A stretch of 35,876 nucleotides of DNA from Sedimenticola sp. (GTDB lineage: Bacteria; Pseudomonadota; Gammaproteobacteria; Chromatiales; Chromatiaceae): contig JALSRN010000080.1 of assembly GCA_026984735.1 (NCBI GenBank), positions 1 to 35,876 on the forward strand, in the 5' to 3' direction. Positions 1 through 35,876 of this stretch are shown here, in pieces. Position 1 is the stretch's first letter. Each line of letters begins with the position of its first letter. Both the position numbers and the translations under genes were made by a program. Below the pieces are notes generated by a model. It did no database searches and was not told the origin of the DNA. It saw nothing but the letters and a program-made list of their open reading frames with translations.

Positions 1-492
1 AGAGAACTCCACCAGGATGGGGAGGATGCTGAACGCCATGTAGTTGAGAATCTGGGAGACCGAGCGGGTGCCGCGCTCCAGATCGCGGCTGATGGCCCCG
101 GTCTTCCGTTGCAGATGGAAGCGCAGAGAGAGCTCGTGCAGGTGGGCCAACACCCGGGTGGAGAGGCGGCGCATGGCGCGGTAGCGCACCTTGGCGAAGA
201 CGACGTCGCGCAGCTCGTTGAAGAGGCTGGCCGAGAGCTTGAGCAGGCCGTAGCCGGCCAGCAGCGCCACCGGCATCACCAGCGCCTGGCCGGGGCGGTT
301 CTCGAGGGCGTCCACGATCTCCTTCAGCGCCAGCGGCACCCCCACGTTGGCCACCTTGGCCAGCACCAGAGAGATCAGCGCGAAGAGCGCGCGGCCGCGA
401 AACTCCCACAAATAGGGCAGCATGCTGCGCAGGTTGTGCCAGTCGCGCCGGTTCTTGTGGACCTGCGGCGGCACCCCGTGATGATGAACCAT
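1..492 (-). CDS. ATM1-type ABC exporter, N-terminal part (truncated by window edge)
   Basis: The first 164 codons of an ABC exporter are present; the gene runs off the left edge, so the rest of the membrane domain and the ATPase domain are not visible. The translation starts MVHHHGVPPQVHKNRRDW and continues with a first membrane helix around residues 30-50, then NELRDVVFAKVRYRAMRRL, LSLRFHLQRKTGAISRDLER and GTRSVSQILNYMAF. These are hallmark stretches of the ABC_membrane domain of the ATM1/HMT1 branch (mitochondrial Atm1 and bacterial homologues that export glutathione-linked metal or sulfur compounds). The substrate here is inferred from the family only. The ATG at 492 is preceded by a GGAAG-type ribosome site. 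The gene diverges from the S24-like gene at 569, and the only likely control region is the 76 bp between them. Another exporter of the MsbA type is less likely because of the NELRD...FARV-like block. Confidence 0.85.
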   Translation of the reverse strand, partial: MVHHHGVPPQVHKNRRDWHNLRSMLPYLWEFRGRALFALISLVLAKVANVGVPLALKEIVDALENRPGQALVMPVALLAGYGLLKLSASLFNELRDVVFAKVRYRAMRRLSTRVLAHLHELSLRFHLQRKTGAISRDLERGTRSVSQILNYMAFSILPILVEFS

Positions 493-500
493 GCTATACT
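492..500 (+). promoter_or_regulatory. Extended -10 promoter for the S24-like gene
   Basis: TGCTATACT at 492-500 matches an extended -10 (TGnTATAnT) reading rightwards. It would start transcription near 507, about 60 nt before the ATG at 569. No convincing -35 lies 16-18 bp upstream, as is common for extended -10 promoters. The site touches the start codon of the divergent ABC gene. Prediction by eye only. Confidence 0.4.
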
Positions 501-519
501 TCCGAAAGAATTAACTTAT

Positions 520-538
520 TGAAATTCTGGGAATTTCA
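520..538. promoter_or_regulatory. Palindrome, candidate operator
   Basis: A perfect inverted repeat, TGAAATTC-TGG-GAATTTCA, has 8-bp arms and a 3-bp centre. It is AT-rich in a GC-rich chromosome and sits in the only gap between the divergent ABC exporter and S24-like genes. If the extended -10 at 492-500 is used, it lies just downstream of the transcription start, where a bound repressor would block elongation. The binding protein is unknown. Confidence 0.5.
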
Positions 539-568
539 TTCCTCGACACCGCAAGCGGATGATAACAG

Positions 569-922
569 ATGCAGAATGAAGACGAGGTGAGAAAGGCGCT
601 CGAGCAGTCCATGAGCGACTGCAGCTACAACGAGCCGTTCGCGCTCATGGTGCTGGGCGACAGCATGGAACCCGAGTTTCCCGACCGGTGCATCATCATT
701 CTGGAGCGTTCCGAAGTGTGCAAGGACGGCATGTACATCATGGCCATGGTGGAGGGAACGCGCTGGTTCCGCCAGTACCGCAAGGACGAGCACGGCGAAC
801 GGCTGGTGGCGCTCAACGAGCGCTACCCCGACATTCCGCTGGAAGGGCTCGACTGGCAGGTGGAGGCCATCTGCTACCAGCGCAACATCAAGCGCAAGGT
901 CAAGCACTACCGGTACGACTGA
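569..922 (+). CDS. Small S24 (LexA/UmuD-like) peptidase-fold protein, catalytic lysine replaced
   Basis: This 117-residue protein is essentially a bare S24 peptidase domain with no DNA-binding domain. Residues 24-37 (FALMVLGDSMEPEF) align with the LexA segment around Ser119, giving Ser32 as the nucleophile. LexA Lys156 lies 37 residues after its serine. The equivalent place here is RWFRQYRK, where Arg68 stands at the lysine position. The fold continues with ERLVALNERYPDIPL and the closing strand WQVEAICYQRN, as in LexA. S24 domains self-cleave with a Ser-Lys pair, so this copy is probably cleavage-deficient or uses another base, and may act as a binding or regulatory module. It is divergent from the ABC exporter, followed after 78 bp by the efflux adaptor gene, and could be co-transcribed with it. 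Family call fairly sure; function unknown. Confidence 0.8.
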   Translation: MQNEDEVRKALEQSMSDCSYNEPFALMVLGDSMEPEFPDRCIIILERSEVCKDGMYIMAMVEGTRWFRQYRKDEHGERLVALNERYPDIPLEGLDWQVEAICYQRNIKRKVKHYRYD

Positions 923-1000
923 GATGAAGGGACGGGGTCATCTCGCTTTCCAACGGAATGGCGCGGAGGAACGCCCCTGGCCAGCTCGGGTGAGAGAGCC

Positions 1001-2092
1001 TTGAGCGGGAAGCGGAACGAAGCGCGAACCGCCCCGGACGGAGCGGCCCGCCCCCTCCTTGCGATGCCGGCGGCCCTCTTTTGGAGCACGCTCCTCTTCT
1101 GCCTGCCGCTCCTGGCCGCGGGATCGACCTTCGCGGCCCCCGCGGTGGTGGAGACGGCCAGGGTGGAGAAGAGAGCGCTCGCCATCGAGCTGGAGCGGCC
1201 GGGAACCTTGATCTACCGCCGCCGCTTCCGGGTTTTCAACCAGGAGGAAGGGCGCCTGCAACGCTTCCCCTGGCGGGAGGGAGACCGGGTGAAGAAGGGC
1301 GAAGTGCTGCTGGAGCTCGACACCCGCCTGCTCCGCTCTGAGATGCGCAAGGCCGAAGCCGACATGAGGCTCAAGAAGCGGCGGCTGGAGCGGCTGGAAA
1401 AACTGGCCCGGCAGAAGGCCGCCTCTTCCGACGAGGTGGCCGAGGCCCGCACCGAGCTGGAGGTGGCCCGGGCGGAGCTGCAGATCCTCCGCATCCGCCT
1501 CGGCCACGCCCGGGTGACCGCCCCCTTCGACGGCGTGGTGGTGGAGCGGCTGGCCGAGCCCGGCGACGTCCGCTCCCGCTACACCCATCTGCTCACCCTG
1601 GCCGACCCCCGCTCCCTCGTTATCCGCTTCCGGCTGGAAGGGAGGCTGATGGCACAGCTCGAGCCCAGCGGGAAGATTCGAGTGCGGTGGGCCGGAAAGG
1701 GCTACGATGCGGTCATCACCCGCCTCTTTCCCGAAGTGGACACCGTCAGCCGGCTGGGAACCGTGGAGGCGCGCTTCGAACGGATTCCCGAAGGGGCCCG
1801 CGCCGGCGACTTCGTCCGCGTGCGGCTCGCCACCTCCCCTCGGGAACGACTGCTGATCCCCGCCTCCGCGCTGCGGGTGGACAGAAAGGGAGAATACGTC
1901 TTTCTGGTAAAAGGCGGAAAGGTATGGCGGCGGAAGGTGAAGAGCGGCTTCCGTTTCGGGGAGGATGTGGAGATCGCCGAGGGCCTGCGCTCGGCTCAGG
2001 AGGTGGTGGTGCGTGGCTTCATGGATCTCGAAAATGGAAAGGAGGTCACAGTTTCCCCGCGAAGGCATCCAAAAAAACGCACCGCGCCTTGA
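1001..2092 (+). CDS. RND efflux periplasmic adaptor (membrane fusion protein)
   Basis: HlyD/AcrA-type adaptor that links an inner-membrane RND pump to an outer-membrane channel. From the ATG at 1064 the protein begins with a signal peptide (MPAALFWSTLLFCLPLLAAG, likely cut after FAA). A first lipoyl half follows (GRLQRFPWREGDRVKKGEVL), then a charged alpha-helical hairpin at about residues 105-165 of the long form (EMRKAEADMRLKKRRLERL onward), the second lipoyl half (ARVTAPFDGVVVERLAEPGD), a beta-barrel region and a membrane-proximal domain (LLIPASALRVDRKGEYVFLV). There is no lipobox, so it is probably held by its signal anchor or by the pump. The TTG at 1001 gives 363 residues; the ATG at 1064 gives 342 and places the signal peptide at the terminus, so the ATG may be the true start. 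It leads an operon with the sensor-domain protein and the RND pump. No outer-membrane factor gene is adjacent. Confidence 0.88.
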   Translation: MSGKRNEARTAPDGAARPLLAMPAALFWSTLLFCLPLLAAGSTFAAPAVVETARVEKRALAIELERPGTLIYRRRFRVFNQEEGRLQRFPWREGDRVKKGEVLLELDTRLLRSEMRKAEADMRLKKRRLERLEKLARQKAASSDEVAEARTELEVARAELQILRIRLGHARVTAPFDGVVVERLAEPGDVRSRYTHLLTLADPRSLVIRFRLEGRLMAQLEPSGKIRVRWAGKGYDAVITRLFPEVDTVSRLGTVEARFERIPEGARAGDFVRVRLATSPRERLLIPASALRVDRKGEYVFLVKGGKVWRRKVKSGFRFGEDVEIAEGLRSAQEVVVRGFMDLENGKEVTVSPRRHPKKRTAP

Positions 2093-2154
2093 TCAGGACC
2101 GGCAAATAAGAATACTAATTTCACTCTATCCTGACCTCTTCGGAACCCAGTGCC

Positions 2155-2583
2155 ATGGGTAACGCACCGAAAGCTCTCTCCGTCTTCTTTCTGTTCCTCT
2201 TCCTGGCGGCCGAGCTTCCAGCCGCCGACCTCACCATGGGAAAAGCGATCAACAAGGCCGGGCGGCAGCGTATGCTCTCCCAGCGGATCGCCAAATACTA
2301 CGCCTACAAGGCGTGGGGCTTCGACGACCCCAACTACGACAAAGAGATGAACAAGGCGATGAGCGAGTTCCACAGCGCCCTCGATTATCTCAAGAACGCT
2401 CCGGAAAACACCTCCAAAATCGACGAAGCGCTCGCCAAAGTGGAGAAAGACTGGCAGACCTTCGAACTGAGCAAAAAAGTCAAAAGAGGCACCTACATCC
2501 CTTCCCTGGTGATGCGCTCGATGGAGAACATCCTCAACCAGATGAACTACATCACCGCGCTCTACGCCGCCATCGTGAAATGA
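2155..2583 (+). CDS. Stand-alone periplasmic PilJ/NarX-type sensor domain protein
   Basis: A 142-residue secreted protein: signal peptide (residues 1-23, ending AAELPAA), then a single helical domain. Residues 30-50 read AINKAGRQRMLSQRIAKYY, the signature of the type IV pili methyl-accepting/NarX sensor domain and similar to the NarX P-box that binds nitrate. The rest is three amphipathic helices (about 58-78, 85-105, 115-140) with no transmembrane segment, kinase or chemotaxis part. In its usual setting this domain sits outside the membrane in sensor kinases or PilJ-like receptors. Here it is alone, 62 bp after the adaptor gene and 56 bp before the RND pump, so it is probably made with the pump. 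It may bind a small anion or the pump substrate, or report to a partner; that is inference. The ATG at 2155 has only a weak ribosome site. Confidence 0.8.
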   Translation: MGNAPKALSVFFLFLFLAAELPAADLTMGKAINKAGRQRMLSQRIAKYYAYKAWGFDDPNYDKEMNKAMSEFHSALDYLKNAPENTSKIDEALAKVEKDWQTFELSKKVKRGTYIPSLVMRSMENILNQMNYITALYAAIVK

Positions 2584-2639
2584 TCCCCCAGCCCCAGGGC
2601 GAAATCGCATAATCGGCTTTCGACGCCGCCACGGAGCCC

Positions 2640-5803
<3,164 letters not shown>

Positions 5804-5816
<13 letters not shown>

Positions 5817-6136
5817 CGGTCGTCCAGGTTGGTGGGGCAGAGCACCGCGCGCATGGTGCCGATGAGCTCCAGCAGCTTGCCGTTGCGGATGCGATAGTAG
5901 ATGCGGTTCGCCTCCTTGCGCGAGGTGACGATGTTCTTGTTGCGCAACTGCTCCAGATGCTGGGAGATGTTGCTCTGCGAAGTGCCGGTGCGCGCCACGA
6001 TCTCGCCCACCGAGAGCTCCCGGTCGCCCAGGGTGCAGAGGATCTTCCACCGCAGCGGGTGCGCCATCGCCTTGAGAGCGTTGGCGGTCATGGTGGGATC
6101 CTCATCCGGAGGAATCTGGTTGGTAGGATCGCTCAT
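5804..6136 (-). CDS. ArsR-family repressor, candidate persulfide sensor (SqrR/BigR-like)
   Basis: A 110-residue winged-helix repressor. The wHTH runs over residues 20-83: ALKAMAHPLRWKILCTLG, then ELSVGEIVARTGTSQSNISQ (recognition helix) and the wing SRKEANRIYYRIRNG. The metal-site motif of classical ArsR (ELCVCDL) is absent; here it reads ELSVGEI. The only cysteines are Cys34, in ILCTLG, and Cys100, in AVLCPTN. They are 66 residues apart in the same helices as Cys41/Cys107 of SqrR and Cys42/Cys108 of BigR, which form a polysulfide bridge when sulfide is present. A role as sensor of reactive sulfur species is therefore plausible but untested. It lies 5 bp downstream of the receiver-PAS gene and is the last gene of the kinase operon. 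A second possible start is Met16. Confidence 0.88.
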
Positions 6137-6141
6137 GGCGC

Positions 6142-7005
6142 TCAGGCTCCTGTGGATCGTTTGCGTTCCGCCTCCACGCGGCGGTAGCCGGACATATTCT
6201 TGGCGATGCAGATGATCTCGTCAATCTCGCCCTTCTCCCCCGTGATGGCGGTGCGGGAGAAGAGCACTGGCACGCGGCTGCCGTCCTTGGCGATGAAGGC
6301 CGCCTCGATATCGCGCAGAGCGCCGGTGCGGATGAGCGCCTCCAGCCAGGTGCCCATGAAGGCCCTGGCCTCCTCCTGCCCCTCCTCCTCGAAGACGTCG
6401 CCGATGCTCATGCCCACCAGTTCCCGCTCGGTGTAACCGAGCATTTCGCACGCAGCGGGGTTGACCCTCTTGATGCGGCCCGCCGGATCGAGGATCAACA
6501 GCGCCTCGCCCATGTAGTTGAGGATGTTCTCCAGATGGCGGTTGGCCTGCGCCAGCTCCGCGGTCCGTTCCGCCACCTTCTGTTCGAGAAGGCGGTTGAG
6601 CTGCCGCTCCTTCTCGATGAGGCGGAAATAGGTGCTGATCTTGTTGATCAACTGGTTGTCGTCAATGGGCTTGAGCAGATAATCGGCGGCGCCCACGTCG
6701 TAGCCCTTCTGCTGGAACTCTTCGGTCTTGAAAGCGGCGGTGAGAAAAATGATGGGAATGTCGCGGGTCTTGCGGTGCAGTTTCAGCATGCGCGCCGTCT
6801 CGAAGCCGTCCATCTGCGGCATCTGCACGTCGAGGATGATGAGATCGATGCGCGGGTCGGCGCGGGCGATCTCCAGCGCCTCCTTGCCGCTGGTGGCTTC
6901 GAGCAGCTCCACGTCCATGTGCTTGTGGATCAGGGATCTGAGGGTGAACAGGTTGTGCGCGTTGTCGTCCACCGCCAGCACCCGAAAGCCGGCGTAGCGA
7001 TTCAT
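6142..7005 (-). CDS. Response regulator with receiver and PAS domains
   Basis: 287 residues. The receiver covers residues 6-125 with acidic pocket D13-D14, phospho-acceptor Asp59 (LIILDVQMPQMDG), Thr89 and Lys112 (DYLLKPIDD), so it looks competent for phosphotransfer. A coiled-coil linker (about 128-160, IEKERQLNRLLEQKVAERTA) leads to a PAS domain (about 160-280; ILNYMGEALLILDPAGRIKR, ACEMLGYTERELVGMSIGDV, IAKDGSRVPVLFSRTAI). There is no DNA-binding, GGDEF, EAL, cyclase or phosphatase domain after the PAS. The output must therefore be a protein contact, possibly with the kinase or the ArsR product. The first codons overlap the end of the kinase gene by 4 nt (ATGA type), which implies translational coupling. 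The PAS ligand is unknown. Confidence 0.9.
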   Translation of the reverse strand: MNRYAGFRVLAVDDNAHNLFTLRSLIHKHMDVELLEATSGKEALEIARADPRIDLIILDVQMPQMDGFETARMLKLHRKTRDIPIIFLTAAFKTEEFQQKGYDVGAADYLLKPIDDNQLINKISTYFRLIEKERQLNRLLEQKVAERTAELAQANRHLENILNYMGEALLILDPAGRIKRVNPAACEMLGYTERELVGMSIGDVFEEEGQEEARAFMGTWLEALIRTGALRDIEAAFIAKDGSRVPVLFSRTAITGEKGEIDEIICIAKNMSGYRRVEAERKRSTGA

Positions 7006-9293
7006 GGGTCGTTATTCTCCTCCTCTGTGGATGACACCTCTCCAAGCGCTTTCAACAGCTCGGCGGAACCGGGGCGCAGAGGCAAAATGCGGTCCACGCA
7101 CGCTGCCTCCGCCGGCGTGGCCTCGCCCAAACCCAGCAGAAACGGCCCATGAGCCCCCCCTTTCACTATAGCGGAGATGACGCACCAGTCCACCACGCCC
7201 GCGGCGGCCAGCACCCACCGCACCTCCCCCTCCTCCATGGCTTCGCGCAGCTCCTCCTCGTCGGCCGCGGCGGTCACCTCCAGGTTCCAGCTTTCCAGCA
7301 GGCGGCTCAACTCCAGCAACCGATCGATATCGGTCTCCACCAGCACCACCCCCACGCCGTTGAAATCGGCGCCGGGAGCCGGCTCCGGCCGCGGTTCAGG
7401 CGCGGTCGGCGGAGGCTCCCGCGGCTCCGTGGTGCCGCCGGGCGCCGCTTCGCCACATCGGGCCGGAAGCAGCAGCGTGAAACGGGAGCCTTCGCCGGGA
7501 CGGCTGCGGAGGCGGATCTCGCCGCAGAGCACCCGCGCCAGTTCCCGGCTGATGCTCAGTCCCAGGCCGGTGCCGCCGAAACGCCGCCGGGTGGAACCGT
7601 CGGCCTGCTGGAAGGCCTCGAACACCGCCTGCTGCTTCTCCGGCGGAATGCCGATGCCGGTGTCCTCCACCGAAAGGGCCACCGCATAGGGCGCCTGCGC
7701 CGCCTCCAGCTCGACCACCACTCCGCCCCGTTCGGTGAACTTGAGCGCGTTGGAGAGAAAATTCTTGAGAATCTGCTTGAGCTTGTGGGCGTCGGTCTGC
7801 ACCTGAGCCGGCGCGTCGGCGGCCGTCCGCACCCGGAACTCCAACCCCTTCTCGTGGAACTGCGGCGCGAGCTGGGCGTGGATCTCTTCCAGGAGAGGCG
7901 CCAGCGCCACCTCCTCGATCACCGGCTCCAGTCGCCCCGCCTCCATGCGCGAAAGATCCAGCACGTCGTCGATGAGCGTGCGCAGATCGGCGCTGGCCTC
8001 GTGGATCACCCTGAGCTGCTCCTGCTGCTCCCGGCTCAGCCCTTGCGACTCCTTCAGCAGCAGCTTGGAGAGGAGCAGAATGGAGTTGAGCGGCGTGCGC
8101 AGCTCGTGGCTCACGTTGGCCAGGAATTCGCTCTTGTATCTGTTGCTCTCTTCCAGGGCGCGGGCATGGTCGCGCAGCTCCGCCAGGTTGTGGGCATGGG
8201 TCTCGGAGAGGCGCGAGAGGCTTTCTCCGAGCTGCCGCAACTCGGGGCTTCCCCGCCACTCGAACTTCACCGGCTCGCCCTTCTCCACCACGCGCCGCAC
8301 CCCTTCCAGCAGCCGGTTCCCCAGCCGTTCCATGCGCGAGGCCACCCAGGTGGAGACCAAGGCGATCACCAGCACCAGCAGGGCGATGATGGCCAGCACC
8401 CGCACGATGAGCGCATTCCGCAACGCCTCCAGCGGCTCTTCGTGCACCGCTCGTCCCACCCAGAGCGGCCGGTCGCCCTCGGTGCGCAGCAGCGGCACCC
8501 AGATGACGGTGCGGCCGTCCCCGCCCTCCCAGAGCACGATCTTGCGGCTGGCGAACCTCTCCTTCAGGCCGGGAAAATCGGTAAAGGCGCTCCCCTCCCG
8601 CTGGACGATGCCGGGAACGTTCAGATACCGTCCGTCGTCGTGCACCCAGAGGGTGCGCTCGTCCCGCCGCACCAAGCCGCCGATGTCCAGCGTCATCGCC
8701 ACCACTCCATAAGTGGGTTTGCCCTCGGAAGGTCCAAGCGGGCTGAGGATCTGCAGGGTGATGGCGCGGGAGAGATCTTGCGCCTGCTCGTCGATGGCCA
8801 CCGGCGCCAGCACCACCAGCGGCGTCTTCGCCGACAGCGCCTGCTTCACCACCTCGGCGGGCGGCAGATGGGGCGGCGTCGCCGTGGGTTGCCAGCGGTG
8901 ATCCTCGGGATCGCGCGAAAGCCAGAAGCGCAGGATGCCGTTGCGGTCGAGAAAGAGGATGTCCACGATGTCCAGCTGATCGCGCAGGATGCGGTTGATC
9001 CACTCGGTGTACTTGAGGCGCGCCCGGGCGATCTGCGCCTCGGAGACCCGCTCGTCCTGGCCCAGCACCACTCCCGGCTCCGGCAGCTTGGCGAGCAGCC
9101 TCAGCATCTCGTCGCGGCTCGCCAGATGGGTGTCCAGATCCTGGAAATCGGCCCGCAGGTTCTGCAGGAAGGCCTGCCGGTAGAAGAGCTCCACCCGGTC
9201 CAGAACCAGCGGCAGGTTGATGGCCACCGCTCCCAACAGCGGCAGCAGGGCGAAAACGAAGAGGAACAGCAGAATGCGGGTGCGCAGGGACAT
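7002..9293 (-). CDS. Membrane sensor histidine kinase with C-terminal degenerate receiver
   Basis: 763 residues. A membrane helix (7-30) leads to a periplasmic sensor region (about 31-293), probably of the Cache type (DIVDILFLDRNGILRFWLS and GVVAMTLDIGGLVRRDERT). A second helix (296-316) and a HAMP-like linker follow. The HisKA domain has His396 in FLANVSHELRTPLNSI. The ATPase domain has its N box at about 511 (NFLSNALKFTERGG), G1 at 544 (DTGIGIPPEK) and G2 at about 573 (GGTGLGLSIS). After a proline-rich linker (618-640), residues 645-750 resemble a receiver fold, but the phospho-acceptor strand reads VRWVLAAAGVVDW with no aspartate, and the usual Lys-Pro turn is LPLRP. It is thus a pseudo-receiver. 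First gene of an operon with the receiver-PAS protein and ArsR regulator. The start lies only 8 bp from the divergent truC start. Confidence 0.9.
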   Translation of the reverse strand: MSLRTRILLFLFVFALLPLLGAVAINLPLVLDRVELFYRQAFLQNLRADFQDLDTHLASRDEMLRLLAKLPEPGVVLGQDERVSEAQIARARLKYTEWINRILRDQLDIVDILFLDRNGILRFWLSRDPEDHRWQPTATPPHLPPAEVVKQALSAKTPLVVLAPVAIDEQAQDLSRAITLQILSPLGPSEGKPTYGVVAMTLDIGGLVRRDERTLWVHDDGRYLNVPGIVQREGSAFTDFPGLKERFASRKIVLWEGGDGRTVIWVPLLRTEGDRPLWVGRAVHEEPLEALRNALIVRVLAIIALLVLVIALVSTWVASRMERLGNRLLEGVRRVVEKGEPVKFEWRGSPELRQLGESLSRLSETHAHNLAELRDHARALEESNRYKSEFLANVSHELRTPLNSILLLSKLLLKESQGLSREQQEQLRVIHEASADLRTLIDDVLDLSRMEAGRLEPVIEEVALAPLLEEIHAQLAPQFHEKGLEFRVRTAADAPAQVQTDAHKLKQILKNFLSNALKFTERGGVVVELEAAQAPYAVALSVEDTGIGIPPEKQQAVFEAFQQADGSTRRRFGGTGLGLSISRELARVLCGEIRLRSRPGEGSRFTLLLPARCGEAAPGGTTEPREPPPTAPEPRPEPAPGADFNGVGVVLVETDIDRLLELSRLLESWNLEVTAAADEEELREAMEEGEVRWVLAAAGVVDWCVISAIVKGGAHGPFLLGLGEATPAEAACVDRILPLRPGSAELLKALGEVSSTEEENNDP

Positions 9294-9297
9294 GGAG

Positions 9298-9306
9298 TGC
9301 TATGCT
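9298..9306 (+). promoter_or_regulatory. Possible extended -10 element for truC
   Basis: TGCTATGCT at 9298-9306 has the form TGnTATnnT. If used, transcription would begin near 9313, at or next to the second in-frame ATG of truC (9314), giving a leaderless or nearly leaderless message. No -35 is evident. Prediction by eye, low confidence. Confidence 0.3.
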
Positions 9307-10012
9307 TGGCCGAATGTTCACCATCCTCCATCGGGACGAACACCTGGTCGCCATCGACAAGCCGCCGGGCGCCCTGGTGCATCGTACCCCAACCACGCGG
9401 CAAGGGCACATCGTGTTGCAGGGGCTGAGGGACCAGCTCGGCCGGCGCGTCTGGCCGGTGCACCGGCTCGACCGGGCCACCAGCGGCGTGCTGCTGCTGG
9501 CGCTGGACGCGGAGACCGCCTCGGCGCTGGCCCGCGAATTCAAGGAGCGCCGCGTGGAGAAGACCTATCTGGCCCTGGTGCGCGGCTGGCCGGCCGAAAA
9601 GGGGCTCATCGACCACCCGGTGCACAGCGGCGAGCACAAGAATCCGGAAAAGAGAAAAGAGGCGGTCACCCGCTACCGGCGGCTGGCGAAGGCGGAGCTG
9701 CCGGTGGCGGTGGACCGTTATCCCACCAGCCGCTACGCCTTGATGGAGGCGCGCCCTCTCACCGGCCGCTACCAGCAGCTCCGCCAGCATTTCAAGAAGA
9801 TCAGCCATCCCATCATCGGCGACACCACCTGGGGCGACGGCAAACACAACCGCTTCTTCCGCGAACGCTACGGAGTGCACCGCCTCATGCTCCACGCGCT
9901 GCGGCTGGCCTTCACCCATCCGATCAGCGGCGAGCCGGTCGCCGTGGAGGCGCCGGTGGACGACCAATGGCGCGACCTGTTCCGGGAGTTTGGATGGAAG
10001 CCGCGGCCGTGA
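9302..10012 (+). CDS. truC: tRNA pseudouridine synthase C (TruC, U65-specific) or close RluA-family member
   Basis: 236 residues of the RluA pseudouridine synthase family. The catalytic motif HRLDRATSGVLLLA holds the essential aspartate at Asp57. The N-terminal strand ILHRDEHLVAIDKPPGALVH and the later KTYLALVRGW, RYALMEARPLTGRYQQLRQH and HPIIGDTTWGDGKHNRFF are typical. Absence of an N-terminal S4 domain and the insertion GDGKHNRFFRERYGVHRLM fit TruC, which modifies U65 in tRNA. The first ATG at 9302 has GGAG at 9294-9297, close upstream. ATG 9314 would give a protein starting MFTILHRDEH, nearer to the usual start of the family. It is divergent from the histidine kinase and followed by the peroxiredoxin gene after 119 bp. 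Confidence 0.88.
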   Translation: MLGRMFTILHRDEHLVAIDKPPGALVHRTPTTRQGHIVLQGLRDQLGRRVWPVHRLDRATSGVLLLALDAETASALAREFKERRVEKTYLALVRGWPAEKGLIDHPVHSGEHKNPEKRKEAVTRYRRLAKAELPVAVDRYPTSRYALMEARPLTGRYQQLRQHFKKISHPIIGDTTWGDGKHNRFFRERYGVHRLMLHALRLAFTHPISGEPVAVEAPVDDQWRDLFREFGWKPRP

Positions 10013-10038
10013 AACAGCCCAAAGCTTCCGCCGGCCTG

Positions 10039-10067
10039 TTGTGGCCCCCGCCGGTCTGGCCTATGCT
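10039..10067 (+). promoter_or_regulatory. Candidate sigma70 promoter for the peroxiredoxin gene
   Basis: TTGTGG (10039-10044) and TATGCT (10062-10067) are separated by 17 bp, which would start transcription near 10074, about 58 nt before the peroxiredoxin ATG. Both hexamers are imperfect but the spacing is ideal. Prediction by eye. Confidence 0.4.
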
Positions 10068-10131
10068 AGGAACATGGGCTCGATGTGGTTTCCAGCCCGA
10101 AAATTACAATTCCAAACGAGGAGGAGTGGAG

Positions 10132-10596
10132 ATGTTGCAACCGGGAGATCCGGCGCCCGATTTCGAGCTGCCCACCGCCGAGATGGAGATCGTCCGCCTG
10201 GGCGATTTTCGGGGGCGTAAGAATGTGGTGATCTATTTCTATCCCAAGGACGACACTCCGGGCTGCACCCTCGAGGCCAACGATTTCAGCGACCTCATCG
10301 ACGAATTCGACGCCCTCGACACCCTGGTGCTCGGCATCAGCCGCGACACTTGCATCAGCCATGCCGCCTTCCGCGACAAATACGGCCTGCAAGTGGAACT
10401 GGTGGCCGACCCCGACGGCCTGGCCTGCGAGGCCTACGGGGTCCTTCAGGAGAAAGAGGTGAATGGCGAAAAGCGCATCGGCATCCAGCGTTCCACCTTC
10501 ATCGTGGACAAGGAAGGAAAGATTCGCCACGCCCTCTACGGCGTCACCCCCAAGGGCCACGCCGCCGAGGTGCTGGAGTTGCTGAAGGCGATGTAA
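10132..10596 (+). CDS. bcp: Thiol peroxidase of the PrxQ/Bcp family
   Basis: 154 residues, the usual Bcp length. It reduces hydrogen peroxide and organic hydroperoxides using thioredoxin-type donors. The thioredoxin fold and active site read VVIYFYPKDDTPGCTLEAND, with peroxidatic Cys45. The common resolving cysteine five residues later (TPGCTxExCxF form) is absent, Asn50 being there. Other cysteines are Cys74 (SRDTCISHAAF) and Cys99 (GLACEAYGV). Cys74 is near, but not at, the alternative resolving position known in helix alpha-3 of some PrxQ proteins. The downstream IQRSTFIVDKEGKIRHALYG carries the conserved arginine. The start at 10132 is set by a strong ribosome site (GAGGAG, 10119-10124, followed by TGGAG). 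It is convergent with prlC, and no clear terminator hairpin is seen in the 64 bp between them. Confidence 0.93.
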   Translation: MLQPGDPAPDFELPTAEMEIVRLGDFRGRKNVVIYFYPKDDTPGCTLEANDFSDLIDEFDALDTLVLGISRDTCISHAAFRDKYGLQVELVADPDGLACEAYGVLQEKEVNGEKRIGIQRSTFIVDKEGKIRHALYGVTPKGHAAEVLELLKAM

Positions 10597-10660
10597 CTCT
10601 GCTCTGTCGCTGTTCCCCTTTCACTTTCGCCGCCACGGCCGCTGGCAAAGGTGCGAGACC

Positions 10661-12724
10661 TCAACCTCCGATGCCGGAGTGGCGCAACAGCGGCTCGATG
10701 CTCGGCTCGCGGCCGCGGAAGGCGATGAACAGATCCATGGCGTCGGCGCTGCCGCCTTTCTCCAGAATGGTCTCGCGAAAGAGTCGGCCGGTCTCGGGAT
10801 CGAGCACACCGTTCTCCTCGAAAAGGGAGAAGGCGTCGGCGGAGAGCACCTCGGCCCATTTGTAGCTGTAGTAACCCGCCGCGTAACCGCCGCCGAAGAT
10901 GTGGCTGAAGCCGTGGGCGAAGCGGTTCCATCGCGGCGGCCGCACAACCGCCACTTCGTCGCGCACCTGCTCGAGAATCTCGTAGATGCGCCCGCCTCGC
11001 TCGGGGTCGTATTCGAGATGGATACGGAAATCGAACAGGGCGAACTCCACCTGGCGCAACATCTGCATGGCCGACTGGAAATTGCGCGCCGCGATCATGC
11101 GCTCGTAGAGCGCCTCGGGCAGCGGCTCGCCGGTCTGCCAGTGGCCGGAAAAGAGATCGAGCGCCTCGCGCTCCCAGCACCAGTTCTCCATCAGTTGCGA
11201 AGGCAGCTCCACCGCGTCCCAGGCAACCCCCGAGATGCCGGAGATGGAGGGCCAGTCGATGCGGGTGAGCATGTGGTGCAGGCCGTGCCCGAACTCATGA
11301 AACAGGGTCTGCACCTCGTCGTGGGTGAGCAGGGCGGGCCGCTCTCCCACCGGCGGGGTGAAGTTGCAGGTCATGAAGGCCACGGGGATCTGCTGCCGGT
11401 TGCGGGTGTTGATGCGCGACAGGCAGTCGGCCATCCAGGCGCCGCCCCTCTTCTTCGGACGGGCGTAGAGATCGAAATAGAATTGGCCGAGCAGCTCCCC
11501 GGAAGCGCGGTCGAGGATCTCGTAGAAACGCACGTCGGGGTGCCAGGTCTCCACCGCCTCCCCGCTCTGGCGGATCTCCACGCCGAAGAGGCGGCCGATC
11601 ACCTCGAACATGCCGGGAACCACCCGGGTTTCGGGAAACCAGGGCTTGAGCTCCTCCTGGGAGATGTTGTAGCGGTGCTGGCGCAGCTTTTCGCTGTAGT
11701 AGGGAATGTCCCAGGCTTCCAGCTCTTCCACGCCATGGTGCCGGCGGGCGTATTCGCGCAGCTCGGCCAGCTCGCGCTCGGCCTGGGGCTTGGCACGGCG
11801 AGCCAGGTCGCGCAGAAAACCCAGCACCTCATCGGTGGAGCGCGCCATCTTGGTGGCGAGCGAACGTTCGGCGTAATTGCCGAAGCCGAGCAGCCGCGCC
11901 AGCTCGTGGCGCAGCGCCAGGATGCGCTCCATCACCTCGCCGTTGTCGAACCGCCCCGCCTGAGGCCCCTGGTCGGAGGCGCGGGTGGAGTAGGCCTCGT
12001 ACAGCTCGCGCCGCAGCTCTCGGTGGTCGGCGTAGGCGACCACCGGATAGTAGGAGGGAAACTCCAGGTTGAAGAGCCACCCTTCCAGCCCCTTCTGTCG
12101 CGCCATCTGCCGCGCCAGTTGCCGCGCCGATTCGGGCAGGCCCGCCAGCTCCGCCTCGTCGGTGACCAACTTCTGCCAGGCGTTGGTGGCGTCCAGCAGA
12201 TTCTCTTCGAAGCGGGTGGTGAGTTCCGACAGCTCCCGGGAGAGCTCGCGAAAGCGTGCCTTCTTCTCCTTCGGCAGATCCACGCCGGCGAGCCGGAAGT
12301 CGCGCAGCGCATTCTCCAGCAGTTTGCGTTGGGGGGAAGAGAGCGACTCCGAGCCACGAAAGACCTTTTCATAGGCCTGGAACAGCGCCTCGTTCTGACC
12401 CATCTCGCTGGCGTAGTCCGAGAGCTTGGGCAGACAGGCGTTGTAGGCGGCGCGCAGCTCGTCGCTGTCCTTCACCGCATGCAGATGGGAAACCGGAGAC
12501 CAGGCGCGGGAGAGGCGCTCCTCCATCTCTTCCAACGGCTCGACGAAATTGTGCCACTCCGGCCGCTCCAGCTCCCGCAGCAGCCTGGCCACCTCCGCCC
12601 GGTTGTGCGCCAGCAGCGCATCGACGGCGGGCTCCACGTGGTGCGGGCGGATCTTGGAAAAGGGCGGCAGCCCCGGGTACTCGAGCAACGGATTGCCCGG
12701 GGGCAGGGGATCCTTCCGGCTCAC
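10661..12724 (-). CDS. prlC: Oligopeptidase A, M3 zinc metallopeptidase
   Basis: 687 residues, similar to E. coli PrlC (680). A cytoplasmic peptidase that degrades signal peptides and other short peptides. The zinc site HEFGH is at residues 476-480 (LFHEFGHGLHHMLTRIDW), and the third ligand Glu lies in DAVELPSQLMENW (about 506). Substrate-binding tyrosine and glycine blocks appear at FSHIFGGGYAAGYYSYKWAE. The N-terminal helical domain starts MSRKDPLPPGNPLLEYPGLP, as in the family. The start is GTG at 12724, overlapping the stop of the upstream lipoprotein gene by 4 nt (GTGA), so the two are translationally coupled. Last gene of the aroE-lipoprotein-prlC operon. Confidence 0.94.
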   Translation of the reverse strand: MSRKDPLPPGNPLLEYPGLPPFSKIRPHHVEPAVDALLAHNRAEVARLLRELERPEWHNFVEPLEEMEERLSRAWSPVSHLHAVKDSDELRAAYNACLPKLSDYASEMGQNEALFQAYEKVFRGSESLSSPQRKLLENALRDFRLAGVDLPKEKKARFRELSRELSELTTRFEENLLDATNAWQKLVTDEAELAGLPESARQLARQMARQKGLEGWLFNLEFPSYYPVVAYADHRELRRELYEAYSTRASDQGPQAGRFDNGEVMERILALRHELARLLGFGNYAERSLATKMARSTDEVLGFLRDLARRAKPQAERELAELREYARRHHGVEELEAWDIPYYSEKLRQHRYNISQEELKPWFPETRVVPGMFEVIGRLFGVEIRQSGEAVETWHPDVRFYEILDRASGELLGQFYFDLYARPKKRGGAWMADCLSRINTRNRQQIPVAFMTCNFTPPVGERPALLTHDEVQTLFHEFGHGLHHMLTRIDWPSISGISGVAWDAVELPSQLMENWCWEREALDLFSGHWQTGEPLPEALYERMIAARNFQSAMQMLRQVEFALFDFRIHLEYDPERGGRIYEILEQVRDEVAVVRPPRWNRFAHGFSHIFGGGYAAGYYSYKWAEVLSADAFSLFEENGVLDPETGRLFRETILEKGGSADAMDLFIAFRGREPSIEPLLRHSGIGG

Positions 12725-14442
12725 CCCTCTCCTCCCGATCCGCTGTAGAAGGTCACCCGCCCTTCCATCACCAACCCCCGCTTTTCGCCGTGAACGGTGA
12801 AGTCGACACGGTCATACAGGGCGGCCGTCTGCTTGATCGTCCGATAGAACTCCCGCACATCCGCCGCCTCTTCGCCGCTCATCTGCCGCATGGCCTGTTC
12901 CAGCGACGGGCCCACCTGTCGCAACAGGCGCCGCAGATCGTAGCCCATGTGGAAGATCAGGGTGGGCGAAGCAGAACCCGCCTGCAGCAGCTTCACCGCC
13001 TCTTTCGGCGGCTCGGCGCCCAGGAAGAGCCCCAGCGCCTCGCCTTTGATCGCCACCCAGGCGGGCGGTGCCTGCGGCAGGCTGTTCTGCAAAGGCAGCT
13101 TCACCGGCTTGCCGTCCGAAGGAACTTGCAGCATCGCCAGATTGGGATCGAGCATGCCGCTCATCCCCAACAGGCCGCGAGGATCGGTCGAGGCCAGCAA
13201 CAGCCGGGCCTCCACCGATTTGGGATCGAGGGTTCGGGGGTCGATCTCCAGGCGATCCAGCACGAAGTTGAACCCCCGGATTCCAGCGACCATGGGGTTG
13301 AGCACCATGTCCAGGCTCTGCACGAAACCGGCGAGCTGCTGCCGATCCACCGAAGGGCACCCCTTCCCATTCTGCAGGATGTCGTTGATCAGCGCCTTGA
13401 GCGCATCCCGCACTTTGGGCAGGTTCAGCCCCAGCCCCAGACTGAAGGTGGCGTCGGCCGATTTTCCCAGGCCGGGAACCGCGGCGGGGAGGCGGGTCAG
13501 CCAGGCGCCCACCGCCGGCGAGGTCTCCAGGGCGGCCTCCACCCGATAGCTGTCGGCCTTGGCGTCGATATAGCCGAAACTGAAACGCGGCACCGCCTGG
13601 ACGACGTGTTTCACCAGGGGACGACAAGCCGGATCCACTTCGCTCCGACGGAAGCCGAGCGCCGCCAGCGCCTTGGCGTTCTCACCTTTCGCCTCGCCGA
13701 GCGCCAGCTCGGTGAGGCGCCGGAGATCCACATAGCCTTCGCCGTAACCCAGAAAACGGTGGCTGCCGACGAAAGATTTAAAGCCGCCGGTGTCGGCCAG
13801 CGATTTTTCCGGTTTGCGGGCGCCGAGCGCCAGGGAAAGCAGATCGTCATCCGCCTTCGAGGGCAGCAGCGCCGCCACCAGGTAGCCTTTCTCCACCGCC
13901 ACCGTCACCATGAGACCGTCGAAATCGAAGCGCCGGTAGTCGATGCCATCCAGTTTGAGACGTCGGGAAGACTCGCCCCACTTCGACTCCACGCGGTCGA
14001 GAAAGGCGTTCACCTTGGCCTCGTCCACCACCTCCACCCAGGCCACCGGCAGCACGCCGAGCCCGTAGATCAGGCTGCGCCCGTTGAGAGGAAAGCCGAT
14101 GGAGGCGAGCCCTTCGGGGGTGAGCTTGTCTTTCAGTTCGTCGTTCAGAGCGGCAAAAAGCGCGAAGAAACGACGATCCGCGGAACCGTCCGCGGCCGCG
14201 GCCATTTTCCCCTCGATCTGCGCGCGGCGGTCTTCGTACTGCAACGCCACCGCCTTCAGCATCCGCTTGCTCAACGCCTCGGGCAGCGCCCGGCTGCTGG
14301 CCGCCACATAGGGAGTGTCCGCCGGCACCCTGCCAAAAAGTTCGAGGCCGGCGACGGCGCGCTTGCCTTGTTGCTGCTCGCTGCAGGCCGCAAGAATCAA
14401 GCTCAGCAGCAAAAGAAAGAGTGCCTGGGTGGTTCGTTTCAT
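12721..14442 (-). CDS. Predicted lipoprotein of unknown function
   Basis: From the ATG at 14442 the protein (573 residues) starts MKRTTQALFLLLLSLILAAC, a clear lipoprotein signal with lipobox LAAC and acylated Cys20. An upstream in-frame ATG at 14478 would add 12 residues before the signal and is less likely. The mature part alternates helical segments and strands with no motif recognised: examples are FGRVPADTPYVAASSRALPE near the N-terminus, LNGRSLIYGLGVLPVAWVEV, and a C-terminal segment IFHMGYDLRRLLRQVGPSLE ending in a strand-rich tail. The tone (conserved-looking hydrophobic strands, few cysteines: Cys20 plus a pair in the middle) suggests a periplasmic protein anchored to the outer membrane. 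No enzyme signature seen. It lies 51 bp after aroE and overlaps prlC by 4 nt. Function unknown. Confidence 0.82.
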   Translation of the reverse strand: MKRTTQALFLLLLSLILAACSEQQQGKRAVAGLELFGRVPADTPYVAASSRALPEALSKRMLKAVALQYEDRRAQIEGKMAAAADGSADRRFFALFAALNDELKDKLTPEGLASIGFPLNGRSLIYGLGVLPVAWVEVVDEAKVNAFLDRVESKWGESSRRLKLDGIDYRRFDFDGLMVTVAVEKGYLVAALLPSKADDDLLSLALGARKPEKSLADTGGFKSFVGSHRFLGYGEGYVDLRRLTELALGEAKGENAKALAALGFRRSEVDPACRPLVKHVVQAVPRFSFGYIDAKADSYRVEAALETSPAVGAWLTRLPAAVPGLGKSADATFSLGLGLNLPKVRDALKALINDILQNGKGCPSVDRQQLAGFVQSLDMVLNPMVAGIRGFNFVLDRLEIDPRTLDPKSVEARLLLASTDPRGLLGMSGMLDPNLAMLQVPSDGKPVKLPLQNSLPQAPPAWVAIKGEALGLFLGAEPPKEAVKLLQAGSASPTLIFHMGYDLRRLLRQVGPSLEQAMRQMSGEEAADVREFYRTIKQTAALYDRVDFTVHGEKRGLVMEGRVTFYSGSGGEG

Positions 14443-14493
14443 GAAATCGTCCCTCGTTCGTTGAAAAAGCGCCGGCACCGTCGGGATCCGGCT

Positions 14494-15315
14494 TCAGCCT
14501 TGCCGAAGCATGCGGATCACCTCTGCCGTGCGCGGCCGCACGCCGCGCCAGATGAAGAAAGATTCCGCCGCCTGCTCCACCAGCATGCCCAAGCCGTCCA
14601 GCGCCCGGGCCGCGCCATGCTCCAGCCCCCAGCGGACGAAAGCGGTGGGTTCCTTGCCGTACATCATGTCATACACCCAGCCGCCGGGAAGAAGGCAGTC
14701 GCCGGGAATGTCGGGTACTTCACCTTTCAGGCCGGCGGCCGTGCCGTTGACGATGAGATCGAAGCGCTTGCCGGCGAGCGCCTCGAGCCCGCACCCCTCG
14801 ACCGGCGTCTCCAACGGGCGCAATCGGTCAGCGAGGGCCTCCGCCTTCGCGGCGGTGCGATTGGCGATCACCAGAAGCGCCGGACGCTCCTCGAGCAAGG
14901 GCCCCGCCACGCCGCGGCTGGCTCCTCCGGCCCCCAGCAGCAGGATCCGTTTCCGTTCGAAGACGAAGCCGTGATTCACCGCCAGGTCCCGCACCAGGCC
15001 CACGCCGTCGGTGTTCTCGCCCAGCAGTCGCCCATCCGCCTGCAGCGCCAGGGTGTTCACCGCCTGCGCCAGCCGCGCGCGCTCGCCATGGCTGTCGGCC
15101 AGACGCCAGGCCCGCTCTTTGAAGGGCACGGTCACATTGAGCCCCTTCCCCCCTTCCGCAAAGAACTTGCGCACTTCTTCCTCGAAACGGTCGAGATCAC
15201 CGAGGATCTTGCCGTATTCGATCTGCTCCCCCGTCTGCCGGGCGAAGGCTTGGTGGATGCGGGGAGACTGACTGTGTTCGATGGGGTTGCCGATGACGGC
15301 GTAGCGGTCTGTCAT
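14494..15315 (-). CDS. aroE: Shikimate dehydrogenase (NADP)
   Basis: 273 residues, the usual AroE length. It reduces 3-dehydroshikimate to shikimate in the aromatic amino acid pathway. The substrate-binding loop is [15 protein letters not shown] (Ser15 and Ser17). The catalytic pair is Lys66 in [11 protein letters not shown] and Asp103 in GENTDGVGL. The NADP site is GAGGASRGV with ANRTAAKA, the arginine and lysine of which bind the 2'-phosphate. The C-terminal block [12 protein letters not shown] and [12 protein letters not shown] is typical. The start ATG at 15315 gives [15 protein letters not shown], the standard N-terminus; a much longer open frame upstream is antisense to the phosphate transporter gene and not real. 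First gene of the operon with the lipoprotein and prlC. Confidence 0.95.
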
Positions 15316-15561
15316 GAAGGCCGGCTTGGCTTCGATCGTTTGCGCAGTCCGCCAACTATACGACAGCCGGCCCACCGGACGCCAACCACCGAAGAGAGGC
15401 CCGCTTCTGCTTGCGAGCCCGCAGTCGTGAATTTTCCGGCACAAAGAGTCCATTTGACGGCCGTCATCACTGTTTTCCCTGCTTTTGCGATAGAATCCGC
15501 CGCTCGCGCCCGCCGCTCGTACAAGGGCCGAGGCGACGTCGGCCAAGGGGAGAATTCCACA
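15316..15561. other. Divergent intergenic region, aroE / phosphate transporter
   Basis: The longest gene-free stretch in the window (246 bp) holds the control regions of two divergent genes. A TAGAAT hexamer at 15491-15496 may be the -10 of the transporter promoter, but no good -35 sits at the right distance (TTGACG at 15454-15459 is too far). A GGGGAG ribosome site lies at about 15547-15552 before the GTG start. No Pho-box-like repeat was recognised by eye, and no RNA gene or repeat is seen. Confidence 0.35.
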
Positions 15562-17127
15562 GTGGAACTGAAGAACATCGACCAGATCGAGAGCGCCGCC
15601 AGCCATGGCCGGCCCGAGCTTTTCCGGTTGGGCATGGGCCTGCTGTTCATCCTGGGCATCATGATGTACGCCGGCATGCGCTTCACCGAGATCCACAACG
15701 GCCTGATGCTCATCGCCGCCGCCATGATCGGCGGCTACATGGCCATGAACATCGGCGCCAACGACGTGGCCAACAACGTGGGGCCGGCGGTGGGCTCGCG
15801 GGCGCTCACCCTGATGGGCGCCATCGTCATCGCCGCCATCTTCGAAGCCACCGGGGCGCTGGTCGCCGGCGGCAACGTGGTGGGCACCATCAAGAAGGGT
15901 ATCATCGATCCGGCGCTCATCGCCAACACCGACGTCTTCATCTGGTTGATGATGGCGGCGCTGCTCGCCGGCGCCATCTGGCTCAACATCGCCACCGCGC
16001 TGGGGGCGCCCGTCTCCACCACCCACTCCATCGTGGGCGGAGTGCTGGGCGCCGGCATCGCCGCCGGCGGCATGGGCATCGCCAACTGGGGGAAGATGGG
16101 CGCCATCGTCGCGAGCTGGGTGATCTCGCCGGTGCTCGGCGGAATCATCGCCGCCGCTTTCCTCTACTTGATCAAGCGCACCATCACCTACCGTTCGGAC
16201 ATGATCGCCGCCTCCAAGCGCATGGTGCCCATCCTCGTGGGCCTGATGACCTGGGCCTTCGCCTCCTACCTGATCCTCAAAGGGCTGAAGAAGATCTGGA
16301 AGACCGACATCACCACCGCGCTGGGGCTGGGGCTGGTGGTGGCGGCGCTCGTCTATGTCCTCGTCAAGCCGCTCATCGCCCGCCAGGCCAACCGGCTCGA
16401 CAACGAGAAGGGGGCGGTCAACCGGCTCTTCACCGTGCCCCTCATCTTCGCCGCCGCCCTCCTCAGCTTCGCCCATGGTGCCAACGACGTGGCCAACGCC
16501 GTGGGGCCTTTGGCCGCCATCAACGACGCCATCGTGCAGGGCGGAATCCACAAGAAGGCGGCCATCCCCCTGTGGGTGATGATGGTGGGCGCCCTGGGCA
16601 TCGCCATCGGCCTCGCCCTCTACGGCCCCAAACTGATCCGCACGGTGGGTTCGGAGATCACCGAACTGGACCAGATGCGCGCCTTCTCCATCGCCATGGC
16701 GGCGGCCATCACGGTGATCATCGCCACCCAGCTCGGCTTGCCGGTGAGCTCCACCCACATCGCCGTGGGCGCCGTCTTCGGGGTCGGATTCCTGCGAGAG
16801 TTTCTCAAGGCCTCCTATGCGCGCATGATCGAGGAGATCAAAGCGCATCACGCAGGCGAGGACCATGAAGTGATCGAAGCCTTTCTGGACGAGTTCCGCC
16901 GTGCCTCGGTGGACGAGAAAGGTCGCATGCTGGCCGAGCTGAAGAAGCACAAGGCCAAGGCGGAACTCACCAAGAAAGAGCGCAAGGGGTTGAAGAAGAT
17001 CTATCGCAAAGAGCTGGTGAAGCGCTCGGCCATCATGAAGATCGTGGCCGCCTGGATCGTCACCGTGCCCGCTTCCGGCATCATGGCGGCGCTGCTCTAT
17101 TTCACTTTGCGGGGGATGATGCTCTGA
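15562..17127 (+). CDS. PiT-family inorganic phosphate transporter
   Basis: 521 residues with about ten to twelve membrane helices. Low-affinity phosphate (or phosphate-metal) symporter of the PiT family, inner membrane. The two family signatures are present: [19 protein letters not shown] in the N-terminal half and [19 protein letters not shown] in the C-terminal half, plus the paired [18 protein letters not shown] and [18 protein letters not shown]. Before the last helix a charged cytoplasmic stretch of about 70 residues (from [18 protein letters not shown] to [14 protein letters not shown]) is inserted, absent from short PitA-like forms but seen in larger members. The start is GTG 15562 ([11 protein letters not shown]). 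No DUF47 partner gene is next to it. It is convergent with rsmI with only 4 bp between the stop codons. Confidence 0.92.
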
Positions 17128-17131
17128 ATCG

Positions 17132-17992
17132 TCACCGCAATTCCAGCGCCCGCTGGTAGAGGCGGTTTTTGTTGCCGCCGGTGAGGCGGGCGGCCAAGGA
17201 CACCGCCTGCTTCAGAGGCAACTCCTCGAGCAGCAGAAGAAGAAGCCGGTCGGCCTCCAGTTCCAAGCGGCCATCGGTGGCAGACGCCTCTGCGGGCGCC
17301 ACCAACACCACGAACTCGCCCCGGCGTCGATCCGCATCCGCCGCCACCCGCTCCGCCAGCTCTGCGAGGGTGCCATCCAGGATCTCTTCGTGCCGCTTGG
17401 TCAATTCGCGCGCCAGGCAGCCCCGCCGCTGCGGACCCAGTACCTCCGCCAGATCGGCCATTGCGCTCTCGATGCGATGGGAGGACTCGTAGAAGACCAG
17501 CGTGGCGCTGCTGTTTCGGAGCGCATCCAGCTTCTCCCGACGGGCGTGGCGCTGGCGCGGCAGAAAGCCGTGAAAGCAGAAGCGGTCGGTCGGCAGCCCC
17601 GACACGCTCAGGGCCGCCACCAGTGCGCTCGGACCCGGCACCGGCGACACTTTCACTCCTTGCCGGCGGCACTCCCGCACCAGCAGAAAGCCGGGGTCGC
17701 TGACCAGCGGCGTTCCGGCGTCCGAAACCAGCGCCACCGACTCTCCCCCCCGCAGCATCGCCATCACCTTCTCCATCGCTCGCGCCTCGTTGTGCTCGTG
17801 AAGCGGCATCAAGGGGGTGCCGATGCCGTAGTGCTGCAACAGGCGTCGGGTGTGGCGGGTATCCTCCGCGGCGATGCAGCTCACCGACCGCAAAACCTCT
17901 TCGGCGCGATGCGAAAAATCGCCCAGATTGCCGATGGGGGTGGCCACCACATAGAGGGTTCCCACCCCGTTTGACACCGATTGCTGGCTCAT
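17132..17992 (-). CDS. rsmI: 16S rRNA (cytidine-1402) 2'-O-methyltransferase RsmI
   Basis: 286 residues. A SAM-dependent methyltransferase of the tetrapyrrole methylase fold that methylates the ribose of C1402 in the ribosomal P site. Motifs: [20 protein letters not shown] at the N-terminus, [19 protein letters not shown], then [20 protein letters not shown] and [20 protein letters not shown]. The segment [15 protein letters not shown] and [13 protein letters not shown] are also diagnostic. ATG 17992 ([13 protein letters not shown]) is chosen; a longer in-frame form from 18151 would overlap the lpoA start and has no homology-like content. It is divergent from lpoA with a 103-bp gap, the arrangement seen in E. 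coli (yraL / yraM). In that gap a weak hairpin (GCAGGC, 6-nt loop, GCCTGC) is seen. Confidence 0.95.
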
Positions 17993-19989
17993 AAGATACT
18001 CGCCACTTCGTTCAACGAGCCCTGTTCGATCAAGGAACCAGCGCAGGCCGGAACGCCTGCTTTCCGCCCAAGGAGTCCAGAGCGGCATATCCGAGATGTT
18101 GCATCGCCTTTTTCCCTTTCTACTCGCGCTGCTGCTGGCCGCTTGCGCCACGCCGCCGCAATCTCCCGTGGAGGGCCAAGCGGGACACGCCGAACGGCTC
18201 TTCCAGCAGAAACACTACCAAGCGGCCGCCGACCTCTACCTTGCGCTGGCCGACAAGGCCGGGAAGGATCGAAGCGCCGTCTACCGGCTGCTGGCCGCCG
18301 ACAGTCTGCTGCAAGCCGGAGAGGAAGACAAGGGAAGCGAACTGCTCGCCTCCCTCGATCCGCAACGGCTTCCAAAAGAGCTGCAGCCCCGCTTTCGCTT
18401 GCTGCAGGCCCGGCTCAAGCTGGCGCGAAAGGAGGCCGCCGCGGCGCTCCAGCTTCTGCAAGACCTTGAAAAGGAACCCGGCGGAGAGCTCCTGACCAGA
18501 CGGATACTCGCTCTGCGCGCCCAGGCTCAAGAGGCTGTGGGCGACCGTTTGGCGGAAGCCGAGACGCTCATCCGGCTGGACCCTCTGGAAACCGATTCCG
18601 AAGCCCGGCTGGCGCTGCAGTTGAAGCTTCTCTCGCTGCTGGTGCGTCAACCGCAGGCGGTGCTGGAACAGTCCCTGCCGGAGGACGCCACCAGCCGCGG
18701 TTGGATCGAACTGGCCACCCTGGTGCGGGGATACCCCAATGACCCGGAGGGCGTGGCCGCCCCCTTCCAGGAGTGGCGCGCGCTCTATCCGGATCATCCC
18801 GCTCTGCCCAGGCTGCTGGAACGGTGGTACGCGGAACAGAAGCGACTGGCGCCCGCCCATCCGCGGCACATCGCCGTGCTGCTGCCCGACCATGGCCCTT
18901 TCGCCCGCGCCGCCGAGGCGATCCGGGTGGGCATTCTCGCCGCCTGGTACGCCGACGACGTCCAGCCGAAACCGACCCTCGCCTTTCACGACAGCAGCGA
19001 CCCGCAACGGGTGTGGCCGCTTCTCAACGAGGTGGCGGCATCGGGAGCCGACCGGGTGATCGGTCCCCTGGCCAAGGCGGGCGTACTGCAGCTCGCCCGG
19101 GCCGGTTCCCTGCCGCTGCCAGTGCTGGCGCTCAACGAGGTCTCCACCGACACCCTGCCGGCGGAAGGGCTGTTCCAGTACGGTCTCTCGCCCGAGGATG
19201 AAGCGCGGCAGGCGGCGCTCTGGGCCGCCTCTCTCGGGCTCGGCACGCCCGGCGTGCTCTATCCCGACTCGCCCTGGGGCGAACGCCTCTTGCGCGCTTT
19301 CGAGAGCGAGTGGGCGACGTTGGGCCGCGCCCCCCTTCAGACGCAGCGCTACCATCCCGCCCGCAACGACTACTCCGACGCGGTGGCGCGACTGCTGAGG
19401 ATTCCCCAGGCCAAGGCCGAACACGCCCGGGCGGAGAAGAAAGCAGGAGAAAAGCTTCCCTTCGAACCGAAAATGCCCGTGGACTTCCTCTTCGTCGTCG
19501 GCCACAAGCCGGACCTGGAGCGGCTGCGACCCCTCATCCGCTTCCACCACGGCACGGCGCTGCCGGTTCTCACCCTCTCGCGGGTGTGGCGGGGGCGCCT
19601 CGAGGGAGAGGATCGCTTCGATCTCGCCGGGCTGATGCTGCCGGAAATCCCCTGGCTGGCCGGGAGCGACACCGGCGCACCGCTTTCGCCGGAGGAGGCG
19701 CGGCGCCGTTTCCCGCATCTGATGGCGAAGTATCCCCGCCTCGTCGCCATGGGCATGGACGCCTACCGCCTCCTCGGCGAACTCGACCGGCTCACGCTGC
19801 CGGGTCAACCCCCGCTTCAGGGCGCCACGGGAGAACTCTCACTGGACGCCCGCCGGCAAGTGCGCCGCCGCCTCACCTGGATCTCGCTCGGCACGCCCGT
19901 GCGCCTCTTGGGCGTCACCCCCGCCGCGGAGGAGATTCCGCCCGACAACTGGCATCCCCTCGGTGCCGAAACCACGCCGTCGTCGCAGA

Positions 19990-22329
<2,340 letters not shown>

Positions 22330-22330
22330 A

Positions 22331-22336
22331 AGGAGG
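22331..22336 (+). promoter_or_regulatory. Strong ribosome-binding site of the DUF4139 gene
   Basis: AGGAGG lies 9 nt before the ATG at 22346 and settles the start over the upstream in-frame codons that overlap the GlcD-type gene. Confidence 0.75.
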
Positions 22337-22345
22337 AAAAGACCC

Positions 22346-23764
22346 ATGCGCGACTCGATCAAGATTCTGTGGCTGGGACTGCTGTTGCCCATGGTCGTCG
22401 TGGCGGCCGAGGTGGGCAGCGAGCCGTCCGACCGCACCGCTCTTTCGCTCACCATCTACAACCAGGATCTGGCGCTCATCCGGGAACAGCGAAAAATCCA
22501 TCTTCCGGCAGGGGTGACCGACCTCGCCCTGCGCGGAGTGAGCGGGCGCATGCAGCCGGAGACCGCGCTGGTGCGGCCGGCCGACGGCAAGGGCGGCTTC
22601 GAGGTGCTGGAACAGAACTTCAACTACGATCTGCTCACGCCGGCCAAGCTGCTGGAGAAGTATGTGGGCCGGGAGATCCGTATCCGCCGCACCAACCCGG
22701 CCACCGGGGAAGAGCGGGTGGAGCGCGCCAAGGTGCTGAGCACCGAAGGAGGGCTGGTAGTTCGCATCGGCGACCGCATCGAGACCAATCCGGGCGGCAG
22801 CCTGCTCTTCGACGGCATTCCCGCGAATCTCAGGGAGCAGCCCACGCTGGTGACCCGCCTGAAGAACGAAAAAGCGGGCAACCGCCTGCTGGCGCTGAGC
22901 TATCTCAGCGGCGGCCTCTCCTGGAAAGCGGACTACGTGGCCCGCCTCGACGAAAGCGAGCAGCGCATGGACCTCACCGGCTGGGTCACTCTCGACAACC
23001 GATCGGGCGCCTCTTACCGCGACGCCCGCCTGCAGCTGGTGGCGGGCGACCTCCATCGCGTGCGCTCCGCCCCCTCTCCCCGCATGCTCGAGCGGATGGC
23101 AGTGGCCAGCCCCGCCGCGGCGATGCGGGAGGAGAAGCTCTTCGCCTACCATCTTTACACGCTGCCGCGCAAAACGGACATCCTGGACCGCCAGACCAAG
23201 CAGGTGGCCCTTCTCGAAAGCCGGCGGCTGCGCGTCGAAAAGGAGTTGGTGCTCGCCGGAGGCGGAGCCCCCTACCGCTATCCGAGCGCGGCGGAGAGCC
23301 GACTGCCGGTGGTGGTGTGGATCGGCTTCCGCAACACCAAGGCCAACCATCTGGGCCTGCCGCTGCCGGCGGGGGTGGTGCGGGTCTACAAGAGCGATCG
23401 GCGCGGCGCCGCCCAGTTCATCGGCGAAGACCGCATCTCCCACACTCCCCGCGACGAGCGGGTGCGTCTGAAGCTGGGCAACGCCTTCGACGTCACCGCC
23501 ACCCGGCTGCAGACGGAGTGGCAGAAGAGACCCGCCGCTTCGCCCTTCAAACACGCGGCCCTGAGCAGCTTCCGCATCCGTCTGCACAACGCCGGAGAAC
23601 GCGCGGCGACGGTGACGGTTCGCGAGTCGATTCCCGGCGACTGGAAGATCGTCCGCGAGAACCTCCCCCACGAGAAGAAAGCCGCCCATCGGCTCGAGTG
23701 GCGGGTGGAGGTGCCGCCCCGCAAGCGGGCCACGCTGGAGTACAGCGTGCTGGTGCGCTGGTAG
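22346..23764 (+). CDS. DUF4139 domain protein, secreted
   Basis: 472 residues. An N-terminal signal segment (MRDSIKILWLGLLLPMVVVA) is followed by a beta-rich protein whose opening LTIYNQDLALIREQRKIHLP and later LSYLSGGLSWKADYVARLDE and LTGWVTLDNRSGASYRDARL match the DUF4139 family (periplasmic proteins of unknown function). The C-terminal part reads FRIRLHNAGERAATVTVRES, a domain like those that bind at surfaces. No catalytic motif is recognised. It is separated from the preceding gene by 16 bp and could be on the same transcript. The C-terminal end is EYSVLVRW. Function unknown; cell-envelope role is only a guess from the export signal. Confidence 0.85.
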   Translation: MRDSIKILWLGLLLPMVVVAAEVGSEPSDRTALSLTIYNQDLALIREQRKIHLPAGVTDLALRGVSGRMQPETALVRPADGKGGFEVLEQNFNYDLLTPAKLLEKYVGREIRIRRTNPATGEERVERAKVLSTEGGLVVRIGDRIETNPGGSLLFDGIPANLREQPTLVTRLKNEKAGNRLLALSYLSGGLSWKADYVARLDESEQRMDLTGWVTLDNRSGASYRDARLQLVAGDLHRVRSAPSPRMLERMAVASPAAAMREEKLFAYHLYTLPRKTDILDRQTKQVALLESRRLRVEKELVLAGGGAPYRYPSAAESRLPVVVWIGFRNTKANHLGLPLPAGVVRVYKSDRRGAAQFIGEDRISHTPRDERVRLKLGNAFDVTATRLQTEWQKRPAASPFKHAALSSFRIRLHNAGERAATVTVRESIPGDWKIVRENLPHEKKAAHRLEWRVEVPPRKRATLEYSVLVRW

Positions 23765-23904
23765 TCCGTTCCTGCGCGAAAGGGGCCGGCGCGATCTCCA
23801 AGGGAAGAATCGACACTCGAAATGCGACGGCACGCCGGTAAAGGAGCGGCCCATCCTGCCGATCCTCCAATGTAATCCAGCGACCCATTTTTGAGAAACC
23901 AGCC

Positions 23905-25353
23905 ATGAGAAACCGAACGACCCTTCCCTCTCCAACCTCGTTCCGAGCGGCCGTGATCCTCTTCTCGGCCTTGCTGCCCGGTTCCTCTTTCGCCGGGGAG
24001 GGAGCGCGAGACCTCACCGCCCACTGGGCCGGTTTTCTCTCCCTGGCCCTGTTCGGCATCGCCTATCTGCTGGTGATGGCCGAAGAGTTCACCCATCTGC
24101 GCAAGTCCAAGCCGGTGGTGCTGGCGGCCGGGATCATCTGGGCGGTGATCGCCGGGGTCTACCGGCAGCAGGGGATGGACCACCTGGTGGCGGAGGCGGT
24201 GCGCCACAACCTGCTGGAGTACGCCGAACTGCTGCTCTTCCTGCTGGTGGCCATGACCTACATCAACGCCATGGACGAACGCCGGGTCTTCGAAGTGCTG
24301 CGCGTCTGGTTGGTACGCAGGGGACTGGGATTCCGCTCTCTGTTCTGGATCACCGGGCTGCTCGCCTTCTTCATCTCGCCGGTGGCGGACAACCTCACCA
24401 CCGCGTTGCTCATGTGCGCCGTGGTCCTGGCGGTGGGGGGCGACAACAACCGTTTCGTTCTGCTCTCCTGCATCAACATCGTGGTGGCGGCCAACGCCGG
24501 GGGCGCCTTCAGCCCTTTCGGCGACATCACCACCCTGATGGTCTGGCAGAAAGAGATCGAGACGCCCCAGGGCGCCGTCGATTTCTGGTCCTTCTTCCAC
24601 CTCTTCCTGCCCGCTCTGGCCAACTGGCTGGTTCCGGCCGCGATCCTCTCCTTGAAGATTCCCGCGAAACGACCCGACCCCCTGGAAGAGAAGATCGCTC
24701 TGCTTCGCGGCGCCCGGCGCATCATCCTGCTCTTTCTGCTCACCATCGCCACCGCCGTGGCCTTCCACCACTTTCTCGGCCTGCCGCCGGTGATCGGCAT
24801 GCTCACCGGGCTGGCCTATCTGCAGTTCTTCGGCTTCTATCTGAAGAAGAGCGCCGTTCCCGGAGAGCAGCGGCAGACCCTCACCGACGCCGGCTTCATG
24901 GGCGATCCGGTCGCTTTCGACATCTTCAAGAACGTGGCCCATGCCGAATGGGACACCCTGCTCTTCTTCTACGGCGTGGTCCTCTGCGTGGGCGGGCTGG
25001 GTTTCCTCGGCTATCTCACCCTCGCTTCCGAGGCGCTCTACGCGGGCTGGAACCCGACCTACGCCAACGTCACCGTGGGGCTGCTTTCGGCCATCGTGGA
25101 CAACATTCCCGTGGTCTTCGCGGTGCTGAGCATGATGCCCGACATGTCGCTGGGCCAGTGGCTGCTGGTCACCCTCACCGCCGGCGTGGGGGGGTCGCTG
25201 CTTTCCATCGGCTCGGCCGCCGGGGTGGCCCTCATGGGGCAGGCGCGCGGGCGATACACCTTTTTCGGACATCTGAAATGGGCGCCGGTGATCGCCCTCG
25301 GCTACGCCGCCAGCATTCTCCTCCATCTTTGGCTCAACAAGGCACTCTTCTGA
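23905..25353 (+). CDS. nhaD: NhaD-type sodium/proton antiporter
   Basis: 482 residues with an N-terminal hydrophobic signal-like segment (AVILFSALLPGSSFA) and about 11-12 further membrane helices; member of the ion transporter (IT) superfamily. It exchanges cytoplasmic Na+ (or Li+) for external protons and is common in marine and halophilic bacteria. Diagnostic stretches: FFISPVADNLTTALLMCAVV, CINIVVAANAGGAFSPFGDI and GLLSAIVDNIPVVFAVLSMM, the last two with the paired asparagine/aspartate residues of the NhaD family. Start ATG 23905 follows a weak ribosome site. A 140-bp gap upstream holds a weak TGTAAT -10-like hexamer and no hairpin. Followed after 228 bp by the phosphoribulokinase gene. 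Confidence 0.92.
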   Translation: MRNRTTLPSPTSFRAAVILFSALLPGSSFAGEGARDLTAHWAGFLSLALFGIAYLLVMAEEFTHLRKSKPVVLAAGIIWAVIAGVYRQQGMDHLVAEAVRHNLLEYAELLLFLLVAMTYINAMDERRVFEVLRVWLVRRGLGFRSLFWITGLLAFFISPVADNLTTALLMCAVVLAVGGDNNRFVLLSCINIVVAANAGGAFSPFGDITTLMVWQKEIETPQGAVDFWSFFHLFLPALANWLVPAAILSLKIPAKRPDPLEEKIALLRGARRIILLFLLTIATAVAFHHFLGLPPVIGMLTGLAYLQFFGFYLKKSAVPGEQRQTLTDAGFMGDPVAFDIFKNVAHAEWDTLLFFYGVVLCVGGLGFLGYLTLASEALYAGWNPTYANVTVGLLSAIVDNIPVVFAVLSMMPDMSLGQWLLVTLTAGVGGSLLSIGSAAGVALMGQARGRYTFFGHLKWAPVIALGYAASILLHLWLNKALF

Positions 25354-25408
25354 CGGCGCGGAAGCGAAGGAGCCACCGCAGGAATCGTTTCCATACGCCC
25401 CCGAACCG

Positions 25409-25431
25409 GCCCATCCCCCGCGGGGATGGGC
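25409..25431. promoter_or_regulatory. Strong palindrome / hairpin upstream of phosphoribulokinase
   Basis: GCCCATCCCC-CGC-GGGGATGGGC is a perfect 10-bp inverted repeat with a 3-nt loop. It lies 55 bp after the nhaD stop and directly upstream of an extended -10 (25434-25442), where the -35 region would be. There is no T-run after it, so it is either a poor terminator for nhaD or an operator for the kinase promoter. Confidence 0.6.
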
Positions 25432-25433
25432 TG

Positions 25434-25442
25434 TGGTATAGT
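25434..25442 (+). promoter_or_regulatory. Extended -10 promoter for phosphoribulokinase
   Basis: TGGTATAGT fits TGnTATAnT. Transcription would start near 25449, giving a leader of about 130 nt before the ATG at 25582. The palindrome at 25409-25431 occupies the place of the -35. Prediction by eye. Confidence 0.45.
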
Positions 25443-25581
25443 GTTTTCGATGGGTCCACAGTCAAGCGGCTTGTCCCTGGAGGGATGAACTCGTCGAGCC
25501 CGGTTCCTGGACGGCGGCATCCGGCCAGGCCGTTCGCCTGTTGATCCATTTTTTCGAAACGAAATCCGGGAGGCCCACTCC

Positions 25582-26454
25582 ATGTCCAAGAAACACCCCA
25601 TCGTCGTGGTCACCGGCTCCTCCGGTGCCGGCACCACCACCGTCAAACGCGCCTTCGAACACATCTTCCTGCGGGAAGGCATCAAAGCCGCCATCATCGA
25701 AGGCGACAGCTTCCACCGCTACGACCGTGCGGAGATGAAAGTGAAGATGGCCGAAGAGGGGCTGAGCCACTTCGGCCCGGAGGCCAACCGCTTCGACAAG
25801 CTGGAGGAGCTGTTCAGGACCTATGGGGAGACGGGCACCGGCCAGAAGCGTTACTACTTGCACAGCCAGGAGGAGGCGGACGAACACAACGCCCGGCTCG
25901 GCACCGACAAGAAACCGGGCGAATTCACTCCGTGGGAGGAGATCCCGGAGGGGACCGACCTGCTCTTCTACGAGGGGCTGCACGGCATGGTGGTCACCGA
26001 CGAGAACAACGTGGCCCAACACGTGGATCTGGGCGTGGGCGTGGTGCCCATCGTCAACCTGGAGTGGATCCAGAAGATCCACCGCGACAGCAAGGAGCGG
26101 GGCTATTCCGCCGAAGCCATCGTGGACACCATCCTGCGGCGCATGCCCGACTACATCAAGCACATCACGCCGCAATTCTCCCGCACCGACATCAACTTCC
26201 AGCGGGTGGCCACGGTGGACACCTCCAACCCCTTCATCGCCCGCGACATCCCCACTCCCGACGAGAGCTTCGTGGTGATCCGATTCGCCGATCCGGAGAA
26301 GTTCGGCATCGACTTCCCCTACCTACTCAACATGATCCCCAACTCCTTCATGTCGCGGCGCAACACCATCGTGGTGCCCGGCGGCAAGATGGGATTCGCC
26401 ATGGAGATCATCCTCGGTCCCATCATCGACGACATGATGGCCAACCGCGGCTGA
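25582..26454 (+). CDS. prkB: Phosphoribulokinase, class I
   Basis: 290 residues, the standard length of the proteobacterial class I enzyme (also called CbbP). It makes ribulose 1,5-bisphosphate from ribulose 5-phosphate and ATP, feeding Rubisco. P-loop GSSGAGTTT at residues 12-20 (class I lacks the Walker lysine). Catalytic-base Asp42 in EGDSFHRYDR with His45 and Arg49, all as in the Rhodobacter enzyme. Further blocks: RYYLHSQEEADEHNA, LLFYEGLHGMVVTD, LGVGVVPIVNLEWIQKIHRD, YIKHITPQFSRTDINFQRV. A good ribosome site (GGGAGG, 25568-25573) precedes the ATG. No Rubisco or carboxysome gene is nearby; the gene stands between two transporter genes, flanked by hairpins. Confidence 0.96.
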   Translation: MSKKHPIVVVTGSSGAGTTTVKRAFEHIFLREGIKAAIIEGDSFHRYDRAEMKVKMAEEGLSHFGPEANRFDKLEELFRTYGETGTGQKRYYLHSQEEADEHNARLGTDKKPGEFTPWEEIPEGTDLLFYEGLHGMVVTDENNVAQHVDLGVGVVPIVNLEWIQKIHRDSKERGYSAEAIVDTILRRMPDYIKHITPQFSRTDINFQRVATVDTSNPFIARDIPTPDESFVVIRFADPEKFGIDFPYLLNMIPNSFMSRRNTIVVPGGKMGFAMEIILGPIIDDMMANRG

Positions 26455-26463
26455 TTCCGGCCG

Positions 26464-26486
26464 ACCGGGGGCAGCTTGCCCCCGGT
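26464..26486. terminator. Strong hairpin after phosphoribulokinase
   Basis: ACCGGGGGCA-GCT-TGCCCCCGGT is a perfect 10-bp inverted repeat with a 3-nt loop, 9 bp past the kinase stop codon. It lacks the T-run of an intrinsic terminator, so it could end most transcripts, be a Rho-associated 3' end or stabilise the kinase mRNA. Confidence 0.55.
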
Positions 26487-26577
26487 GCAAGGCCGCCCGC
26501 TCCGCCGCCTTTCAGTTACCTTTTGCCGGCTGTTTCGCGGCGGAAAACTTCTTCCCCACTTTGGAGAGAGACCGCCC

Positions 26578-27930
26578 ATGGAGACCGTTGCCACCCATCT
26601 GACCTGGAACACCGACATGGCCGCGTCCGGCATCATCCTGGCGCTCACTTTCGTCGGCATCTTCACCGAAGGAGTGCACGGTTTCCACCGCACCAAGTTC
26701 GCCATGCTGGGCGCGGCGCTGATGGTGATCGTCGGCCAGATCATGGGCTTCTACGGTCCCGAACAGGCGCTGGAGGCCATCGACTGGAACGTGATCTTCC
26801 TGCTCGGGGCCATGATGACCATCGTCGCCATCATGATTCCCACCGGCGGTTTCCAGGCCATCGCCTACCGCATCGCCGACATGAGCCGGGGCCGCCAGTT
26901 TCTGCTGCTGGCGATGCTCGGCACCGCGGTGACAGTAATCTCGCTGCTGTTGGACAACGTCACCACGGTGGTCATCTTCGGGCCGCTGATCGTCCTCATC
27001 GCCCAGGCGCTGAGAACCAATCCGGTTCCCTACCTCCTCGCCGCCGCGCTCCTCTCCGACACCGGAGGCGTGGCCACCCTGGTGGGCGATCCGCCCAACA
27101 TGATGATCGGCTCCGCCGCCCACATCAATTTCAACGCGTTCGTCATCCACATGGGCGGCGTGGTGACCGCGGCCTGGCTCGCCATCCTGGCCGCCCTCTG
27201 GTTCCTGTTCAAGCGCGACCTCTCCCACGAAACCCCGCCCATCGATTTCTCCGACCGCGAAGCGGTGGCCGACCCCTACACCTGGAAGGCTTCGCTGATG
27301 GTGCTGGGCGTGATGGTGGTCTTCTTCGTCATCCACCACACCCTCCACTGGGAGCCCTGGGTGGTGGCGGCGCTGGGGCTCACCGCGCTGGTCTTCATCG
27401 GCCGCAACGTGGACATGGACGCCACTTTCGAAGACATCGAGATGAGCCTGCTGATCTTCTTCCTGTCGCTCTTCGTGCTGGTGGGCGGAGTGGAACAGAG
27501 CCACTTTTTGCAGTATCTGGGGCAATTCATCGAGCCGTTCGTCGCCTCGGACCTGTTGCTGGCCTCCATCGTGCTCATGTGGGTGGCCGCCATCCTGTCG
27601 GCCATGATCGACAACATTCCCTTCACCGCGGCCATGATCCCCATCATTCTCGGCATGGAGCAACAGGGGATCAACGTCACTCCGCTCTGGTGGGGGCTGG
27701 CGGTGGGCGTCGGCATGGGTGGCAACGGCACCCATCTGGGCTCCACCGCCAACGTCTTCATCGTCACCCTGTCGGAACGGGTGGCCAAGGAGACCGGCAA
27801 CGCCGACTATCGCATCACTCCGGGGCTCTGGTTCCGCAAAGGAACGCCTGCCATGCTGGCCACCCTGGTGGTCTCCAGCCTGGCAATGTGGCTCTTCTTC
27901 GATTTCTTCAGCAAGCCCTTGGGAAGCTGA
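26578..27930 (+). CDS. ArsB/NhaD (IT superfamily, COG1055-like) permease
   Basis: 450 residues, about 11 membrane helices. The starting segment (MAASGIILALTFVGIFTE) begins the first helix. Family marks are LLLDNVTTVVIFGPLIVLIA and GGVATLVGDPPNMMIGSAAH in the first half and SAMIDNIPFTAAMIPIILGM plus GGNGTHLGSTANVFIVTLSE in the second, i.e. the two repeat signatures of ArsB/P-protein permeases. Relatives move arsenite, Na+ or organic anions; the substrate is unknown here. ATG 26578 (GGAG about 14 nt upstream) is chosen over a longer in-frame form whose extra residues are non-hydrophobic and basic. It directly follows prkB after 123 bp. Convergent with dxs with a 46-bp gap that has no clear terminator. 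Confidence 0.88.
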   Translation: METVATHLTWNTDMAASGIILALTFVGIFTEGVHGFHRTKFAMLGAALMVIVGQIMGFYGPEQALEAIDWNVIFLLGAMMTIVAIMIPTGGFQAIAYRIADMSRGRQFLLLAMLGTAVTVISLLLDNVTTVVIFGPLIVLIAQALRTNPVPYLLAAALLSDTGGVATLVGDPPNMMIGSAAHINFNAFVIHMGGVVTAAWLAILAALWFLFKRDLSHETPPIDFSDREAVADPYTWKASLMVLGVMVVFFVIHHTLHWEPWVVAALGLTALVFIGRNVDMDATFEDIEMSLLIFFLSLFVLVGGVEQSHFLQYLGQFIEPFVASDLLLASIVLMWVAAILSAMIDNIPFTAAMIPIILGMEQQGINVTPLWWGLAVGVGMGGNGTHLGSTANVFIVTLSERVAKETGNADYRITPGLWFRKGTPAMLATLVVSSLAMWLFFDFFSKPLGS

Positions 27931-27976
27931 GGTTCGACCGTCGATCCGAGGAAAAAACGGCTGGAGGCGGCAACCC

Positions 27977-29851
27977 TTACCCCACGGCGTCCAACCGCCG
28001 GCGGATGGAGGCCAGTAGCTCCGCCGCCGTGAGGCCGGCCTCTTCCAGCTGCTCGGCCTGGGTGCCCTGCTCGATGTAGCGATCGGGAAGGCCGAAATGG
28101 AGCCGGCGAACCTCGATGCCGAGCCGGTCGAGGCACTCCGACACCGCGGCTCCAGCGCCGCCCATGGCCGCGTTCTCCTCCACCGTCACCAGCAACTCGT
28201 GGTCCTCGGCCAGCTCGCGCACCAGCGTTTCGTCCAGCGGCTTGACGAAGCGCATGTTGGCCACCGTGGCGTCCAGCTCGCCGGCCACGGCTTCGCAGAG
28301 CGCCACCAGGCTGCCGAAACCGAGCAACGCCACCCGGCTGCCGCGCCGACGCACCTCGCCCTTGCCCCACGGAAGCGTCTCCAGCCCCTCCATCGGCACG
28401 GCGCCCGGCCCCTGCCCGCGGGGATAGCGGACCAGCGCGGGGCCTTCGTGCTCCCAGGCGGTCTGCAGCAGCGCCCGGCACTCCGCCTCGTCGGCGGGCG
28501 CCAGCACCGCCATGTTGGGAATGCAGCGGGCGTAGCTCAGATCGAAGGCGCCGGCATGGGTCGGGCCGTCCCCCCCCACCAGGCCGGCGCGGTCCACCGC
28601 GAAGGTGACGTCGAGATTCTGCAGAGCCACATCGTGGATCAGCTGGTCGTAGGCGCGCTGCAGAAAGGTGGAGTAGATGGCCACCACCGGCTTGAGCCCG
28701 TCGCAGGCCATGCCCGCCGCCAGGGTCACCGCATGCTGCTCGGCGATCCCCACGTCGAAATAGCGGTCGGGATGCTCCTTCGAGAAGCGCACCAGGCCCG
28801 ACCCTTCACACATGGCGGGCGTGATGGCCACCAGCCGCGGATCCTTTTCGGCAGCGTCGCAGACCCAGTCGGAGAAGACCTGTGTGTAGCTGACGCCCTC
28901 GCCGCCACCCAGCGCCTCGCCGGTCTCCGGGTCGAACGGCTTGACGCCGTGGTAGGAGCAGGGATCCCCCTCGGCCGGCGGGAAACCCTTGCCCTTGCGG
29001 GTCACCACGTGGAGAAAGCGGGGTCCGTTCATCCGCTTCATGTTCTCCAGGGTCTGCACCAGCATGGGCAGATCGTGGCCATCGATGGGGCCGATGTAGT
29101 TGAACCCCAGCTCTTCGAAAAGGGTGCCGGGCATGAGCATCCCTTTCATGTGCTCCTCCCAGCGATCCATCAGGTCGCGCACGCCGGGCACCACCCCCAG
29201 CACCTGTTTGCTCCCCTCCCGGACGCGGTTGTAGAAGCGGCTGGAGAGCACCCGCGCCAGATAGTTGCTCACCGCGCCCACGGGCCGGGAGATGGACATG
29301 TCGTTGTCGTTGAGCACCACCAGCAGGTCCATGTCCAAGGCGCCGGCGTGGTTGAGCGCCTCGAAGGCCATGCCGGCGGAGAGGGCGCCGTCGCCGATCA
29401 CGGCGATGTGCTCGCGCCGGATCCCTTCCAGACGGGCGGCCACGGCCATGCCCAGGGCGGCGCCGATGGAGGTGCTGGAGTGACCGGCACCGAAGGCGTC
29501 GTATTCCGATTCGTCGCAGCGCAGAAAGCCGGAGAGCCCTCCCTTCTGCCGCAGGGTCTCCATGCGGTGGCGGCGACCGGTGAGGATCTTGTGCGGATAG
29601 GCCTGATGCCCCACGTCCCACACCAGCCGGTCCCGCGGGGTGTCGAAGACGTAGTGGAGCGCGATGGTCAGCTCCACCACTCCCAGCCCCGCCGCCAGGT
29701 GGCCGCCGGTGCGCGCGACCACCTCCACCAGATACTCCCTCAGCTCCTGCGCCAATGCCGGCAGCTTCTCCAGCGGCAAACGGCGCAGGTCGTCGGGATG
29801 GTCCACCTGTTCCAGCAGTGGATAGAGCGGCTGCTCGGAGGAAGGGGGCAT
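27977..29851 (-). CDS. dxs: 1-deoxy-D-xylulose-5-phosphate synthase
   Basis: 624 residues, usual length. First step of the MEP isoprenoid pathway, condensing pyruvate and glyceraldehyde 3-phosphate with thiamine diphosphate (TPP). TPP-binding motif [18 protein letters not shown] with the following NDNDMSIS (about 150-185). Early block [20 protein letters not shown] and [12 protein letters not shown]. Catalytic glutamate in [17 protein letters not shown] (about 370). Phosphate-binding [18 protein letters not shown] and the C-terminal transketolase domain to the end ([10 protein letters not shown]). The ATG at 29851 is 41 bp from the divergent SpoU-type start at 29893. No other MEP gene is next to it. 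Confidence 0.96.
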
Positions 29852-29855
29852 GGGT

Positions 29856-29861
29856 TAGAAT
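29856..29861 (+). promoter_or_regulatory. Possible -10 of the SpoU methyltransferase gene
   Basis: TAGAAT at 29856-29861 lies in the short gap between the dxs start and the methyltransferase start. No clear -35 is found upstream because that region is dxs coding sequence. Low confidence. Confidence 0.25.
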
Positions 29862-29892
29862 GCGATCCTTTGAAAAAACCAATTTTACCAGC

Positions 29893-30459
29893 ATGGAACC
29901 GGAGAAACCGGAACAATTGTCGACACGGCAGTGGCGGAAACGGCGGCAGGCGCAGCTTCTGCGCAGCTACCACAAGCAGCGCCAGCGCAATCGCCTGGCA
30001 AGGCCCGGCGTCCACCCTTTCGTGCTGGTTCTGGACCATCTCAAGGCCGGCTTCAACGTGCCCAAGATCTTCCGCAGCGCCGAAGCCTTCGGCGCCCGCG
30101 AGATCCATCTGGTGAACATCGGCCCTTTCGACCCGTCACCCGCCAAGGGCGCCTTTCGCAAGGTGCCGGCCCGTTTCCACGACACCTTCGAATCGGCGCA
30201 CCGCGCCCTCGCCTCCCAGGACTATGTCCTCTTCGCCCTCACGCCGGGCGGCGACAGCGAACCGCTCACCGCCGTTCGGTTCCCGGAACGCAGCGCCTTC
30301 ATTCTCGGCCATGAAGAGCAGGGGCTCAGTTTCGATCCCGCCGACCGGCCCGACATCCGCCTGCTGCACATCCCCCAATTCGGCCAGGTGGAGAGCCTCA
30401 ACGTGAGCGTGGCGGCCTCCATCGTGATGTACGAATACGTGCGCCAGCGCCACTCATGA
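29893..30459 (+). CDS. SpoU (TrmH-family) RNA 2'-O-methyltransferase
   Basis: 188 residues. SPOUT-class, SAM-dependent ribose methyltransferase acting on tRNA or rRNA. The three SpoU motifs are present: NVPKIFRSAEAFGAREIHLV (motif 1, Arg as catalytic base), FILGHEEQGLSFDPADRPDI (motif 2) and IPQFGQVESLNVSVAASIVM (motif 3, knot). The N-terminal part is a short basic helical extension (TRQWRKRRQAQLLRSYHKQ). The exact target base cannot be assigned; TrmH, TrmL and RlmB are all relatives. ATG 29893 is preferred; ATG 29860 would add 11 residues (MRSFEKTNFTS). It overlaps the next gene (PlsC-like) by 4 nt, so both are coupled. Confidence 0.88.
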   Translation: MEPEKPEQLSTRQWRKRRQAQLLRSYHKQRQRNRLARPGVHPFVLVLDHLKAGFNVPKIFRSAEAFGAREIHLVNIGPFDPSPAKGAFRKVPARFHDTFESAHRALASQDYVLFALTPGGDSEPLTAVRFPERSAFILGHEEQGLSFDPADRPDIRLLHIPQFGQVESLNVSVAASIVMYEYVRQRHS

Positions 30460-31187
30460 CGCTCATCCGATTCCTCCGCCGTTTTCTGCTGCTGCTGGCG
30501 CACACCGGCCGCGGCATCCGGGTGAGCCTGCGCCAGCTGCGCGCGCCCCTGCCCGACCCCGAACCGGTCTCCGCCTGGTCGCGGCGCCTGCTGGAGATCC
30601 TGGGGGTGGAGCTCGAATGTCACGGACAGCCCCCCACCGGCAGCGCCCTGATCGTAGCCAACCATCTCTCCTGGCTGGACATCCCGGTGATCGCCGCCTG
30701 CAGCCGGGCCGCCTTTCTCTCCAAGGAGAGCATCCGCCGGTGGCCTCTCATCGGCTGGTTCGCCCGCGCCGCCGGCACTCTCTTCATCCGCCGGGGCAAA
30801 GGCGAAGCGAAGCAGGTGAGCCGGGCCATCGCCCAGCGCCTCGCGCTCGGCCGGCAGATGGCCCTCTTCCCCGAGGGGCGCATCGGCGACAACCATGAGG
30901 TGCAGCGCTTCTTTCCGCCTCTGTTCGCCGCCGCCATCGACGCCCACGTGCCGGTGGTTCCCGTGGCGCTGCGCTACGGCGGCCCTCGCGAGGCGGAAGA
31001 CGCCGTGCTCTACCGCCCCGGCCGCTCCTTTCTCGGCATCCTCTTCCGCCTGCTGGCCCGCCCTCGGACCCGGGCTTCGCTCTTCTTCTGTCCGCCCATC
31101 TCCCCTGAAGGGCGGGACCGGCGCGCCCTGGCGCGGGCGGCGCGGCAGGCGATCCTCGAGGCGCTGTCCGGCGGGGAAGAGGGTTGA
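30456..31187 (+). CDS. 1-acyl-sn-glycerol-3-phosphate acyltransferase (PlsC-like)
   Basis: 243 residues. Membrane-bound acyltransferase of phospholipid (or lyso-lipid) synthesis. N-terminal hydrophobic/basic segment (residues 4-28), then the HX4D catalytic motif NHLSWLD (His70, Asp75). Acceptor-binding block AAGTLFIRRGKGEAK and the FPEGRIGDNHE motif (about 138-148) follow. The last 60 residues are less conserved. A true PlsC or a paralogue for ornithine-lipid or other lipid is possible. Overlaps the SpoU gene by 4 nt upstream and the FAD oxidoreductase by 4 nt downstream. Confidence 0.88.
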   Translation: MTLIRFLRRFLLLLAHTGRGIRVSLRQLRAPLPDPEPVSAWSRRLLEILGVELECHGQPPTGSALIVANHLSWLDIPVIAACSRAAFLSKESIRRWPLIGWFARAAGTLFIRRGKGEAKQVSRAIAQRLALGRQMALFPEGRIGDNHEVQRFFPPLFAAAIDAHVPVVPVALRYGGPREAEDAVLYRPGRSFLGILFRLLARPRTRASLFFCPPISPEGRDRRALARAARQAILEALSGGEEG

Positions 31188-32263
31188 ACGCCGGGGCGCG
31201 CCGAAAATTGGACTTTCTCATCGTCGGCCAGGGGCTGGCGGGCAGCCTGCTGGCTTGGCGGCTGATCCACCGGGGACAGCGGGTGACGGTGCTGGACGAC
31301 GGCCATCGCACCGCCTCTTCGAAGGTGGCCGCGGGGCTGATCAACCCCCTGGCGGGAATGCGCTTCAACCGCTCCCCCTTCGTCCACCGGTGGCTGGAGG
31401 AGCTGGAACGGTGCTACGGCGAGCTGGAAGAGGCGGCCGGCCGCCCCTTTCTGCATCCGCAAGCCATGGTGCGGCTGTTCCGCTCGCCCGGACAGGCGCG
31501 CTTCTACGAAAGGCGGGCCGCCGTGGCGGAAGACGGCGATCTGCTGGGAAAGAGATTCGCCCCCGAGGCGGCGGGCGAGCCGGTCCACGCGCCCCATGGC
31601 GGCTTTCTCCAGCGGCGCACCGGCCACCTCGACCTGCCCGCGCTGCTGCAGTTCATGACCCGCTGGCTGGAATCGCGGGGGGCGCTGCGGCGCCAGCCCT
31701 TCGACCACGCGCGCCTGGAGATCACCGCCCAGGCGGTGCGCCACGGCGAGCTGGAGGCCACCCACCTGGTCTTCTGCGAGGGCTTTCGAGGCAAGGACAA
31801 CCCCTGGTTCGCCAAGCTGCCCTTCGCGCCGGACAAGGGGGAGTTCCTCATCCTCGAGGGGCTGGCGCCGGAGCGGCTGCCGAGGCGCATCGTCAACGGC
31901 GCCCACTGGCTGCTGCGCCACGCCGACGGCCGTTACCGTCTTGGCGCCACCCACGACCACCATCGCCTGGATCCGCTGCCCACCCCCGAGGGGCGCGAAG
32001 CGTTGGAGGCGGGCCTGAAGCGGCTGGTGCGCCATCCCGAAGCGCTGCGCCTGGTGGATCAGCAGGCGGGGGTGCGCCCTTCCACCGCCGACCGCAAGCC
32101 CCTGCTCGGCACCCACCCGCGGCTGCCGCGCCTCCATTTCTTCAATGGCTTCGGCGCCCACGGCAGCCTCACCATTCCTTGGTACGCCGAGCGCATGGCC
32201 GACTGGCTGCTGCACGGTCGGCCGCTGCCTGAAGAAGCCCGGCTCCAGCGGTTCGCCAATTAG
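31184..32263 (+). CDS. FAD-dependent oxidoreductase (DAO family)
   Basis: 359 residues, D-amino acid oxidase-like flavoprotein. The N-terminal FAD/NAD-binding dinucleotide loop is FLIVGQGLAGSLLAWRLIHR with acidic end of strand 2 in VTVLDDGHRTASSKVAAGLI. The C-terminal FAD motif GVRPSTADRKPLLGTHPRLP and FFNGFGAHGSLTIPWYAERM complete the fold. Relatives include ThiO, DadA and glycine oxidase; the substrate cannot be assigned. The start is TTG 31184, overlapping the PlsC-like stop (TTGA). The TAG stop is followed at once by the repeat element at 32264, whose left flanking copy of TTAG contains it. Confidence 0.82.
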   Translation: MNAGARRKLDFLIVGQGLAGSLLAWRLIHRGQRVTVLDDGHRTASSKVAAGLINPLAGMRFNRSPFVHRWLEELERCYGELEEAAGRPFLHPQAMVRLFRSPGQARFYERRAAVAEDGDLLGKRFAPEAAGEPVHAPHGGFLQRRTGHLDLPALLQFMTRWLESRGALRRQPFDHARLEITAQAVRHGELEATHLVFCEGFRGKDNPWFAKLPFAPDKGEFLILEGLAPERLPRRIVNGAHWLLRHADGRYRLGATHDHHRLDPLPTPEGREALEAGLKRLVRHPEALRLVDQQAGVRPSTADRKPLLGTHPRLPRLHFFNGFGAHGSLTIPWYAERMADWLLHGRPLPEEARLQRFAN

Positions 32264-32428
32264 CAGGCCGTTGAAAAACGTTGTTTTTCGACGGCCTGTG
32301 AGCGGTACAGGGAGGTGCCGCCATTTTCGATGACTGCAAGTCATTGAAAATGAAGGAACCAGGAAATCGCATTTTCCGGTTCCGGGGTTGAAAAAGACCA
32401 TGGAAGGACTTTTTCAACAGCCTGTTAG
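32260..32428. repeat. 161-bp MITE-like structured element with TTAG direct repeats
   Basis: The element spans 32264-32424. Its ends, CAGGCCGTTGAAAAA on the left and TTTTTCAACAGCCTG on the right, form an inverted repeat with one mismatch in 15 bp. TTAG lies directly outside both ends (32260-32263 and 32425-32428), fitting a 4-bp target duplication. Inside are four hairpins: 32264-32298 (15-bp arms, one wobble, 5-nt loop), 32322-32352 (14-bp arms, one wobble, 3-nt loop), 32355-32383 (GGAACC/GGTTCC stem with a bulged A) and 32387-32418 (10-bp perfect arms). It has no coding capacity. As it lies between convergent genes it may also serve as a two-way terminator. A non-autonomous IS derivative is the best explanation; the parent IS is not known. 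Confidence 0.65.
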
Positions 32429-32468
32429 AGACCGTTTGGAAGGGGCGGCGGCGCCGGAGTCGCTCCCG

Positions 32469-33719
32469 TCAAGGCACCACCTGGTCGATCACCAGCTCCA
32501 CCGGCTTGCCGGCGCCCACCTGCACCAGCTTTTCGGCGCTCTGGAAATCGCCGCTCGCCGCCATGGGCTGGCCGCTGCGCGCGATCCGGGCGGCGATCTT
32601 GAGCTGTTTGTAGTCCTTGAGGCTGCCGCCGCGGATGAGGTTGCCGTCGGTGAGCTCCACCTGGGCCGGAAGCTGGCCCGCGGTGAGACGAACGGCCGCC
32701 ACCGGCATGGGCGGGCCGCTGGGCGCTTTAGCGAAGATGAAGAGGGGTTCGCCCGGTTTCACCTTGTCGCGCAGCTTCGGCGACAGGGTGACCTGCAAGC
32801 GGATGCCGGAAGAGGCGGCCTCGAGATCCACCGCGGAGCCCGGATCCTCCACCTGAAGGCCGGCGGCGGCGGCCGCTTGCTTTGCCTGGGCGATGAGCCC
32901 GCGCAGCTCCCGCACATAGTCCGGATTGTCGGCCAGCCCCGCCTCGGCCTGACGCCAGTAGTAGATGGCGTTCTGATAGTCGCCCGTCTCGCTGGCGCCC
33001 TTGCCCGCCAGCCAGAGCGCGGTGGAGTCTTCCGGCGCCTTCTCCAGCGCCTTCTTCACCAGTTCGTAGGGCTTGCCCCGCATGCGCCCTCCCTGGGTCA
33101 TGGCCAGGGCGTCGGCCCAGGCGACGAGCGCCTGCGGATGCTCGTCGGTCAGCTTGGCCACCTTCTCGAAAGTCTTCGCCGCCTCCGAAAAGCGCCGCTC
33201 GCTGGAATAGACGCGCCCCAGCATGAACCAGGCCTCGGCGTCGTCGGGCTTCTCCTTCACCCGCTTTTCCAGCGTCTGCACGATCTCCTCCAGGGTGGGC
33301 GCCTCGCCGCCGGCCCGCATCCTGGCGTGCAGCGCCTCCACCTCGGCCACCGCCCGGTCGCTCGACAACTGCGGCGAGCCGAGCCACCCGTAGAGCCCCA
33401 GGCTGGCGGCCGGCAGCAGAACGGCGAGAAAAACCACGCCGGAGCGGCGTCCGAACGCGGTGACCGAGGCGCGCTGTTCCACCACCCGGGTGTCTTCCAA
33501 CAGCTCCTGCTCCAGCTCCTCCCTGGCCTGCTGGAACGCCTGTTCGTCCAGGGTGCCGGCTTTGAAGTCGGCCTCCAGCTCCTTGAGCTTCTGCCGTGCC
33601 ACCTGGACGTTGTTCTCGCGCACCTCATCCACGATCTCGCCCCGCTGGCGCAGCAGCGACCAGAGCAGAACGCCCACCACCAGCGCCAGCAGCAGGGCCA
33701 CCAGGATCCAAAAGGTCAT
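32469..33719 (-). CDS. ccmI: Cytochrome c maturation protein CcmI
   Basis: 416 residues. CcmI (CycH) brings apocytochrome c to the heme ligation complex. Two N-terminal membrane helices (residues 2-21 and about 94-112) flank a cytoplasmic coiled-coil segment (EVRENNVQVARQKLKELEAD). The periplasmic part is TPR-rich (LEKRVKEKPDDAEAWFMLGR, PQALVAWADALAMTQGGRMR), and the C-terminal domain is beta-rich (GIRLQVTLSPKLRDKVKPGE to the end). Overlaps ccmH by 4 nt. Last gene of the ccm operon here; ends 45 bp from the repeat element. Confidence 0.92.
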   Translation of the reverse strand: MTFWILVALLLALVVGVLLWSLLRQRGEIVDEVRENNVQVARQKLKELEADFKAGTLDEQAFQQAREELEQELLEDTRVVEQRASVTAFGRRSGVVFLAVLLPAASLGLYGWLGSPQLSSDRAVAEVEALHARMRAGGEAPTLEEIVQTLEKRVKEKPDDAEAWFMLGRVYSSERRFSEAAKTFEKVAKLTDEHPQALVAWADALAMTQGGRMRGKPYELVKKALEKAPEDSTALWLAGKGASETGDYQNAIYYWRQAEAGLADNPDYVRELRGLIAQAKQAAAAAGLQVEDPGSAVDLEAASSGIRLQVTLSPKLRDKVKPGEPLFIFAKAPSGPPMPVAAVRLTAGQLPAQVELTDGNLIRGGSLKDYKQLKIAARIARSGQPMAASGDFQSAEKLVQVGAGKPVELVIDQVVP

Positions 33720-34183
33720 GCGTCACCTCCTTCACGGCCCTCTCCCAACAGCGCCTCGGCTTGGCGGCGCTCCTCTTCGGTGAGCACCTGCCGGTCGCCG
33801 GAAGGACGGCGGCGGATGAAGCGCACCAGCACCACCACCCCAACCAGGAAGATGACGAAAGGACCGCCCCACAACAGCAGCGTGTTGCGCTGCAGCGGCG
33901 GGCGGTAGAGAACGAAATCGCCGTAGCGCGCCACCATCCAGTCGATGATCTCCTCCTTGCTCTTGCCGGCCACCACCATCTCGTAGGTCTTCTCCCGCAG
34001 ATCCTTGGCGAGATCGGCGTTGGAGTCGGCCAGATTCTGATTCTGGCAGACCAGGCAGCGCAGCTCGCTGATGAGACTCTTGTAGAGCTTCTCCTGACCG
34101 GGGTCGTCGAACTTGTGGACCTCGATGGCGGCGCCGGCCACCAGGGGCACCAGCAGCAGCAACAGCAACGCGCGGCGCATCAA
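33716..34183 (-). CDS. ccmH: Cytochrome c maturation protein CcmH
   Basis: 155 residues. Periplasmic thiol-disulfide protein that reduces the apocytochrome cysteines. Signal peptide (residues 1-18), active site LRCLVCQNQNLADSN with Cys43 and Cys46, then YEMVVAGKSKEEIIDWMVAR and a C-terminal membrane helix (about 104-124). Single-domain CcmH, with the CycH-like TPR part in the separate ccmI. Overlaps both neighbours by 4 nt. Confidence 0.95.
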   Translation of the reverse strand: MMRRALLLLLLVPLVAGAAIEVHKFDDPGQEKLYKSLISELRCLVCQNQNLADSNADLAKDLREKTYEMVVAGKSKEEIIDWMVARYGDFVLYRPPLQRNTLLLWGGPFVIFLVGVVVLVRFIRRRPSGDRQVLTEEERRQAEALLGEGREGGDA

Positions 34184-34716
34184 CCCTTCTCCTCTTTCAG
34201 TTTCTTGATCAGCGGCACCAGCTGGTCACGCACGATCTCGTCGGTCACCGGGCCGATGACCTTGTGGCGGATGATCCCTTTCTTGTCGACGACGAAGGTC
34301 TCGGGCACGCCATACACCCCCCAGTCGATGCCGGTGCTGCCGTCGCGGTCCACCAGACTCGCCTCGTAGGGGTTGCCCAGGCTCTCGAGCCAAGCCTTGG
34401 CGTCCGCCTCTTCGTCCTTGTAGTTCAGGCCATAGACCGGCGCCAGATTCATCTGCGCGAACCGCTTCACCACTTGGTGCTCGGCGCGGCAGGAGACGCA
34501 CCACGACGCCCACACGTTGAGCAGCCACACTTTGCCGCGCAGCTGTTCCGTGGCGATCTTCTCCTTTGGATCGTAGAGAGTGGGCAGCTCGAAATGGGGC
34601 GCCGGCTTGCCGATGAGCGGGGAAGGCACCCGCTTGGGGTCGTTTTTCAGCCCCACCGCGAGGAAACCCACGATGACCAGAAAGAGCGCCAGCGGAATCA
34701 GGTAACGGCTCTTCAT
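34180..34716 (-). CDS. ccmG: Thiol:disulfide interchange protein CcmG (DsbE)
   Basis: 178 residues. Membrane-anchored thioredoxin-fold reductant of apocytochrome c. N-terminal helix (residues 5-23), thioredoxin domain with active site WASWCVSCRAEHQ (Cys73, Cys76) and the cis-proline region VYGVPETFVVDKKG. The DsbE-type central insert GLNYKDEEADAKAWL is present. Overlaps ccmH by 4 nt and ccmF by 4 nt. Confidence 0.95.
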   Translation of the reverse strand: MKSRYLIPLALFLVIVGFLAVGLKNDPKRVPSPLIGKPAPHFELPTLYDPKEKIATEQLRGKVWLLNVWASWCVSCRAEHQVVKRFAQMNLAPVYGLNYKDEEADAKAWLESLGNPYEASLVDRDGSTGIDWGVYGVPETFVVDKKGIIRHKVIGPVTDEIVRDQLVPLIKKLKEEKG

Positions 34717-35876
34717 GCCACACTCCCCGCCACCGCTTCCCGCTGGCGGCGCGCCAGCAGCCGGTAGCGCTTGTCGGCCACGGAACAGAGCCCGCCCAGG
34801 GCCATCACCAATGCGCCCAGCCAGATCCAGCGCACGAAGGGCTTGTGGTAGAGACGGATGGCCCAGGCGCCCTTGTCGTCGAGCGGCTCGCCCAGGGCCA
34901 CGAAGAGATCGCGGGTGAGGCCGGCGTCGATGCCGGCTTCGGTCATGGGCATGCCGGTGAGATAGTTACGCTTCTCGGGATAGAGGGTGGTCACCAGGCG
35001 GCCGTCGCGCGTCACCACGATCTCTCCCCGGTCCCCCTGATAGTTGGGGCCTTTCAGATGGGTGGTGCCGCGGAACTGGAAGTCGTAGCCGCCCAGGCTG
35101 TAGCTGTCGCCGGGAGCGAGTCGCACGTCCTCCTCGGTGCTGTAGATGGAGGTGAGGGTGACGCCGGTGATGAAGACCGCCACTCCCAGATGGCCCAGCG
35201 CCATGCCCCACTGGGAGAGGGAGAGGCCGCCCAGGCCCCGTCCCCGGGCGTACTGCGCGATCACCTTGAGGGTGGAGAAGAAGACCCAGAACGCCAACAC
35301 CATGCCCACCGCCGCTTTCCAGGAGAAGTGCTGCATGGCCACCGCCGGGAAGACGGTGCCGAACACCAGGCTGGCGACGAAGGCCAGGCGCGCCTTGCGC
35401 CAGATGTCGGGGATGCGGTCACGCTTCCAGCGCGCCAGCGATCCCACGCCGATCAGGATCGCCAGGGGGATGGTGAGCGGAATGAAGACCGCGTCGAAAT
35501 AGGGCGGCCCCACCGAGATCTTGCCCGCGCCGAGGGCGTCGATGATCAGCGGATAGAGGGTGCCCAGCAGTATGCTCACCGTGGTCACCACCAGAATCAC
35601 GTTGTTGAGCAGCAGTGCCGTCTCCCGCGAGACCAGTTCGAAACGGACATGGCTGCGCACCTTGGAGGCCCGGGCCGCGTAGAGCGCCAGGGAGCTGCCC
35701 ACCACGGTGGCGAGAAAGAGCAGGATGAAGAGGCCGCGGGAGGGGTCCGAAGCGAAGGCGTGCACCGAGGTGAGCACCCCCGAGCGCACCAGGAAGGTGC
35801 CGAGCAGGCTCAGCGAAAAGGTGAAGATGGCCAGCAACACGGTCCACGCCTTGAAAGCGCCGCGCTTCTCGGTCAC
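34713..35876 (-). CDS. ccmF: Cytochrome c heme lyase subunit CcmF, C-terminal part (truncated by window edge)
   Basis: The last 387 residues of CcmF, the heme-ligation integral membrane protein that works with CcmH/CcmI/CcmG. The gene continues beyond the right edge; the tryptophan-rich heme motif (WWD) would lie there. Visible: FLVRSGVLTSVHAFASDPSR with the conserved heme-ligand histidine, then membrane helices, a periplasmic beta-rich loop (GDSYSLGGYDFQFRGTTHLK) and a final helix before the end. ccmF precedes ccmG, as in the usual ccmABCDEFGHI order. Confidence 0.95.
   Translation of the reverse strand: MTEKRGAFKAWTVLLAIFTFSLSLLGTFLVRSGVLTSVHAFASDPSRGLFILLFLATVVGSSLALYAARASKVRSHVRFELVSRETALLLNNVILVVTTVSILLGTLYPLIIDALGAGKISVGPPYFDAVFIPLTIPLAILIGVGSLARWKRDRIPDIWRKARLAFVASLVFGTVFPAVAMQHFSWKAAVGMVLAFWVFFSTLKVIAQYARGRGLGGLSLSQWGMALGHLGVAVFITGVTLTSIYSTEEDVRLAPGDSYSLGGYDFQFRGTTHLKGPNYQGDRGEIVVTRDGRLVTTLYPEKRNYLTGMPMTEAGIDAGLTRDLFVALGEPLDDKGAWAIRLYHKPFVRWIWLGALVMALGGLCSVADKRYRLLARRQREAVAGSVA

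Follow-up and report, generated by a model that had tools for sequence, protein, structure and literature searches.

The neighbourhood of the phosphoribulokinase (PRK) gene of Sedimenticola sp. may represent the antiporter side of an inorganic-carbon supply that is driven by Na+ and tied to the Calvin cycle; we hold this reading as quite possible, if somewhat short of an even chance. Many relatives carry sodium exchangers or anion transporters, a few of the latter being of bicarbonate type, directly 5' of PRK, so that the locus resembles a carbon-supply part. In the window (the whole stretch of 35,876 nucleotides analysed, contig JALSRN010000080.1), PRK lies between an NhaD-type antiporter gene and a gene for a permease of the ion-transporter superfamily (Table 1). 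As the original prediction had stated, the three run in one direction; all are intact, with spacers of 228 bp (NhaD-PRK) and 123 bp (PRK-permease). Translation of the permease likely starts at the ATG at 26578, and not at the TTG upstream in the longer ORF.

Table 1. Features around the phosphoribulokinase gene (positions in the window)
Feature	Position	Strand	Evidence or remark
glcD-like FAD-linked oxidase	20941..22329	+	Pfam FAD_binding_4 and FAD-oxidase_C; kept neighbour, no module role claimed
DUF4139 protein (start of ORF uncertain)	22268..23764	+	Pfam PF13598, 51.5 bits
NhaD-type Na+/H+ antiporter gene	23905..25353	+	NF038006; DNLTT and DNIP motifs
TGnTATAGT, extended -10-like element	25434..25442	+	kept in 8/8 genus genomes seen
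Phosphoribulokinase gene, PRK (proteobacterial type)	25582..26454	+	NF011997, PF00485, 1a7j alignment
Perfect hairpin 3' of PRK, without T-run	26464..26486	+	-20.2 kcal/mol
Ion-transporter-superfamily permease gene, MamN/ArsB/NhaD-like	26578..27930	+	PF03600; Asp-Asn in both hairpins
dxs	27977..29851	-	TIGR00204, 861 bits; convergent; bounds the PRK-dxs interval that holds the permease

The NhaD gene is a member of its family by curated score (NCBIfam NhaD_1, 636 bits for a cut-off of 80); it scores 434 bits on a second model, TIGR00775, under the cut-off of 577. PRK belongs to its NCBIfam family (491 bits, cut-off 362) and reaches 231 bits on the Pfam model. Its best solved relative is 1a7j (about 352 bits, residues 1-286 aligned), and the P-loop and the FYEGLHG region are retained in the end-to-end alignment of the two. 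Further upstream, the glcD-like oxidase scores 427 bits on TIGR00387, below the cut-off of 568; it stands 5' of the NhaD-PRK pair in all eight genus genomes seen, and the DUF4139 gene was also found in 8/8.

The gene order is not limited to one genome. Indeed, the NhaD-PRK pair is kept in 8/8 genus genomes seen, and the permease lies 3' of PRK in four of the eight and is missing there in four; PRK directly adjoins dxs, permease-free, in G094, G095, G021 and G090. The permease occupies the same PRK-dxs interval in both clades of the genus with a divergence that matches that of dxs (77-79% versus 78%), and has therefore probably been retained at this place from an early point in the history of the genus. 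In the wider family f1, the permease or a cousin adjoins PRK in three arrangements, those of genus g1, G132 and G052. Another relative, G065, encodes a permease that shares 76% identity with the present one, 12 bp behind an SLC13-type gene ("SLC13-type" being a label chosen in this analysis); there is no NhaD among the three PF03600 matches of G065, and the permease stands where NhaD often stands. No clear pattern of complementarity between the permease and other carriers was apparent by eye within the genus.

The extended -10-like element in the NhaD-PRK spacer, kept in all the genus genomes seen, suggests that PRK probably has its own promoter. Over 23700-28100, a generic scan for sigma-70 sites gave no promoter, and its terminator counterpart gave 3 matches versus 2.9 by chance. 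In this genome, besides the T-less hairpin, one weak terminator-like candidate (-9.2 kcal/mol) lies 3' of PRK. A strong terminator-like stem is present at this place in 6/8 genus genomes, including three of the four that bear the permease, and in these three relatives the stems are T-tailed (-23.6 to -27.8 kcal/mol). A single operon of three genes is weakened by both the kept element 5' of PRK and the terminators 3' of it.

The original prediction had proposed to survey this gene order in autotrophs; in the Gammaproteobacteria sampled here, PRK neighbourhoods are enriched for NhaD and candidate carriers. The class sample contains 100 loci, 80 of them hand-chosen among the matches listed; the other 20 belong to family f1, and genome G137 contributed two of them. 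Loci with PRK missing among the called ORFs were excluded from the counts by rank, namely 7 of the 100 class loci (L162, L166, L174, L179, L186, L204 and L223) and two of the 80 named loci (L084 and L092). The transporter profiles were built on seed clusters drawn from loci fetched earlier and from the named PRK loci; some contigs are common to both sets (e.g. L093/L173, L080/L227), and the motif counts given below consequently hold some duplicates. Among the matches listed, slot -1 of PRK, the position immediately upstream, is occupied by NhaD, SulP or an SLC13-type protein with TrkA_C in 20 of the 92 loci and 13 of the 58 families (7, 7 and 6 loci, respectively) and by none of the three in 72 loci, and none of the three was found at ranks +1 to +8. 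About 0.2 occurrences would be expected at slot -1, by a hand estimate which assumes about 3,000 genes per genome on a background of 125 matches to PF03600 (32 genomes) and 136 to PF00916 (40 genomes). This enrichment links Na+/anion transport to PRK, in loci which are not independent, as gene order can be inherited. Members of a single GTDB family differ in what fills the slot (SulP or SLC13-type in f107, NhaD or SLC13-type in f151). Other candidate inorganic-carbon carriers near PRK are Chr in Thioglobus and DabA clusters in two relatives; DabA is 2.1 kb from PRK in G052 and 3.6 kb in G137, where NhaD lies between. DabA beside PRK was rejected as a general rule (0/21 class genomes with DabA, among the matches listed and with positions compared by eye). 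The permease itself is beside PRK in none of the 93 class loci counted, within the stretch fetched and among the matches listed.

The permease matches Pfam CitMHS (PF03600) with 258 bits, and its best NCBIfam models, MamN, ArsB and DASS, all score below their own cut-offs. MamN (NF040989) is the nearest named family, with a match that spans nearly the whole model at 180 bits for a cut-off of 500; the ArsB models give 84 bits (cut-off 457) and 65 bits (cut-off 415), and the DASS model 52 bits (cut-off 198.6). NhaD models are absent among its NCBIfam matches at 0.001, which places it outside NhaD by score, as a separate branch. It nevertheless has both Asp-Asn motifs in common with NhaD: D126-N127 and D345-N346 are invariant in 17/17 aligned proteins, and LDNVTT and DNIPF are each found in 17/17 (a set with some duplicate contigs). 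The NhaD set, also with duplicates, has DN[LM][TS]T in 33/33 and DN[IV]P in 29/33, with EN in the remaining four, whereas DN occurs in 0/20 SLC13-type proteins, which all have SN[VTI]GA (20/20, some duplicates), and the corresponding residues are Ser-Asn in VcINDY and Gln/Ser-Asn in the SLC13-type proteins. The Asp-Asn pairs of the permease may thus perform ion exchange by an NhaD-like mechanism. In profile alignments, 387 columns of the permease align to NhaD versus 185 to the SLC13-type, although the SLC13-type match may be shorter owing to the TrkA_C insert of that protein. An arsenite pump was rejected, the ArsB scores being far below cut-off, so the tie to arsenite that the original prediction had considered is not borne out for this clade; a DASS-type symporter was also rejected, neither the DASS score nor the Ser-Asn motif being found. 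The nearest structure to the predicted fold is ArsB (10tp, TM 0.81), and the anion carriers NaS1 and AtDiT2.1 (both TM 0.78) and VcINDY (up to 0.75) also match it well; the fold is as near to anion carriers as the superfamily predicts and does not favour an antiporter. ArsB and VcINDY resemble the permease in predicted fold, but when the structures are aligned their identity to it is about 20%, their hairpin residues differ, and the model scores are below cut-offs.

Judged from these motifs, the permease is probably another Asp-Asn antiporter, an ion exchanger being likelier than a bicarbonate carrier. The original prediction had read the locus as an inorganic-carbon module in which this permease moves bicarbonate or another anion on the Na+ gradient made by NhaD. 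Its Na+-driven carbon part fits the PRK-side enrichment of NhaD and carriers, but the role given to the permease does not agree with its nearness to MamN, its NhaD-like hairpins and its NhaD-like place in G065, and we regard that role as very doubtful. The DASS score and the longer profile match to NhaD also count against it. In its favour, the permease shares its position in the PRK neighbourhood with the SulP, SLC13-type or Chr proteins of relatives, it or its cousin adjoins PRK in the three family f1 arrangements, and its predicted fold matches those of anion carriers. In addition, MamN, for which homology to a Na+/H+ antiporter is in print, was modelled on a dicarboxylate symporter in the part of the MamN paper considered here, no antiporter-based model being convincing. 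The substrate, as the original prediction had noted, is not readable from the sequence.

It would be improbable, in our view, that the permease moves some other substrate (metal, arsenite, sulfate or organic anion) and entered the PRK-dxs interval for reasons unrelated to carbon fixation. Homologues elsewhere, which have CBS-domain proteins as neighbours or a PHO4-type phosphate transporter nearby, and the location of the permease beyond the PRK terminator in 3/4 genomes are consistent with such a substrate; its retention between PRK and dxs in the two clades of the genus, at a dxs-like divergence, and its tandem with an SLC13-type gene in G065 argue against it. A somewhat unlikely explanation for the whole locus is that the neighbours serve general salt and pH homeostasis in marine or haloalkaline autotrophs and stand in an inherited order with no functional link to carbon fixation. 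NhaD has indeed been studied for salt and pH tolerance, according to the parts consulted of PMC1552076 and PMC5942162, PRK has its own kept 5' element and a terminator 3', and the distribution of the permease is patchy. Inherited order alone, however, fits poorly with one slot filled by differing families within f107 and f151, with an enrichment confined to the upstream side of PRK, and with BicA-like SulPs and DabA among the neighbours.

For the Na+-driven carbon supply that we prefer, the bicarbonate carrier would have to be another protein, most likely the RuBisCO-side SLC13-type protein (TrkA_C) or the single SulP of this genome. The three PF03600 matches of the genome are the two at PRK and this SLC13-type gene, placed 67 bp after a LysR gene divergent from RuBisCO (form II, presumably; this type and the names CbbR, CbbO and ParC are assigned by our own reading). 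An SLC13-type gene is found less than 2 kb from RuBisCO in 2/29 genomes, so this proximity is rejected as a general rule and kept as a local observation. SLC13-type and NhaD genes are at most about 0.5 kb apart in 12/32 genomes, co-directional in 11, the two types being separated here by size and score, with profile confirmation in the fetched loci. The SLC13-type protein of L070 scores 111 bits on the DASS model (cut-off 198.6) and those of L120 and L242 pass the Pfam Na_sulph_symp cut-off; these carriers could transport sulfate instead. The two PRK-adjacent SulPs scanned in relatives (L080 and L099) have BicA as their best model, with 632 and 625 bits for a cut-off of 880. Carboxysome, DabA and RuBisCO searches covered selected genomes; no carboxysome shell match was found in those searched, and a classical concentrating mechanism is therefore not evident.

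Briefly, a Na+-coupled anion carrier (SLC13-type with TrkA_C, or SulP) would import HCO3- with Na+, and conversion of HCO3- to CO2 for RuBisCO would leave OH- inside the cell. NhaD, and probably the permease, would then exchange Na+ out for H+ in, which would close the Na+ cycle and neutralise the OH-. We suggest that PRK neighbours antiporters because both would serve one pathway, and not as parts of a three-gene operon. As a bolder generalisation, which we consider unlikely as it stands, the PRK neighbourhoods of autotrophic Gammaproteobacteria might mark an undescribed Na+-cycle carbon supply, made of an SLC13-type/TrkA_C Na+/HCO3- symporter and an NhaD or MamN-like permease returning H+. 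If true, such a supply would operate in the absence of carboxysomes and extend the known bicarbonate carriers by a new branch.

In cyanobacteria, Na+-dependent uptake by BicA/SbtA operates alongside Na+/H+ antiporters. A Na+/HCO3- symporter which requires Na+ export is common to that system and to our proposal, with other antiporter families and other organisms in the cyanobacterial case, and to our knowledge it is not tied to PRK there. Inorganic-carbon uptake by carboxysome-free autotrophs has, as far as we know, been little studied. The recurrence of Na+ antiporters and of anion carriers in the slot beside PRK narrows the choice to a few candidates (the TrkA_C-bearing SLC13-type proteins, BicA-like SulP, NhaD and the permease), directly testable by the rescue of E. 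coli lacking carbonic anhydrase, an inorganic-carbon transporter assay described in the consulted part of PMC12628692. The grouping, in autotrophs, of inorganic-carbon transporter genes with those of the Calvin cycle has been reviewed (PMC10880623), and the words "phosphoribulokinase" and "SLC13" are absent from the main text of that review. Compared with the systems in the sections of the review used here, the co-location of transporter and Calvin-cycle genes is the same, and BicA-like SulP and DabA occur close to PRK as well; here, however, PRK takes the place of RuBisCO or a carboxysome as the anchor, NhaD often accompanies it, and an SLC13-type with TrkA_C is one of the carriers.

The original prediction placed NhaD, phosphoribulokinase (PRK) and a second ion-transporter-superfamily gene (hereafter the permease) in one direction, and all three genes are indeed intact and co-directional (Table). 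Residues 1-286 of PRK align with the solved structure 1a7j. For the permease, ATG 26578 is in our reading the best choice of start, and the protein stays under the curated cut-offs of MamN (180 against 500 bits), ArsB (84 against 457) and DASS (52 against 198.6). The genome containing the window (2.44 Mb) also encodes RuBisCO, which we read as form II, cbbQ and a VWA protein that we read as cbbO; neither DabA nor carboxysome shell proteins gave a match in it. Elsewhere in this genome lies another PRK-type gene (48% identity to the first), convergent with a gene that we read as topoisomerase-like; it is also present in the other seven genus genomes seen and in two further relatives (G129 and G033).

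Table. Coordinates of the features discussed (unprefixed, window; L numbers, fetched loci; C numbers, contigs of the window's genome; G numbers, surveyed relatives; SLC13-type, our label for anion transporters with TrkA_C domains)
Feature	Location	Strand	Remarks
NhaD	23905-25353	+	curated NhaD_1 model passed, 636 bits (cut-off 80)
PRK	25582-26454	+	proteobacterial PRK model passed, 491 bits (cut-off 362)
Permease	26578-27930	+	CitMHS match, 258 bits
RuBisCO region, own contig C30	L242:3149-10749		VWA protein (cbbO-like), cbbQ and RuBisCO co-directional; LysR diverges from them and precedes SLC13-type with TrkA_C
SulP match, own contig C30	L236:7837-11055		tail to tail with biotin carboxylase gene, 3 bp apart
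Second PRK-type gene, own contig C57	L116:9389-10351	-	matches at 32425-33351 of C57
SLC13-type and SulP pair, G024	L238:6704-10439
SLC13-type and SulP pair, G078	L249:147-3882
SLC13-type and SulP pair, G112	L250:3124-6753
Chr-type transporter, Candidatus Thioglobus	L103:97-2364		directly 3' of PRK; Pfam
Gene of the same cluster, another MAG	L111:10001-12276		directly 3' of PRK
SLAC1-type anion channel, Thiodiazotropha MAG	L049:11083-12042		210 bp past PRK
Two permeases, G137	L121:7640-13823		same subclade, two ORFs apart, one run with PHO4-type phosphate transporter

Within the genus, the NhaD-PRK pair is retained in all eight genomes seen, preceded by glcD-like and DUF4139 genes and with dxs beyond. 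Four of them (the window's genome, G112, G024 and G078) carry the permease in the PRK-dxs interval, and the other four (G094, G095, G021 and G090) lack it there. A tree built from four joined neighbour genes puts the window's genome with G094 and G095, and G112, G024 and G078 with G021 and G090. Between the window's genome and the other carriers, identity is 77-79% for the permease, 78% for dxs, 73-75% for NhaD, 69% for the glcD-like gene and 90-91% for PRK. Taken together, these identities and the tree would fit a single old arrival with several later losses more readily than recent transfer.

The spacer between NhaD and PRK holds the element TGnTATAGT in 8/8 genus genomes. In six of the eight, including three of the four permease carriers, PRK is followed by a strong T-tailed stem (-16 to -28 kcal/mol). 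No terminator-like stem follows PRK in G094, and the window's genome has there only a weak terminator candidate (-9.2 kcal/mol) and a perfect 10-pair hairpin without a T-run (-20.2 kcal/mol). The predicted PRK promoter is proposed from conservation, since a generic sigma-70 scan around the locus gave no site. The conserved element and the stems suggest that PRK probably starts its own transcript, with the permease beyond a putative PRK terminator site, and they argue against reading the three genes as one operon.

In the Gammaproteobacteria sample (369 genomes, 210 of them matching PRK at 1e-100 or below), 100 PRK loci were fetched, of which 93, from 58 GTDB families, had a called PRK. The gene directly upstream of PRK (slot -1) encodes a SulP in seven loci, NhaD in seven and an SLC13-type protein with TrkA_C in six, that is 20 of 92 loci and 13 of 58 families, although gene order is partly inherited and these 20 cases are not independent events. 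Twelve of them are co-directional with PRK. The same three kinds occupy slots -2, -3 and -4 in 7/92, 4/90 and 4/89 loci and none of slots +1 to +8 in the loci counted. From the background (PF03600, 125 matches over 32 genomes; PF00916, 136 over 40; split genes counted twice), a hand estimate gives about 0.2 such genes expected per slot over 92 loci. Proteins with at least six predicted helices likewise stand at slot -1 in 21/92 loci against 6/93 at +1, and exceed 11% at no other rank from -7 to +7; among 80 named loci, the values were 18/74 at -1, 7/76 at +1, 17% at -2 and 13% at +4. Within one GTDB family the slot may be filled differently (SulP or SLC13-type in f107, NhaD or SLC13-type in f151).

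SLC13-type genes directly precede PRK in Ectothiorhodospira haloalkaliphila, E. lacustris, E. shaposhnikovii and Thiorhodospira sibirica, and a SulP does so in E. mobilis. Two PRK-adjacent SulPs that were scanned (L080 and L099) scored 632 and 625 bits with the BicA model (cut-off 880), far above all other models. The G132 order is SLC13-type, two small ORFs, PRK, permease (reversed), CBS protein, DUF945, dxs, LysR-like gene and RuBisCO. NhaD stands between PRK and a DabA-containing cluster in G137, and the G052 order is a DabA cluster, PRK, dxs, a LysR-like gene and RuBisCO. The absence of DabA near PRK in all 21 class genomes with DabA speaks against such a placement as a general rule. Chr-type and SLAC1-type genes also occur on the 3' side of PRK (Table).

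As a possible reading, the original prediction had NhaD setting a sodium gradient by which the permease would import bicarbonate or another anion for RuBisCO. The carbon-supply part gains support from the class survey, and the permease as the carrier loses it. Na+/HCO3- entry would require Na+ export, and the use of bicarbonate as a CO2 source leaves OH- behind; both needs would be served by a Na+/H+ antiporter, which would explain why NhaD accompanies carriers of several kinds next to PRK. As the strongest alternative, the neighbours may be salt and pH genes held in an inherited gene order. If carbon supply is the role, the carrier in the window's genome is likely the SLC13-type gene near RuBisCO, whose substrate and Na+ coupling we infer; it lies 67 bp behind the LysR gene diverging from RuBisCO and is, with NhaD and the permease, one of three PF03600 matches in this genome. 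The sole SulP match of the genome adjoins the gene of biotin carboxylase, a bicarbonate-using enzyme. In G024, G078 and G112, a SulP follows the SLC13-type gene by 1-10 bp, like a two-gene unit.

PMC10880623 describes DIC toolkit genes as common neighbours of carboxysomal RuBisCO genes and occasional neighbours of others, and cites a Chr that carries bicarbonate; neither "phosphoribulokinase" nor "SLC13" occurs in its main text. PMC6458275 argues for bicarbonate transport by a SulP whose gene adjoins that of a carbonic anhydrase. In PMC12628692, E. coli without carbonic anhydrase was rescued by a SulP, two Sbt and the DAC from a single organism, and not by another SulP or by Chr. In a searched literature that omits most subscription journals, no paper turned up on PRK and NhaD standing together, none linking NhaD with bicarbonate and phosphoribulokinase or cbbR with SLC13 and carbon fixation, and none on antiporters with bicarbonate transporters in chemolithoautotrophs.

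The predicted structure of the permease (mean pLDDT 84) has the ion-transporter fold. Its best match is ArsB (10tp, TM 0.81), and anion carriers are nearly as close (NaS1 0.78, AtDiT2.1 0.78, VcINDY up to 0.75), so that the modelled fold alone does not tell an antiporter from an anion carrier. More distant relatives of the permease at nine loci (L123-L131) each adjoin a gene of cluster c21 or c76, labelled CBS-domain from one scanned member of each; two permeases also share a run in G137 (Table). SLC13-type and NhaD genes are adjacent in 12 of 32 genomes, with the SLC13-type gene first in 11 co-directional cases. In G065, a permease 76% identical to that of the window takes the second place, 12 bp behind an SLC13-type gene, and none of the three PF03600 matches of that genome (the one antiporter family searched there) is NhaD. 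PMC3905215 ascribes to MamN, the nearest named family of the permease, homology to a Na+/H+ antiporter, although it modelled MamN on a dicarboxylate symporter. Profile alignment of the permease covers 387 columns with NhaD and 185 with SLC13-type, both at high probability; the TrkA_C insert may reduce the SLC13-type coverage. Together with the motifs described below, this longer NhaD match, the MamN kinship and the tandem place in G065 make an antiporter role more likely than that of the bicarbonate carrier first proposed. LDNVTT, DNIPF and GDPPN are kept in 17/17 aligned permease proteins, the Asp-Asn pairs of the window's permease being D126-N127 and D345-N346. Full-length NhaD proteins have DN[LM][TS]T in 33/33 and DN[IV]P in 29/33, with EN there in the remaining four, and SLC13-type proteins have no DN, with SN[VTI]GA in 20/20. 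The permease thus carries the same Asp-Asn pair as NhaD, at positions where VcINDY has Ser-Asn.
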